Below are positions 1-64,000 of a stretch of 64,000 bases of DNA, one piece after another (position 1 is the stretch's first letter; each line of letters opens with the position of its first letter). The stretch lies in assembly GCA_017624275.1 (NCBI GenBank), contig JAGANG010000008.1, positions 1 through 64,000 of the forward strand, written 5' to 3'. The position numbers were made by a program, and so were the translations under genes. The notes under the pieces were generated by a model, which was given only the letters and a program-made list of their open reading frames with translations, did not search any database and had not been told where the DNA came from. This DNA comes from Spirochaetales bacterium. GTDB lineage: Bacteria > Spirochaetota > GWE2-31-10.

Positions 1-7
1 ATATTTT

Positions 8-2005
8 TTATGCATTTAAAGCATATTCTTCTTTTAACTTCTTGTTTGTATTTATTATCAAAGCTACTACAATTGCTGCCATCACGATAACCGCAATTCC
101 GCCGGCAATTGCCGGTACTACAGCTAAACTTGCAGGGGTTGCAATCAATGTTCCGATTGTATAAACAAGATACGCTACCGTATAACCTACAGCCAATTGT
201 AAGCCGATTCCGCCCCAAAGCCATTTTTTACTTTTCATTTCTGAATTCATCGCACCTATCGCAGCAAAACAAGGCGGCGTATAAAGGTTGAACATCAAGT
301 ATGCTAAAGCCGCTATTTTTGTAATGGCAAAAACTGCCGCAACTTCAGTACCGGCACCTTCCATAAGTGCAAGCTCTTCTGTATCAATAAGATTTTCAAG
401 TCCTACAAAACAAACAGCCAATGTTCCGACAACGTTTTCTTTTGCAATAAATCCGGTAACTGCCGCCGCTGCCAATTGCCAACTGAGAACTCCTACTATA
501 GGAACAAGTAAATAAGCAAACGGACTTGCTATAGAAGCTAAAATTGAATCACTTGCAACTTCGGCAACAGCAAAATTCCATGTGAAAGTTTGCATAATTT
601 GAACTACTGTATTACACAATAGAATAATAGTAGCTGCTTTTACAATATAAGACCATCCACGGCTGCACATTGAATTGAACGCACCAGCAAGTGACGGAGC
701 TTTATATTCCGGTAATTCGATAATAAAAAATGATTTACGAGCTTTGTATCCGGCAACTTTATTTACAAGTAAAGCACCTAAGAAAATCAAAACAATACCG
801 GAAAGATACATTACCGTACTGACCCAACCGGCTCCGTCAAAAAACGCACCGGCAAAAAGAGCAATTACAGGAATTTTTGCACCACACGGCATAAACGGTG
901 AAAGCATTGCTGTTGCTCTGCGTTCTCGTTCATTTTTTATAGTACGGCTCGCCATTATTCCCGGAACTGCACACCCGATAGTGATTACAAACGGAATTAC
1001 AGATTTTCCGGAGAGACCGACTTTTTTGAAAATAGGATCCAAAACTACAGCTACACGGCTCATATAACCGCAATCTTCAAGCAACGCTATCAAGAAATAC
1101 ATTACCATTACAAGCGGTAAAAAACCGATAACCGCAATCACACCGCCGATTACACCGTCGACCAGCAAAGCGGACAACAACGGATTGGCATTTTCAAAAA
1201 ATCCGCCTACCCAACCTTGGAAAGTTTCTAACCAACCCACTAATAAATCTGCAATCGGAGTTCCTACCCAAACTTGAGAAATCTGGAAAACAAGGAACAT
1301 TACAACAGCAAAAATCGGAATTCCCAACCATTTATTGGTAAGAACATTATCGATTTTATCACTGATATTTTTGTCTTTTGTCAAAACTTTTCGAGTCTCA
1401 ACATCTTTAACAATGTTATTCACAAACTCAAAACGTTTACGATCGGCAATTTCTACTACCGATTTATCTGTCAAATCAATTTCACCCTGAGAATACAGAG
1501 CTGTTTGTTTTTTACCGGCTTGTGAAATTGCAGTTTGTACGACTTCTTTCAAGCCTTCTCCGGAATTAGAAGCTGTTTTAACAACAGGACACCCTAATTT
1601 TGCAGAAAGATTTTCAATATCAATTTTTGTTTCTTTCTTTTCGTTAATATCACTTTTGTTTAAAGCAACTACAACCGGAATTCCAAGTTCTAAAAGTTGT
1701 GTTGTAAAAAAAAGACTTCGACTTAAATTCGTTCCGTCTACAATATTAATTATTACATCCGGATTTTCTTGTTTTACATAAGAACTTGTAATTGATTCTT
1801 CATTTGTAAACGGTGACATTGAATAAGCACCCGGCAAATCTACGGCTATCAACTGCTCGTTTCCGGCAAAATTCTTTTTGATTTGAAATTCTTTTTTATC
1901 TACAGTTACACCCGCCCAGTTTCCGACTTTTTCATTTCGACCGGTAAGAGCATTGAACATTGTAGTTTTCCCGGAGTTGGGATTTCCTGTTAAAGCAATT
2001 CTCAT
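8..2005 (-). CDS. feoB: Ferrous iron transporter FeoB
   Basis: FeoB imports Fe2+ across the inner membrane, using an N-terminal GTPase domain to control a polytopic pore. Visible G motifs are G1 GNPNSGKTT (residues 7-15), G3 DLPG (56-59) and G4 NKSD (116-119). The C-terminal part from about residue 230 is hydrophobic and carries the conserved gate-region cysteines (GCAVPG and MPCGAKIP contexts). At 665 residues it is a little shorter than E. coli FeoB (773) but has all domains. The ATG has an AGGATG-like ribosome site. It lies downstream of feoA on the same strand, separated by a terminator-like hairpin and its own operator-like site, so it may be expressed partly independently. The family assignment is secure; iron control is inferred from the operators. 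Confidence 0.96.
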   Translation of the reverse strand: MRIALTGNPNSGKTTMFNALTGRNEKVGNWAGVTVDKKEFQIKKNFAGNEQLIAVDLPGAYSMSPFTNEESITSSYVKQENPDVIINIVDGTNLSRSLFFTTQLLELGIPVVVALNKSDINEKKETKIDIENLSAKLGCPVVKTASNSGEGLKEVVQTAISQAGKKQTALYSQGEIDLTDKSVVEIADRKRFEFVNNIVKDVETRKVLTKDKNISDKIDNVLTNKWLGIPIFAVVMFLVFQISQVWVGTPIADLLVGWLETFQGWVGGFFENANPLLSALLVDGVIGGVIAVIGFLPLVMVMYFLIALLEDCGYMSRVAVVLDPIFKKVGLSGKSVIPFVITIGCAVPGIMASRTIKNERERRATAMLSPFMPCGAKIPVIALFAGAFFDGAGWVSTVMYLSGIVLIFLGALLVNKVAGYKARKSFFIIELPEYKAPSLAGAFNSMCSRGWSYIVKAATIILLCNTVVQIMQTFTWNFAVAEVASDSILASIASPFAYLLVPIVGVLSWQLAAAAVTGFIAKENVVGTLAVCFVGLENLIDTEELALMEGAGTEVAAVFAITKIAALAYLMFNLYTPPCFAAIGAMNSEMKSKKWLWGGIGLQLAVGYTVAYLVYTIGTLIATPASLAVVPAIAGGIAVIVMAAIVVALIINTNKKLKEEYALNA

Positions 2006-2080
2006 TGGTTCATCCTTTTAAATTTTATCTAAATTTTTTCTTTATAACTTCAATCCTTGCGGATAAAATTCATTTTAATA

Positions 2081-2096
2081 GTTAGTTAAAGCTAAC
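2081..2096. promoter_or_regulatory. Operator-like inverted repeat upstream of feoB
   Basis: A 16-bp inverted repeat with 5-bp arms (GTTAG-N6-CTAAC) lies 76 bp upstream of the feoB start. It shares the TTAG-N6-CTAA core with two sites at the feoA promoter. The core resembles operators of the DtxR/IdeR/MntR/TroR metal-repressor families. The assignment is inference from shape and context. Confidence 0.55.
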
Positions 2097-2111
2097 AGTT
2101 AAGATTTAAAA

Positions 2112-2143
2112 AAAAACAATCATTAAATATGACTGTTTTTTTT
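2112..2143 (-). terminator. Hairpin terminator between feoA and feoB
   Basis: On the minus strand an imperfect 10-bp stem (AAACAGTCAT / ATGATTGTTT, loop ATTTA) is followed by a run of U. It lies just after the feoA stop, before the feoB operator. It would let feoA be expressed alone, or at a higher level than feoB. Confidence 0.55.
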
Positions 2144-2152
2144 AATAATCCA

Positions 2153-2365
2153 TTAAACAAGAATAGCCGTAGCTAATTGATTATCGATATTATATCTTCC
2201 GTCCTTGATAGAAACGACACAACCTGCTTTTTTACGAGAAACAACAGTTATAGGTTCCCCGCTGTAGCATCCAAGAGAAAATAAGAATGAATTTAATTCA
2301 TCATCATTAGTATTAATTTGTCTGATAATATATTCTTTTCCTTCTAATGCATCTCTTAAACTCAT
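2153..2365 (-). CDS. feoA: FeoA family ferrous iron transport accessory protein
   Basis: Small SH3-like FeoA protein of 70 residues that assists FeoB. The core LFSLGCYSGEPITVV, followed by a basic stretch and GRYNIDNQLA, fits the FeoA pattern of a glycine turn and a final strand reading 'hALxxxxA'. An upstream in-frame start would add 22 residues, but the ATG used here is preceded by AGAAAGGAG at ideal spacing, and the longer form would begin inside the promoter/operator region. It is the first gene of the feo locus. Confidence 0.88.
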   Translation of the reverse strand: MSLRDALEGKEYIIRQINTNDDELNSFLFSLGCYSGEPITVVSRKKAGCVVSIKDGRYNIDNQLATAILV

Positions 2366-2384
2366 ATTTATCTCCTTTCTAAAA

Positions 2385-2398
2385 TTAGTCCAAACTAA
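2385..2398. promoter_or_regulatory. Second operator-like site in the feoA leader
   Basis: TTAG-N6-CTAA with 4-bp arms, 20 bp upstream of the feoA start codon. It is centred 36 bp from the promoter-proximal site, which would suit cooperative repressor binding. Confidence 0.4.
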
Positions 2399-2418
2399 CT
2401 CAAGTATCAAAAAAATTC

Positions 2419-2436
2419 GGTTAGCTATCACTAACC
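2419..2436. promoter_or_regulatory. Operator-like site overlapping the feoA transcription start
   Basis: An 18-bp inverted repeat with 6-bp perfect arms (GGTTAG-N6-CTAACC). It begins 6 bp downstream of the feoA -10 box, so a bound repressor would cover the expected transcription start. The TTAG...CTAA form matches the half-site style of DtxR-type metalloregulators. Confidence 0.6.
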
Positions 2437-2442
2437 TTTTGC

Positions 2443-2471
2443 ATTATACATATTTCAATCGGATTTGCCAA
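2443..2471 (-). promoter_or_regulatory. Sigma-70 promoter of feoA
   Basis: TTGGCA at 2466-2471 and a perfect TATAAT at 2443-2448 on the minus strand, with 17 bp between. The feoA RBS and start follow about 75 bp downstream, with two operator-like repeats in between. Confidence 0.75.
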
Positions 2472-2545
2472 CTATTTTTTTATGATTTATTAGTTGAACA
2501 TAACTTTATTAAATAGAAGGAAGTTTTTTTAATGTTTTTAGCATA

Positions 2546-2577
2546 TTGACAGTGTATTAAATAAAATTTTATATAAT
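2546..2577 (+). promoter_or_regulatory. Probable promoter of the CsgG-like lipoprotein gene
   Basis: A perfect TTGACA (2546-2551) is followed by overlapping candidate -10 boxes: TTATAT at 17 bp and TATAAT (2572-2577) at 20 bp. It diverges from the feoA promoter. Confidence 0.5.
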
Positions 2578-2607
2578 ACTATTATATTTTTTAAGTAGGA
2601 GTTTGAT

Positions 2608-3402
2608 ATGACAAATTTTATCAGAAAACATTCTTTATTGGCAATGTTGTTTGTATCGGTGATGATACTCAACCTTACAAGTTGTTTGTCTACTGCTGAT
2701 TTGACTAAAAGCCAAAGAGTCGGAGCGAAACATTCACCTGCAGCTATTTATGCGGTGTCTGTTCATGGAAATGCAGGAGTGTATGCTGTTGATGCCGTGA
2801 AAAAGTACATGAATGAAGCTTTGACAAATGATGCAGGTTTTACTCTTTTAGATCAAGAAACTATGGATGTAGTTTGTGATGAAGCAAAAAAGAAATCTAT
2901 TGAAAAGGCAAAAAAAAGAGCTGGATTTAAAAATGTAATGGGAGTTTTGTCTGGAAGAAAAAGTATCGCAGGGGCGATTCATGACGGAATGTCATTGGAT
3001 GACGTAGGATATAAAAGAAAAGATGTATTTAAAGCTGTATCAAAAATGAAAGGCGTAAAATGTAAATCTTTCATTTTTATAAAAGTTAATGCTGGTGTAA
3101 GAGAAAAAGATAATCGTGTAAAACCGGTAGCAACAACACTTGTTTGTATATACAACAAAGGTGATAAACTTTTAAAACAGATTACCGCTGTATCCAGTAT
3201 TGACCCGATTGATGTAATTGATGAAGAAAGTAAAGAAGCTGTTTTTGCAGCATTTCCGGAACTTGTAGAAAAATCAATGGCTTTAGCAGCATTGAATATG
3301 CACAAGAAAGACGGATTTTTTCAAATTAATGCTTTAAAAGAAGATACTACAGAAATTGTTACCAGTGAGTTCTGGCCAGTAGGACTTAAAGTTTACGAAT
3401 AG
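2608..3402 (+). CDS. Lipoprotein, CsgG/LpoB-like fold suspected
   Basis: A 264-residue exported lipoprotein. A basic n-region and hydrophobic segment lead to the lipobox LTSC (Cys at about residue 26). After this comes VHGNAGVYAVDAVKKYMNEA and FTLLDQETMDVVCDEAKKK. That pattern of an N-terminal strand, a helix, then 'fxllDrexmdxvldE' is typical of CsgG, LpoB and related spirochaete lipoproteins. The start ATG has AGGAG in front. It is monocistronic, with its own promoter and a strong terminator. The exact function cannot be assigned; an envelope role is likely. Confidence 0.75.
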   Translation: MTNFIRKHSLLAMLFVSVMILNLTSCLSTADLTKSQRVGAKHSPAAIYAVSVHGNAGVYAVDAVKKYMNEALTNDAGFTLLDQETMDVVCDEAKKKSIEKAKKRAGFKNVMGVLSGRKSIAGAIHDGMSLDDVGYKRKDVFKAVSKMKGVKCKSFIFIKVNAGVREKDNRVKPVATTLVCIYNKGDKLLKQITAVSSIDPIDVIDEESKEAVFAAFPELVEKSMALAALNMHKKDGFFQINALKEDTTEIVTSEFWPVGLKVYE

Positions 3403-3430
3403 AAAATGCAACTAAACAGTTAGGTGTTTA

Positions 3431-3469
3431 AAAGTGTACTGTCAAAATTTTTGAAGGTACACTTTTTTT
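3431..3469 (+). terminator. Rho-independent terminator
   Basis: Arms AAAGTGTAC / GTACACTTT (9 bp perfect) enclose a second inner pairing (TCAAAA / TTTTGA), followed by T-rich sequence. It ends the CsgG-like lipoprotein transcript. A very similar nested design occurs after gyrB. Confidence 0.85.
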
Positions 3470-3578
3470 ATCCTTAAATGCGACAAATTTTGCCTTATAA
3501 AAATTATTATTGTAAAAGTAAAGTAAAAATGCGATATAATCAGAATGTTGTATTTTTTTCATTGAGGGAGACTTTTTC

Positions 3579-5660
3579 ATGAAAAGTATTAAATTTAAAT
3601 TGCTTCTCCTTATTATTGGAATCCTTTCGATTTCTTTGACTGTAGAGGCATTTTTTGTCAGAGTGATTACGAAGCAGTCGCTTACGACTTCGGTGGAACA
3701 AGTTTTAAAAAGTAAGCTTGATGATGTACAAAAACAGGTAATCAATCTAAAAGACAGAGAGTTTTCCCTTCTAAAATCTATCGCTTCTTTTCCTTTTATT
3801 CGTGATGAAAATGTATCTCTTAAAGAAAAGGCAAGTCAGCTTTCTCAAATAGTTAAGCTCAATCCGGAAAAATACGAAAATGTTGCTTTTTATGATAAAA
3901 ACGGTTTTGCACTTTTAGCATCCGGTAAGCTTCATGATTTTTCAAATTCAATTTATGTAAAGACGGCGTTATCCGGCAAAGAAATAGTTACAGATCCGGC
4001 AATTTCTGCAGTTACCGGGCAAAATCTCATGTTTTATGCGGTGCCGGTTTATGGAGACAACAAAGATATTGTCGGTGCGTTGGTTTCTGTAATTCGTGGT
4101 GAGCGACTGGAACAGATTGTCAGCGGAATTGACTTTGGAAACGGTGTACATCCGGTGATAAACAGTATGCAGACTCGTACTGTTTTGGCAGATGTGAATG
4201 AGGGAGCTATAAAATATAACGCACAAAACAAAGACAAAAATTTTGCAAAGATTTTAGAGGCTTCTTTATCCGGCAAAACAGGAATTGAAATTTTTAGAGA
4301 CGGAATGACTAATGAAAAAAAAGTAAGTGCTTATACTACGATTCCGGGAACAAGTTGGTCGGTTATTTCTACTGTAGATTATTCTTTTTACTTTTCGGGT
4401 TTGACTAAAATGAACAAAACAACAGCGATTTCATTTATCATACTTGTTATTTTTGCGTTTTCTTTAGTGTTTGTGGTGGTTACCATTCTTTTGCAACCGT
4501 TGGTACTGGTAAAAGAATCGATTAAGGAATCAACAGACAGAATTGCTTTAGGAAATGCTGATTTGACAAAAAGAATTCCTGCCAAAACAAAAGATGAAAT
4601 CGGTGATGTGATTGTGAGTTTCAATAAGTTTTTTGAATTCTTACAGTCGTTAGTCAAAAGTATAAAAAAATCACGTCAAAATTTATCTGAAGCGGGAGAA
4701 GGCTTGCTACATTGTACAGAGGATGCAAGTGCTTCTATATTGTTGATTGTTGATAATAACGAAAAAGTGCGAGAACAGTTGGTAAAACAAACTGACAGAG
4801 TGCAGGAGACGTCAGATGTTGTTAATGATATGACAATGTCAATTTCAGCTTTTAAAAATACTTTAGAAGTTCAGGCATCAGATGTCAGTGTCGCTTCGGA
4901 AGCTGTGAAAAAGATGGTAAATAATATCTGTGTGGTAAGTGAAAATATAGATAAGATGTCAGAATCTTTTGCGGACTTGCTTTACTGTGCACAGACCGGA
5001 TCGGCTAAACAAAAAGATGTTAATGTTCAAATAGAGAACATCGTAAATCAGTCTAAGCTATTGCAAGAAGCCAACTTAATTATTCAAAATATTGCGTCAC
5101 AGACAAATTTGCTTGCAATGAATGCAGCTATCGAAGCGGCTCATGCAGGTGAAGCGGGAAAAGGGTTCAGTGTTGTTGCGGATGAAATCAGAAAGCTTTC
5201 CGAGACTTCTGCAAACCAATCAAAAACTATCGGAACTCATCTTAACGGAATCAAAGATACAATTTCTAATATTGTAAATGTGTCTGTAGAATCGACGCAG
5301 GCATTCGATTCTGTAGCAAATAAGATTGAGGAAACAGATGACATTGTGCGATTGATAAAAAATTCTATTGCAGAACAAAACGAAGGTTCAATGCAAATGA
5401 ACGATGTTTTGGTATCAATGAACAACAGTACGGACAAAGTTAAATCGTCCGGTTTGGAAATATCAAAAGATAATGAACAAATTATTGCTCAAATCGAAAA
5501 TTTGAAGAAAACAACGGACGGAATAAAGAATGCGATATTGGGAATGACTTGTTGTGTAGACAGAATAAACGAAACGGAATCTTCTTTGAAAAATATTTCT
5601 GTAGAAGTTAAAAAATCGATTGATGAATTGAATCAACAGATTGACCAATTTACAGTTTGA
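3579..5660 (+). CDS. Methyl-accepting chemotaxis protein (membrane chemoreceptor)
   Basis: A 693-residue transmembrane chemoreceptor. TM1 is at about residues 7-27 and TM2 at about 280-305. Between them is an extracytoplasmic region of about 250 residues that fits a double Cache sensor ([12 protein letters not shown], then [15 protein letters not shown]). A HAMP segment follows TM2 and then a long coiled-coil signalling domain. The conserved hairpin tip ([20 protein letters not shown]) is near residues 505-525. It has no obvious CheR-binding C-terminal pentapeptide. The start has a strong GAGGGAG site. Ligand unknown; small organic ligands are usual for dCache. It stands alone, ending 13 bp from the convergent Nim-like gene. 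Confidence 0.93.
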
Positions 5661-5673
5661 TAATCGAGAGAGT

Positions 5674-6150
5674 TTACGCTTCAACAATCGATTTTCCGCA
5701 GATATGTTTGATATTTAGTTTTAATAAAAGTGTTCTATGTAATGCAGATTTAATTTCGGTCTGAATGTAGTTTTCGTCTTGTGTGAACTTATGTGAGAGC
5801 TTTGTGGTGATTTCTTTTATCAGCGTTTTATCTTCAATAATTTCTATATATCCGAAAATGATTACACTTTTGAAATTTAATGCCCAATGATTTTCTTTTT
5901 GAGAACCGCTGTCATAAACACAAAACGAGACTTTATTATGATTTTTTAAAGAATCGAGACGATGTCCGGAATTGCCGCAGTGAAAATAAATGAAGCCATC
6001 ATCTTTGTTGTAAAAATGATTCATCGGCATTCCGTAAGGATAACCGTTGTCACCTAAGACAGAAAGTACACCGCGTTTTTCACTGGTAAGAATTTTTATA
6101 CATTCATCAAAAGGAAGTTCTTTGTCTTTTCTAACAAGTTCTCTAAACAT
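5674..6150 (-). CDS. PNPOx-like / NimA-type flavoprotein
   Basis: A 158-residue protein of the FMN-binding split-barrel superfamily (pyridoxamine 5'-phosphate oxidase-like). It begins MFRELVRKDKELPFDECIKIL, then RGVLSVLGDNGYPYGMPMNHFY and the FHCGNSGHRLDSLKNHNKVSFCV block that is characteristic of NimA-type 5-nitroimidazole reductases and their relatives. The ATG at 6150 has AGGAAA in front; the longer frame would overlap the upstream gene. It sits 1 bp behind the truncated AAC(3)-like gene, so the two were probably once an operon. Substrate unknown; family membership does not by itself imply drug resistance. Confidence 0.83.
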   Translation of the reverse strand: MFRELVRKDKELPFDECIKILTSEKRGVLSVLGDNGYPYGMPMNHFYNKDDGFIYFHCGNSGHRLDSLKNHNKVSFCVYDSGSQKENHWALNFKSVIIFGYIEIIEDKTLIKEITTKLSHKFTQDENYIQTEIKSALHRTLLLKLNIKHICGKSIVEA

Positions 6151-6151
6151 T

Positions 6152-6418
6152 TTATTTCCTGTTTTGTTCAATCCATTTGACCGCAAAGTCTACGAGCTCT
6201 CTTTGTTTCATCAGTTTGATAAATCCGTTTCCTAAATCGACTTTTTGTACATTGCAGTTTTGTTCAAAAGCTTCTCCGATTTGCTCAAAGTCTTCTCCGT
6301 CAACGAACAAAGTTTCGTAGGCTTTCCAAACACGTTTACCGTTTTCCATAATCGCACTGTGTTCTATACAGTTGTGTTTTCCGGGGTAAGCGGCACGTGC
6401 ATCAACTAAATGAAGCAA
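6152..6418 (-). pseudogene. 3' remnant of an AAC(3)-type aminoglycoside N-acetyltransferase family gene
   Basis: The 88 codons encode only the C-terminal third of the Antibiotic_NAT (AAC(3)/YokD) family: HLVDARAAYPGK, then NGKRVWKAYETL, DFEQIGEAFE and a final QRELVDFAVKWI. Family members are about 260-270 residues and carry the acetyl-CoA site in the missing N-terminal part. Upstream in frame there are only five more codons before a TAA, and the frame runs straight into the -35 box of the thi promoter. The only available start would be a TTG with no ribosome site. It is therefore read as a gene cut off by a rearrangement; alternatively the 5' part lies elsewhere. Confidence 0.8.
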
Positions 6419-6425
6419 GAATAAT

Positions 6426-6454
6426 TTGACGAATAGTTTTTACGGTGGTATATT
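6426..6454 (+). promoter_or_regulatory. Promoter of the thiazole operon
   Basis: TTGACG (6426-6431), a 17-bp spacer, and TATATT (6449-6454). The predicted RNA start lies just upstream of the TPP aptamer. Confidence 0.75.
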
Positions 6455-6462
6455 CACCTAAG

Positions 6463-6560
6463 ACATGGGGAGCTTGTGTTACAGGCTGAGAGGAAAGTAA
6501 AACTTTCGACCCTTATACCTGATTTGGATAATGCCAACGTAGGAAAACTTAAGTACTCAT
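6463..6560 (+). ncRNA. TPP (thi-box) riboswitch
   Basis: The sequence contains the invariant thi-box blocks in order: GGGGAGC, GGCTGAGAGG, ACCCTTATACCTGATTTGG and ATAATGCCAACGTAGGAAA. These are the pyrimidine- and pyrophosphate-sensing halves of the aptamer. It sits between the operon promoter and thiS and is followed by an intrinsic terminator, so TPP should cause early termination. Boundaries are approximate. Confidence 0.96.
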
Positions 6561-6568
6561 GACATCGG

Positions 6569-6605
6569 TGGGAAGTTGCTTATTTGGCATCTTCCCATTT
6601 TTTTT
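6569..6605 (+). terminator. Riboswitch-controlled intrinsic terminator
   Basis: Perfect 7-bp arms TGGGAAG / CTTCCCA followed directly by eight T. It is the expression platform of the TPP riboswitch and ends 13 bp before thiS. Confidence 0.88.
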
Positions 6606-6618
6606 GTCGGAGTAGTAA

Positions 6619-6813
6619 ATGGTAAAAATCAATTCTAAATTCGTTGATATCCAAAATACCTCATTGCAAGAATTTATTGTCAATGCAGGCTACAATATCA
6701 ACCGCATCGCCGTTGAAATAAACGGCAACATTATCCCAAAAAATAAATATGGAACCACGCAAATTATCGACGGCGACGAAGTGGAGATTGTACACTTTGT
6801 AGGCGGAGGCTAG
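6619..6813 (+). CDS. thiS: ThiS sulfur carrier protein
   Basis: A 64-residue ubiquitin-like sulfur carrier for thiazole formation. It ends in the required Gly-Gly terminus (VEIVHFVGGG), which ThiF adenylates and which then carries a thiocarboxylate. A central VEINGNIIPK and an acidic IDGDEVEIVHFVGGG are typical. First gene of the thi operon, 13 bp after the terminator arm. The thiF ribosome site is embedded in its last codons. Confidence 0.93.
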   Translation: MVKINSKFVDIQNTSLQEFIVNAGYNINRIAVEINGNIIPKNKYGTTQIIDGDEVEIVHFVGGG

Positions 6814-6819
6814 AACATC

Positions 6820-7446
6820 ATGACAAAATCTGAATATGAAAACGTGTGTAAAAAGCATTTCGGCGATGATTTTTTTTACAAGCTCAACAATGCAAAAGTT
6901 GCCGTTGCCGGGTTGGGCGGATTAGGATCACACATTGCCGTAATGCTTGCCAGAAGTTGTATCGGGACATTACATCTTATCGATTTTGACAATGTTGATA
7001 TCAGCAATCTCAATCGGCAAGAATTTTATCTGCAACATATCGGGCGACCTAAAACCGAATGTCTGAAAGAAAAGCTTTTAGATATTAACCCGTTTCTAAA
7101 TATTATCACTGACAATATAAAGGTCACTGTTGATAATATGGAAAGTCTTTTTTCTGATGAGAAAATTGTTTGTGAAGCTTTTGACGATCCGGAACAAAAA
7201 GCAATGCTTGTGAATGGTTTGCTTTCGTTATTTCCGGATATAAAATTGATAGCCGGTTCGGGAATGGCAGGTTGTGCAGATGCCAATTTGATAAAAACAC
7301 GTAAAGTCTTTCGCAATTTTTATATTTGCGGAGATGAAGAAAACGGAATTAAAAATCATTCACCATTGATGGCTGCCAGAGTAAGTGTCTGTGCTGGTCA
7401 TCAGGCAAATAAAGTAATTCAACTTATTTTAGATAAAGGAGTTTAA
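6820..7446 (+). CDS. thiF: ThiF, short form (family 2) adenylyltransferase
   Basis: A 208-residue E1-like enzyme that adenylates the ThiS C-terminus. The nucleotide-binding GLGGLGS (about residues 31-37) and the [14 protein letters not shown] block with the conserved Arg are present. It is shorter than E. coli ThiF/MoeB (about 250) and lacks the CXXC zinc pairs, as in the anaerobe-type 'ThiF family 2'. It starts 6 bp after thiS and is followed 4 bp later by thiG, so coupling is likely. Confidence 0.9.
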
Positions 7447-7450
7447 AATT

Positions 7451-8215
7451 ATGACAAATGATAAATTGATAATCGGAGGACATGAATTTACATCAAGATT
7501 TATTCTGGGGTCCGGAAAATACAACCTTAACCTGATAGAAGCCGCAATTAAAAACGCCGGAGCTCAAATCATCACATTGGCATTACGCCGAGCAAATACC
7601 GACAGTAACGAAAATATTTTAGATTATATTCCAAAAGGAATTACGCTTTTACCAAACACATCCGGAGCAAGAACTGCCGACGAAGCAGTAAGAATTGCTC
7701 GATTGGCTCGTGAAATCGGCTGCGGTAACTTTATAAAAATAGAAGTAATTCGAGACTCAAAATATCTTCTTCCGGACAATCCGGAAACCGTAAAGGCAAC
7801 GGAAATCTTAGCCAAAGAAGGTTTTATCGTACTGCCGTATATGTATCCGGATTTGAACACCGCAAGAGATTTAGTCAATGCCGGAGCCGCAGCCGTAATG
7901 CCTTTAGCTGCACCGATCGGCTCGAATAAAGGTTTGGTTACAAAAGAGTTTATCAAAATATTAATAGAAGAAATTTCTTTGCCTATCATAGTCGATGCCG
8001 GAATCGGTCGTCCGTCACAAGCCTGCGAAGTAATGGAAATGGGAGCTGCGGCAGTGATGGCAAATACTGCCATTGCCACAGCCGGAGATATTCCGGCAAT
8101 GGCTGAAGCTTTTTCCAAAGCTATTCAAGCCGGACGAACTGCATATTTATCCGGACTGGGACGTGTAATCGATAATGCAAGTGCATCATCGCCGTTGACT
8201 GATTTTTTAAACTAA
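7451..8215 (+). CDS. thiG: ThiG thiazole synthase
   Basis: A 254-residue TIM-barrel enzyme that joins DXP, ThiS thiocarboxylate and dehydroglycine to form the thiazole phosphate carboxylate. Recognised from [12 protein letters not shown] at the N-terminus, [16 protein letters not shown] carrying the Schiff-base lysine, [10 protein letters not shown] and [20 protein letters not shown]. Length matches the family. AAAGGAG precedes the ATG. Because ThiH is the partner here, dehydroglycine comes from tyrosine rather than glycine oxidase. Confidence 0.96.
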
Positions 8216-8235
8216 CAAATTTGCAAGGATTTTCT

Positions 8236-9450
8236 ATGTCAGAAAAAATAAATGAAACCATTTTAAATGAAGAAATAAAAAAAGAGCAGCAAAAAGAACA
8301 TTCCGACATTATGCAATATCTTCCGGATATGGAAATATTAAAAGACAGCAATATAATGGAAGAAACTTTAAATGCCGTAAAAAATTTTGATTATCACAAA
8401 TATACAGCTGATGATGTAAAAGCTGCATTATCCGCCGAAAATTGTACTCCGAAAGATTTTGCGGTACTCCTTTCTCCGGCGGCAGAAGATTTTATTGAAG
8501 AAATTGCACACAAATCTACTCTGGAAACTCGCAAACATTTCGGGAACAGCGTTTATCTTTTTACGCCGCTGTATATTTCAAACTATTGCGAAAATTTTTG
8601 CATTTACTGCGGTTTCAATTGTCACAATAAAATATCTCGTGCAAAACTGGACTTGGAAGGAATTGAACGGGAAATGAAAGCAATTTCTGAAAAAGGACTG
8701 GAGGAAATTCTGATTCTTACCGGGGAAAGCAGAAAAATGTCCGACGTAAAATATATCGGCGAAGCTTGTAAAATTGCACGAAAATATTTCAAAATGGTAG
8801 GAATCGAAGTTTATCCGATGAATACAAATGAATACAAATATTTACACGAATGCGGTGTAGATTACGTTACTGTATTTCAAGAAACTTATAACCCGGAAAA
8901 ATATAAAAATATTCATCTTGCCGGTCACAAAAGAGTTTATCCGTACCGTTTTGATTCTCAAGAACGAGCAATTCGTGCCGGAATGCGAGGTGTCGCATTT
9001 GCTGCACTTTTGGGACTTGATGATTTTAGAAAAGACGCATTTGCTACAGGAATTCACGCTTATCTTCTTCAAAAAAAATATCCTCATATAGAAATTTCTT
9101 TTTCATGCCCAAGACTTCGCCCGATTATCAACAATGAAAAAATTAATCCGATGGATGTACGGGAAAAACAACTTTTACAAGTCATGATGGCTTACAGAAT
9201 TTTTATGCCCTTTGCGGGAATGACAATTTCTACACGGGAGCGAAAAGATTTCCGTGATAACGTTATCGGACTTGCCGCTACAAAAATTTCAGCATCGGTT
9301 GATACGGGAATAGGAAATCATACCAATGATAAAAGTGATAAAGGCGACAATCAATTTGAAATTGCCGACGGTCGAACAGTTGACGAAGTTGTAAATGCAA
9401 TAAAATCACGTGGATTACAACCGGTAATGAACGATTATCTTTATGTATAA
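8236..9450 (+). CDS. thiH: ThiH radical SAM tyrosine lyase (2-iminoacetate synthase)
   Basis: A 404-residue radical SAM enzyme cleaving L-tyrosine to dehydroglycine (and p-cresol) for thiazole synthesis without oxygen. The cluster motif CENFCIYC (C-x3-C-x2-C) sits in the typical YISNYCENFCIYCGF context. The chain ends with the usual YDVREKQLLQ... and ISASVDTGIG regions. The ATG at 8236 is preferred over an upstream TTG because AAGGA lies 7 bp before it. It forms the ThiGH pair with the preceding gene and overlaps tenI by 8 bp. Confidence 0.95.
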   Translation: MSEKINETILNEEIKKEQQKEHSDIMQYLPDMEILKDSNIMEETLNAVKNFDYHKYTADDVKAALSAENCTPKDFAVLLSPAAEDFIEEIAHKSTLETRKHFGNSVYLFTPLYISNYCENFCIYCGFNCHNKISRAKLDLEGIEREMKAISEKGLEEILILTGESRKMSDVKYIGEACKIARKYFKMVGIEVYPMNTNEYKYLHECGVDYVTVFQETYNPEKYKNIHLAGHKRVYPYRFDSQERAIRAGMRGVAFAALLGLDDFRKDAFATGIHAYLLQKKYPHIEISFSCPRLRPIINNEKINPMDVREKQLLQVMMAYRIFMPFAGMTISTRERKDFRDNVIGLAATKISASVDTGIGNHTNDKSDKGDNQFEIADGRTVDEVVNAIKSRGLQPVMNDYLYV

Positions 9451-10024
9451 AAAAATAGCTGTCAGTAACAGAAAAATCTTTTTCTCTCATCACACAAAAT
9501 CTTCAACGACAGATTTCGTCAATCATTTGGCGGAACTCTGCAAAATTGTGGATTTTATAATATTGAGAGAAAAAGATTTATCTTTGACCGATTATAAAAA
9601 ATTGGCGTCAACGGTAATTAATCGATGTAACGGGAAAAAAACTCAAGTCATTTTGCATTCTCATATCGATTGTTGTCATGAGTTGAATTATAAAAAAATA
9701 CATTTGCCATTACCGATATTCACTGAAAATCTGAAAATGTTAAAAGATTTTGAAACTGTGGGAGTTTCTGTTCATTCATTGGAACAGGCAATTTTTGCAG
9801 AAAAAAACAATGCTTCGTATATTATCTACAGTCATATTTTTCAAACTGATTGTAAAAAAGACTTACCGCCTAAGGGGCTTTCTGCACTGAAAGAGATTTG
9901 TGATTCGATAAATATTCCGGTTTATGCACTCGGCGGAATCACCGATGAAAATGAGTCATCGGTGATTGCTGCCGGAGTTTCGGGAACATGCCGAATGTCT
10001 GATTACATGGTAAAAAACATTTAA
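9443..10024 (+). CDS. tenI: TenI-like thiazole tautomerase (ThiE/TenI superfamily)
   Basis: A 193-residue ThiE/TenI-fold protein. The C-terminal half, GVSVHSLEQAIFAEKN, then HIFQTDCKKDLPPKGL and IPVYALGGIT, resembles Bacillus TenI more closely than thiamine phosphate synthase. The ThiE diphosphate and pyrimidine residues (the 'DGVHLGQ' region) are degenerate (KIHLPLPI). TenI aromatises the ThiG product, fitting the last place in a thiazole operon. The 8-bp overlap with thiH suggests translational coupling. ThiE cannot be fully excluded. Confidence 0.75.
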   Translation: MYKKIAVSNRKIFFSHHTKSSTTDFVNHLAELCKIVDFIILREKDLSLTDYKKLASTVINRCNGKKTQVILHSHIDCCHELNYKKIHLPLPIFTENLKMLKDFETVGVSVHSLEQAIFAEKNNASYIIYSHIFQTDCKKDLPPKGLSALKEICDSINIPVYALGGITDENESSVIAAGVSGTCRMSDYMVKNI

Positions 10025-10031
10025 TTATATT

Positions 10032-10976
10032 TTATACAGACAATCCGAATGTTTCTTCACATCCGAGCATTATATTCATACATTGAACCGCTGCACCGGA
10101 AGCACCTTTGCCCAAATTGTCAAAGCATGCCGAAATACTGATTCTTTCATCATTACCGGCAACATATATTTCCATAAAATCAAATCCAGCCAATTTATTA
10201 GCCGGTAAAAAGCCGTCTTCAGTTCCGGTTTCAACAAACGGCATAATTCTGACCATATTTGAACCACTGTAATATTCCGCAAGTATTTCCTGAAGATTTT
10301 GTGCTGTAATTTTCTTTGCCAAAAGTTCTGTTTGTAACGGAATATTCACTATCATTCCGCAATAATAATCACATACAAAAGGTTGAAAATTTGGTTTTGA
10401 TTTCAAACCGGGTATAGCTTGCATTTCTTTTAAATGTTTGTGCATTTGTCCCATGGCATACAATCTCGGTGCATCAAAAGCTTTTTCTCTGCCTGCATCT
10501 TCATATTGTGCAATAGCTTTTTTTCCTGCTCCGGAATAACCGGATACCGCATTACAAGCAAACATATAATCATTTGAAACAATTCCCAGTTTTACCAACG
10601 GATAGACAATCGACATAAAACCGCTTGCATAACATCCGGGAACGGCTACTCTTTTTCCTGTAGCTATAGCCTCACGATGTTGTTTGGAAAGTTCCGGGAA
10701 ACCATAAGCCCAATCGGGTAAAGTTCTGTGAGCTGTAGAAGCATCGATAATGCGAACATTGGGATTTTCAACTAATGAAACAGCCTCTACGGCAGCAGCA
10801 TCAGGTAAACACAAAAAAGTTATATCCGATTCATTAATAAACTTTTTTCGAACTTCCGGGTCTTTTCTTTGTTCTGACGGGATTTTTAATAATTCTATAT
10901 CTGTACGATTTTGAAATCGTTCAAAAATTCGCAGTCCGGTAGTACCCTCGCTGCCGTCGATAAAAATTTTTGCCAT
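10032..10976 (-). CDS. argC: N-acetyl-gamma-glutamyl-phosphate reductase, type 2
   Basis: A 314-residue NADPH-dependent reductase, the third step of arginine synthesis. It begins MAKIFIDGSEGTTGLRIFERF, a Rossmann-type start typical of the short type-2 ArgC. The catalytic Cys is in VPGCYASGF, and DASTAHRTLPDWAYGFPEL is the family signature. The ATG at 10976 is used because the alternative three codons earlier is a GTG too close to the AGAG site. It is convergent with the thi operon with only 7 bp between stops and no visible terminator. An ArgA-like gene lies 52 kb away in this window. Confidence 0.93.
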   Translation of the reverse strand: MAKIFIDGSEGTTGLRIFERFQNRTDIELLKIPSEQRKDPEVRKKFINESDITFLCLPDAAAVEAVSLVENPNVRIIDASTAHRTLPDWAYGFPELSKQHREAIATGKRVAVPGCYASGFMSIVYPLVKLGIVSNDYMFACNAVSGYSGAGKKAIAQYEDAGREKAFDAPRLYAMGQMHKHLKEMQAIPGLKSKPNFQPFVCDYYCGMIVNIPLQTELLAKKITAQNLQEILAEYYSGSNMVRIMPFVETGTEDGFLPANKLAGFDFMEIYVAGNDERISISACFDNLGKGASGAAVQCMNIMLGCEETFGLSV

Positions 10977-11045
10977 AATAAACACTCTTTTAAATTAAAA
11001 ATTTTGGGTAGACTACTCTTAAAAGAGAACAAAATCAACAAAATA

Positions 11046-11084
11046 ATAAAAAAAACGGCAATTATAATTACTTATAACTGCCGT
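11046..11084 (-). terminator. Terminator after the DUF3795-like gene
   Basis: On the minus strand, arms ACGGCA / TGCCGT extend by AT-rich pairing around them and are followed by eight T. It ends the transcript of the hydrogenase-like receptor operon. Confidence 0.8.
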
Positions 11085-11091
11085 CTTATAA

Positions 11092-11430
11092 TTAAAAAAT
11101 CATCAAATTTGGAATTTCTTTTTTTATTCCGCACTCTTCGTTTTTACTGCATTCTCGACAATAGTTTATTTCTTTGTCTTTGCAACAAAAACAAATCGGA
11201 CATTCACTTATATGCACAAAGCGTTTTAGTGAAGTACAGCCCTCACATCTTAATTCGTTTTGTGCAATATTCACACCTAAACGTTCAGAAACAATCTTCT
11301 CAAGTTCCGCATCATCTTTTAATTGCCTATAAAAAAGCTTGCATTCAGCACAACATTTTCCGCAAGCTCCTTCCAATTCAGCATCATGCGAATTTGCAGA
11401 AACTCCGAGGATTTTTAAATCCTCTTTCAA
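11092..11430 (-). CDS. DUF3795-like cysteine-rich protein
   Basis: A 112-residue cytoplasmic protein with 14 cysteines. Groupings are CGKCCAEC near residue 23, LRCEGC near 62, CPICFCC, and [10 protein letters not shown] near the C-terminus, the pattern of the DUF3795 family (CGxxCxxC...Lx-CxGC...). This suggests metal or cluster binding. It starts with TTG, preceded by a perfect GGAGG that lies inside the end of the upstream gene, and the start overlaps that gene's stop codon by 4 bp (TTGA). The pairing suggests it serves the hydrogenase-like chemoreceptor. Function unknown. Confidence 0.72.
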
Positions 11431-13229
11431 TTACTGCCTCCGGACAATTCAGAAAGTTTTTCGATATTAGTAGAAATTGTTTCCATAATTTCATAGAAAT
11501 TACCGTAAACTTCACTTACGTTATTCAAGTCCTCTATTACAATATTTCCCTTATCATTAATTTGATTAATTCTTTCAATCAAATCACTTACCATCGGAGT
11601 AACTTTTTCTACCTCCATAGCTGTCTGTTCGGAAAGTTTATCTACTTCATGTGCAACTATCGCAAATCCGGCTCCGACTTCTCCGGCTCGTGCAGCTTCT
11701 ATTGACGCATTTACAGACAATAAGTGAGTTTGGTCGGAAATATCGGTAATAGCAGAAACTATCGGAGTAAAGTTTTCCGCCACTTTTAACAAATCATCAT
11801 TAGAAACTTTAACATTTCCCATTGCGTCTCTTGTCAATGAGAAAGAGTTATTTATTTCTGCAAAAATCGCTTTAATATTGTCTACGTTCTCTTTAATCTT
11901 TCCTAAAGTAAGATTCAATTCAGAAACCCATTGAAGTCTTTCTTTTTGTTCTTTACGCAAACGTTTTTCGATAGTAAACATACAGTTATCTACGTTATTA
12001 ATTCCCAATACGATAGCTTTTGCCATATCTTCACATGTATCGTATCCGCAGTGACCGCAGTTAAGGAAGTCTCTTTCTTCTTCTTTTTCCAACTTTCTGT
12101 ATGTATCTTCGATATTTTCTTTAGAAACTACAATTTCCGTATTCTTATAAGATTTTCTTGAATATCTTCTCTCAAACGGATTATTTTCTACTTCTTGAAT
12201 AAGTTTCGAACGTTGTTTCATAAAATTGTTGACTGAACCATATTTCTTTTGTTGTTCTTCGACTCTTCGATTTAATACATCATCAACTTCATCCTGTGAC
12301 AATGAATGCAATGCTGCCGGACCGAAACAACAGCCTTTTTCACAATTTAGAATATCAACAATCAACGGAACTGTTTTATTTGCACGTATATTATTTGATA
12401 ATTCTTTTAAATATTCAGAATAGATAATAGGACCTTCAATCTTACGGATTTTAGTCGGTGCCAAATCCAAATCTCGCATTACGGTTTCTTTCAAACCGCC
12501 GGGACGACAAAATACTACGGCTCGTTCTGCTTCAAAACTGTCAAAATCACCATCGGCAAATGTTCCTAAATCAAAACCTTTGGAAGTAATGTAACGCTCT
12601 AAACTTTTATATGTCAGATTGTAATTAATATAATTATTAGTATTCGGATCTTTAAATTCCGCACTTTTGGCAATACAAGGTCCTAAGAAGGCAATCTCAC
12701 CGGTAAATCCTGTAAAATCTCGCAAATAACGAGCCGTAGCCATAGCCGGACTGTCTACAGGAGCAAGATATTTCAATAAATCCTGACGATAAAGTTCCAA
12801 ATAACGAACTACAGCCGGACAAGGTTGAGCTATTACACATTTAGGCTTGTTATTGCGAATGTATTCTTCATATTTTATTACAGTTAATTCCGCACCGAAA
12901 CTTACGTCATATACAAAATCAGCTTTCAGTTGTTTCTTGAGGAAAGTAATTATTTTCTTATAATCATCACCCCATGAAGCTGCAACTGCCGGAGCAACAA
13001 TAAATGCTACTTCCTTATGAGAGTTGGAAACAAACTCATCAAAATCATCAACAAAATATCTGGCTTCATGATCACAAGCTTCAATACACTGCCCACAAAA
13101 AATACATCCTTCATGAACAATTGAAACGTGTTCATTACTCGACCCATCATTACATAATTTCACCGGACAAACTGCAATGCACTTGTGGCAATTAACACAT
13201 TTTTCAGGATCTATTTTTACCAACTCCAT
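11427..13229 (-). CDS. Soluble chemoreceptor with [FeFe]-hydrogenase-like sensor module
   Basis: A 600-residue protein without membrane segments. Domains in order: two 4Fe-4S ferredoxin motifs (Cys 11/14/17/21 and 42/45/48/52); an iron-only-hydrogenase large-subunit-like domain (about 75-320); a four-Cys Fe-S domain (CGHCGYDTC, Cys 391/394/399 and probably 416); then a coiled-coil MCP signalling domain (about 440-600) with hairpin tip [21 protein letters not shown]. The four cysteines that hold the H-cluster cubane appear kept (137, 185, 296, 300). The position of the proton-relay cysteine is Pro136, so catalysis is doubtful and sensing more likely. It probably reports H2, redox or a related signal to CheA/CheW. 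Translationally coupled to the DUF3795-like gene. Confidence 0.85.
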
Positions 13230-13417
13230 ATTTTTCCATCCTTTGTTATCAATATTTTGTTTATATAAATGGCTCTTTCTATAATTGAAAAGATAAAACT
13301 ATTTTAAAAATAAATAGCTACCGTTAATCATCGTCAAAAAAAGCTAATAATCAACTAAAAACATCAGAAAAAATTAATTCACGGCAATCTTTCATTGTTT
13401 TTTAGAACTTTCGGTAA

Positions 13418-13468
13418 TAAAAAAAGTGTATCGCCAAAAATTTGTTTCCAACTTTTGGGATACACTTT
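13418..13468 (-). terminator. Terminator after gyrB
   Basis: Arms AAAGTGTATC / GATACACTTT with inner pairing CCAAAA / TTTTGG, followed on the minus strand by a T-run. The 270-bp gap between gyrB and the receptor gene holds this terminator; I see nothing else definite in it. Confidence 0.85.
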
Positions 13469-13499
13469 ATATCTTTTTCATTAAATGATTTATTGCTGA

Positions 13500-15452
<1,953 letters not shown>

Positions 15453-15505
15453 TTATTCCTGTTTCTTTAATTTTTTATAAGAATTTTCTGATGAAAATTT
15501 TTGCC

Positions 15506-15534
15506 AATATATGAAAAAATGCGATAAAAGTCAA
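15506..15534 (-). promoter_or_regulatory. Promoter of gyrB
   Basis: TTGACT and TATATT on the minus strand separated by 17 bp, about 60 bp upstream of the gyrB start. Confidence 0.65.
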
Positions 15535-15587
15535 GGTTAGCGACAGACGCAAATCCCCCTGTAAAAGGCTTTTATCTGGATAAAAAC

Positions 15588-17249
15588 TCACTCTTTCATT
15601 AATCCGGAATATCTAAAAATTTGACGCTTCAATGCGGTTTCAAAAACAGATTTTTTACCTATTACGGTTACTCGTTCTTTTGCACGGGTAACTCCGGTAT
15701 AAAGAATCTCTCGTGACAACAACGGGCTGTTTTCTTCCCACGGTAAAATTATGAATACGCTTTTATATTCACTTCCTTGACTTTTATGAATCGTCACTGC
15801 GAATGCAGTTTCATAATTACCGTCAAGTAAGCGAAGTGAAATTTCTTCTTTATCCGGAACCGCCAATGTTTTATCTTTGTGACCTTGCAGCCAGCCGGAA
15901 TCACCGTTAAATAAATTTTGTTCATACAGATTACCGGTTACCATTATCGGCGTTCCTTCCCGTTGATATCCGAAATCACTTTCAAGTATATTATTTATAT
16001 TTTTACAGCCCCAAAAACCGCTTCTGTTTACCGTAAGTATTTTAGTTTGATTTTGTGATTCCGCATTAGGTACAAAATCAGTCGTTTCAAGATAGTCTCT
16101 AAGGAAATTACGCATAAAAGCAAACGCATCTTTTTCATTCTCAGGTAAGTTTATAAAATTAATCACTCCGGTTTTATCCGAGCAAAAATCTTCCGCCACA
16201 CCGAAATCGCCGCTCTTAATCTTTTTAAAAACATTACGCATTATTTCATTTTCCGTTCTGCGTGTAATATCCAATCGTACAATATGCGAATTGAGTTTGC
16301 TGCTCCATTGTGCATTATCGCAATTATCATCTTGTACCATATCTGCCAAAACAGCCCCGGCATCCACCGACGGCAATTGATTATTATCTCCCAGTAAAAT
16401 AAGTCTTGTATCAACAGCAGCAGCAGCAAGTAACGCCGAAAAAAGATGTATATCAATCATTGAAATCTCATCAACCAAAATCAAATCATAAGGTAACGGA
16501 TTTTCATGATTATATTTCGGCGTTACGGAATTCCGAGTAATTCCCAAAAGTCTATGCAATGTTTGTCCGGATAATACCGACAATTCTTCACCGGCAGAAA
16601 GAGATTCTTCCAGCCGCTTTGCTGCTTTTCCTGTCGGTGCCGCAAGTGCTATTTTCCAATCCGGATGTAAACGCAACATTTTTTTTATCATACGAGCGGC
16701 TGTATAAGTTTTTCCGGTTCCCGGCCCGCCTGTTACAATAAGAAAATTCTTTTGTTCTACCAGTCGAACTGCTTTTTTTTGCATAGGCTCAAGACCATCT
16801 TCTTCCGGGCAATCGATATTTTGTACATTTTCGCTGTCGGAGATTTCGAAACGCTTTTTCAAATTATTACGCAAAAGCTCTTCCGATTTCCAACATCTGT
16901 AAAAATATAAAAGATGTTCTCCGTTCTTTAAAGTTCTGAGAACCAGCGGCAAAAAAAGCGTATTTTCACCGCAAGCTTTTGCAGTTACTCCGGAAAATTT
17001 ATCTGATATAAAAAGCTTTTTTCCGGTACTAAAAATATTACTCCATTCTTGCGGCAGTTGGATTTCTTCATTACCGGCACTAAAAGGCAAACACAAAGAA
17101 CCTTTTGAAAATTGCAAAAATAAAACTGCCAGTACACAACAAAATTCAACCTTATCATCACCCGAATTATTTATTTCCCATAAATCTTCAATTGTTTGTC
17201 TGTCCAATTCTGATAGTTGCAATGTATCGTAAAGTAATTGAAGTTCCAT
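15588..17249 (-). CDS. recD: RecD-like helicase (exodeoxyribonuclease V alpha subunit)
   Basis: A 553-residue SF1B 5'-3' DNA helicase. Walker A TGGPGTGKTYTA (near 171), Walker B LILVDEISMID, motif III GDNNQLPSVDAG, motif V TIHKSQGSEYKSV and motif VI LYTGVTRAKERVTVIG are all present. Length fits RecD of RecBCD rather than the longer RecD2. The ATG at 17249 has GAGGG in front; an upstream frame extension of 15 codons has no ribosome site. recB and recC are not in the window. Divergent from cca. Confidence 0.88.
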   Translation of the reverse strand: MELQLLYDTLQLSELDRQTIEDLWEINNSGDDKVEFCCVLAVLFLQFSKGSLCLPFSAGNEEIQLPQEWSNIFSTGKKLFISDKFSGVTAKACGENTLFLPLVLRTLKNGEHLLYFYRCWKSEELLRNNLKKRFEISDSENVQNIDCPEEDGLEPMQKKAVRLVEQKNFLIVTGGPGTGKTYTAARMIKKMLRLHPDWKIALAAPTGKAAKRLEESLSAGEELSVLSGQTLHRLLGITRNSVTPKYNHENPLPYDLILVDEISMIDIHLFSALLAAAAVDTRLILLGDNNQLPSVDAGAVLADMVQDDNCDNAQWSSKLNSHIVRLDITRRTENEIMRNVFKKIKSGDFGVAEDFCSDKTGVINFINLPENEKDAFAFMRNFLRDYLETTDFVPNAESQNQTKILTVNRSGFWGCKNINNILESDFGYQREGTPIMVTGNLYEQNLFNGDSGWLQGHKDKTLAVPDKEEISLRLLDGNYETAFAVTIHKSQGSEYKSVFIILPWEENSPLLSREILYTGVTRAKERVTVIGKKSVFETALKRQIFRYSGLMKE

Positions 17250-17347
17250 TATGCCCTCGCTGTTTAATTTTTTAAAGAATACTTTATACAACAAACTAAG
17301 TTATATTGTGTTATAAAAATATTTCGATTTTTATCAAAGGGAAAATC

Positions 17348-18577
17348 ATGACTTTCAGTAATATTTTAACATCAGAAGTTACAGACATTTTAAAACATCT
17401 TGAAAATGCCGGCTTTGAAGCTTTTCTTGTCGGGGGTTGCGTAAGAGACGCAATTTTAGGACGGGAATGCCATGACATTGACATCGCTACAAACGCACAA
17501 GCTTCTGAAATGTTGGAAATATTCAAAAATTATGAAACCATGACTTCGGGAATAGAATTCGGGACTGTAAATGTAAAAGGGAAATCGGGAAATATTTTCG
17601 ATATTACTTCGTTTCGTCAAGAGGGCGAATATTTAGACGGACGACATCCGTCGTATATCACTTTCAGCGGAGATATTCACACAGATTTGGCACGACGAGA
17701 TTTTACGGTAAATGCTTTAGCTGTTAATTTACACGGAGAACTTGTAGACGACTACGGCGGATTGGAAGACTGCACTGCAAAAATAATCAAATGTGTTCGT
17801 ACTGCAAAACAACGTTTTTCCGAAGATTACCTGCGAATATTGCGAGCTTTAAGATTTTCCGCAGTGCTTGATTTTTCTATAGAAGGACAAACTGCCGCTG
17901 CAATACGAGAACTTGCACTGCTCACTGCCGACATTCCGTCGGATCGTGCATTTGAAGAATTGAAAAAGCTTTTTTCTTCACCACACAATTTGCGATTGGA
18001 AAAATTGCTTGCAGACTTCAGCGATGTTTTTAAAATTTTATTTCCTGATACAAATTTGCAAAATGCGACAAAAAGAATCGGGAAATTACAAAATGAAACA
18101 AACTTTATTTTAAAACTGGCAATAATTTTTTCCAAGGCAAACTTATCCGACTGTTTTTTGTTGCAACACGAACATTTTCTTTCAAAATCTGATGAAAAAC
18201 TTTTTCATTCATTGATTTATATTGATTCTCGGAAATTGCAAACCAGAGAAAATGTTATAAAACAAATTACTTTGTTGGGTAAAGAAAACTTCAAATTGCT
18301 TTCGGCATTAAAAGAATCTTATTCTGATGAAAAAGAAATCATAACAGAAGTACAAAATGATATTGCTTCAGGATTTTTTCCTTTTGCGATAAATGAACTT
18401 AATATAAAAGGGACAGACCTGATTGCTGTAGGATTGCAGGGAAAAATTATCGGGCAGACTTTAGATTTGCTGTTGAGCCTTGTACAAAACAAAAAACTTC
18501 ATAATGAAAAAGATGTTTTATTAAAATGGGTAAAAGACAATTTACATCAATTACCCACTATTTTATCACTCAGTTAA
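17348..18577 (+). CDS. cca: CCA tRNA nucleotidyltransferase / poly(A) polymerase family
   Basis: A 409-residue class II nucleotidyltransferase that adds or repairs the tRNA 3' CCA end. The head domain has VGGCVRDAILGRECHDIDIATNA with the metal-binding DxD, then RRDFTVNALAVN and EDYLRILRALRFSA. The C-terminal part, NIKGTDLIAVGLQGKIIGQTL, matches the bacterial CCA-adding enzyme tail. The ATG at 17348 has AAGGGAAA upstream. The 3' end overlaps the convergent gene by 4 bp. Poly(A) polymerase activity is an alternative but less likely with this tail. Confidence 0.92.
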   Translation: MTFSNILTSEVTDILKHLENAGFEAFLVGGCVRDAILGRECHDIDIATNAQASEMLEIFKNYETMTSGIEFGTVNVKGKSGNIFDITSFRQEGEYLDGRHPSYITFSGDIHTDLARRDFTVNALAVNLHGELVDDYGGLEDCTAKIIKCVRTAKQRFSEDYLRILRALRFSAVLDFSIEGQTAAAIRELALLTADIPSDRAFEELKKLFSSPHNLRLEKLLADFSDVFKILFPDTNLQNATKRIGKLQNETNFILKLAIIFSKANLSDCFLLQHEHFLSKSDEKLFHSLIYIDSRKLQTRENVIKQITLLGKENFKLLSALKESYSDEKEIITEVQNDIASGFFPFAINELNIKGTDLIAVGLQGKIIGQTLDLLLSLVQNKKLHNEKDVLLKWVKDNLHQLPTILSLS

Positions 18578-19056
18578 AATTTATAACCGAATCTCTTCAA
18601 TAAATCACGACGTGCAATTTTGTCAGAGTCCGATTCAACACCTTTAGGCGAAACTCCGTCAATTACTCCGATTACTCCGGCTCCGTTATTTGCTTCTGTT
18701 GTTAATATGGTAACGGGATTTGCAGTAGCACAAAAAATTCTTGCAACTTCATCACAAGCTTTTACTTTTGCCATAATTTGAATAGGAAAAGCGTTTTTTA
18801 ATAAAATAATAAATGTATGACCGCAAGCCGTAGTTTGCATCATTTCAATAGCTTTTTTCTCAAGCTCTTCGTCATTACTTTGATAACGAATCAATGCGTC
18901 TCCGGAAGCTTCATTAAATGCAATCGCATATTTTGACTGCGGAATGCTTGCACCTACAATTTCCGCCAAGTCATCTACAGTTTTAATAAAATGACTTTGT
19001 CCGAAAATCATATTAATTTCTCCGCCTAAATCGAAATAATGTGCTTTAATTTCCAT
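18574..19056 (-). CDS. Adenosine-specific kinase family protein (PF04008)
   Basis: A 160-residue protein of the family founded by a Pyrobaculum adenosine-specific kinase. Recognised by IFGQSHFIKTVDDLAE, the AIAFNEASGDALIRY block, the GHTFIILLKNAFPIQIM strand, CATANPV and GVIGVIDGVSPKGVESD. These are conserved over the whole length and the size is normal. AAAGGAG precedes the ATG. Its stop codon overlaps that of convergent cca. In bacteria the physiological role is unproven. It lies 12 bp downstream of ygiQ, so both are probably in one transcript. Confidence 0.87.
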   Translation of the reverse strand: MEIKAHYFDLGGEINMIFGQSHFIKTVDDLAEIVGASIPQSKYAIAFNEASGDALIRYQSNDEELEKKAIEMMQTTACGHTFIILLKNAFPIQIMAKVKACDEVARIFCATANPVTILTTEANNGAGVIGVIDGVSPKGVESDSDKIARRDLLKRFGYKF

Positions 19057-19068
19057 TTTATAACTCCT

Positions 19069-20748
19069 TTATTTTTTCTTATGACGTAACATATTTTCTA
19101 AAATCTTACGCTGCGGATTATTTGCCGCAGAATAATGAACAATATTTATATCTTTGTGCTGTAAGTTTTTACCGCTTACAAACATTGCCGTAGAAATCGT
19201 TTGAGGTGTCGGAGTAAAATCTTGATATTGCCTTGTACTGATTTTATTTTTTAATAAAAAATTCCCCAATGCTCTGGCACTGTCGTTTGTACTTCCGGGA
19301 TGAGAAAGAATTAAATACGGCAACATATAAAAACTCAGATGATTTTTCTTTTTAATTCGCTCAAAGAAATCAATAAAACGCTGAAATTCTTTAACCGGCG
19401 GTTTACGCATAAGTCGCAAAATGTCGTCACAAAAATGTTCCGGTGCAATCTTTAAATGCCCGGAAGTAAAATTGCATATCATTTGCTCTGCGGCTGTTTC
19501 ATTTTCCAATGCCATGTCGTAACGAATCCCGGAGTTTATAAATACATGCTTTACTTCCGGAAGGTCGCAAACTTTGAACAGTAAATCAACATATTCATTT
19601 TGATTCATTTGTAAGTTCGGACAGACTGTGGGAAAAAGGCATTTCGGGTCTTTACAACCGCCGATTTTACATATTGATGCATACATGTTTGCCGTCGGTC
19701 CGCCGACATCGGTAATCGTGCCGTGAAAATTATCTGACAATGCAATTTTCTTTACTTCTGCAATAATTGATTCTTCACTTCTTTTGCTTATTAAAGGGCC
19801 TTGATGTGACGTTATCGCACAAAAACTGCACCGCCCGAAACATCCTCGATGTGATGTCACTGAATGTTGTATCATTTTCCACGCCGGCACACGTTCACAA
19901 TATTCCGGGAAATTTCGTCTGTACGGCAATGCATACACGGCGTCCATTTCGTCCTGAGTCAACAACGCTTGCGGTCTGAAAGATGCGACAATCGCACTGC
20001 CGTCTTGCTGATAAAGACCGACGGCTGTTTCATGAACCATATTGGCTTCTATCAGCGATGTGGCTTCCAATAAGTTTTCTTTATTATCAATAATTTCTTC
20101 ATAAGATGGCAAACGAACCAAACCGTCGCATTCGTCAGCCTTAATTTTTACGACTGTTCCCTCAATTCCTTTCAAACTTTGTTGATTTTTAATACGTTCG
20201 GCAATTTCAACCATAGATTTTTCGCCCATTCCGTAACTGATAATATCAGCTTTGCTGTCCAGTAAAATTGAATGACGAATTTTATCCTGAACGTAATCGT
20301 AATGAGCAAAACGACGTAATGACGCCTCAATCCCGCCGAGTACAATAGGAATTTTCTTGTAACGCTGCTTTAGAAAAGAAGTATAAACAATAGTAGCCCG
20401 ATCCGGTCGTTTTTGATGTCCCTGGGGAAAAAACGGATTTGCGTCGATTGAATAAGCGTCTTCTTTTCGTCGACTTCGAGTTCCGGTGTAATTACTTACG
20501 ATACTGTCTATATTTCCGGCTGTAATACCTACAAAAAGTCGCACTTCCGGTAATAATTTAAGAAGTGCAGCATTGCGATAATCCGGTTGACTCCATATTG
20601 CTACCGTATAGCCGGCATTTTCAAGGACACGTGCTATTATCGCAATTCCGAATGAAGGATGATCAATATAAGCGTCTCCGGTAACAAGTAAAATATCCAC
20701 GGAATTCGGAGTAACTTTTGTTTCCGGCAAAAAAAACAGATTTTCCAT
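19069..20748 (-). CDS. ygiQ: YgiQ family radical SAM protein
   Basis: A 559-residue protein of the UPF0313/YgiQ family. N-terminal cobalamin-binding-like region (DILLVTGDAYIDHPSFGIAI), then IVLGGIEASLRRFAHYDY, and the radical SAM cluster motif CFGRCSFC (C-x3-C-x2-C) near residue 304. Later regions SGHLKIAPEHFCD and FYMLPYLILSHPG are typical. It lacks the long C-terminal DUF3362 tail of some relatives. The ATG has no independent Shine-Dalgarno; the AAAGG lies in the end of the small upstream ORF, so coupling is probable. The reaction is unknown. Confidence 0.9.
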   Translation of the reverse strand: MENLFFLPETKVTPNSVDILLVTGDAYIDHPSFGIAIIARVLENAGYTVAIWSQPDYRNAALLKLLPEVRLFVGITAGNIDSIVSNYTGTRSRRKEDAYSIDANPFFPQGHQKRPDRATIVYTSFLKQRYKKIPIVLGGIEASLRRFAHYDYVQDKIRHSILLDSKADIISYGMGEKSMVEIAERIKNQQSLKGIEGTVVKIKADECDGLVRLPSYEEIIDNKENLLEATSLIEANMVHETAVGLYQQDGSAIVASFRPQALLTQDEMDAVYALPYRRNFPEYCERVPAWKMIQHSVTSHRGCFGRCSFCAITSHQGPLISKRSEESIIAEVKKIALSDNFHGTITDVGGPTANMYASICKIGGCKDPKCLFPTVCPNLQMNQNEYVDLLFKVCDLPEVKHVFINSGIRYDMALENETAAEQMICNFTSGHLKIAPEHFCDDILRLMRKPPVKEFQRFIDFFERIKKKNHLSFYMLPYLILSHPGSTNDSARALGNFLLKNKISTRQYQDFTPTPQTISTAMFVSGKNLQHKDINIVHYSAANNPQRKILENMLRHKKK

Positions 20749-20760
20749 AATTATGCGAAA

Positions 20761-20919
20761 TTACCTTTGCTTATCAATTTCAATATCTTGCAAAGGCACA
20801 TTTTGCATTCGCAACACTTTGTTTATTTCATTTTGAAAATCGTGGGATTCTAAAATATTCTTATCCATTTTATAATCTTGACGTCTGATTTTTTCCAAAA
20901 CTGATTCTTTTTTATTCAT
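20761..20919 (-). CDS. Small 52-codon gene in front of ygiQ
   Basis: A 52-residue hydrophilic, charged ORF beginning MNKKESVLEKIRRQDYK and ending DIEIDKQR. It has an AAGG ribosome site 9 bp before its ATG. It stops 12 bp before the ygiQ ATG, and its last codons supply the only AAAGG available to ygiQ. I do not recognise a family. The heptad-like spacing of Leu/Ile suggests a single helix. It may be a real accessory peptide or only a translational leader. Confidence 0.6.
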   Translation of the reverse strand: MNKKESVLEKIRRQDYKMDKNILESHDFQNEINKVLRMQNVPLQDIEIDKQR

Positions 20920-20952
20920 TTTCTTTTACCTTTTTTAATCTGCAAACTTTTT

Positions 20953-22254
20953 TTATGAATTAATAAATTCAATCATTTTATCACGAATAAGACAGAATGT
21001 TTTTCTGCGTTGTTCATCATCTTCTTCCAATGACGTAAGACGAATCCCGTTAATTTTTGAATAAAAACTGGTCAGCGGCACGGTGATAATTCCCGTAGCT
21101 CCCAGCAAATAATAAACAAAACGTTTATCATCGGCGATTTTACCTTTACACAATCGCTCTATTTCTTCACGAATAACAGGATTTTCAATATGTAATGTTT
21201 TATTTTTACCCAAAACCCCGTCTTCAAACAATACTGTCATATAAAATGCACCGCGTGGCTGAATAAATTTTATTCCCTTTGTAGAACCGAAAATCTCTCT
21301 TGCTTCATTGGCACGAGCTTCAAATTTATCAACACGCATTTTTAAATGGGCCGGGTAATTTTTATGCCCCATCACAATAGGAATAGATTTTTGCGGTAAT
21401 GTCGTAGAACAAACTTCCAAGCGTTTTGCTTTTAGTATTGTCTCTATATATTTTGCAAATTGCGGATCTTTATTTTTATTATAAACTTCCATCCAGCCGC
21501 ATCGAGATCCCGGCCAAGGATATTCTTTACTGATTCCTTTTATACTGATTCCGCAGGCATTACCGATTACTTCCGCCAATTTTACGGGTTCACCGTTAGA
21601 ATATACCAATTCATTATAAATCTCATCGCATATAATAAATAAATCAAGCTCTTCTGCAATTTCACATATACGTTTAAGATTTGCCTTGGAAACTGTCGCT
21701 CCGGTAGGATTGTGAGGATTTATAATCAATATTCCGGCAATGGAATCGTTGTATTTTGCTTTATTGTAAATCTCATCTACGTCCGGCTCCCAGTTGTTGT
21801 TTGGGTCAAGGCGATATGTCAAATGTTCATATCCTGAATGAGCAGCTTCTGCCGAAGAATGGGAAGAATACGCCGGAGTCGGTCCTATTACACGAGCTTC
21901 ACGCTTTAAATGCCCGAATATTTTCGCAACCGCATCACCTAATCCGTTGAAAAAATAAATATCATCTGCCGTTATCTGACAACCGTTTAAAGCGTTGACC
22001 TTTGCAGCTAAAAACTCTCTGGTTGCAAGAACACCTTGTGTATTACAATATGCCCATGTTTCATCATCATCCATCAGTTTTTTAATTTCTTCTTTTATCC
22101 AAGGAGCGACCTCTTCGCCTTTTGCTATCGGATCTCCTATATTTTCGTATGTCAATTTCAAGCCTAATTTTTCCAACTTTTCGGCTATGACTACGATTTC
22201 ACGAATTTCGTATGATAATGACTCTGCCCCTGCCGGCACAATATCTCTTCTCAT
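20953..22254 (-). CDS. PLP-dependent aminotransferase, class I
   Basis: A 433-residue fold-type I aminotransferase. Visible residues: the NPHNPTG motif (substrate/PLP Asn), ICDEIYNELVY with the PLP-ring Asp, KGISKEYPWPGSRCGW with the Schiff-base Lys and the phosphate/substrate Arg. The long N-terminal region (YENIGDPIAKG, TWAYCNTQGVLATREF) resembles alanine/aspartate-type class I enzymes. GGAGG precedes the ATG. It has its own promoter. Substrate cannot be settled; alanine transaminase is a reasonable guess. Confidence 0.9.
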   Translation of the reverse strand: MRRDIVPAGAESLSYEIREIVVIAEKLEKLGLKLTYENIGDPIAKGEEVAPWIKEEIKKLMDDDETWAYCNTQGVLATREFLAAKVNALNGCQITADDIYFFNGLGDAVAKIFGHLKREARVIGPTPAYSSHSSAEAAHSGYEHLTYRLDPNNNWEPDVDEIYNKAKYNDSIAGILIINPHNPTGATVSKANLKRICEIAEELDLFIICDEIYNELVYSNGEPVKLAEVIGNACGISIKGISKEYPWPGSRCGWMEVYNKNKDPQFAKYIETILKAKRLEVCSTTLPQKSIPIVMGHKNYPAHLKMRVDKFEARANEAREIFGSTKGIKFIQPRGAFYMTVLFEDGVLGKNKTLHIENPVIREEIERLCKGKIADDKRFVYYLLGATGIITVPLTSFYSKINGIRLTSLEEDDEQRRKTFCLIRDKMIEFINS

Positions 22255-22287
22255 ATAAGGAACCTCCGGTTCATCTAAAAATCGATA

Positions 22288-22304
22288 AACTCTTTATTAA
22301 AGAG
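22288..22304. promoter_or_regulatory. Palindrome at the aminotransferase transcription start
   Basis: A near-perfect inverted repeat (ACTCTTT / AAAGAGT) immediately downstream of the -10 box, where a repressor would block initiation. It could also be a 5' mRNA hairpin. Confidence 0.4.
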
Positions 22305-22306
22305 TC

Positions 22307-22335
22307 GTTATAATCCAAAATTAAAATTATTACAA
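22307..22335 (-). promoter_or_regulatory. Promoter of the aminotransferase gene
   Basis: TTGTAA and TATAAC on the minus strand with a 17-bp spacer, 53 bp upstream of the start codon. Confidence 0.55.
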
Positions 22336-22415
22336 TGTAAAGTTTAATAAACCCATTTAAGAATTTATTTGCATTTTCAGACTTGTTCTTTTCCTCTTTT
22401 GCGATATTAAAAAAT

Positions 22416-23771
22416 TTACAGTTGAAAATCTTCCGCCACAACCGTGTTTATCAATACAGAATTTTCTATTGTACCGTTAAATTGATACAAATCTACCCGA
22501 CAAGTTTTATCCGTTTCGTCAGGAGTAATCACAATAAAAGTTTTATCGGGCGTTTTTTTATCAAGCCATTTTTTGTCAATCCATGAACCGGCATTCGCAT
22601 AAATTTTTCGGTATTCTGAATTTTGTACTATTTTCAAAACAGGGAAATGAGTATGTCCCATTATCAAAATTTTTTGTCGAGAAGTTTGAGGAAGTAAATA
22701 TTCGGCTATTGCCGTATCATCAAAATATGACGGAAAAACTCCGGTAAAAAGAGCCTCTCGAATGCTGAGTTTTATCGGAACATTATTTATTTCCTGCCTT
22801 AAATTCCATTCTGATGTTTTGTAAGTATCTTTATATAAAACTCGGGAATCTTTGAAATTTCCCCAAAAAGTCGGAATAATATCGGAATAGCTATACAATC
22901 CGGGACGTTGTATCAAATCGTCGGTATGAATAATTTTTTTATTCCAATCTTTTTCATCAATACTGTTAGGCTTATTATAAAGTATCAATTTCCACGCAGC
23001 CAAATATAAGTCGTAATCTCTATATAACGCATCAAACCATTTTGTTCCTACATTATACCCAAACGACATTCGAGATTTATTCAAATCACTTGATGAAGCT
23101 ATTTTTGAAACAATAAAGCCCGGAGGAATAATGGAATTTTCATTTATGCCGGCATTGGAAATACAATCCGGTGCATTAAAAAAATCCAGCCTGTGACCAT
23201 GTTCTATTCTTGTAAGTCCGTTTTGTGTCAGGTAAAACCCAAGCCCGGCAGCGTCATTTTGATTCTTACAAGTAATTACATCTGTACCAAAAATACGATT
23301 GAGTTTCTCTTGATTAAGAAGCATGTCATGATTGCCGGGCGTGTAATAAATTTCAATTCCTGCGTTTTTTATATTTCTAAATGCTTTGACAATATTTTCG
23401 TTTGCACGACAAACAGAATCTAAAAAAGTATTTTCATTATCTTCAATATTGTCTCCCCACACTCTTACATTTACGGGAGCAACCCATTCATCAACCAAAT
23501 CTCCCGCAATTACTAATTCTTTAATCCATTCGGAAGATGCAATACAGTTTAAAAAATTTGCAAGCTCTTTTCTGTTTTCTACAAGCCAGCCGTAAGGTTT
23601 ATGAATCGTACCGGAACAAGCTCGTTCATCTCCCATGTGAATATCGCTGATTACTACAGTAGCATTACGCCGGTTTTCAAAAGTGTTGCTTAAAGTAAAA
23701 TCTCCGTGAAATGAACAGCCGAAAAGTAATACAAAGATAGCAAAAGATAATTTAAGAAGTGTTTTTTCCAA
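22416..23771 (-). CDS. Lipoprotein metallophosphoesterase
   Basis: A 451-residue calcineurin-like phosphoesterase exported as a lipoprotein. The metal-binding motifs are in order: VISDIHMGD (D-x-H), VIAGDLVDEW (GD-x2-D), PGNHDMLL (GNHD), a GHRLDFF block and a final GHTHFPV (GHxH). A TTG start at 23771 is chosen because GGAGG lies 6 bp before it and it gives a clean signal peptide ending in the lipobox LFGC. The longer frame begins with a non-signal sequence. The GHRLDFF insert resembles LpxH-type and other nucleotide-sugar phosphatases. Substrate unknown. Confidence 0.83.
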   Translation of the reverse strand: MEKTLLKLSFAIFVLLFGCSFHGDFTLSNTFENRRNATVVISDIHMGDERACSGTIHKPYGWLVENRKELANFLNCIASSEWIKELVIAGDLVDEWVAPVNVRVWGDNIEDNENTFLDSVCRANENIVKAFRNIKNAGIEIYYTPGNHDMLLNQEKLNRIFGTDVITCKNQNDAAGLGFYLTQNGLTRIEHGHRLDFFNAPDCISNAGINENSIIPPGFIVSKIASSSDLNKSRMSFGYNVGTKWFDALYRDYDLYLAAWKLILYNKPNSIDEKDWNKKIIHTDDLIQRPGLYSYSDIIPTFWGNFKDSRVLYKDTYKTSEWNLRQEINNVPIKLSIREALFTGVFPSYFDDTAIAEYLLPQTSRQKILIMGHTHFPVLKIVQNSEYRKIYANAGSWIDKKWLDKKTPDKTFIVITPDETDKTCRVDLYQFNGTIENSVLINTVVAEDFQL

Positions 23772-23922
23772 AATGTGCCTCCAAAGATAAAAATAATATA
23801 TCTGCAAGGCAAAAGAATTTACAAAAAAAAGCCTTCTAGTCAAGATTCGAATATGTAATATCAAGTATTTTAATAGTAAATATCAATCCTCTGAAATTCA
23901 CACTTTATTCTGATATGAATAT

Positions 23923-24597
23923 TTACCATACAAAAGGAATTATTCGCCAACGTACTTTTTGTTTGTATTCGCAATATCCGGGCAAACCGGCTTCCAGCAC
24001 TTTTTCTTCATTTTTAATACGAATAGCAATTACAAAAGGATAAGGCAAAAACAAAATCAATGCAAACCACGAGCCCAGCACCAACGGCATTGATAAAAAT
24101 AATAAAATTGTGGCTGTGTACATCGGATGACGAACAATTCCGTAAAGCCCGGTATCGATAATTTTTTGATTATTTTGAATCTCTACAGTTCTGGAAAGAT
24201 ACGCATTTTCTTTCATTACACGAGCATAAAGACCGTAAGACAGCAATAATACAATTCCCGATATTATCGTAACGGCAAAAGGTACTTTTGACCAACCGAA
24301 TCTATAATCCAAACCGGCAGTTACAAAACCGGCGACAAACATCAAAAATGAAAATATCACAACGCCTTTTTGCGTATTTTCTTTTTCCTTTGCCGACAAA
24401 CGCTTTTCTAAAAGTTGCGGAGCTTTGATAAACAAAAAAATTCCTAAAATTAACATGGGAACAAAAAGTAAACCGATAAAAATCCACCCTTTTATAAAAT
24501 TTAAACTTCCTGCCGGTACAAACAATAAAGCTGCAATTAAAATAAAACCACTTAAATATTTTACTGTTGCATTAACAAAAAGCTTCGTTGTATTCAT
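23923..24597 (-). CDS. ICMT/PEMT-like membrane methyltransferase
   Basis: A 224-residue polytopic protein with about five hydrophobic segments. Its C-terminal half has the isoprenylcysteine-carboxyl-methyltransferase family motif: GLYGIVRHPMYTATILLFLSMP, then YPFVIAIRIKNEEKVLEAGLPGYCEYKQKVRWRI in broken form (RHPxY for SAM binding, NEExxLxxxxGxxYxxY). It begins after GAGGGAGA. Related bacterial proteins methylate lipids or small molecules; the substrate here is unknown. It is preceded by the chemoreceptor gene on the same strand but separated by a terminator. Confidence 0.85.
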   Translation of the reverse strand: MNTTKLFVNATVKYLSGFILIAALLFVPAGSLNFIKGWIFIGLLFVPMLILGIFLFIKAPQLLEKRLSAKEKENTQKGVVIFSFLMFVAGFVTAGLDYRFGWSKVPFAVTIISGIVLLLSYGLYARVMKENAYLSRTVEIQNNQKIIDTGLYGIVRHPMYTATILLFLSMPLVLGSWFALILFLPYPFVIAIRIKNEEKVLEAGLPGYCEYKQKVRWRIIPFVW

Positions 24598-24699
24598 AAT
24601 TTCTCCCTCATTTAATTATGTTTAATTTTCGTTGATGATATTACAAAAATCAAAGCCGGAACTATAATTTTTGTAAAGTTGACGCAATTATTTTTATAA

Positions 24700-24738
24700 A
24701 CAAAAAACGTAAGCCCGTGGTGTTTGGACTTACGTTTT
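24700..24738 (-). terminator. Terminator after the second chemoreceptor gene
   Basis: Perfect 10-bp arms AAAACGTAAG / CTTACGTTTT with T-rich sequence following on the minus strand. Confidence 0.8.
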
Positions 24739-24788
24739 CGCTACTCAACAGTTCGTGATTTATTATAAAAAAATCTGATGTCAAAAAA

Positions 24789-26939
24789 TTAGGTTTTAAA
24801 TTTTCCTATTTCTTCCATTATCATACGAATATTTTCTACATTGTCTTCACTGTCTTGGGAAATTCCGGAAACAATAATTCGCAAATCTGAATTTTCTTGT
24901 TCCATATTTTCCATAGAACTTTCCAATGCCTGACTTTTATTCTTAAGATCTTCGGCACCACTCAAAAGTTCCTGATTTATCATGTTTACATTGTCTGAAG
25001 CTTTTCTTACCTGTTCAGTCAGATTCAAAAGTATATGCAACGAATCAAAAACTTGCGATGAAACATTTTTTTGTTCAAATAAAGAATTTCCATTTTCTTC
25101 AAAAAAGTTGCTGACCGTAACCAACTCGGAATATAACTGCTCAAAAATTGTATTGATTTTGTCCGTTTGCATAACAACTTGGTCAATATAACCTCTGATT
25201 GTTTCCATACTGGAATTAATCTCTCTCGATTGAGAACTTGTTCCTTCGGCAAGTTTACGAATTTCATTTGCTACAATCGCAAAACCTTTACCTGCCTCTC
25301 CGGCATGTGCTGCCTCGATAGCTGCATTCATCGCCAAAAGATTTGTTTGCTGTGCAATTTCATCAATCATTTTATTTACTTCCAAAAGGTTCTCTGATTT
25401 ATTTACAACTTGAGCAACGGATTCCGTCATTTCATTTAAACACGATTTTCCGTCTATCGAAAGTTTGTTCAAACCGGTGATTTCTTCACGGAAAGAAGAA
25501 TTGTTATCTGCAATTTCGGAAATATTTTTAATTATTTCCTGAACACTTCCGGAAGTCTCATCAATCATCACCGACTGATTTTGAATTATTTGATTTAATG
25601 CAAAGATTTCTTTTGAATATTCATTAATATTTTTGTGCATAGAATGAACATTTTCCAATTCAAGCTGAATATTTTCACGCATTTTATTCACTTCACTATT
25701 AATACCATTAAGTCCAGCTTCTCCGCTAATTATAGACTTCGACAATTTATCTCCCGTATTACTCATATTAATACTGTTGTCTTTTATTTTTATAATTATA
25801 TTTCTCAACGAAGCCACAAAATTATTGAAATTACGTGAAAGAGTACCGATTTCACTTGTCGATGTAACCGGAAGTTCAGCTGTAAGATCCCCTTTCCCAT
25901 GAGAAATTTCCTCCAGTGCTTCCGAAAGAGATACTATCGGTTTGGAAATCAATGAGGAAACAAACAATGACGGGAAAATCATTAAAAAGCTTATTATAAG
26001 AATTCCTAATAATAAAATTCCTGTTAAAGCTCTTATATGTCCGGAATTAATCAATTCTTTCTGGGGCGTCACCATTACAAGCTTCCAATCGTATATTCCG
26101 ATAGGTGAAATAGAAACAAATGATTTTGCATTGTTTTCAGAAATAGGAAAAACCTTTGTATCTCCGAAATGTTGCAACTGCTGAAGTGAATATTTTCCGT
26201 TAAGAACTTCCGCAACCTGTCGCCAAGCTAAACTTTCATTATTTTCTGAAATTACCCTTGTCCACAAATCTTGTTTTTGTGCCGACGCCACAACACGGTT
26301 TTTAGTTTTATCTCCGCCGGTAGCTACAATCATAAGATAAGAATTTTCCGTATATTTATAATTATTGATTAATTCTGACATATATTCCATGTTAATAAAA
26401 CTTGCCAGATTCCCTATTTGTCGCTTTCCGTCCCATACAGGAACAGCCAACGGGAAAATTTTATTACCTGTAGATTTTGAAATATTAGGCATACAGATAA
26501 CATCCTTACCTTTTACCGGCTCTTCAAAATAATCTCGCCCTTTCAAACTTACCGGCGGATTTTTATGTACTTTTTGAGAATGGATAATTTCATCTCCTTT
26601 CATATCTGTCACAAGAAAGTGTGAATATACATTTATCATATTTTTATTACCGGTTTTGAAAATCGTATTATCCACAATTTTTGCAAGATAATCGTCAGCT
26701 ATTGACGAATCCATAGAACGAATTTGTGTCGTATTTGCAATTTGTTGCGTAACTCGCAATTCATTATCAAAAATGTTTTTGACGACTTCTTTTACAATAT
26801 TGCTATGTGATGCATAAGCAGTTATCATTTCTTGCTTTAAATTTTTACTGCTTACTTGAATTGAAAATAAAGCACTGATTAATGCTGAAAAAAATACAGT
26901 GGCAGTAATACCTGTACTGAGTGAATATTTTAGTTTCAT
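24789..26939 (-). CDS. Methyl-accepting chemotaxis protein (membrane chemoreceptor)
   Basis: A 716-residue transmembrane receptor. TM1 is near residues 10-28 and TM2 near 306-332. The periplasmic part fits a dCache_1 sensor ([47 protein letters not shown]), often an amino-acid or organic-acid sensor. HAMP follows TM2 ([18 protein letters not shown]), then the signalling domain with the tip [20 protein letters not shown] near 530-550. The start has GGAG upstream. It differs from the other receptor in the sensor region, so a different ligand is likely. Confidence 0.94.
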
Positions 26940-27110
26940 TCCTCAACTCCATGCAAAATTAAAATCACGGTATTATATATTTTCATCAACATCTTACATT
27001 CTCATATTTAAAAAATATCAATAAAACGATTATCATTTACAAATTTAAAACAAAATTTATTCCGTACAAACCTTTCTGCAGTCGATAAAGTAAAGTTTAT
27101 TTGCATAATA

Positions 27111-27139
27111 TTGACAATCAAACAGTCTTTAAGTATAAA
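27111..27139 (+). promoter_or_regulatory. Promoter of thrH
   Basis: A perfect TTGACA (27111-27116), 17-bp spacer and TATAAA (27134-27139). Confidence 0.8.
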
Positions 27140-27174
27140 AAACGCAAATTTTAACCTTACTTGGAGATGAAAAA

Positions 27175-27789
27175 ATGATTGTAGCCTGTTTAGACTTAGA
27201 GGGCGTTTTAGTACCTGAAATTTGGATTGCCGTAGCTGAAAAAACCGGAATTGACGATTTACGTCTTACTACCAGAGATATCAGTGATTACGATAAATTG
27301 ATGAAACACAGATTAAGTATTTTAGATAAGCACGGAATTGATATTAACCTGATTCAAGAAGTTATCAGCAAAGTTGATCCTTTACCGGGTGCTGTAGAAT
27401 TTATGAATAAATTAAGAGAAAAATTTCAGATTATAATTTTGTCTGACACTTTCTATCAATTTGGAATGCCGTTAATGAAAAAACTCGGTAATCCGACATT
27501 GTTCTGTCACAATCTAGTGGTAGATGAAGCAGGAAAAATTGTAGATTACAAATTGCGTATGCCTGACCAAAAACGTGAAGCGGTAAAACGATTGAAAGAA
27601 ATTAATTTTAATGTAATCGCTTCAGGTGACAGTTATAATGATACAAATATGCTTTCTGTAGCAGACCGAGGTGTTTTATTCTGTCCGCCTCAAAATGTTA
27701 TCAACGAATTCCCTCAATATCCGGTAGCGTTGAACCATGAAGAGCTTTTCAATTACTTTGTTAAAGCTGAAAAAGAAATTAATAGCTAG
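27175..27789 (+). CDS. thrH: ThrH: phosphoserine phosphatase / phosphoserine:homoserine phosphotransferase
   Basis: A 204-residue HAD-superfamily enzyme. The nucleophile motif is CLDLEGVLVPEIW, where the family ThrH has DLEGVLxPEIW instead of the usual DxDGT. Motif II is IILSDTFYQF, the lysine is in the MPDQKREAVK region, and motif III is ASGDSYNDTNML. Length matches Pseudomonas ThrH. It can dephosphorylate phosphoserine and phosphorylate homoserine. Single-gene unit with a strong promoter and terminator. Confidence 0.93.
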   Translation: MIVACLDLEGVLVPEIWIAVAEKTGIDDLRLTTRDISDYDKLMKHRLSILDKHGIDINLIQEVISKVDPLPGAVEFMNKLREKFQIIILSDTFYQFGMPLMKKLGNPTLFCHNLVVDEAGKIVDYKLRMPDQKREAVKRLKEINFNVIASGDSYNDTNMLSVADRGVLFCPPQNVINEFPQYPVALNHEELFNYFVKAEKEINS

Positions 27790-27800
27790 TTATAAATACT

Positions 27801-27849
27801 AAAAGGGAACTGTCTGATAGGTAAACTTTGCAGACAGTTCCCTTTTTTT
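27801..27849 (+). terminator. Strong rho-independent terminator
   Basis: A perfect 16-bp stem (AAAAGGGAACTGTCTG with its complement) and a 14-base loop, ending in a T-run. It lies between the convergent thrH and asnS and can serve both. Confidence 0.93.
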
Positions 27850-27861
27850 ATAAGTAATAAA

Positions 27862-29259
27862 TTAAAATTCTGCGTTTTTGAATGTTCTCGGGAACGGAAT
27901 TACATCCCGAATATTTTGCATTCCGGTTAATAATAATATCAACCGTTCAAATCCCAGTCCGAATCCGGCGTGGGGCACGGTACCGAATTTACGTAATTCC
28001 AAATACCAGGAATAATCTTTTTCGTCCAATCCCAATTCGTTAATTCGTTGCAGTAAAATATTATAATTTTCCTCACGTTCACTTCCGCCGATGATTTCGC
28101 CGATTCCAGGAACAAGAATATCCATTGCACGAACAGTTTTTTTATCGTCATTTAATTTCATATAAAATGCTTTAATTTCTTTAGGGTAACCGGTAACCGT
28201 CACCGGGCATTTATAAATATTTTCAGTCAAATAACGTTCGTGTTCCGATTGCAAATCATTTCCCCATTTTACAGGGAATTCAAACTTCACGCCAGATTTT
28301 ATCGCCTTTTCAAGCTCCTCGATTGCTTGCGTATATGTAATTCTGGCAAAAGGTTGTTCACAAATTTGTTGCAATCTTGCCAAAAGTCCTTTGTCTATCC
28401 ATTGATTTAAGAAGCTTAAATCATCAGCACAATTATCCATTACATCTTTGATTACATATTTCAATAATGATTCTGCCGTGTCCATATCGCCGTCGATATC
28501 ACAAAAAGCCATTTCCGGTTCTATCATCCAAAACTCTGCAAGATGTCGAGTCGTATTAGAATGCTCGGCTCGAAATGTCGGCCCGAAAGTATAACAATTT
28601 CCCATTGCCGTAGCGTAAATTTCAGCCTCAAGCTGTCCGCTTACGGTAAGACTTGTTTTTTTACCGAAAAAATCTTTGCTGTAGTCGACTTCGCCGTTTT
28701 CTGTCGGAACTTTTTCCAACGGCAATGTAGTCACTTGAAACATTTGTCCGGCACCTTCACAGTCACTGGCACTTATTAACGGCGTATGAATATAGTAAAA
28801 ACCTTTTGACTGGAAAAAATTATGAATAGCAAAAGAAGCACGACTTCTGATTCTCATTACGGCGGCAATAGTGTTTGTTCTCGGGCGTAAATGTCCGATT
28901 TCACGTAAATATTCCAAAGAATGACGTTTTTTTTGCAACGGATAAGTAGCTCCGTCAGCTTCACCGAATAAAGTAACGCTGTCGATTGTTGTGTGCAATT
29001 CTAAAGGTTGTTTACCTTGCGACGGCTCAATTGTTCCGTCGATTTGCACGCTGGCACCGGTATTCAAAGCTCGCAATCTGGTATCATTTTCACTATGGTC
29101 TACAATTACTTGCAAATTTGTCACACAAGAACCGTCATTTATTTCTAAAAAAGTAAATGTTTTCGATTCTCGTTTTGTACGAATCCAACCATATACGGTG
29201 ATTTTTTGATGTTCTGCCGTCATTGTCAGAATATTTTTAATTCTGTTTTGATTATACAT
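27862..29259 (-). CDS. asnS: Asparaginyl-tRNA synthetase
   Basis: A 465-residue class IIb aminoacyl-tRNA synthetase. N-terminal OB-fold anticodon-binding domain ([21 protein letters not shown]). Motif 2 region [21 protein letters not shown] and motif 3 [15 protein letters not shown] are present. The asparaginyl type is indicated by [12 protein letters not shown] and the length. AGGAAAGA precedes the ATG. It is the last gene of an operon with the double-receiver regulator and the cyclodeaminase. Confidence 0.96.
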
Positions 29260-29281
29260 AATTAATCTTTCCTGTAATTTT

Positions 29282-29872
29282 CTAGTCTGTGATTGCTTTT
29301 CTGCAATCTTCTATCAACTTGTCTGCCTGCTCTTTTATTTCATCAAAGTTCATTAAAAAACCATCTATTTTTTCTAACATCTTTTCATCTTTTACATAAG
29401 GCAAATTGATTTCAACATTTACCCGTGCAGCTTGAAGAGCTGCTAAGGCGAATGAAGCGGCACATGAAATATCACTGATTAAAAATTTTTTGCAAACCGG
29501 TAATAAATCTTTCAATGTCACAATCAATGCTTTTGCTGCGGTACCGATAGTCACAGGAACAGAAGCACATTCTGCAGCCGTGCGATTTACTTCGGCTGTA
29601 CGGATAGCTTTTTGCTCGTCAGTGTCTTTCGGTAACTTTCTGGCGTTTTGCCATTCCAAAAAAGTTCGCTGATCTTCGTCACAAAGGTACAAACCGTCTT
29701 TTCTGACCATTTCTAAAAAACCGCGAAATTCATTGTAATTTTCAGGTTTCGAAAAAACCATAGCTTTTTGTGCCGCAGCCGCAGCAAGTGACAATATATA
29801 ACCGGCAGCAGCTCCGCCTCCGGGAGTCGGTTGGTTTGATCCTAGTTTTTGAGAAAAATCTGCTAACTCCAT
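29282..29872 (-). CDS. FtcD-like cyclodeaminase/cyclohydrolase
   Basis: A 196-residue mainly helical protein of the formimino-tetrahydrofolate cyclodeaminase family. The N-terminal signature is [23 protein letters not shown]. This enzyme releases ammonia from 5-formimino-THF in histidine breakdown or one-carbon supply. AGGAG precedes the ATG at 29872; a longer frame reaches into the upstream gene. It is 10 bp downstream of the regulator gene and 22 bp upstream of asnS. No formiminotransferase gene is nearby, so the substrate could differ. Confidence 0.87.
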
Positions 29873-29882
29873 TTTTATACTC

Positions 29883-31136
29883 CTAACTGATACCCAGTGC
29901 ATCTTTTGCGGTATCTAAAATAACATTCATATGAAGCGGTTTTGTAAGAAAATATGAAACTCCGTATTCTTTTACACGTGTGATAACTTCTTTTTGCGAT
30001 ATAGCCGTGATTACTACAATCGGAATATTTATCTTATTTTTTCGCAAATATTGAATGACTTGAACTCCGTTTATTTTCGGCATCATCAAATCAAGAAAAA
30101 TTATATCCGGGCGAACATGTTGCAATTCTTTTATAAACGCAACCGGTGTTTCATAAGCCGTAGTTTTCCAGCCTTCACTTTCAAAGACGGTTTCCAAATA
30201 TTCCAAAATAGGCAAATCATCATCAATAATTGCAACGGAATATTGAGATTTCATCGGGTCGTCTTCACTGGCAAAATGCAAATCCATCGGTAAATAAACC
30301 GATACTTTTTCATTTGCCGATGTCAAAATCAAAGTATTAATTTCGTCAACTTCCGATTCATGAGCAAAGACATTTATTTTCCCGAAACTGCTTATCGCTT
30401 CGGAAAGATTTTCAACAATAGGAATATTAGCGAATTTCTTATCTTCTTTAACAGCCTTTGCTACCGCAGAATCTTGCGGAGTTAAAATTCTGATAGTAGA
30501 AGATACAGCCGCAGTTTCATCGGTAATCGATGTAATCAATTGCTCAAGTTTCATATTGAGTCTCGGAGAATTGCTGATATTGGAACAGATTATCAAAACC
30601 TTAGTAAGAATTTTTGCATAATCTTCTACCATACTGCGGATTTTATAAGTCAACAAATCGATTTTTTCCGCATTCAATCCGTCGGATATTTCGACAAATA
30701 AAATATCTTCATTTATATGTGCGTCAATTATACTTCTGGTACGGTCAAAATCTATTCGACAACCTAAAAGTTTGCAAATATTTCTGAACAGTAAATCAAC
30801 TTTCAGCGGCTTGAGTAAAATAGCCGAAACTTGCAATTCTGCAAGCTGTTTTTCTATTTCAAGATTGCGTTCTTTTTCCAGCACTATTACGGGAATATTC
30901 ACGGTAGATTTATATTCATTTTTTTCACGAATCAAAGTGAAAATATCGACTCTGCTTAATTCGCAGGCAGATATAATTAGATCCGGATTTTCATTTTTTA
31001 TTTTCAGTGAACCTTCAAATCCATCCTTACAACAAACGACTTCGATTCCGGCTTTGTTCAATCTTTCCTTTAAATATTGTTTTAATATTTCATCATTTTC
31101 AATAAGCACTACTTTATTTTTCAGTGTAAGCCCCAT
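29883..31136 (-). CDS. Double-receiver response regulator
   Basis: A 417-residue cytoplasmic protein with two CheY-like receiver domains. The C-terminal one (about 300-417) is complete: acidic pair IIDDDLPIL, phosphoacceptor IIFLDLMMP, Thr/Ser VVITAI and FLTKPL lysine. The N-terminal one (about 8-125) has VLIENDE and ILLKPLK, but the phosphoacceptor position reads LIISACEL, with Ala in place of Asp. The region between has no recognised output domain. It may act by protein contact. First gene of the operon with ftcD-like and asnS. Confidence 0.84.
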   Translation of the reverse strand: MGLTLKNKVVLIENDEILKQYLKERLNKAGIEVVCCKDGFEGSLKIKNENPDLIISACELSRVDIFTLIREKNEYKSTVNIPVIVLEKERNLEIEKQLAELQVSAILLKPLKVDLLFRNICKLLGCRIDFDRTRSIIDAHINEDILFVEISDGLNAEKIDLLTYKIRSMVEDYAKILTKVLIICSNISNSPRLNMKLEQLITSITDETAAVSSTIRILTPQDSAVAKAVKEDKKFANIPIVENLSEAISSFGKINVFAHESEVDEINTLILTSANEKVSVYLPMDLHFASEDDPMKSQYSVAIIDDDLPILEYLETVFESEGWKTTAYETPVAFIKELQHVRPDIIFLDLMMPKINGVQVIQYLRKNKINIPIVVITAISQKEVITRVKEYGVSYFLTKPLHMNVILDTAKDALGIS

Positions 31137-31304
31137 AAAAAATAACCACCTGTTTCATTTATAATAGTCTTGGGTACAGAATGTCGCATAATACCAAAAG
31201 ATTTCTTTTATAAAAATATTTTTTATGCTAATTTAAAAAACTATTTATTACCTTTTCGGCTTATTTTTCTAATTTTGAATCTTTTCTTTTATTCAGGAAA
31301 TATT

Positions 31305-33722
31305 ATGAAAATAAATATTGGTTACATTGTTTCTACATTGCGTCGCAGCGGTCCGATAATGCAGTTGCTTAATATTGTGAAATATTTAGATAGGGATAAT
31401 TTTAATCCTATTGTGATTACTCTTTCACCGGAGGGACGTGATTCCATGCGAGAAAAATTTTCTCAGGCAGGAATTCCGATAGTCTCCCTTAATTTGTCAC
31501 GTATGGAAGGCATTTTTTTGATTAAGAAAAAATTGTCGGCAGTGATTGAAGAATATCAGCTGCATTTATTGCATACGACAGGTTTACGTGCCGATTCGGC
31601 AGCTAAAAGTTTTCCGGATTTACCTAATGTTTGTTCTATTCGCAATTATCCGTTTCATGACTATTGCATGAAATACGGAAATACAAAAGGAACATTGACA
31701 GCGTTGTATCACACATCAATTTTGAAAAGTAACAAGTGTAATGTAGCCTGTTCACATTTTATTCATGACCAAATAGAAAAAAACGGCGTTGAATCTTATG
31801 TAATTTCTAACGGTGTAGATACGGAAAAGTTCGTCCCGGCAGTTGATTATAATGAAAAAATTTCTTTGCGACAAAAATTGAATTTACCGGAAGACGGTTT
31901 TATTTGGATAACTACAGGTTCCCTTATTACACGTAAAGACCCGGTAACTTTGGCGGAAGCATTTATTCGCTTTGTAAAACTAAACGCAAATTTCGGAACA
32001 AAAGGTATTCAGGTAGAAAAACAATATCTTGTAATTGTAGGTGACGGAGTTCTCAAACCGCAAATCGAGATGTTGAATAAGCAAAATTCTTGCATTATTT
32101 ATGCAGGCAGTTCTGCAAATATTCGTGATTATTTGGCTGCTTCTGACGTCTTTTTGTCGGCGTCTTTTTCCGAAGGTTTACCAAACGGCGTATTGGAAGC
32201 ACTTTCATGCAATCTTCCGGCGATACTCTCAGATATTCCGCCACATAAGGAATTACCGGGATCTGTGTATTTTCAAGCCGGTAACGGAAGAGAATTAACC
32301 CACGTACTCGATAAATTCTATAAGGACAAAGACAAATATTATGGTAACCGGGAATTGATAACGCAGCAGTTTGATTGCCGAAAAGTATCCCGAAGTTATC
32401 AGGAATTGTATTTTAAATGTTTAGGAAAACAAGTCAGTGTTTCTGATAATCACCAAAATACACAGGAATACAGCCGAACATATTCCGCCACCGAGCGTTT
32501 TATTGCATCCACATTATCACGTTATCCAAAGCTAAAAAGTACATTAAAAAAAAGTTACGTTACACTGAATTACATACTTTTTCGCAGTAAAAATGCAGCA
32601 GAACTTGCGAAAGGTTGGGACATAAAATCTTGTACCGAAGAAGATTGTTTTTTCGGATATTACGACCGCAATCCGGTAAATGAAAAAGGTTATTTGCTTT
32701 ATCATAAAATTTTACCAGAAGGCAACGTGGGAATTTGCGTTGATAATAAAATGTTGGCGGTAACGGGAGCTTGGAATTTGCAACAGGGAGCTCTTGCTAC
32801 ATGGTTGGAAGATAATTTTATTATTTACAATTGCTTCGATTCCTTGGCAAAAGATTCAGTACAATTGAATAAGGGATTGTGTTGCAGAAAAGTTAATGCA
32901 GTTACCGGAGAAGAGTGCCATATTCCGTTCCCTGTTTACAGTGCAGTTGCAGGATGTGACATAGGACTTTCGCTAAATTTCGACAGAATCACACATTTAC
33001 GTCCGGAATACGGATATACGGCACGTGAAGTTTTACCGGAAAAATTCCCGAATCCTGACGAAGACGGAGTATTTTCTGTTAACTTAAAAACCGGTGAAAC
33101 AAGACTTTTATTTTCATTTGCCGATTTATCGCAAGATTTAAACAATGTCGATAATACAAAGCAAAAAATTAATCACATACAACTTTCACCGGACGGTAAA
33201 CGTTGTATTTTCCTTTATCGCTGGTTTGATAATATGGGAGTCAAACATTCTCGACTTTATTTTGCACGTCTGACCGATGGTTATCTTGCATTATTGGCTG
33301 ATGAGGGAATGGTGTCTCATTGTAATTTTATTGACGAAACTCATGTAGGCGGCTGGATGCGACTGGGCGGTCGTGACGGTTATTATTGTATCGATACGCA
33401 AACAGGATATTATCGCCCCGAAGCTCCGGGAGTTTTGACAGAAGACGGACATCCTACATTTTGCGACCGTTATTTGGTGACGGATACATACCCGGATCGC
33501 AGCGGAATGATGAAAATTTTTATTTATGACAGACACGACCGCAAGCTGGTTGCAGAAAACCGATTATTTTCACCGTTGGCATACAGAGACACAAAACGTT
33601 GTGATTTGCACCCACGCCCGATTTTAAAAGACGGCAAAATTACGGCAGTATATGTAGACTCTACCCACAGCGGAAAACGTCAGCTTTGTTGTTTTGTACC
33701 TACGGAAGAAAATAATGGCTAG
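31305..33722 (+). CDS. GT4 glycosyltransferase fused to a propeller-like C-terminal domain
   Basis: An 805-residue cytoplasmic protein. Residues 1-390 are a GT-B glycosyltransferase of family 4: IGYIVSTLRRSGPIMQLL at the N-terminus, VISNGVDTEKF in the middle and SFSEGLPNGVLEALSCNLP with the E-x7-E donor site. Residues about 430-805 form a second domain (FFGYYDRNPVNEKGYLLYHK, INHIQLSPDGKRCIFLYRW, YLVTDTYPDRSG) with the repeating 'spDGkr..f' blades of beta-propellers of the TolB/oligogalacturonate-lyase kind. AGGA precedes the ATG. It overlaps the GT2 gene by 8 bp, which implies one pathway, probably for a surface glycan. Confidence 0.85.
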   Translation: MKINIGYIVSTLRRSGPIMQLLNIVKYLDRDNFNPIVITLSPEGRDSMREKFSQAGIPIVSLNLSRMEGIFLIKKKLSAVIEEYQLHLLHTTGLRADSAAKSFPDLPNVCSIRNYPFHDYCMKYGNTKGTLTALYHTSILKSNKCNVACSHFIHDQIEKNGVESYVISNGVDTEKFVPAVDYNEKISLRQKLNLPEDGFIWITTGSLITRKDPVTLAEAFIRFVKLNANFGTKGIQVEKQYLVIVGDGVLKPQIEMLNKQNSCIIYAGSSANIRDYLAASDVFLSASFSEGLPNGVLEALSCNLPAILSDIPPHKELPGSVYFQAGNGRELTHVLDKFYKDKDKYYGNRELITQQFDCRKVSRSYQELYFKCLGKQVSVSDNHQNTQEYSRTYSATERFIASTLSRYPKLKSTLKKSYVTLNYILFRSKNAAELAKGWDIKSCTEEDCFFGYYDRNPVNEKGYLLYHKILPEGNVGICVDNKMLAVTGAWNLQQGALATWLEDNFIIYNCFDSLAKDSVQLNKGLCCRKVNAVTGEECHIPFPVYSAVAGCDIGLSLNFDRITHLRPEYGYTAREVLPEKFPNPDEDGVFSVNLKTGETRLLFSFADLSQDLNNVDNTKQKINHIQLSPDGKRCIFLYRWFDNMGVKHSRLYFARLTDGYLALLADEGMVSHCNFIDETHVGGWMRLGGRDGYYCIDTQTGYYRPEAPGVLTEDGHPTFCDRYLVTDTYPDRSGMMKIFIYDRHDRKLVAENRLFSPLAYRDTKRCDLHPRPILKDGKITAVYVDSTHSGKRQLCCFVPTEENNG

Positions 33723-34521
33723 AATCAGTGTTTTAATGGCATCGCATAACGGAGCAAAATATCTTCGCCAATCTTTGGACAGCATTTTAAATCAAACATT
33801 TTCTGATTTTGAATTAATAATCGTAGATGATGCATCGACAGACAAGACATTAAAAATCTTGGAAGAATATGCAAAAAAAGATTCCCGATTAAAAGTTTGT
33901 ATTAATGAAGAAAATAAAGGACTGACAGCTTCATTAAATATTGCATTAAAACAAATATCTGCGGATACTGAATATATTTGCAGAATGGACGATGACGATA
34001 TATGCGAACAAAATCGCTTTGAAAAGCAAATTGAATATTTTATGACAAACAGTCAAATCGGTATAGTCGGCAGTAATGCGATTATTATCGATGATAAAAA
34101 TATGATTATAGGCAAACGTGAAGTTCCGGCAGAACACAATAAAATATTAGCGACACTCCCCCGTTATAACCCGATAATTCATCCGTCAGTAATGATAAGG
34201 CGTAAAGTATTGGAAAAAGTCGGCGGTTATAATGAAAAATACAGAACAAGTCAAGATTATGCACTGTGGTTTCGCCTTGCTGCAGATGGAGTAAAATTTG
34301 CTAATCTGCAAGAGTACCTTTTGAAATATCGAGAAACACGCTCTGCTGTACGACGCAAATCGATGAAGTACAGACTGAAAGATTTTCATATCCGAAAAGA
34401 GGGATATAAGTTATTAAAGGTACCGTTTTATAAATACTTTTGGCTGATACTTCCGCTGATATTGGGAATTATCCCTATGCCGGTGTATAAATTGTTAAAA
34501 CGTATTGATCCAAGGAATTGA
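33715..34521 (+). CDS. GT2 family glycosyltransferase
   Basis: A 268-residue GT-A fold inverting glycosyltransferase. ISVLMASHNGAKYLRQSLDSI and IIVDDASTDKT form the nucleotide site, and CRMDDDDICEQNRFEKQ carries the metal-binding DxD. ASQDYALWFRLA-like acceptor region (TSQDYALWFRLA) follows. A C-terminal hydrophobic stretch could tether it to the membrane. The ATG at 33715 follows GGAAG and lies within the last codons of the GT4 gene. Its stop codon abuts the first unit of the 106-bp tandem repeat. Confidence 0.92.
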   Translation: MARISVLMASHNGAKYLRQSLDSILNQTFSDFELIIVDDASTDKTLKILEEYAKKDSRLKVCINEENKGLTASLNIALKQISADTEYICRMDDDDICEQNRFEKQIEYFMTNSQIGIVGSNAIIIDDKNMIIGKREVPAEHNKILATLPRYNPIIHPSVMIRRKVLEKVGGYNEKYRTSQDYALWFRLAADGVKFANLQEYLLKYRETRSAVRRKSMKYRLKDFHIRKEGYKLLKVPFYKYFWLILPLILGIIPMPVYKLLKRIDPRN

Positions 34522-35031
34522 CTTTCGTAAGAAAGTCAATTCCGACGTATTCGCGAAAGGTGAGAGCGATAGCTCGAACAACGTATTTCCGCAGGAAATA
34601 CCGAAAGCGAATACAAAAATAATGAAACTTTCGTAAGAAAGTCAATTCCGACGTATTCGCGAAAGGTGAGAGCGACAGCTCGAACAACGTATTTCCGCAG
34701 GAAATACCGAAAGCGAATACAAAAATAATAAAACTTTCGTAAGAAAGTCAATTCCGACGTATTCGCGAAAGGTGAGAGCAATAGCTCGAACAACGTATTT
34801 CCGCAGGAAATACCGAAAGCGAATACAAAAATAATGAAACTTTCGTAAGAAAGTCAATTCCGACGTATTCGCAAAAGGTGAGAGCGATAGCTCGAACAAC
34901 GTATTTCCGCAGGAAATACCGAAAGCGAATACAAAAATAATGAAACTTTCGTAAGAAAGTCGATTCCGATGTATTCGCGAAAGGTGAGAGCAATAGCTCG
35001 AACAACGTATTTCCGCAGGAAATACCGAAAC
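34521..35031. repeat. Five tandem copies of a 106-bp structured repeat
   Basis: Unit starts at 34521, 34627, 34733, 34839 and 34945, exactly 106 bp apart; the fifth copy stops at about 35031. Copies differ at only a few positions. Each unit holds four inverted repeats: ACTTTC-gtaa-GAAAGT; GAGC-gata-GCTC; GTATTTCC-gca-GGAAATAC; and an outer pair GTATTCGC / GCGAATAC enclosing the previous two. Changes between copies (GAGCGATAGCTC, GAGCGACAGCTC, GAGCAATAGCTC) fall mainly in the loop or give minor pair changes. There are no unique spacers, so it is not a CRISPR. Antisense reading frames across it are a consequence of the repeat. Confidence 0.95.
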
Positions 35032-35096
35032 AAGTTCGGAATGACATTATAACTTTTACTTATTGGGACAGCCCAAACGAATAGAAGGCGGCTGTC
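35032..35096. repeat. Repeat border and weak hairpin
   Basis: After the last unit the sequence reads CCGAAACAAGTTCGGAATGACA, itself a short CCGAA / TTCGG hairpin, and then a GACAGCC / GGCTGTC stem (35067-35096) with a weak T-run. The second could be a terminator for the glycosyltransferase operon. Confidence 0.45.
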
Positions 35097-35136
35097 GGTT
35101 TGTTAGTTAATATTTGGATTAATATTGCAAACTAAA

Positions 35137-35165
35137 TTGCAAAAGATAAATAGAAATTTTATAAG
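35137..35165 (+). promoter_or_regulatory. Promoter of the lipoprotein/barrel operon
   Basis: TTGCAA (35137-35142), 17-bp spacer and TATAAG (35160-35165), 30 bp upstream of the lipoprotein start. Confidence 0.6.
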
Positions 35166-35194
35166 GATAACAAAAGAAATCAGGAGGATTTTAA

Positions 35195-36949
35195 ATGAAA
35201 AAGAAATGGTTGTTTTTGATTCCTGCCTTATTTGTGTTGGCAGGGTGCGGTGTTGAGCGTTTAAACAATGCAATATCAAAAGGTTTTGATGACATGAAAT
35301 CTCCCAGTTGGGACTTAGACTTTGATGTGCCTGTAGGTAAAGTAAAAGCTCAACTTTCAAAGATTCAAGAAGTAAATGATATGCTTGAAGAATTGAAATT
35401 TACTGATAATGCAGATCTAGATAATGGAGAAAGTGCATTAATTCACGTAAAAATCAATGACATGACGATTGACGGCAGTACTTTTGATGTAGATCCGAGC
35501 GTAAATAAGGCATTGGGATTAAATGAGACGGATAATGTTTTGACATGGCCGTTACCGATAGGAAGTGTTGAATCTCCGGAAATAGATGATGCTTCATTTC
35601 CGGTAATCAAGCTTGATTTAGACGGGGATGCCGTACAAGATATGATGCTTACGGCTTTGAAGTCTACCGACGGATTCTTGAAAATTAAAATGGAAATGCA
35701 AATTAAAGATTCTGCTGACAGCGACTGGAGACCGGCTAAAGAGGAAGAGTATTTCAATGAAGCCGGACAACCGTATGTTGCCATAGAAGATGTGGAAGAT
35801 GCCGAAGGTGACTGTTATGCCATTAAAGTCGGTTCCGGAAAATTTTCTTTCAAACCGGGCGTTTATGAAGGCGGAAAACTTGTATTTGAAACAAGTAACT
35901 TTTTGACAAGCTATAAAGAAGCTATTACTCCGGAGCCAATGCAAATAAAAGATTCTGAAGGAAATGTCACTGAGAGTGAAACGGATTTCGAATATAGAAT
36001 TTCTATACCGAAGGATGCTTTCAAAATCATAGGGCGAAGTTTCAGTATTATTGAAGATTTATTAGAAGGAGAATCAGAATCTCGAAGTTACTCCCGTTCA
36101 CGAGCTCTTTCTCGCGGCGGTTCAGGGTTGTCTGCGAAAGAGATTAAAGATTTGATTAAAAGTGCTGATGGTAAGGTAACCGTATTGGAAAAAATGTTAG
36201 ATGACGGTGTAACATTGGAAGAAGTCGCTAAAGCTTATGATGGAAACTTAGATGAGGTATTGACTGATTCCGGTGTCGGAATTGCGGACATCATGGCAAG
36301 TGAAGTTATTGCATCGCCTGAAAATATCAAGATTCTCGGAAGTAAAGAGAATGGATTCGGGGATTATGAATTCATTGACGGTACGACTTTAGGTGCTATT
36401 GAAGATGCCGAAAACTTACAATCGTTTGCTGATTTTTGTAAATTCTATAAGAAAAAATCTATTGCCGGTATTAAATTCAGCTTTGAAGTAGAAGTAGATT
36501 TAGGTGAAAACTTTATGGTGACGGCAGAATTTATAAAGGATTACGAAATATCTGTCGATACCGGAGATTCTTTGCCTTTCTCTAAACTTGGCAGTATTTT
36601 AGACAGGGCAACATTGGAAGCCAATGTAAAACATAATTTTATGTGTGAAATGAAAATAAAAGAACCTAAAATTGCGAACAGTACAATGAAGATTTCCGGA
36701 ATCAAAGAAACCGGAAACGGATTTTATGCTATTCCGGAAGATCCGTGTCGTATCTTATTTAACTTAGACGAAATGCCTACAGAAGACGGCGGATTGGATT
36801 TTACGATGCTAATACCTGAAGATAAAGAAGTCGACATAGCGTTGAATCCTACAGAAGAGACTGACTTGTGGATAGAAATGGAATTGGGAGCAAACGGCGT
36901 ATTAAAAGTTGATGCAGAAGAAATCAGCAACATAATGGGAGGAGAGTAG
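35195..36949 (+). CDS. Large lipoprotein of unknown function
   Basis: A 584-residue exported lipoprotein. Signal peptide MKKKWLFLIPALFVLAGC with Cys at 18. The mature part is acidic and beta-rich, with a Ser/Arg-rich patch (SRSYSRSRALSRGGSG) near residues 292-308 that may be a flexible linker between two halves. I do not recognise a family. AGGAGG precedes the ATG. The next gene starts 3 bp after its stop, with the ribosome site inside the last codons, so it is probably a periplasmic or surface partner of the outer-membrane barrel. Confidence 0.85.
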   Translation: MKKKWLFLIPALFVLAGCGVERLNNAISKGFDDMKSPSWDLDFDVPVGKVKAQLSKIQEVNDMLEELKFTDNADLDNGESALIHVKINDMTIDGSTFDVDPSVNKALGLNETDNVLTWPLPIGSVESPEIDDASFPVIKLDLDGDAVQDMMLTALKSTDGFLKIKMEMQIKDSADSDWRPAKEEEYFNEAGQPYVAIEDVEDAEGDCYAIKVGSGKFSFKPGVYEGGKLVFETSNFLTSYKEAITPEPMQIKDSEGNVTESETDFEYRISIPKDAFKIIGRSFSIIEDLLEGESESRSYSRSRALSRGGSGLSAKEIKDLIKSADGKVTVLEKMLDDGVTLEEVAKAYDGNLDEVLTDSGVGIADIMASEVIASPENIKILGSKENGFGDYEFIDGTTLGAIEDAENLQSFADFCKFYKKKSIAGIKFSFEVEVDLGENFMVTAEFIKDYEISVDTGDSLPFSKLGSILDRATLEANVKHNFMCEMKIKEPKIANSTMKISGIKETGNGFYAIPEDPCRILFNLDEMPTEDGGLDFTMLIPEDKEVDIALNPTEETDLWIEMELGANGVLKVDAEEISNIMGGE

Positions 36950-36952
36950 ATA

Positions 36953-38668
36953 ATGAAAAAACATATATTTTTCATTTTATTCGGAATATTTTTTACAACA
37001 GTGTTGAATGCTCAATTTTATAACGATTCAGCACGCAGTACGGCAATGAACGGAGCCCACAGTGCGGCAAGTTTGGATGCATTTGAAGCTATGTTGTACA
37101 ACCCGGCAGGTCTTGCTGCAAGCCAAGAAAGATTCGGCTTGCACATTATGGGAACTCTCGGAATGAATTTATATTCCAACAGCTTTAATCTGACTACAGC
37201 CGTAGAAATACTGGAACATTTGCAAAGCGGAGACGGTAATATTGAACGTTTTATTTCCAATATGCGAGAACAAAACCTTCATACCGGAGTGCAAGCCGGC
37301 TTGGTAATGAACTACAACTTATTTAAGTTTTTCTTCAAAACTCAATATTTCTCACTTGGATTTTCAGATACATTGAAAATGCGTGCCAGAACATTTTTGG
37401 GCGATGATTTGTTTTCTACTGTTTTCGATAAAATCGATATCAACGACAAACACAGTCTCGGAACTATCGGGGCTGATTTTATGGCTTATAACGATCTTAA
37501 TTCAACATTTTCGATGTACTTGTGGATGTTGGAACGTAAAACACCGTTTAGAGGTTTCTATGTCGGCGGTGGAGTGCATTGGTATACACCGATAATTCAT
37601 GCATCAGCTGATTTTTCCGGCAAAATGGGAAGAGGTTCGTTAAGTAAGGTCGACGATATAGAACAAGCCGATACCAATTTGTATACCTACAATTTAGAAT
37701 TAGACGGAAAAGTAAGTTTGGCTTCTCCGGCAAGTTATAATTGGTCAGGATTAAATATGCCGTTCAATAATGGAAGTGGACTTCCGTTTGGATTAGGGTT
37801 TGATTTAGGAATTGTAATTGATTTTTATAAATGGTTCCGTGCCGGTTTCAGTGTGACAGATTTAGGATTTATGATTTCACCGGCTACATCATTTGAAGTA
37901 AGCAAAGATATCAAACTAGATTTACAAGATATGGGAAGTGTTGGAAGTGAATTTGCCAGCATAGGAGACGAATTTACTTCCGGCGGTAAAGGCGGCACGG
38001 AAGCAGTTCTTGCTCCGTTGGCAATGAGATTAGGTGCTACTTTTACACCATATTCTAATCGCTTTATGGATTTAGAATGTCCTATTAATTTTACTGTTAC
38101 AGATTTTGATCTTATTCCGTTAGGATTTTTACCGACATTCGGTTTTGCTACAGGTGTAGAATTTACATTAAAACTTGGATTCTTCCATTTACCATTATGG
38201 ACTTCTATCGGATACTTTACATCTTCCGGAGTTTCTGTAGGATTCGGAGGCGGTTTACATTTAGGTATATGTCATCTTGATTTCGGTGTACGAGGAATAG
38301 AATCGTTAATGGCTCCAGCAAGTGATTCTGCATGGGGACGAGATGTGGCTTTTGCAGTTCAAATGGCTTTCCAATTAGGGAAAAAAACAGAGAAAGAAGC
38401 CAAAAAAGCTAAATTAAGAAAAATAAGAAAAAATAGTGCTAAAAAAGCTTCCTCTAAGAGTGTTGAAGTAATAGAAATAAATGTTGATACTAATTCTGTA
38501 ACTACAGAAACAGTTGTAACTGAAGAAGAAGTACCGGCTGCACCTGTAGAAACCGAAGAAGCAGACAATACTTCAGAGCAAGTTCCGGCGGAATCAACAG
38601 AAAATCAAAATGTTGAAAATACCGCAACAGAGCAACAAGCTCCGGAACAAGTTAAATTAATGCAATAA
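36953..38668 (+). CDS. Outer-membrane beta-barrel protein, FadL/PorV-like, with long C-terminal tail
   Basis: A 571-residue exported protein with a cleavable signal (about residues 1-21, ending LNAQ). The motif SARSTAMNGAHSAASLDAFEAMLYNPAGLA is typical of FadL/PorV-like barrels, whose N-terminus holds 'aaxNPAgLa'. Alternating Gly/aromatic strands follow to about residue 475 (GFATGVEFTLKLGFFHLP, VGFGGGLHLGICHLDFGVRG). After the barrel comes a Lys-rich segment (KKTEKEAKKAKLRKIRK) and an acidic, Pro/Glu/Thr-rich tail of about 75 residues that looks disordered. Barrel proteins usually end at the last strand, so the tail is unusual and probably periplasmic. Confidence 0.8.
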   Translation: MKKHIFFILFGIFFTTVLNAQFYNDSARSTAMNGAHSAASLDAFEAMLYNPAGLAASQERFGLHIMGTLGMNLYSNSFNLTTAVEILEHLQSGDGNIERFISNMREQNLHTGVQAGLVMNYNLFKFFFKTQYFSLGFSDTLKMRARTFLGDDLFSTVFDKIDINDKHSLGTIGADFMAYNDLNSTFSMYLWMLERKTPFRGFYVGGGVHWYTPIIHASADFSGKMGRGSLSKVDDIEQADTNLYTYNLELDGKVSLASPASYNWSGLNMPFNNGSGLPFGLGFDLGIVIDFYKWFRAGFSVTDLGFMISPATSFEVSKDIKLDLQDMGSVGSEFASIGDEFTSGGKGGTEAVLAPLAMRLGATFTPYSNRFMDLECPINFTVTDFDLIPLGFLPTFGFATGVEFTLKLGFFHLPLWTSIGYFTSSGVSVGFGGGLHLGICHLDFGVRGIESLMAPASDSAWGRDVAFAVQMAFQLGKKTEKEAKKAKLRKIRKNSAKKASSKSVEVIEINVDTNSVTTETVVTEEEVPAAPVETEEADNTSEQVPAESTENQNVENTATEQQAPEQVKLMQ

Positions 38669-38681
38669 CCAAAAAAATACC

Positions 38682-38730
38682 GAAACTGTCGAAATTATAT
38701 AGATTGTAATATTCGACAGTTTCTTTTTTT
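38682..38730 (+). terminator. Rho-independent terminator
   Basis: A perfect 12-bp stem (GAAACTGTCGAA and complement) followed by a T-run. It ends the lipoprotein/barrel operon. Confidence 0.9.
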
Positions 38731-38786
38731 TATCGTATAGAATTACAAAACATCAATAATCTATCAGAATAAGGAAAATATTAAGT

Positions 38787-39257
38787 ATGAGCGAAAATAT
38801 AAATCGTCCGGATTGGGACAGATATTTTTTAGATATTGCCCGTGTAGTCGCCGAAAGAGCATCTTGTCTGCGTAATAAAGTAGGTGCTGTCATTGTAAAC
38901 AATAAAGATATCGTAAGTACCGGATACAACGGAGCTCCAAGTTATCAAAAAAATTGTCTTGAAATAGGTAATTGTTATCGTAACGAGCATAACATAGTTT
39001 CGGGAACATGTTTGGAACAATGTCGAGCAGTAGGAAGTCACGCAGAATCTAACGCTATCAGTTTGGCTGCAAGAAACGGACATTCTACATTCGGAGCGAC
39101 AATTTATATTACAGGTCATTATTTTTGTTGTAATCAATGCAAAGCGTTAATTGCAAATGCAGCTATCAAACGGGTAGTTTTGGAAGATCCGAAAGGTGAA
39201 ATACATGAATTTTTCCCGGAACAAGATTGGACTGTTCACCCAATAGACAATAAATAA
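38787..39257 (+). CDS. dCMP deaminase family protein (ComEB-like)
   Basis: A 156-residue zinc-dependent deaminase converting dCMP to dUMP for thymidylate supply. RPDWDRYFLDIARVVAERA opening, VGAVIVNNKDIVSTGYNGAP, catalytic HAE in GSHAESNAISLAA and the second zinc pair in YFCCNQCKALI. The usual PCxxC reads CCNQC here, so both zinc cysteines remain. AAGGA precedes the ATG. It overlaps the following amidohydrolase region, giving a two-gene unit. Confidence 0.9.
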   Translation: MSENINRPDWDRYFLDIARVVAERASCLRNKVGAVIVNNKDIVSTGYNGAPSYQKNCLEIGNCYRNEHNIVSGTCLEQCRAVGSHAESNAISLAARNGHSTFGATIYITGHYFCCNQCKALIANAAIKRVVLEDPKGEIHEFFPEQDWTVHPIDNK

Positions 39258-39268
39258 TGAGGAATTAT

Positions 39269-40069
39269 ATGAAAATTGTAGATATTCATTCGCACACATT
39301 TCCCGATTCAATAGCAAGTAAGGCTATTTCAAAATTAGAAAAATCATCGGGAACTAAAGCTATAGGAAGCGGACTTCAAAAAGATTTGCTTCTGTCAATG
39401 CAAGAAAGCGGTGTTGATATTTCCGTTGTTGCACCGGTAGCCACATCGCCGAATTCTCACAGTATCAATTTAAAAAATATTGCGGCAAAAAAGGATTTCG
39501 GAGATTCATTATATTTTCTCGGTGCATTGCATCCGGATACGCCGAATATCCGTGAAGAAATATCTTTTATGAAAGAAAATGGTTTTTGCGGAGTAAAACT
39601 TCATCCGGATTATCAAGATTTTTTTGTTGATGATGAAAAAATGTTCCCTATTTATGAAGAATTGGAAAAACAAGGAATGTTTTTGTTGTTACATTGCGGT
39701 GAAGATGTCAGTTTTATTAATTCCGGCAAAGGAAATCCGCAACGCACGGCTACAGTATTGAAAAAGTTTTCGGAATTGAAAATTATTGCAGCACATTTAG
39801 GCGGATATTTACGATGGGATGAAACATTAGAACATCTTACCGGATTTAATAATGTTTGGCTGGATACTGCTTACTGTGCGTTTAAACCGGAAGCTGAAAT
39901 AATGCAGAAAATTATAAATACATTCGGTACTGAAAAAATTTTATTCGGCAGTGATTGGCCGTGGATGGAACAGAAAAAAAGTATTGATTACATAAGAAGT
40001 TTACCAATTTCGGATGAACAAAAAAGCGATATATTAGGCGGAAACGCACTGAAATTTTTTCAAAAATAA
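39269..40069 (+). CDS. Amidohydrolase_2 family metal-dependent hydrolase
   Basis: A 266-residue TIM-barrel hydrolase of the PF04909 type. Metal-binding HxH in VDIHSHTFPD, then GVKLHPDYQDF, LLLHCGED, IAAHLGG and the terminal FGSDWPW with the catalytic Asp. Such enzymes include decarboxylases and hydrolases of small acids; substrate unknown. The ATG at 39269 is chosen because GAGGA lies just before it and the protein then begins MKIVDIHSH. It follows the deaminase gene closely. Confidence 0.87.
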   Translation: MKIVDIHSHTFPDSIASKAISKLEKSSGTKAIGSGLQKDLLLSMQESGVDISVVAPVATSPNSHSINLKNIAAKKDFGDSLYFLGALHPDTPNIREEISFMKENGFCGVKLHPDYQDFFVDDEKMFPIYEELEKQGMFLLLHCGEDVSFINSGKGNPQRTATVLKKFSELKIIAAHLGGYLRWDETLEHLTGFNNVWLDTAYCAFKPEAEIMQKIINTFGTEKILFGSDWPWMEQKKSIDYIRSLPISDEQKSDILGGNALKFFQK

Positions 40070-40070
40070 A

Positions 40071-40114
40071 AAAAGCAGATTTTAAGTAAAACCGTCTTAA
40101 AATCTGCTTTTTTT
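40071..40114. terminator. Bidirectional terminator between two amidohydrolase genes
   Basis: A 15-bp perfect stem (AAAGCAGATTTTAAG and complement) flanked by A-runs on the left and T-runs on the right, so it works for both convergent genes. Confidence 0.92.
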
Positions 40115-40125
40115 GCATTTTACGT

Positions 40126-40923
40126 TTACTCCTCTCCGAGGAAAAGTCTTGCTGCCGTATTATAAAAATAATCATCAGCGACATTCGGCATTAAGTCGTC
40201 AATAGTTTGCATTATACCGCGGTAATATCTAAAGTGATCCGGTCCGTCAATAGGAAGATCGGAGCCGAACATTACACGATTTTTTATGCTGCTGCGTAAT
40301 GCATTTACAGTTACATCCATAGGACACCAAGCTGTATCACAGTAAAGATTTGCTTCTTTTTTAGCGACTGCTTTTGCAATCATTTCTATAGTAAATTCAC
40401 AATTTCCCATCAGATTTATATGATAAAGCACTACCGGAACTTTCGGGTGACGCTTTGCAAGCATATAAATCTTCATTGGGTCAGACGTTCCCGGAGCTGA
40501 ATGAAATACACACGGTAAATTGTTAGCTTCGGCGATTTCAAGATATGGATCGTATATTTTATCATTCGCATCAATACCGATAAGAAACGGATGAAATTTT
40601 AATGCCGTGAATTTATATTCTTTTAATGCCTGCTCTAAAGTTTCCGGTGAAGACTTCCCTACTTGGCAAACTGCGGCGGCATATAAAACACCTTCATTTT
40701 CTTTACATAATTTTATAGTTTGGCGATTAGCTTCGAGTTCGGGAATCAGAGGATTTCCGCCTTCGACATGATTTTCTGTTTCCATTCCGGAAAGATTAGA
40801 TATTAATAGTTTTGATATTTTTTCTCTTTTGATAACATCAAAAATCAGTTCATCACAATTTATGCGATCCGGCCAAGAACCATTGTGTCCATGTATATCA
40901 AATATTTTTCTGTCGGCAGTCAT
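40126..40923 (-). CDS. Second amidohydrolase_2 family hydrolase
   Basis: A 265-residue paralogous-type TIM-barrel hydrolase, convergent to the first. Motifs: FDIHGHNGSWPD, FTALKFHPFLIGI, PCVFHSAPG, VPVVLYHINLMG and FGSDLPIDGPDHF. The ATG at 40923 has AAAGGAG upstream; a 26-codon extension has no ribosome site. Sequence similarity to the neighbour is only in the motifs, so they are probably old paralogues or independent members. Substrate unknown. Confidence 0.86.
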   Translation of the reverse strand: MTADRKIFDIHGHNGSWPDRINCDELIFDVIKREKISKLLISNLSGMETENHVEGGNPLIPELEANRQTIKLCKENEGVLYAAAVCQVGKSSPETLEQALKEYKFTALKFHPFLIGIDANDKIYDPYLEIAEANNLPCVFHSAPGTSDPMKIYMLAKRHPKVPVVLYHINLMGNCEFTIEMIAKAVAKKEANLYCDTAWCPMDVTVNALRSSIKNRVMFGSDLPIDGPDHFRYYRGIMQTIDDLMPNVADDYFYNTAARLFLGEE

Positions 40924-41073
40924 TATTTCTCCTTTATATTTATTATCATCAGCTCTATTTTCAAAAAAAGTATTAACCAAAAAATTATTATAATTTATCA
41001 ATCGGAATTCTTTTTATAAAGAATAAATAATAAAAAAAACAGTGAAATTACAAATATATAAAATTATAGTCGG

Positions 41074-41102
41074 TTGCAGTTCGGCGGTCTTTATTGTATA
41101 AG
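41074..41102 (+). promoter_or_regulatory. Promoter of ychF
   Basis: TTGCAG (41074-41079), 17-bp spacer and TATAAG (41097-41102), 53 bp before the ychF ATG. Confidence 0.65.
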
Positions 41103-41154
41103 AGTTTACAGTTATTTAAGAATTAATGTCAGAAAAAAATGGGAGATAAATACA

Positions 41155-42258
41155 ATGAAGTTAGGAATTGTGGGATTACCGAATGTAGGTAAAAGTACTT
41201 TATTTAATGCTTTAACTAAAGCCGGAGCTCAAGCGGCAAATTATCCGTTTTGTACTATTGAACCGAATGTGGGAACCGTTGCCGTACCGGATGAACGTCT
41301 GGATGCATTGGTAAAACTTTATGAAGCTGAAAGAACTGTGCCGGCATTTGTGGAATTTGTAGATATTGCCGGACTTGTAAAAGGTGCAAGTAAAGGTGAA
41401 GGTTTGGGAAATAAATTTCTTGCTCATATACGTGAAGTTGATGCGATTGTACATGTTGTAAGATGTTTTCAAGATAAAGACGTTATTCATGTTGACGGCG
41501 GAGTAAATCCGGAACGAGATATTGAAACTATCGAAACCGAATTGATTCTTGCCGATATGGACGCTATGGAAAAACGTATTGAAAAACAAGAAAAATCTTT
41601 AAAAGGTTGCAAAGATAAAAAACTTGTTGAAGAATTGGAAATGATGAAACGTTTAGCTGCTCACTTGGGTGAAGGAAAAAGTGCCAGAACTTTTACGGAA
41701 GATGAAGAGGAACGAGAAATGCTTAAAGGTTATTTCTTGCTGACTTCCAAGCCGATTATTTTTGCATCAAATGTAAGCGAAACCGAAGTTGCATCGGCAA
41801 GTGCAGAAAACAACCAATTTATAAAAGTAGTAGAAGAGCGTGCAGCGAAAGAAAATGCCCAAATGGTAATAATATCAGCAAAAGTTGAAGAAGAAATTGC
41901 ACAGCTTGAGGGTGAAGAAAAGGCGATGTTTCTTGATGAATTGGGATTTAAAGAGTCCGGACTTGATCGCTTAATCAGAGCTTCTTATAAACTTTTGGGA
42001 TTGTTCAGTTATCTTACAGCGGGAAAACAAGAAGTCAGAGCATGGACAATTCCCGTAGGTACAAAAGCACCTCAAGCGGCGGGTAAAATTCATACAGATT
42101 TTGAAAAAGGTTTTATTCGAGCAGAAATTGTCGGTTATGATGATTTAATGCAATATGGTTCTGTAAATGCTGCCCGAGAACACGGAAAAGTACGTGTGGA
42201 AGGAAAAGATTATGTAATGCAAGACGGCGACGTGGTGCATTTTAGATTTAATGTCTAA
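41155..42258 (+). CDS. ychF: YchF/Ola1 family ribosome-associated ATPase
   Basis: A 367-residue P-loop protein of the OBG-related YchF family. G1 GLPNVGKSTLFNALT, G3 DIAGLVKGASKGEGLGNKFL. The G4-like position differs from NKxD (FASNVSE), as in YchF, which prefers ATP. The C-terminal TGS domain is seen in VRAWTIPVGTKAPQAAGKIH and YGSVNAAREHGKVRVEGKDYVMQDGDVVHF. Normal length. GGGAG before the ATG at 41155; the longer frame would begin within the promoter. Confidence 0.96.
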   Translation: MKLGIVGLPNVGKSTLFNALTKAGAQAANYPFCTIEPNVGTVAVPDERLDALVKLYEAERTVPAFVEFVDIAGLVKGASKGEGLGNKFLAHIREVDAIVHVVRCFQDKDVIHVDGGVNPERDIETIETELILADMDAMEKRIEKQEKSLKGCKDKKLVEELEMMKRLAAHLGEGKSARTFTEDEEEREMLKGYFLLTSKPIIFASNVSETEVASASAENNQFIKVVEERAAKENAQMVIISAKVEEEIAQLEGEEKAMFLDELGFKESGLDRLIRASYKLLGLFSYLTAGKQEVRAWTIPVGTKAPQAAGKIHTDFEKGFIRAEIVGYDDLMQYGSVNAAREHGKVRVEGKDYVMQDGDVVHFRFNV

Positions 42259-42287
42259 ATAAAAAATTATTAATTAAGGAGAAACTT

Positions 42288-42539
42288 ATGATTGAAAACG
42301 GAATTGAAAAATTTCACTTAAATAACTGCCCGGAATGCGGCGGAGCTCATGTGGTAAAAATTGATGTTTATCGTGATATTCTTCCTAATGACATTAACAA
42401 GGATATTCGTGTACCATTGATGAAACAAGTTGATGTACATGTTATTTGCCCGAAAACAGAGAAGTCTTTTCAGACTAATATTATGTATCAGGAAGATGTT
42501 TATTCAAAAGTAGTAAAATTGTGTCGTTGCTATGAGTAA
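42288..42539 (+). CDS. Small zinc-ribbon-like hypothetical protein
   Basis: An 83-residue protein with CPECGG at about residue 14 and a C-terminal CRC, plus an internal CPKTEKSF; together these could make a zinc site. I do not recognise the family. A good AAGGAG precedes the ATG. It lies 29 bp after ychF on the same strand and is followed by a terminator, so it is likely the second gene of the ychF unit. Confidence 0.7.
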   Translation: MIENGIEKFHLNNCPECGGAHVVKIDVYRDILPNDINKDIRVPLMKQVDVHVICPKTEKSFQTNIMYQEDVYSKVVKLCRCYE

Positions 42540-42557
42540 AAATTAACAGCAATAAGA

Positions 42558-42585
42558 AGAGTTGCACTTCAGCAGCTCTTTTTTT
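42558..42585 (+). terminator. Rho-independent terminator
   Basis: An 8-bp stem with one G-T pair (AGAGTTGC / GCAGCTCT) and loop, followed by a run of T. It lies 16 bp before the start of the FGE-fold gene, leaving that gene with no obvious separate promoter. Confidence 0.75.
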
Positions 42586-42600
42586 GTAAGGAAAGCAAAA

Positions 42601-43344
42601 ATGATAAATTACAAGAAAATTATATGTATGTTTATTGCGTTATGGCTGACATTTATATTGGCTGCTGAAGAGCCGGTAAAAATGGTTAAAATACCGGGAA
42701 AAGATTACGAAATGTCAGCTACGGAAATAACTCAAAAAATTTATGAATCTGTCATGGGTGAAAATCCCAGTAAATTTAAAGGAGAAAACCTTCCCGTAGA
42801 AACAGTAAGTTGGTATGATGCGATATATTTTTGCAACAAACTAAGCGTAAAATACGGTTACACGCCTGTATATTCAGTGGACGGAACTAAAGATGTAACA
42901 AAATGGAAATACACACCGCACCATAAAAATATAATAAACGGAAAAATTACTCAAAATATCTCTGCCGACGGATTCAGATTACCTACAATGGACGAATGGG
43001 AATATGCTGCTAACGGCGGACATGACTACAAATACGCCGGCAGTGACAATATAGACGAAGTCGCTTGGTATAGCGGGAACAGCCATAACACCTCACATCC
43101 TGTAGCACAGAAAAAAGCTAACGGTTACGGATTGTACGATATGACCGGCAATGTGTGGGAATGGTGTTGGAATTCTTATTATAATGACGACGATAATTAT
43201 CTGCGTGGCGGTAGTTGGGATGTGACAGTGTACCTTTGCCATGTATACCTTAGAAAATCAAGCTATGCTTATTCCTGCGACTACGACTTCGGTATTCGTG
43301 TGGTACGTACGGCTACTCCTCGGTTATTGAACTTGGTAAAATGA
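42601..43344 (+). CDS. Exported FGE-fold (sulfatase-modifying-factor-like) protein with possible DGR variable region
   Basis: A 247-residue protein with an N-terminal signal peptide (MINYKKIICMFIALWLTFIL...). Then come hallmarks of the FGE/SUMF1 C-type-lectin fold: EITQKIYESVMGENPSKF, LPVETVSWYDAIYFCNKLS, GFRLPTMDEWEYAA, GLYDMTGNVWEWCW and YLRGGSWD...FGIRVVRT. No sulfatase is nearby and the active-site cysteines of true FGE are not evident, so a binding role is more likely. Between RGGSW and the final GIRVVRT (43219-43290), where homologues are rich in Asn and Tyr, most codons end in C or T; the last ten all do. That is the signature of a DGR variable repeat. A reverse transcriptase and template repeat are not in the window. 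Confidence 0.82.
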   Translation: MINYKKIICMFIALWLTFILAAEEPVKMVKIPGKDYEMSATEITQKIYESVMGENPSKFKGENLPVETVSWYDAIYFCNKLSVKYGYTPVYSVDGTKDVTKWKYTPHHKNIINGKITQNISADGFRLPTMDEWEYAANGGHDYKYAGSDNIDEVAWYSGNSHNTSHPVAQKKANGYGLYDMTGNVWEWCWNSYYNDDDNYLRGGSWDVTVYLCHVYLRKSSYAYSCDYDFGIRVVRTATPRLLNLVK

Positions 43345-43460
43345 ACTGTCGATAAAATGTTATGCTGAATTTATTTTCAGAGCCTTAAATAGAAAAAAGT
43401 TGTTTAAATATTAAATAACTAAGTTCGCATTCTAGATTAAAATCAAAATTTATCATCTAT

Positions 43461-43488
43461 AAGGAGTGGATTTTTCCGCTCCTTTTTG
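43461..43488 (+). terminator. Terminator downstream of the FGE-fold gene
   Basis: AAGGAG / CTCCTT arms extended by inner pairing (GGA / TCC) and five T. It is 117 bp beyond the stop codon; the sequence in between is AT-rich with nothing recognisable. Confidence 0.7.
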
Positions 43489-43489
43489 T

Positions 43490-43640
43490 TTGCTCTTGTT
43501 AAATACCGAAATGGAATTAACGGTGAGTTTGCTATGCAAACGAACAATGATGAGTTCGTAGAACGAATGAAATGTTTTCGCAAGAAAACATCAGGTGAAA
43601 CGGAGTATTTAACGATAGTTAAATACCGAGCATAAGTTTG
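43490..43640. repeat. Diverged relative of the 106-bp structured repeat
   Basis: Outer pair GTTAAATACCG / CGGAGTATTTAAC-like, then GGTGAG followed by a hairpin TTTGC-tat-GCAAA, then CGAACAA, a GTTC-gta-GAAC hairpin, and ATGTTTTC-gcaa-GAAAACAT. The tandem unit at 34.5 kb has the same order: GGTGAG, hairpin, CGAACAA, and a T-rich hairpin with GCA loop. Stem sequences differ but pairing is kept. A further GTTAAATACC copy follows at about 43617. Confidence 0.65.
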
Positions 43641-43693
43641 GCGAAAAAAGTTGAAGTTCCCTCGTAAAACGCCATTTAAACGACATTTCAGAC

Positions 43694-43721
43694 CGTACAG
43701 TTCGACTACGCTCACTGACCG
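43694..43721. repeat. Short dispersed-type motif
   Basis: The reverse complement reads CGGTCAGTGAGCGTAGTCGAAC..., a 'cagTGAGcgnaGTCGAActg' phrase of the kind that recurs in intergenic regions of many bacterial genomes. Single copy seen here; assignment is from memory of such motifs. Confidence 0.35.
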
Positions 43722-43770
43722 AAAAATGAAAAAATGAATACAAAATAAGAGCATGAACTACCAAAAGTCA

Positions 43771-44043
43771 GAAGCGTTCTTTTCTTTTAGGGGTATAAGG
43801 GGAACTTTTCTTTTTATCGCAAAAAAGAAAAGCTCCCCTTAAAACTCCGTTGTTTTCTGAACAACAAAAACGCTTCAATGCCGGCTCTGCCGGCAAAAAA
43901 AGCCCCAAACCTTGCAAAGGTTTAAAAAAACTTTGAACCAAAGTTGCATTTCAAGGCGGACTCGTCCGCAGAACCGATTAAAACCCAAAATGGTTTTAAA
44001 AAAGCTTTGAACAAAGCTTTATCCCCGTGCCGGCTTGCCCGGC
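43771..44043. repeat. Array of nine short hairpins
   Basis: Consecutive unrelated inverted repeats separated by A-rich gaps: 43797-43840 (AAGGGGA stem), 43849-43865 (GTTGTT), 43880-43894 (GCCGGC), 43907-43923 (AAACCTT), 43929-43945 (AACTTTG), 43956-43969 (GCGGAC), 43980-43997 (AAAACC), 44001-44020 (AAAGCTTTG) and 44029-44043 (GCCGG). GAAGCGTT at 43771 and AACGCTTC at 43869 also pair and enclose the first two. No ORF is supported in this stretch. Confidence 0.8.
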
Positions 44044-44066
44044 AGAACCGCCCCCCGCCCCAAAAT

Positions 44067-44095
44067 AAAAAAACGGAAAGCCCGAAGACTTTCCG
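44067..44095 (-). terminator. Terminator of the giant lipoprotein operon
   Basis: On the minus strand, CGGAAAG / CTTTCCG arms with loop TCTTCGGG followed by seven T, 20 bp after the stop codon. Confidence 0.88.
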
Positions 44096-44114
44096 CTGTT
44101 AGGAAATAGTATAC

Positions 44115-47100
44115 CTAAAAAGCATTATACGTTGTTGTACCATTATAAGATATATCCTCTGATTTATTATGAGCCGTATCAAAATTAGGTGATGCCCCAG
44201 CTGGCATTCGGGCAACTTTAAATCCTGTACATCCTGACGGTAACACAAAAGTTGCTGACGTCGAAGATTTCTTAGTCACATTTACCCATTTACCGCTAAC
44301 ACTACCGCCCCATACCCAAACATAAAGAACTGCACTGTCGTTCCATACCCAATCAGGAACTGTCAAAGTAATAGTTACACCGCTACCGGTATTTCCGCTG
44401 TCACCTGACGAACCACCGCCGTCTACTTCTGGTGCATTAATATAATCACAACTACCCGGTTTGGTTACTTCATTTTCACTTCCAATCCATCTATTATCAG
44501 TTTTATCATCATGGTATGCATTAGGATCATATTCTTTCCATTGGAATGACTTCAAAATATGCCAAGTTACCCAACAAGAACTTCCGCCTTGAGCCGTAGA
44601 TAAAATGTCATACCAACTTGCTGGAAACTCTGTAGTAGCCGATACTCCTCCGGTACTGTCGGAACCTCGTACATAATGAGAACTTCCAAGTTTGATTACA
44701 GTTTTATATGCCAATTCTTTGTATACTTCTCCGCCGGTCAAACCGTCTTTGGTAGTTTTTGCCCATAGTTTAAAAATTGCACCGTCTTGGTCATTAGTGA
44801 CTTTTAATGTTTCCTCTGATGAATAAGAAGCAAAACTTGTCGGATTTTTTACTTTATCTACTGAATTGCTGTCACTATTTACCGGATTGTTACTTTGTGC
44901 AAAATACAATTCAGCATCATGCATTTCACTGCTGACTTTTACACCTGTAGTATACGGCTGATTACCAGGTCCTTGTCCTGATTTTTTATTGATACGTATC
45001 ACCGGCGTAGCTGTAGGTCCGGTTTCAAATTGAACATTACTTCCGGATTCTTCAGCACATTCGTTTCCGACCATATCCATGAATGTACCTTCGGTAAATG
45101 TCACTTTGTAGATGATACCTTTTTGTAACTTAGACGGAAGTTGTATCGTTACGACAGAAGTTGCATTAGTTGATGAATTTTTACCTATCGTTACAAGTCC
45201 GCTGTTTACGTCAATCGTAGTTACATTATATTCTTTATCAGCAAAGTAATTATAAACTGCCTTTTGTGTTGAATCAGTAATACCACTTGCACTTGCATAA
45301 GCACCGTGGTCAATATCGTATTTCAACACATATTTCGCATTTGTATCCGGTTCTGTACCGTTGTTATTCACCGTACCGATACATCGCTGAATATACCAAT
45401 TGCTGATTTTAGCCTTGTGTGTGTTGTAGTCGTCTACTTCCATCACGGCAGGGTAACTTTTGTAAACACGTTCAATTTTGATACTTCCGCTTCCCTTGCT
45501 GACACCTTCGTTAAAATTCAAAACTATATTCGAATCTGTCGCAGTGTCTTGAAGTATAGTATTCAAAGTTCCGGTCTTTGTACTGCCTGAATGAGCCGTC
45601 ATAGAAAAACCGTTTATTACCGGAGCGGTTGTATCTATTTTGATATCCTTACCGGCAAAGTTCGCAAAATCATCATTTAAAATTGTTATGTTATTACCGG
45701 CAATATCGGTTATACTTCCACTTACACTCTCTGCCTCAAGTCTAATAGTATCATGTCCGCTCAATGCAGTATATGTAGCTGTCGCAGTATTGCTGTCTGT
45801 TATATTATCGAATGTTACCATTGCCTCGGTATTCAAAGTAACCGTTATGTTTCCGGTTACATTTTCAGTAAATTCTGCAGTAATAGTAAATTTATCGCCG
45901 TTTTTGTACGATCCGCTGCCGGCTGTAGTACTGATACTCTTGATTGCCGGCGGTGCAGTATCTACTATTATTTCTATCGCATCTGCCCACAGTGACTTAT
46001 TTCCTGCAATATCTACCTGATATGCAGTAATAGGATGTCGTCCCTCTGTCGTAGGTGTAGAGAAAGATTGTCCCTGTTGAGAATTTGCACCTCCGTCAAC
46101 GGAATAATAGAATGTAGCACCGGCTTCACCTTTCAAAGTTACTTCTTTTGCAGCATTATAAATTTTGCCGACAGAGATTCCGCCCAATGTCGGAGCTACA
46201 CATACAGTATCAATCTCGATATTTCTGCTGTCATGTTTCAAAGTCGTTGCGTCAGCTAATCCGGCACTCAAAGTATTTCCTGCAATATCTTGGATATTAT
46301 TCGGATAAATATTTGCCGTAATACCCAAATCAGTCTTATCATCACCGCCGGCTACAGTATAAGTATAGTAAAGTGTCTTTTTGTCGTCACTTGTTCCTGT
46401 ATAAACAGCCTTTTTATTATTATTTAGTGTTACATTCGAGTCTCCGCTGATTGTTACGGCTTCATCAAACGCTACAGCAATTTCTACACTGTCGCCTGCA
46501 TTTAGGTAATTCTTTGAATCTATTACCGGTGTTCCTCCGAGACTCTTGACTGTATATCCTGTTAATTTCGGAGCTGCTGTATCGATACTGATTACATTAC
46601 TTGTTTTCGGAAGGTTAGTCGCCGTGATAGTTCCGTTTACCACTCCTGCACTAACAGAGCCGTCTACACCCACAAATGAAGTAACTAAAGCACCTGTAGC
46701 ACTGTCAATAATAGTACCGGCAAAGTTTTTTACATAAAGAGCAGTTACATCATCCCCGTCTTCTGTAGTGTAATTTACTGTATAAACACTCTTACCGTCC
46801 GGTTTAAATGTAATCGGTTTATTATTACTCAATGTTAATGTAACATTACTGTTACTTTTGATTGCCTTGTGAAATTCCAATGTCAACGGAATCAATACTC
46901 CGGCTTTGTATACACCGCTCGGTTTTGTAGTAGTGATAGATTTCAATCCTGTAGGACGCAAATCTACTACTACTGTTTTCATTTGAGATAAACTCGATAC
47001 GTTTCCGGCAATATCTGTTTGTTTTGCCAATACATTAAAAGTATTAAGATTGTTATTACCTTCTTTCGGCAAAGTTATTGCACCTGTATATGTCTCGTAA

Positions 47101-50100
47101 CTACCGCCGGCATCCAATGAAAACTCTATCATTGCATTTCCTTCTGTTCCGCCGATTGTCATTCCCACAGATTGTGTAAATGAAGACGCATTCGAATTTC
47201 CGGCTATAGATACAGTTGGTGTAGCAGGCTCTGTAGTATCAATCACGATATTTTTGCTGTTATATTTCAATATCGTTTCACTTAATCCGGCATTCAATGT
47301 ATTACCGGCATCATCCTGAATATTTGTCGGATAAACATTCTGCAAAATACTCAAAGGACTTGCTGTTCCTGCGACAACTTTGTATTCATAAATCAATGTT
47401 TTATCATCATCATCAACATTTGGTAAATACACAGCATTTTCACCACTGTTCAACGACAACACAGACGTTCCTACGACACCCACCTTTTCGCTGAAAGTTA
47501 CTTTTACTTTCACCGTATCACCGGCATTCAAATAATAGTTACCATCAGTGTCAATGTGCATTTCGTCACTGACACTTTCTACTGAATAACTACTTATTGT
47601 AGGGGCATTCGTATCAATAAGGATTTCATTTCCGCTAAAGTTATCAACCAAATTTGCAAAAGAAGCAGAAATCTTATTATCTACAGTTGTATTGCTTTCA
47701 TCCGTAAACGTTCCGCTTATTCCCTTTTCTTTATTAACTTTCAAGTATCCATTTTTTGTATCCTCTCCGGAAGCGATTGTATAAACAGTCTGATGACTGA
47801 TTGCCAAAGTATTGGTATTTGCAAATTCTAATACTTTGCCATTGTTTAAAGTTAGCTTCAATCCGCTGAACTTAACTTTCTTTGTAAAAAGCAACGTAAC
47901 AGGTATCTCATCGCCGGCTTTGTACACACCGTTTACCTTTGTAGTAGTAATTTTTGAGATTCCCATTTCTTGCAAATCTACGGTAACTGTTATTTTATCA
48001 GAAGGTTTAGACATATTTCCGGCTTTGTCTGTTTGTTTTGCCATTATATAGAAAGTCTTTTTACTTCCCGTATCTCCTAAAACTTTTGATATTCCGACGA
48101 AATAATCAGCTCCGCCGTTGATTGAATATTCAATCTTTTCACCATTACCTTCTCCGCTGATTTCCATTGTTAATTGTTCGGAAACGTTGCCAATGTTTGT
48201 AGCTACCTTATATCCCCCAGCATCTTTAAATGTCACGGAAGGAGCATCCGGAGTTATCGTATCAATCACGATTGTCTTTTCGTTATGTTTCAAAGTCGTC
48301 GATTCTGCCGGTTTGGTTTCAAATTTATTTCCTGCAATATCCTGAACATTGTTTGGAATAACCTTTTCGGCAATACACAAACTTGCACTGTTTTCACCGC
48401 TGGCTACGGTATAAGTATAGTAAAGCGTTCTTCTGTCACTGCTTGTACCCACGTATGAAGCTGATTTTCCATGACTTAGTTCAATCTTTGAATCACCGCT
48501 GATCATTACCGGTTCTTCAAAAACTGCCGCAATTTTTACAGTATCACCTGCATTCAAATAATAGTTACCATCAGTGTCAATGTGCATTTCGTCACTGATA
48601 CTTTCTATTTGGTATCCGTCAAACTTAGGAGCTGTTTTATCAATTTGAATATTTTTTGTTTTAAAATCATCTGAAAATCCTTCCCCCATAACAAGCTTGC
48701 AATCATCGCCTTCCACTGCAACTTTGTTACCGGCTGTATCGGTGAAGATTCCTCCGGTGATTTCTTTTATCTGCAATTTTTTAACATAACCGATAGGACT
48801 GACATCATTAATATCGCTGTCGCCGGTTCCTACGGAGTAAGTTCCTTTGTGCATTGCGGAATATGCATTACTCGACACAACAAATGTAACATAGCCATTG
48901 TTATTAAAAGTCAATTTAATATCGCCGTTACCGCTTTTTACCGCATTTACTTTTTTACTGAATGTCAAAGTTACGGGTATTTCCGTACCTGCTTTATATA
49001 ATCCGTTAATCGCAGTAGTAGTAATGCTTGAAAGTAACGGCACACCTTTGTCAACCTTAAAAGTCGCAGATGATACATCTGATATATTGCCTGCATAGTC
49101 TACAAGCTGAGCTTTTACAGTCCAGTCATGCTCTGCATTATCTGTATTTGTAGTATAACAGTTCATATAATCCCAATTCTGCACCGTCCTTCCGGGAATA
49201 GAAGCATACATTTTTACTTTTGATGTGACTTCTCCGTCTGCCGGTTTTGGAGTAATTGTAATATTTTCTATATAACCTGTAGCTTTTCCGGTATACACAT
49301 ATCCCATTGCTCGTTGATTATTATCAGGGTTAAAGCCGTCTACATCTCCGTCCTTATCTGTGAAAATAAATGTCGGAGCATCCGGCTTTGTTGTATCGAT
49401 AATAATCGAAATCTCTTCTGTACCATTAGAAATTGCTTTTTTTAATGCAACCTCTTCTCCGATTGTATTTTTTCCCTCTTCTGTACTGCCGACAACTTTG
49501 TTTCCGGCTTCATCCGTCACTTTACCTACAAAAGCATCGCAATGTAAATTTTTGTCGGCTGTATCATCTCCTGCCGCTACGGTATAAACAAAATACAAAA
49601 TACTAGAACCTGCACCGGTTTTGTATTGTGCTCGTACCGGTTTACCATCCTTAGTCATATTCAATTCCAAATACGGTTGTTCATCTCCCAATACAACAGT
49701 CTCATTAAATCTTGCTTCTAATGTGACTGTCTTACCTGCATTTAGATAATAATTTTTACCATTCTTTTCATAAGGCTCAATACTCACATCTGAAACGTAA
49801 ACACCATCAAATATAGGAGCCTTAGTATCAATTTTTATTTTTAGTTCAGCCAAACTGCCGGATTCGGTATCTTTCGGAAATTTTTTAAAATCCATTTCAT
49901 TACCAGCATTATCTTTTACTGTTTCAGTATCACTAAATGCATAGAACGGAACATAAATATCCAGAAACTGATTTTCAGTATTATCCCCTTCTTTTACCGT
50001 ATACAAAAATTCCAACGTATCAGAATTTTTAACTTCTTTTTCCGCTGCTACAAAAAGGTCGGTATTAGTTGCATCATTCCCGCGACTGTTCAATAATATT

Positions 50101-52604
50101 CTGGCTCGTCCGTTGATAATCTCATTAAATTGAGCTGTGATTCTTATTTCTTTATCGACAGTATAAGCCCCCTGACCCACATCTGCACTAATCTTATTTA
50201 CAACAGGTTTTTCTGTATCAATAAAAACTCCGCGAGATGAAAGTGACCCGGCTTTCCCCGGTTCTGATAATTTCAACACCGCAGGTACTGACGACACTCC
50301 TTCCCCCAATGCTTTTCCGAATATCTTTGTTTCGTCATCCATTTTTAGACTGCTTTCTGATAAATAATCCAACGGTTCAGCCTTATCACCGGATTGTACC
50401 GTATATTTAAATTTTAATATTTTCTCTTCTTCAAATCCGTCATATACAGCCTTTGGTATTGTTGTTACATCACTTATTGACTTTCCTTTACAATTTAATT
50501 CTAAATAGATAGATTCCTTATTACCTTTTATTTCTATTTCACGGTTCATTGTCACTGAAAAATGCAATACTTTATTCTCCGAATAATATCCGCCGGGTTC
50601 ATCTATACTAACAGAAACGACTTGAGGACTGTTGTCATCTACTTTTACATAAACACTCGACTGGCTGATATTGCCGAAACTGTCTGAAGCTTTTACTATG
50701 ATTCGCTGGTAACTTCCGCCGAGCTCGGTCAATTTGTCCGATGTCACACTCCATGTTCCGTCCGGAGCTAAACACTTATTCTGCAATAAATCATACACTC
50801 CCGGATTTCCGTTCGAATCGGTATATTCGATTGTCAAAGAAGTAATTCCTGATTGTGCGTCACTACATTTTCCTTCTATTGTAAAATGCTCCCCACCGAC
50901 ATTGCGGACATTGTCATTGTCTTTAGGTGAATCAATACTCAAAACAGGTTCATTGAATTCTTTCGGAATGGTAAATGTTCCTACTGCATAATTTCCTGAT
51001 TTGCTTATAGTGCAATAGTACATTTTTTTGTAATTAAAAACCTTGTTTCCATTTTCATCGATAAAATCATTTACCGGCAATTCACATGACCAATCCAATT
51101 TGACTGTATTATTTTCTGCAATATTTTCAAAATCTTTTAAATCTACAATCCAGTATTTTATACCGTTTTGATAACCGTTTTCCGCTATATCCCATTTAGC
51201 CACTTTCAACTCTGTAGCTTTTTCTTCAGATGCATTCGGATCCCACGCCAGAAGCACTTTTTCTATTCCGGCAGCGTCACGAGTAGTTGCTTCGACTATA
51301 AACGCCGGATTTTGGTCAGTAATATACGCCGTAGTCGGATATTCTTCAAAAGCTTTGACTTCTGTAGTAGGAGCACTTTCGTCAATTACCTGAAACCCGA
51401 TAGAATGCTCATCATCCCAACCGGAAGTTTCAGTCCACAAGTCGCTGCCGTTACCGTAAGACGTAACTCCAGAAGAATCTTTGAGTCGATAATACAAACG
51501 ATATCTACCCTGATTAGTCGGAGCTACCAAGTCCCACATTGTACAACCGGTTTCCCCGAAAGACGCTTTTGTAACAGTTTCGTGTTTAACCATTTCATCG
51601 TAATCTGTATTTACAATGTAGAATTCCATCATTTCCAAGCTGTCATCATCATAAGCAGTACCGGAAATCTGAGCTCCCGCACGAAGTTTGTTTTTTTCCT
51701 GCTGCATTTCAAGATTATCTGCTGTTTCCAATGAAGAAACTTCTATCCACGGGCGGTCTGCTTCCTGATACAAACAAATAAAACCAAGTTGTGAATCGGA
51801 AGAGGCTGTTTTATTGCCGGCTTTATCCGTAACTGCCACCGCCATTCTTAGATAGTGTTTTTCTGTCGGAGAAAGCTCTGAAAGTTTATTTATATATATT
51901 TCATTTTCTATAGGCTCTTGCTCAGAATCTACTGTCACAGTCCAATTGTACAAAGAACCTTCCACCATCAATTCGCCGGCTTTTCTTCCTAAGTACTTAG
52001 AATCAAATGTCAATGAGTAAACACATTCGTTTTCTTTGAAAAGTTGTAACGTGATTTCTTTCAACGGATAATTATCTTTTATCTGTCCTTGTATCGAAAA
52101 AGTTTTGTTTTTAAAATATTCAATGTAAGCATATTGACGATAATCCAATCCCTCAAGTGTTTCTTGAGGTTTCAAGTTAGGCTTTTGGATTTTTATTTCG
52201 CTTTCTTCATTATCTACTGTCAAAACAATAGTTTTTGATGAATTTTCAGATTGATTGCCGGCTTTGTCGTAAGCTGTAACAGTGATTGTATATTCACCGG
52301 TTTTCAAATCTTTAAATTCATAACTCCATTGCGTTCCGGCAACAACGGCAGTAGGCGGATTTTCTTTATCCGAAACTCTTTCACCGTTACAAAATACGCT
52401 CAATTCTACTTTTGTGACTTTTATATTATCAGACACCGTTCCGGCTACAAAAAAGCTTCCTCTTTGGTATGCCAGATTGTCAGGTGTTGTAATATTTATT
52501 TCCGGTGCGGAAATATCGGGAGCAGTACCTCCTCCTACAAACATATTTGATGTATCACAAGACCAGATACTGAATATCAAAAATAAAATATATAATTGTT
52601 TCAT
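44115..52604 (-). CDS. Giant multi-Ig-like lipoprotein A
   Basis: About 2,829 residues. The signal peptide MKQLYILFLIFSIWSC gives a lipidated Cys16. After several N-terminal Ig-like modules (PEINITTPDNLAYQRGSFFV), about 11 bacterial Ig-like modules follow. Each has the core 'G-x-YkaGdeipvtltFxkkV', a 'YTVasGdd' strand and an 'IDTtaP' linker; they alternate with 'qTDkAGNxS' modules. A 1,026-bp super-repeat occurs three times. The C-terminus ends in a beta-sandwich-like segment (SAVLYVWVWGG...KWVNVTKKS) that resembles starch-binding modules. Probably a surface adhesin or filament. Alternative ATG three codons earlier lies too near the AGGA site. Second gene of a two-gene operon. Confidence 0.85.
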   Translation of the reverse strand: MKQLYILFLIFSIWSCDTSNMFVGGGTAPDISAPEINITTPDNLAYQRGSFFVAGTVSDNIKVTKVELSVFCNGERVSDKENPPTAVVAGTQWSYEFKDLKTGEYTITVTAYDKAGNQSENSSKTIVLTVDNEESEIKIQKPNLKPQETLEGLDYRQYAYIEYFKNKTFSIQGQIKDNYPLKEITLQLFKENECVYSLTFDSKYLGRKAGELMVEGSLYNWTVTVDSEQEPIENEIYINKLSELSPTEKHYLRMAVAVTDKAGNKTASSDSQLGFICLYQEADRPWIEVSSLETADNLEMQQEKNKLRAGAQISGTAYDDDSLEMMEFYIVNTDYDEMVKHETVTKASFGETGCTMWDLVAPTNQGRYRLYYRLKDSSGVTSYGNGSDLWTETSGWDDEHSIGFQVIDESAPTTEVKAFEEYPTTAYITDQNPAFIVEATTRDAAGIEKVLLAWDPNASEEKATELKVAKWDIAENGYQNGIKYWIVDLKDFENIAENNTVKLDWSCELPVNDFIDENGNKVFNYKKMYYCTISKSGNYAVGTFTIPKEFNEPVLSIDSPKDNDNVRNVGGEHFTIEGKCSDAQSGITSLTIEYTDSNGNPGVYDLLQNKCLAPDGTWSVTSDKLTELGGSYQRIIVKASDSFGNISQSSVYVKVDDNSPQVVSVSIDEPGGYYSENKVLHFSVTMNREIEIKGNKESIYLELNCKGKSISDVTTIPKAVYDGFEEEKILKFKYTVQSGDKAEPLDYLSESSLKMDDETKIFGKALGEGVSSVPAVLKLSEPGKAGSLSSRGVFIDTEKPVVNKISADVGQGAYTVDKEIRITAQFNEIINGRARILLNSRGNDATNTDLFVAAEKEVKNSDTLEFLYTVKEGDNTENQFLDIYVPFYAFSDTETVKDNAGNEMDFKKFPKDTESGSLAELKIKIDTKAPIFDGVYVSDVSIEPYEKNGKNYYLNAGKTVTLEARFNETVVLGDEQPYLELNMTKDGKPVRAQYKTGAGSSILYFVYTVAAGDDTADKNLHCDAFVGKVTDEAGNKVVGSTEEGKNTIGEEVALKKAISNGTEEISIIIDTTKPDAPTFIFTDKDGDVDGFNPDNNQRAMGYVYTGKATGYIENITITPKPADGEVTSKVKMYASIPGRTVQNWDYMNCYTTNTDNAEHDWTVKAQLVDYAGNISDVSSATFKVDKGVPLLSSITTTAINGLYKAGTEIPVTLTFSKKVNAVKSGNGDIKLTFNNNGYVTFVVSSNAYSAMHKGTYSVGTGDSDINDVSPIGYVKKLQIKEITGGIFTDTAGNKVAVEGDDCKLVMGEGFSDDFKTKNIQIDKTAPKFDGYQIESISDEMHIDTDGNYYLNAGDTVKIAAVFEEPVMISGDSKIELSHGKSASYVGTSSDRRTLYYTYTVASGENSASLCIAEKVIPNNVQDIAGNKFETKPAESTTLKHNEKTIVIDTITPDAPSVTFKDAGGYKVATNIGNVSEQLTMEISGEGNGEKIEYSINGGADYFVGISKVLGDTGSKKTFYIMAKQTDKAGNMSKPSDKITVTVDLQEMGISKITTTKVNGVYKAGDEIPVTLLFTKKVKFSGLKLTLNNGKVLEFANTNTLAISHQTVYTIASGEDTKNGYLKVNKEKGISGTFTDESNTTVDNKISASFANLVDNFSGNEILIDTNAPTISSYSVESVSDEMHIDTDGNYYLNAGDTVKVKVTFSEKVGVVGTSVLSLNSGENAVYLPNVDDDDKTLIYEYKVVAGTASPLSILQNVYPTNIQDDAGNTLNAGLSETILKYNSKNIVIDTTEPATPTVSIAGNSNASSFTQSVGMTIGGTEGNAMIEFSLDAGGSYETYTGAITLPKEGNNNLNTFNVLAKQTDIAGNVSSLSQMKTVVVDLRPTGLKSITTTKPSGVYKAGVLIPLTLEFHKAIKSNSNVTLTLSNNKPITFKPDGKSVYTVNYTTEDGDDVTALYVKNFAGTIIDSATGALVTSFVGVDGSVSAGVVNGTITATNLPKTSNVISIDTAAPKLTGYTVKSLGGTPVIDSKNYLNAGDSVEIAVAFDEAVTISGDSNVTLNNNKKAVYTGTSDDKKTLYYTYTVAGGDDKTDLGITANIYPNNIQDIAGNTLSAGLADATTLKHDSRNIEIDTVCVAPTLGGISVGKIYNAAKEVTLKGEAGATFYYSVDGGANSQQGQSFSTPTTEGRHPITAYQVDIAGNKSLWADAIEIIVDTAPPAIKSISTTAGSGSYKNGDKFTITAEFTENVTGNITVTLNTEAMVTFDNITDSNTATATYTALSGHDTIRLEAESVSGSITDIAGNNITILNDDFANFAGKDIKIDTTAPVINGFSMTAHSGSTKTGTLNTILQDTATDSNIVLNFNEGVSKGSGSIKIERVYKSYPAVMEVDDYNTHKAKISNWYIQRCIGTVNNNGTEPDTNAKYVLKYDIDHGAYASASGITDSTQKAVYNYFADKEYNVTTIDVNSGLVTIGKNSSTNATSVVTIQLPSKLQKGIIYKVTFTEGTFMDMVGNECAEESGSNVQFETGPTATPVIRINKKSGQGPGNQPYTTGVKVSSEMHDAELYFAQSNNPVNSDSNSVDKVKNPTSFASYSSEETLKVTNDQDGAIFKLWAKTTKDGLTGGEVYKELAYKTVIKLGSSHYVRGSDSTGGVSATTEFPASWYDILSTAQGGSSCWVTWHILKSFQWKEYDPNAYHDDKTDNRWIGSENEVTKPGSCDYINAPEVDGGGSSGDSGNTGSGVTITLTVPDWVWNDSAVLYVWVWGGSVSGKWVNVTKKSSTSATFVLPSGCTGFKVARMPAGASPNFDTAHNKSEDISYNGTTTYNAF

Positions 52605-52629
52605 TATTATCATTTCCTGCCCCCTTTAC

Positions 52630-55600
52630 TTAGTAGTTTCCGCCGTCACGGTCATGATAATTGGTTTCTAGTTTATTCGAATCCTCTCCGCTATTGCCGG
52701 CAAGGACTTTTATCGCATCATTCTCTTGCCATTTCCAAAGTAATTTACTACCGGATTTTTTACACTGCAATCCATGGAAATAAATCTTTTCCGGTACAGC
52801 CCAAGTTATTGCCTTACTATCCTTTGCCAACAACATTCCGTATTTAGCCAATTCTTTTTCCACATCATCGCTGTCTGCCAATGTTAATGACCAAGTAGTC
52901 GGCACACTCTTTTCGTCCCATGTCACAGGGAATCCGCTTATAGTATTACTTCCGCTTCTTACATCTCCACCTCGGAATACCATAAAATGAGTAGAATCTG
53001 CACTATGTGACGTTTTGATAACTGTTTTGAATGCTTTTTCGAGGGAAAAGTCACTGGTTACACCGGATTTAGTCGCCAGTGCCGTAATCCAATATTTGTC
53101 TGCATTGTCACTACTACCAATAGTCACTCCGTAATATGTAGTTCCACGCCATTTTACAGAACCGTTTTTGTATGTCTCATAATTCTGCTTTTTACCTTCA
53201 AACGATGAACTTGTATCATAATATTGACTGGAACTTACATAATATTCTATAGTCGCACCTTGTGTTATCGTGTGAATTTTTGCGGTTGTAGTCACTGCCG
53301 TACTTCCGCGTCCGGAAATTTTGTTTACACGTATTACCGGCGGTTGCGGTTTATCACCAGTAGAGAGAGTTTTAGCAGCTATACTTCCGGATGTCAGTCC
53401 GACAATATCTTTCACTATTCCGGTATCAGTAGTCACAGTATATGTTTCGCCTGTCATCAAATTTTCTTTCGGTACAGTGACAGTCACTACATTTCCGGAA
53501 ACAGCAACCGCAGAGCTTTCCATTACGATTTCTTGCTTGTAGTAGCCCATACCTTCAAAAAGGTCTACCAAGTTCTCTACTGTCGGATCATATTGATATT
53601 TCAAAACATATTTAGCTGATAAGTCTGCTTCTTCTTTATCACTCGGATCAACACCGTTGATAGTTTTTTCGTAATAAGCTCCAATTCCGCTTTTCAATGT
53701 GTAGTACTCGTTGTACTGTGCCGGTGTCAGCACTATCGGAGCAGCATAAGCCTCACGTGTCAGTGTTATTTTCTTTCCGGCTACAATCGATACATTTTCA
53801 TTGAACGTATAAGTCAATGTAGCACTTCCGGTTGATGAATTATAATTTGACTCAAAGTTGGAAATGCTCGGAGCAATCGTGTCAATATTTACCTTGTAAG
53901 ACGACAAATTCATATCGTCTGTATTCGACCACAAATCTGTCATTTGCTGAGTAGTCAAATCATCTTTTACACTTCCGGTAATTCCGGTAATTTTCAAAGG
54001 TGATTTTGTTTCTCCGGCAGCACTTCCCACTGTATAAGTGACAGTATATACAAATCCGTCGTTAGACCAATTTCCGCCGGAAATAGTTTTGTTGTTATTC
54101 AAAGCGATGCTGATATTACCGCTTGTACTGCGAGAGAACTCAAGAGTAATATCTATCACGGCACCTGTAGTACAAGTTTCGTTACTCTTAGATGATTTTA
54201 CAGCCAGCAATCTCGTTTTATTTGTATCTACGGTAAATTCTAACGTATCAGACACCGGACTGCTGTTGCCTGCAATATCTGTCTGGTAAACAGAAATTGT
54301 AAATGATTGTTTACCACCTTGTATTACTGTCAAGCTATCCCTAACATTCTCAGGTAATTCTGAGAATGTCAATTTTCCGTCACTTACAGAATCCGGTATT
54401 GTCGCATTCCTACCGTTTATGCTTATCGTATAATCAAATATTCCGCTGCCGCCTGTTTCACCGAATCCGCTTATTACAAGATTTTCACAGCTTGTCACCG
54501 TACCGCCGTTTGTTATTCCGCCGATTGTCAATTTTTTCGGAGCCGCAGTGTCGATTCCGCATGGGAAATCATGACTCGGCAACGATGAAGACAAATCATT
54601 TTTTGCGATATCTTGGATAGTTCCGCTTACTCCGGTAACTTTCAAGCTTTTACTTGTTCCGGTAGAATTGCCGGCAGCTACGTTATAAACAAATACGATA
54701 TTTTTAGAACCGCTTCCGCTTAGGTATGTAGCCACTCCGCCACTGGAAAGTGACAATGTCGCACCGTCTGCAACATTTACGATTTCACTACATGCCATCG
54801 TAATCTGAATCATCTTGCCGGCATTATACCAGCCGTCTGCTGCCGCAGAGGTAAAACCTGTTACAGTCGGCACTTCGGTATCGATATTTATTGTACGTGT
54901 ATCGACAATTGTCGTTTCTGTAGGAAGATTGCTTGAGAATGTCAATGTCTTAGGACGACTGTCTTCAACCTTTCCCGTAATTGATTTTACATCCAAGGAG
55001 TTTCCTTTATCCCCTATGGATACAGTATATTCCGCAGTCAAAGTAGTACTGTATTCATCATTTGTAAGAATAGTTAATTCCTTATTGTTATTTAATATCA
55101 CAGTAATTTCTTCTGTAACTTTTATCGCTTTGTTGAAAGTAAGAGTCACCGGAATAACAGTACCGGCTTTGTATGTACCGGAATCTGTTGCTGTGCTGAT
55201 ACTTTGAAGTTCAATATTTTCACCGTCTATGGAGAAATTTGCACTTTTTGATGATACATTGCCGGCTTTGTCTGTCATTTTCACACTTACGGCAAACGTT
55301 GTCTTTACTCCGCCGTTAGCGATACATTCTATCATAGCTGTTCCGTTTGAAATCGAAAGAGATTCTTCTTTTTTACCGTTTACAATACACTCAATCGAAG
55401 CTACCTGGCTGCCGTCGTCTGTCAAACCGCTGATTGTAAGAGTTTGATTACCCAAATAAGACTTACCGTCAGGATCGTTACCTTCTTCATTAACAATAGT
55501 AATATTATTAATCGCAGTATCGATTCCGATTTCTTTATCTTTGAAGTTATTATCACTCGGCAAGATTGGATTCCATTGATTTCCCGCCATATCAGTAATT

Positions 55601-58600
55601 TCACCGCTTTGAAGATTAGAAACTTTCAAGTCTTTATTTGTTCCGGTAGTGTCACCTTCCTCTACCTTTTTTTCATTAAAATTTACTTCATAAGAAAAAT
55701 TCATTACTTGACCTTTTCCGCTCTGATATCTCGCCGTACCGCCGCTGCTCATTTTTAACTCTGTACCATCAGCAACTTTTACGTCTTCATTAAATGTCAA
55801 TGTCACAATTATTACATCGCCGGTCTTATACCAGCCGCTTTCTGCCGTTGTAGTAATAGAAACAAGTTCCGGCGGTGTAGTATCGATAGTAATCTGTTTT
55901 GTAGCCGCCAAGTTTGTAGCAGTAGACAAAACATCGGCATTTAAAGTCAGTGGACCACCTAATCTATCTACTACCGTTCCGGTTAAAGCAGAAACATTCA
56001 AAACTTCCGTTGTAATATCACCTTTTTTTACTGTATAGGTATCGGTACCGGTAACGGTAACGGTTTTACTGAAAGTTTCTGTATTCGATATCGGCACTGT
56101 AACCGGAGTACCATTTGAATCTGTAGCATTCAAAGTCACAGTAATCGGAGCAGATACTTTTACTTCTTTATTGAAAGTAAGAGTAATAGGGATTTCATCT
56201 CCTACAGTACAAGTACCACTTAATTGAGTAGTACTGATACTTTCAAGCATCGGAGCAGAATTATCTATAGTAAACTCAATACTTTTTTCCGGCGAAACAT
56301 TGCCGGCACGGTCACGCTGTACCGCTACTATTCTATAATCCAAAACTTCTCCGTTATCCGGTTTACATTCATAACCGTCAAAAGAACTTTGCCAATTACA
56401 TATAACTTCACCGTTATTGGTAACATAAAAAACCGCATTTGGTTCACTATTATCAGCACCGTTTTCTTGTTTACCGGGAATTTCTACAGTCACATAGGCT
56501 TCTCCGTTATAACCGGAATAAGCTTCGCCATCTGTAACAGCACCTTTTACAGAATGTACTGCATTCAGTTCCAACGCTGCCGGAGGATCTGTATCGATTC
56601 CGATTTCTCTACCTTTGAAATTATCTTCCGGGATTGTTGCATCCAAACTATTTCCGTCTACGCTTACCCCGGCTAAATCGGTAATTTTTACCTCAATTGA
56701 ATCTACTTTTAAATACTTAGCATCTTTAGATGAGTCCCCGGTATTCTGACCGGCTTCGACTGTATAGCTAAATAGCCAGTTTGCAGTACCGCTTCCACTT
56801 GAGTATGAAGCCTCACCGCCTCCGGCAAGTTTCAATTTTGGATTATCTCCGCTAAATTCTACCGATTCGCTAAATTCCACATCAATCATGATTACTTCAC
56901 CGACAGTATACCAACCCTTAGTTTTTTCTGTTGAGATTTTGGTTATTTTAGGAGGGGTACAGTCTATTTTTATCTCTTGGAATGTGTCCATATTTTCAAA
57001 ATTTGACTCTTTTAAAATTTTATTCAAATCTTCAAAAGTCAATTCATTATTCAATAAGTCCTTTACGGTTCCGGCAATCACTTCTTTAATTTTCAAATTA
57101 TCTGCCCAATCATCTCCTGAAGCTACCGTATAAACACCTGAAAAATAATGCTCGCCGTTACCGTGTACATTATCTGTCTTTTCAGACAATTCCACTTCTT
57201 TTCCGTTATTAAGCATTACTTTTAGATTAGTAGCTTTCATTTCTTTATTGAATACCAACGCAACATTTATCTCTTCATCGATTGTGTATGTTCCGGTAAC
57301 AGAAGTTTCCAATTTCTTCTTTTTACCATCTGTCTCATCCTCTACAACTTTTGACGGCGAAGCTTTTAATAATTTTGGTTTACCTGTATCAATTATGAAA
57401 TCAACTTCCTCACTCTTACCGGATATATTTCCGGCTTTGTCTTTCAATTCTAAAATTACAGTATATTCTTGATAAAATCCGTTCGGTTCTCCGGCACCGA
57501 ATATTCGACTGATTATTCCGTTTTTGAAGTCAGACTCTAGCGGACTAAAGTTTTCCAAACTTCCGTTCTCTGTCCACGCACAAGAATACACATCACTTTC
57601 AATGGCTGATTTAGTTTTCACTTCTACACCGACAGTTCCGTCAACGTTTAATGCTGTATAAATAGAAATTTCTTCTGAATTATTTGCAGGAGCCTTATCT
57701 TTCAATTCTATTACCGGTGTAGCAGGTGCTTTTGTATCTATAACTAATTTCTTTTCTTTTTCATTTTCATTAGCATTTTTAATCACGCCGTCAGTTTCAG
57801 AGAATCCCTTTAACTCATTTTCTGCATAATCGATAATTTTACCGTTTATTCCATCAACTTTAAGATTTCCGTCTGTATTATCACCGACACCGACAGTATA
57901 AGAGAAACACAATTTTTCACTTCCGCTGCCGGATGAATATGTTGCTATAGAACCACTGCTTAATGCTAATGTTACTTCACCTGATATTTTTACCGGTTCA
58001 CTGAACACAACAGTAAGGTTTATGAGTTTTCCGGCGTTACAATAAAAAGTCTCAGCAGCTGCATCATACCCACCGCCTAAGTTCAATTCAACATCTGTAT
58101 AATTTGACTCGATTCGTTTTATATCTGCAGGAGTCGTATCAATTACAAGTTTATTACTCCATTTATCTTTTTCAGGATCGCAGTTTTCAAAATCAAACTT
58201 ATTTCCTTTACCGTCTTCACCGTAATCAGCCGAATCGGTAATCTCTACTTCCGGGTCTACATCCCAGCCTGTCCATGCCAATTCAGCGACATTATCACCG
58301 TCTGCTACCGTATATAAAAACATTGCTTTATTATCTGCCGTTCCTTTACGTCCCGAATCATATTCAGCATAGCGAGTTTCTTTCCCCTCTACATTCAATT
58401 TCATTCGTAACTTTTTCCCTTCCGGAACATTGATTGTCACATTTTCAGAGAAAATCACCTGTATATCAATCTCGTCACCGGCATTATACGAACCGTTCGG
58501 ATTCAAAGTCTTTACAGCGGAAATTTTCGGTGGTACAGTATCTATTCTTATCGTCGCATTTGTCATCAACGACCCGCTTCCTTCATCTAGGAAAGAGTCA

Positions 58601-60963
58601 AGACGCAACTCTAAATTCTGACTGTCTACAATAGTTGCATTGTTTAGATTCAATGCAGTACAGTTCAATAAGTCACAGTCATCACCGGCTTTTACCGTAT
58701 AATCAAAATTCAAATAGTTTCCGTCTTTGCCGGCAAAAATCGCAGTCGCATCGTTATTTAAAGTCAATGTAGGCTTTCCGGTTACATTAACTTCCTTATT
58801 TATCTCTACACGAATTCTTACCACATCGCCGGGTTTGTATGTGGCAACATTTTTTGTAGCAATTACATTTTTAATAAACGGATCATCTTTTTCTACATAA
58901 AATTGTAATTTTTCGATTGTTACATTGCCGTATTTATCTTTTGCGGTAAATGTCAACATACATGAACCACTGGCAAATTCTTCGTCTGTACCGAATTCGG
59001 TTGATGAAAAAGAAGGAATATCAATTTTATTTCCTGTCTTTTTCAACGTTTTTGCAAATCTTGCAAGTGACAACTCATTTCCTACTGCTTTACCGTTTTG
59101 TGTACAAGAAATTGTAAAATCCTCTATCCCGGTAAAATCATCAACTGACACACCTATATTAAACGGAACAGTCAAGGTGCTTCCCTGCAACGGTTCCGAT
59201 ACAATAATTTCCGGTTTATCTTCTTCTTTCAGTAATAATTTAGATGATACGGTTGTTTTTCCGCTGGCATTTTCTGCATATATATAAAAGCGTTTTGTTG
59301 CGAATTCATCATCAAAGTCATTAAAAACGTTAAACGCCTGATTTGCTTGTACTTCAGCCATTGCTTTGTCGCCGGCTTTGTATTCATACAAGTTGTAAAA
59401 TTTTATTCCCGCAACATTAGCTGATAAATCCCATGCATCAATATTTCCCGTTTTTGGATTTATTGCATCCAATTTTAAGATTTCATCAGAATTGGCATTA
59501 TTCAAAACTCTTGCAAGATAAACTTTACGTACCTGTGAAGCGTCGGTTACTTTTACCGCAACTCTGAAATCTCCGTTGTTATCTACCACATCTGAATAAA
59601 CATCAAAATCCACACTCTTTGCAGATTCTTCTTTGCCTTTTTTTCCTTTTTTAGCCATGATCTCAACTGACGGTGCAGTCAAATCTACAATGGTAAGTTT
59701 CTTTTCTCGATATTCTTCACTGTGCAGATAATCACCGGCTTCGTTCACAATATAACTGCTTGATCGTCCGTTAATATCGATTACTTCTATTTTCAATAAA
59801 TATTCTCCGCCTGTTGTCGGAGTACATTTATCTGTTTTCCATGTATAAATATTTGCCCCGTCGACGTCTTCTTCATACAAATCTTCTTTTGCATCTATAA
59901 GCTCGCCGGAACCGTTACAAAGTGAAAGTTTTACAGACTTAATTCCGTCGTCATCATAAGATGTTCCGCTTAACGGTGTACCTACAGGGATTTTTTGTCC
60001 GTATCCGGGGAAAATTGTATAAGGAAAATCTGTTTTCGGTAATACGCAAAAAAAGCCTTTTTCATCAGATTCAATATTACCGGCAGAATCTTTTACTCTT
60101 ATGCTTACTTTGTAGTAATGCGGAGTTTTTATATCATTTTCATTTTCAGCGTTTTCCTTGAAATGAATTGTCCAATTCCACAAAGACGCCGGCTTTTTGG
60201 ATGTATCCACATCAAGTAAATACTTTTCAATATTACTTTCTACATTAAACTCTTGTGAAGCTCCGAAGCTTACGGTCAAAGACTTTCCGGTTTCGTTTTT
60301 TTGTTCATTGTATTCAGTTAGAGTAAGAGTTACATTCGCCGGACTGTACTGATCGTCGATATTTCCCTGAATATAAAAATTTCCGTTACGGAAATATTCG
60401 TTATTATCAAAATTATAAGTGTCTGCTCCGGCTGTTTCACCGCGGCTGTCATCTCCTACATAAAAATCCATTGAAGTTTTTAGCAATGGATACGTAATTT
60501 CCGTTACTGAAGGTTCATTATCTACAACCAACGTTCTGCTGTCATAAGAGTCACTGGATGTGTATCCGCCGGCATCATGTGCAAATACGGTAAATTTATA
60601 CTGACCGTCGGGAAGTCGGAAATCTTTTCCGGCAACACCGTCTTGTACTTGTTTCTTTATGTCTGCTAAAGGATCAAGCTGTATCGAGTAGCTCCACGGA
60701 GAAACAGGATTCTTTATTTCCCAAATAAACAAAACTTCGCCTTCATGTTCCGCTCGCAAGGATACAGAAGTTACCTTTTGATTGTCACTGCAAGTTCCGT
60801 ATAAATACAACAACTTTCCACTGACATATTGGAAATTTTCATGAGATGATATTTTCAACGACGGAGCTACGGTATCCACGGAAGGCCCTACTCCTACGAA
60901 AGGATTTAGTTGGCAACCTATAATCGATAAGATTAATATAAAAAAACAAAATAAACGCTTCAT
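52630..60963 (-). CDS. Giant multi-Ig-like lipoprotein B
   Basis: About 2,777 residues, paralogous to the downstream gene. The signal peptide MKRLFCFFILILSIIGC ends in a lipobox. N-terminal Ig-like modules are followed by 11 Ig-like modules (for example TYKPGDVVRIRVEINKEV, GWYTVGEVIMIDVEFSESV, GTYKAGTVIPVTLTFNKAI). The C-terminal region PVIRVNKISGRG...FKTVIK...FPVTWDE is homologous to that of the partner, but the final 70 residues differ and lack the starch-binding-like segment. GGAGG lies 5 bp before the ATG at 60963; an in-frame GTG two codons upstream would overlap that site. It starts the operon, with 25 bp to the next start codon. Probable surface protein. Confidence 0.86.
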   Translation of the reverse strand: MKRLFCFFILILSIIGCQLNPFVGVGPSVDTVAPSLKISSHENFQYVSGKLLYLYGTCSDNQKVTSVSLRAEHEGEVLFIWEIKNPVSPWSYSIQLDPLADIKKQVQDGVAGKDFRLPDGQYKFTVFAHDAGGYTSSDSYDSRTLVVDNEPSVTEITYPLLKTSMDFYVGDDSRGETAGADTYNFDNNEYFRNGNFYIQGNIDDQYSPANVTLTLTEYNEQKNETGKSLTVSFGASQEFNVESNIEKYLLDVDTSKKPASLWNWTIHFKENAENENDIKTPHYYKVSIRVKDSAGNIESDEKGFFCVLPKTDFPYTIFPGYGQKIPVGTPLSGTSYDDDGIKSVKLSLCNGSGELIDAKEDLYEEDVDGANIYTWKTDKCTPTTGGEYLLKIEVIDINGRSSSYIVNEAGDYLHSEEYREKKLTIVDLTAPSVEIMAKKGKKGKEESAKSVDFDVYSDVVDNNGDFRVAVKVTDASQVRKVYLARVLNNANSDEILKLDAINPKTGNIDAWDLSANVAGIKFYNLYEYKAGDKAMAEVQANQAFNVFNDFDDEFATKRFYIYAENASGKTTVSSKLLLKEEDKPEIIVSEPLQGSTLTVPFNIGVSVDDFTGIEDFTISCTQNGKAVGNELSLARFAKTLKKTGNKIDIPSFSSTEFGTDEEFASGSCMLTFTAKDKYGNVTIEKLQFYVEKDDPFIKNVIATKNVATYKPGDVVRIRVEINKEVNVTGKPTLTLNNDATAIFAGKDGNYLNFDYTVKAGDDCDLLNCTALNLNNATIVDSQNLELRLDSFLDEGSGSLMTNATIRIDTVPPKISAVKTLNPNGSYNAGDEIDIQVIFSENVTINVPEGKKLRMKLNVEGKETRYAEYDSGRKGTADNKAMFLYTVADGDNVAELAWTGWDVDPEVEITDSADYGEDGKGNKFDFENCDPEKDKWSNKLVIDTTPADIKRIESNYTDVELNLGGGYDAAAETFYCNAGKLINLTVVFSEPVKISGEVTLALSSGSIATYSSGSGSEKLCFSYTVGVGDNTDGNLKVDGINGKIIDYAENELKGFSETDGVIKNANENEKEKKLVIDTKAPATPVIELKDKAPANNSEEISIYTALNVDGTVGVEVKTKSAIESDVYSCAWTENGSLENFSPLESDFKNGIISRIFGAGEPNGFYQEYTVILELKDKAGNISGKSEEVDFIIDTGKPKLLKASPSKVVEDETDGKKKKLETSVTGTYTIDEEINVALVFNKEMKATNLKVMLNNGKEVELSEKTDNVHGNGEHYFSGVYTVASGDDWADNLKIKEVIAGTVKDLLNNELTFEDLNKILKESNFENMDTFQEIKIDCTPPKITKISTEKTKGWYTVGEVIMIDVEFSESVEFSGDNPKLKLAGGGEASYSSGSGTANWLFSYTVEAGQNTGDSSKDAKYLKVDSIEVKITDLAGVSVDGNSLDATIPEDNFKGREIGIDTDPPAALELNAVHSVKGAVTDGEAYSGYNGEAYVTVEIPGKQENGADNSEPNAVFYVTNNGEVICNWQSSFDGYECKPDNGEVLDYRIVAVQRDRAGNVSPEKSIEFTIDNSAPMLESISTTQLSGTCTVGDEIPITLTFNKEVKVSAPITVTLNATDSNGTPVTVPISNTETFSKTVTVTGTDTYTVKKGDITTEVLNVSALTGTVVDRLGGPLTLNADVLSTATNLAATKQITIDTTPPELVSITTTAESGWYKTGDVIIVTLTFNEDVKVADGTELKMSSGGTARYQSGKGQVMNFSYEVNFNEKKVEEGDTTGTNKDLKVSNLQSGEITDMAGNQWNPILPSDNNFKDKEIGIDTAINNITIVNEEGNDPDGKSYLGNQTLTISGLTDDGSQVASIECIVNGKKEESLSISNGTAMIECIANGGVKTTFAVSVKMTDKAGNVSSKSANFSIDGENIELQSISTATDSGTYKAGTVIPVTLTFNKAIKVTEEITVILNNNKELTILTNDEYSTTLTAEYTVSIGDKGNSLDVKSITGKVEDSRPKTLTFSSNLPTETTIVDTRTINIDTEVPTVTGFTSAAADGWYNAGKMIQITMACSEIVNVADGATLSLSSGGVATYLSGSGSKNIVFVYNVAAGNSTGTSKSLKVTGVSGTIQDIAKNDLSSSLPSHDFPCGIDTAAPKKLTIGGITNGGTVTSCENLVISGFGETGGSGIFDYTISINGRNATIPDSVSDGKLTFSELPENVRDSLTVIQGGKQSFTISVYQTDIAGNSSPVSDTLEFTVDTNKTRLLAVKSSKSNETCTTGAVIDITLEFSRSTSGNISIALNNNKTISGGNWSNDGFVYTVTYTVGSAAGETKSPLKITGITGSVKDDLTTQQMTDLWSNTDDMNLSSYKVNIDTIAPSISNFESNYNSSTGSATLTYTFNENVSIVAGKKITLTREAYAAPIVLTPAQYNEYYTLKSGIGAYYEKTINGVDPSDKEEADLSAKYVLKYQYDPTVENLVDLFEGMGYYKQEIVMESSAVAVSGNVVTVTVPKENLMTGETYTVTTDTGIVKDIVGLTSGSIAAKTLSTGDKPQPPVIRVNKISGRGSTAVTTTAKIHTITQGATIEYYVSSSQYYDTSSSFEGKKQNYETYKNGSVKWRGTTYYGVTIGSSDNADKYWITALATKSGVTSDFSLEKAFKTVIKTSHSADSTHFMVFRGGDVRSGSNTISGFPVTWDEKSVPTTWSLTLADSDDVEKELAKYGMLLAKDSKAITWAVPEKIYFHGLQCKKSGSKLLWKWQENDAIKVLAGNSGEDSNKLETNYHDRDGGNY

Positions 60964-61156
60964 TTTCACCTCCGGAAAGTAAAATCTGTTTTACCGAAAT
61001 ATTTATATTCAATTATTTATAGTTTTATTTCATATCAAGACCATTCTTATAACTTTCGTAATTTAATTTATAAAGAATTAGCAAATATGAAATTTTTTTA
61101 CTTAATTCCAATAAAGAATATCATGTTTCTTTTTTTATTTTGTTTTTTTAAATTAT

Positions 61157-62683
61157 TTAACTTTTTATTTTTTTTAATGCAATTTTCCTTTTCACTATCG
61201 AATACACGGGTTGTACAATATAAAAACTCAGAAAAAGTCCCAAAAACATAATAAATCCCATATATAAAGGAACATTTTCAATTTTTATCGGTGGTACTTT
61301 CTCTAATATTCTTACAATATCCAAGAATTTCCCTGACACCCACTCAATAATTACACAGCAAATAGTTGCATTCGGAAATATAACAGCAAGCAATATACAG
61401 ACCAACAATACTATAAATACATACGAAAAAATCAAACATACAAACGGTGATGTTATTACAGAAAATATCGGAAGCTGCCCAAACCACGCACATTGAAACA
61501 ATGCCGTAGTCCCGAATGCAGCAACACAAACCGCACTTCCCGATATGATGTTGTATAGAAATAACGGTATACAATCTTTTTCCGGTACTATTTTATTTGC
61601 AAACAGCAAAATCCCGGCAACTGCACAAAATGATAAAATAAAGCCATAATCATAGACACTATAAGGATTTATAAAAAGTAAAATTATTCCCGCAACAGAT
61701 AAAGAATGTAATTTACCGCAACTTATCCCCATTTCATTATTTATGACTAATACAAAATACATCAAAATAGCCCGTAATGACGAAGCACTTATATTCAGAA
61801 ACAATCCGAAAATCGTTAAAACAATCAAAGTAACAGCAGAAGAAAAAGTTCTTGAAAAAAAACGCCGTAAACAAAATTGAACAAGCATTGCCAAAACGCC
61901 CACATGAAAACCGCTTACCGCAAGCAAATGCGTAAGTCCGCTGTCTTGCCAACTTTTCATCATTTCCGGCTCAATATATGATCGATTACCGAAAAATACA
62001 GCCGTTACAAAAGCTACACTTTGCAATGACAAACTGTTTTTTATTTTGTTCAAAAGTTTTGCCCGGGCAATCCCGACTTTCAACATCGGATGCATATATT
62101 TATCAATCTGTACAACACTATGAGCATTCATTCGCCCGACACAATTTTTATTCATATAATAAATTGACTTATTCAATCTTAATCTGCCGGCGACTCGATA
62201 AGTTCCCCAACAAAAAACTTCATTTCCCGTAACATTTCTGCAATTAACCTGCAAAACAAAAGGTTTTACCGGCACAAATACCGATCCGTTACGCATTTTT
62301 GTGACTCTTAATAAAAACTGAAAATTACTTTCTTCACTTTTTAATTCTCCGATTAATTGAGGGTACGATATTGCATATCCGTAAACTTCCCCTTTCTTCG
62401 GAAGATTTTCATAATTACAAGCAAAATCATTATTTTTCTGGAAAACACGAATTGCGAATACCGACACAAAAATTAAAAATAAAACCAAACTGTTTAATGT
62501 GGAATAAACGCAAAACATCGTTAATAAAAATAACGCAACAAAAACAACCGTAAGCCATATAAGAAAGAAAATAATTTTATTTTCCGGCAATCCTACAAAC
62601 AATCCGGTCAACAAAATATCCACACACAAAATCACTAAAAAAATTGCCAATGACAAAGACAAAATCGGATATATTTTTCGCAC
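61157..62683 (-). CDS. comEC: ComEC/Rec2 family DNA uptake channel, short form
   Basis: A 508-residue polytopic membrane protein, the competence channel family. A DUF4131-like N-terminal part with two or three TMs, a soluble OB-like region, then the Competence domain with GLTHLLAVSGFHVGVLAML and SASSLRAILMYF. It lacks the C-terminal metallo-beta-lactamase domain common in 700-800-residue ComEC. GTG start with GGGAG in front. It stands alone; the role in DNA uptake in this organism is unproven. Confidence 0.87.
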   Translation of the reverse strand: MRKIYPILSLSLAIFLVILCVDILLTGLFVGLPENKIIFFLIWLTVVFVALFLLTMFCVYSTLNSLVLFLIFVSVFAIRVFQKNNDFACNYENLPKKGEVYGYAISYPQLIGELKSEESNFQFLLRVTKMRNGSVFVPVKPFVLQVNCRNVTGNEVFCWGTYRVAGRLRLNKSIYYMNKNCVGRMNAHSVVQIDKYMHPMLKVGIARAKLLNKIKNSLSLQSVAFVTAVFFGNRSYIEPEMMKSWQDSGLTHLLAVSGFHVGVLAMLVQFCLRRFFSRTFSSAVTLIVLTIFGLFLNISASSLRAILMYFVLVINNEMGISCGKLHSLSVAGIILLFINPYSVYDYGFILSFCAVAGILLFANKIVPEKDCIPLFLYNIISGSAVCVAAFGTTALFQCAWFGQLPIFSVITSPFVCLIFSYVFIVLLVCILLAVIFPNATICCVIIEWVSGKFLDIVRILEKVPPIKIENVPLYMGFIMFLGLFLSFYIVQPVYSIVKRKIALKKIKS

Positions 62684-62806
62684 AGAATACTCCCTAATCG
62701 ATATATACAGTTAGAAAGTTTTCTTCCTTTATGGTTTACTTTTTTACATTCTTTTTGTTAAATACCAATTTCTTACTCACTGTCAAAAAAATAAAAAGGT
62801 AAAAAA

Positions 62807-63277
62807 ATGGATAATTTAATTATACGTAAACCTACAGTCAACGATGTTCCCCAAATTCTGGAACTTATTAACGGTTACGCAAATGCTCAAATGATGTTAA
62901 ATAAAAGTCATTACCGGATTTACACTACTTTACAGAATTTTATAGTTGCAGAACATAACAACAAAATCTGCGGATGCTGTGCATTAAGTATTTTGTGGGC
63001 TGATTTGGGAGAAATTTGTTCGCTTGCCGTATCTGCGGATTATTTAAAGCAAGGAATCGGAAGTGAACTTGTCAAAGCATGTATCAATGAAGCAAAAAAA
63101 TACAGACTTCCCAGAATCATAACTCTTACATATCAAGATAAATTTTTTGAAAAAATGGGATTTACGTTTTCTGATAAAAACGCTTTTCCTCGAAAACTTT
63201 GGCGTGAATGCCTGGAATGTCCGAAACTTGAACATTGTGATGAATTAGCTTATGTTTTAGATTTGCATTATGACTAA
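62807..63277 (+). CDS. ArgA-like GNAT N-acetyltransferase
   Basis: A 156-residue GNAT enzyme of the short N-acetylglutamate-synthase type. LIIRKPTVNDVPQILELINGYA, then CALSILWADLGEICSLAVS, the acetyl-CoA loop QGIGSELVKAC, TYQDKFFEKMGF and a final CLECPKLEHCDELAYVLDL. This closing Cys-rich segment is typical of the short ArgA family. It would make N-acetylglutamate, upstream of ArgC. AAAAGG precedes the ATG. It leads an apparent operon with the RDD gene. Confidence 0.85.
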   Translation: MDNLIIRKPTVNDVPQILELINGYANAQMMLNKSHYRIYTTLQNFIVAEHNNKICGCCALSILWADLGEICSLAVSADYLKQGIGSELVKACINEAKKYRLPRIITLTYQDKFFEKMGFTFSDKNAFPRKLWRECLECPKLEHCDELAYVLDLHYD

Positions 63278-63288
63278 GGAGATTTTTT

Positions 63289-63849
63289 GTGATATTTAAA
63301 AGCAATGAAAATGATTTAGATCAAAATCAGACAGATAAGAGAGTTCCGGCAACATTAATGCAGCGTTTTCTTGCATTATTTATAGACAGATTGCTTTGTT
63401 TTATTTTTTTACTGTGTATTTCATATACCGAATTCTTTTCCCCTGATTTTTCACTGCTTTTCAAAATTATCAAACTTTTTGAACAAATGATTCCTACCGC
63501 CGTTATCTATCATATAATTTTTGAATTGTGCTGGAACGGACAAACACCCGGAAAAAAAATATGTCAAATACGTGTAGTCACTGAAAATTACGAGCCGCTG
63601 AATATTACTATTATTTTTACCAGAAATTTCTTACGTTTTTGCGATGTTATACCTATATTTTATATTGCTGGTATAGTTTCTATCCTCAACAGCAAAAAAA
63701 GACAACGAATGGGAGATATTTCCGCCGGAACTCTTGTTGTTTGCGAAGAAAGCATAGATGACGAAATCCCGGCAAGTCAGATATTACCTGACAACAACTC
63801 GGAATTTTCTTCCAACCCGACTGAAAATATTTATAATCAAAAGGACTAA
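63289..63849 (+). CDS. RDD family membrane protein
   Basis: A 186-residue protein with three or four TM segments. The RDD signature occurs as MQRFLALFIDRLL near the first TM, then GQTPGKKICQIRVV and RQRMGDISAGTLVV. GTG start with AAGGAG upstream, 11 bp after the GNAT gene. RDD proteins are proposed ion antiporters or membrane organisers; function unknown. It is followed 2 bp later by another membrane protein gene. Confidence 0.87.
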   Translation: MIFKSNENDLDQNQTDKRVPATLMQRFLALFIDRLLCFIFLLCISYTEFFSPDFSLLFKIIKLFEQMIPTAVIYHIIFELCWNGQTPGKKICQIRVVTENYEPLNITIIFTRNFLRFCDVIPIFYIAGIVSILNSKKRQRMGDISAGTLVVCEESIDDEIPASQILPDNNSEFSSNPTENIYNQKD

Positions 63850-63851
63850 TC

Positions 63852-64000
63852 ATGACATCTTTTATTAAAGAAGCTACAACATTTTATAAAAATAATCGCA
63901 ATATTTTTTTTAAACTCTACATGAGTTTTCTTCCGATTTTCATTGTATTGAATTTTATTATACAAAAAATTTCATTCACAATTAGCGAAACTCTGTTTAG
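63852..64000 (+). CDS. 5' end of a membrane protein gene (cut by the window)
   Basis: Starts MTSFIKEATTFYKNN after AAGGA and continues into a hydrophobic segment (LYMSFLPIFIVLNFIIQ) in frame to the end of the window (49 codons). Genes beside RDD proteins are often of the SpoIIM/DUF95 type, but the fragment is too short to say. Confidence 0.6.
   Translation, partial: MTSFIKEATTFYKNNRNIFFKLYMSFLPIFIVLNFIIQKISFTISETLF

Follow-up and report, generated by a model that had tools for sequence, protein, structure and literature searches.

The TvpA-like gene on contig C39

The window, a stretch of 64,000 nucleotides from contig C39 of a Spirochaetales assembly, carries on its forward strand a gene for a protein of 247 amino acids with the fold of formylglycine-generating enzymes (FGE). 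Its stop codon ends at 43344. The following features were assigned to the gene and its 3' flank:

42601..43344, +: gene for a TvpA-like protein of the FGE fold (C-type-lectin fold), 247 aa, assigned by PF03781, 2Y3C, Foldseek and identity to paralogs
42601..42666, +: probable N-terminal secretion signal MINYKKIICMFIALWLTFILAA without a lipobox cysteine at its end, from sequence reading, with a presumed cleavage site
43204..43218, +: conserved RGGSW, start of the variable-region homology by codon alignment to the template
43219..43290, +: variable-region homolog DVTVYLCHVYLRKSSYAYSCDYDF, diverged from the C89 template both at adenines and at other bases
43291-43311, +: GIRVVRT, from sequence reading
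43291..43310, +: conserved 3'-terminal part of the variable-region homolog (IMH-like position), sharing 17/20 bases with the template
43306..43425, +: 3' flank without a stem-loop, DNA fold z = +0.1

The protein carries a single FGE-sulfatase domain (PF03781, E 1.2e-32), and its nearest solved relative by sequence is 2Y3C, the variable protein 1 (TvpA) of Treponema denticola (E 6e-35). When an AlphaFold model with a mean pLDDT of 90.5 was submitted to Foldseek, 2Y3C was again the top match (E 3.6e-22). The gene product is a member of the TvpA-like FGE-fold family, as the first-pass annotation, made from the sequence alone, had proposed. It shares with TvpA the fold and the C-terminal placement of the variable block, but identity over the fold alignment is 32% and the lipobox cysteine after the signal is absent. 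Residues 4-19 form a hydrophobic N-terminal helix in the model, and the protein is probably secreted and presumably binds a ligand.

Formylglycine-generating enzymes carry two active-site cysteines after RGGS(Y/W). The window protein has the domain of SUMF1/FGE, but in the corresponding residues, RGGSW-DVTVYLC, valine occupies the first cysteine position and only the second is cysteine. Enzymatic activity is therefore unlikely as judged from these residues.

In one genome of the same genus, the FGE gene is absent from this place. That genome retains ychF (90% identical) and, after it, the small ORF of zinc-ribbon-like appearance, but a different gene comes next. We therefore regard the FGE gene as an accessory gene at this locus. 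The adjoining ORF on the minus strand (44115-52613) encodes a protein of 2832 amino acids that has a signal at its N-terminus and numerous repeated domains of Ig-like appearance. An intergenic inverted repeat lies at 43796-43841 and has 20-base arms (95% complementary) and a 6-base loop. A search of the gene region against Rfam returned nothing.

A complete diversity-generating retroelement on contig C89

The first-pass annotation had suggested that the end of the gene is a variable region (VR) diversified in trans by a diversity-generating retroelement (DGR), and had noted that neither a reverse transcriptase (RT) nor a template lies in the window. The latter was borne out. The genome search that it had recommended uncovered a complete DGR and two remote targets. 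The assembly comprises 2.58 Mb in 91 contigs and is 84% complete; its sole detectable RT and its sole detectable template are both located on contig C89:

C89:8072-11650 (L001): DGR cassette; within L001, VR 167-313, HRDC ORF 397-990, template 1014-1160, RT 1291-2238

Along the strand, a gene for an FGE-fold target is followed by an ORF with an HRDC domain, a template of 147 bases and the RT gene. The RT (315 aa, RVT_1) has the motifs IGNLTSQ and YMDD, the former of which conforms to (I/V/L)GxxxSQ, the motif defined for RTs of the DGR type (PMC3521204). Template and cognate VR differ at 21/43 adenines and at 0/104 other bases, such that the differences are confined to A. An accessory protein of the Avd or HRDC kind is provided by the ORF between VR and template (PF00570, E 4.6e-16). 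The C89 locus is a complete DGR.

We considered whether C89 might be a contaminant, which composition does not support. Tetranucleotide profiles of sampled C39 stretches correlated at 0.89-0.93 with those of C89, C12 and C2 and at 0.59-0.80 with those of the other organisms compared, so that the four contigs very probably belong to one genome.

An arrangement of this kind is known from T. denticola, in which one RT and one template serve several dispersed FGE-fold targets with the help of an HRDC accessory protein (PMC4891356; for the TvpA DGR, Le Coq and Ghosh, 2011, as cited therein). The two systems differ in a minor point of layout, the HRDC gene being situated between template and RT in T. 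denticola but between VR and template on C89.

Two remote targets were overwritten from the C89 template lineage

Searching the assembly with the template DNA revealed two further FGE genes:

C12:35401-35517, minus (L145 / L017): remote FGE target with a template-derived, A-biased tail
C2:910-1061, minus (L146 / L016): remote FGE target with a template-derived, A-biased tail

When aligned to the template by codons, the C12 tail differs at codon positions 1 and 2 at 0/41 non-A bases and 12/31 adenines, and the C2 tail at 2/41 and 15/31, respectively. Overwriting was assessed by comparing third-codon-position mismatches between tail and template with those between the body of the gene and the body of the C89 gene. 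For C12, 9/36 third positions differ in the tail and 68/128 in the body (p = 0.004); the values for C2 are 7/36 and 83/142 (p = 3e-5). By this sequence comparison both tails were clearly overwritten in trans from the C89 template lineage. The events do not seem to be recent, because synonymous third-position differences have accumulated since. The variable tail of the C2 gene is internal and is followed by another C-terminal domain.

These two genes are the nearest relatives of the window gene in the assembly, with protein identities of 71% (C12) and 65% (C2), which identifies the window gene by sequence as a paralog of the DGR targets of this genome.

The window tail does not match the template

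Homology of the window tail to DGR variable regions, also proposed from the first, is upheld by the codon alignment and by the 3' end mentioned above. The homology begins at RGGSW, the boundary motif that had been named; the start of 43205 given for the block lies one base late. Against the C89 template, non-A mismatches amount to 42/104 without gaps and 32/106 with gaps, whereas the cognate VR has 0/104. Third positions differ at 19/36 in the window tail and at 1/36 in the cognate VR. At third positions the tail agrees with the template (19/36 mismatches) no better than the body agrees with that of the cognate gene (85/142, p = 0.46); being as diverged there as the body, the tail has not been overwritten. 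The comparison of third codon positions between tail and body thus separates overwritten from retired targets.

With these counts the C89 template was rejected as direct source of the window tail; the proposal that the block is a product of the genome's own DGR acting in trans is not supported. A template with A-specific mismatches to the window tail, the lack of which the annotation itself had named as refuting its proposal, was not found in the assembly. That the gene is a live target of the C89 DGR is very improbable and, for the assembled template, already contradicted by the mismatches at non-A and third positions and by a 3' flank without stem-loop or shared element (see below), even though RT and template reside in the same genome, with binning backed by composition, and the 3' end is nearly that of the template. 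In this disagreement at non-A bases with the template of its own genome the window tail also departs from the T. denticola system.

At codon positions 1 and 2, template adenines are changed at 18/31 and other bases at 8/41 sites of the window tail (p = 8e-4), the latter compared with 0/41 for the C89 VR, 0/41 for C12 and 2/41 for C2. The excess at adenines might be taken as a trace of mutagenesis. FGE tails of unrelated bacteria, used as a control, showed the same or a stronger adenine excess, because the template's Asn codons fall on the face of the fold that varies. We therefore do not accept the excess as proving that the tail was once mutagenized; on its own, an FGE tail with substitutions of adenine-like pattern is no evidence of a DGR.

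The final ten codons before the conserved glycine, AGC TAT GCT TAT TCC TGC GAC TAC GAC TTC, are indeed NNY in 10/10 cases and NNC in the last six, as had been reported. The run had been called odd and attributed to adenine mutagenesis of AAC/AAT codons. In simulations with the amino acids fixed, ten NNY codons in a row occurred with P = 0.24 under window-wide usage and P = 0.42 under the usage of the gene itself, which is unremarkable because Y, C, D and F have NNY codons only. The NNY run mostly follows from the amino acids, and all-NNY codons were discarded as evidence of a DGR. The oddity holds for the last six NNC codons, which are unusual given the amino acids (P = 0.0001 to 0.003); for a run of at least six NNC anywhere in the gene, P was 0.003 to 0.08. 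This run aligns with AAT CGC AAC AAC AAC AAC of the template, and the third bases are equal in 5/6 codons. Opposite the 12 Asn codons of the template, the window protein reads D, L, L, K, S, S, Y, S, D, Y, D and F, with NNY codons in 10/12.

Since the adenine excess is not diagnostic, past mutagenesis of the window tail rests on kinship, by which it is likely. Should the gene be an ordinary paralog with the FGE fold and no history as a DGR target, its loop would vary as a binding face and its likeness to the template would reflect shared ancestry of the fold. The equal excess of A over non-A changes in unrelated FGE tails, the NNY codons expected from the residues and the lack of a stem-loop are all consistent with this explanation. 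It is challenged by the template-derived tails of the closest relatives in the genome, on C12 and C2, whose 3' end the window gene has in common, and by the parallel between the six-NNC run and the AAC run of the template. Relatives in other treponemes likewise argue against it. The closest relatives in public genomes stem mostly from treponemes of herbivore guts and combine bodies about 50-65% identical to that of the window protein with hypervariable tails, several of which adjoin a template and an RT. We consider this explanation unlikely, although it is the strongest of the alternatives.

3' flanks of targets and of the window gene

In phage BPP-1, a hairpin downstream of the VR is needed for efficient homing (PMC3240598). 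Targets that adjoin a template have a stem-loop after the VR, with DNA fold z values of -2.6 to -6.8. DNA folding detected no stem-loop downstream of the window tail (z = +0.1). The 3' flank of the C2 target is also devoid of one, though its tail was overwritten. The missing stem-loop thus serves only as supporting evidence for retirement of the window gene, because the need for a hairpin is known from phage BPP-1 and because of the precedent of C2.

An element of 40 bases, GCAAAATGGCGACGGCAACGGCGAGGAACCGCTACAGCGG, with an exact core of 26 bases, is present in identical form downstream of the VRs on both C89 and C12:

L001 382-421 onward (C89): copy of the element
L145 about 14344-14385, minus (C12): copy of the element

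It is possibly a cis element for homing. Allowing up to 3 mismatches, a 20-base core of this shared element was not found in the window.

In two treponeme genomes (L034, L042), FGE-tail VRs are followed by near-identical branched stem-loops of about 55 bases, which exceed the simple BPP-1 hairpin in size.

Searches for a second template

Searches of the genome with the 3'-end pattern returned five sites only, namely the template, the targets on C89, C12 and C2, and the window gene. No second template was found in the assembly with template DNA, protein, 3'-end pattern or AAY-run pattern, and no second RT in the assembled part. The AAY-run pattern gave 8 matches as compared to 6 in a reversed control, and the C89 template alone looks real. 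The 20-base 3' end of the window tail was not present within 2 mismatches in any of eight other genomes of the order, and viral contigs contained neither a relative nor a copy of the 3' end. Nine treponeme templates were tried on the window tail. That of C89 was the closest; those of the eight other treponeme DGRs were rejected as source, since each fits worse.

These searches bear on the idea that the gene is a live target of a second DGR, with template and RT in the portion of the genome missing from the assembly. The completeness of 84% in 91 contigs leaves room for such a system, and more than one match to RTs of the C89 type is seen in some treponeme genomes. The distance between the window tail and the C89 template is about that seen for tails of other species, and the NNY codons at 10/12 template-Asn positions would fit as well. 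The assembled part, though, yielded neither another RT or template nor an N-rich template-like repeat, and the stem-loop is missing after the window tail. We judge a second DGR improbable, somewhat more so than a paralog that never was a target; were it real, it would act on the window gene in trans with a diverged template of its own, and one FGE paralog family would be split between two independent diversification machines in a cell.

Retirement as the most probable explanation

We infer that the window gene is an old, retired paralog of the DGR targets, which received its tail from a DGR-diversified VR and then left the system, and assign this reading a probability of about 0.6. An ancestral paralog would have been diversified by an older form of the template via A-specific mutagenic retrohoming. 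After gene duplication, the window copy would no longer have matched the template and might also have lost the stem-loop behind its tail, upon which rewriting ceased. The tail would since have drifted at the background rate with the fold kept, and in its fixed form may still bind something. The C89 DGR rewrites its own target and formerly rewrote the two distant FGE genes on C12 and C2, the window gene being spared.

Retirement has a precedent in T. denticola, where leftover targets, as well as targets whose VRs are excessively mutated, were reported (Nimkulrat et al., 2016, PMC4891356). Multi-target templates, HRDC proteins and leftover or over-mutated targets are thus already known from that organism, and the window gene is best filed in this class; the complete DGR with two remote targets found here in a spirochaete-like genome is of the same kind.

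Another treponeme protein (L051, 2231-3156) has tandem FGE domains with two variable tails that are unlike each other, and hence presents duplicated targets inside a single gene.
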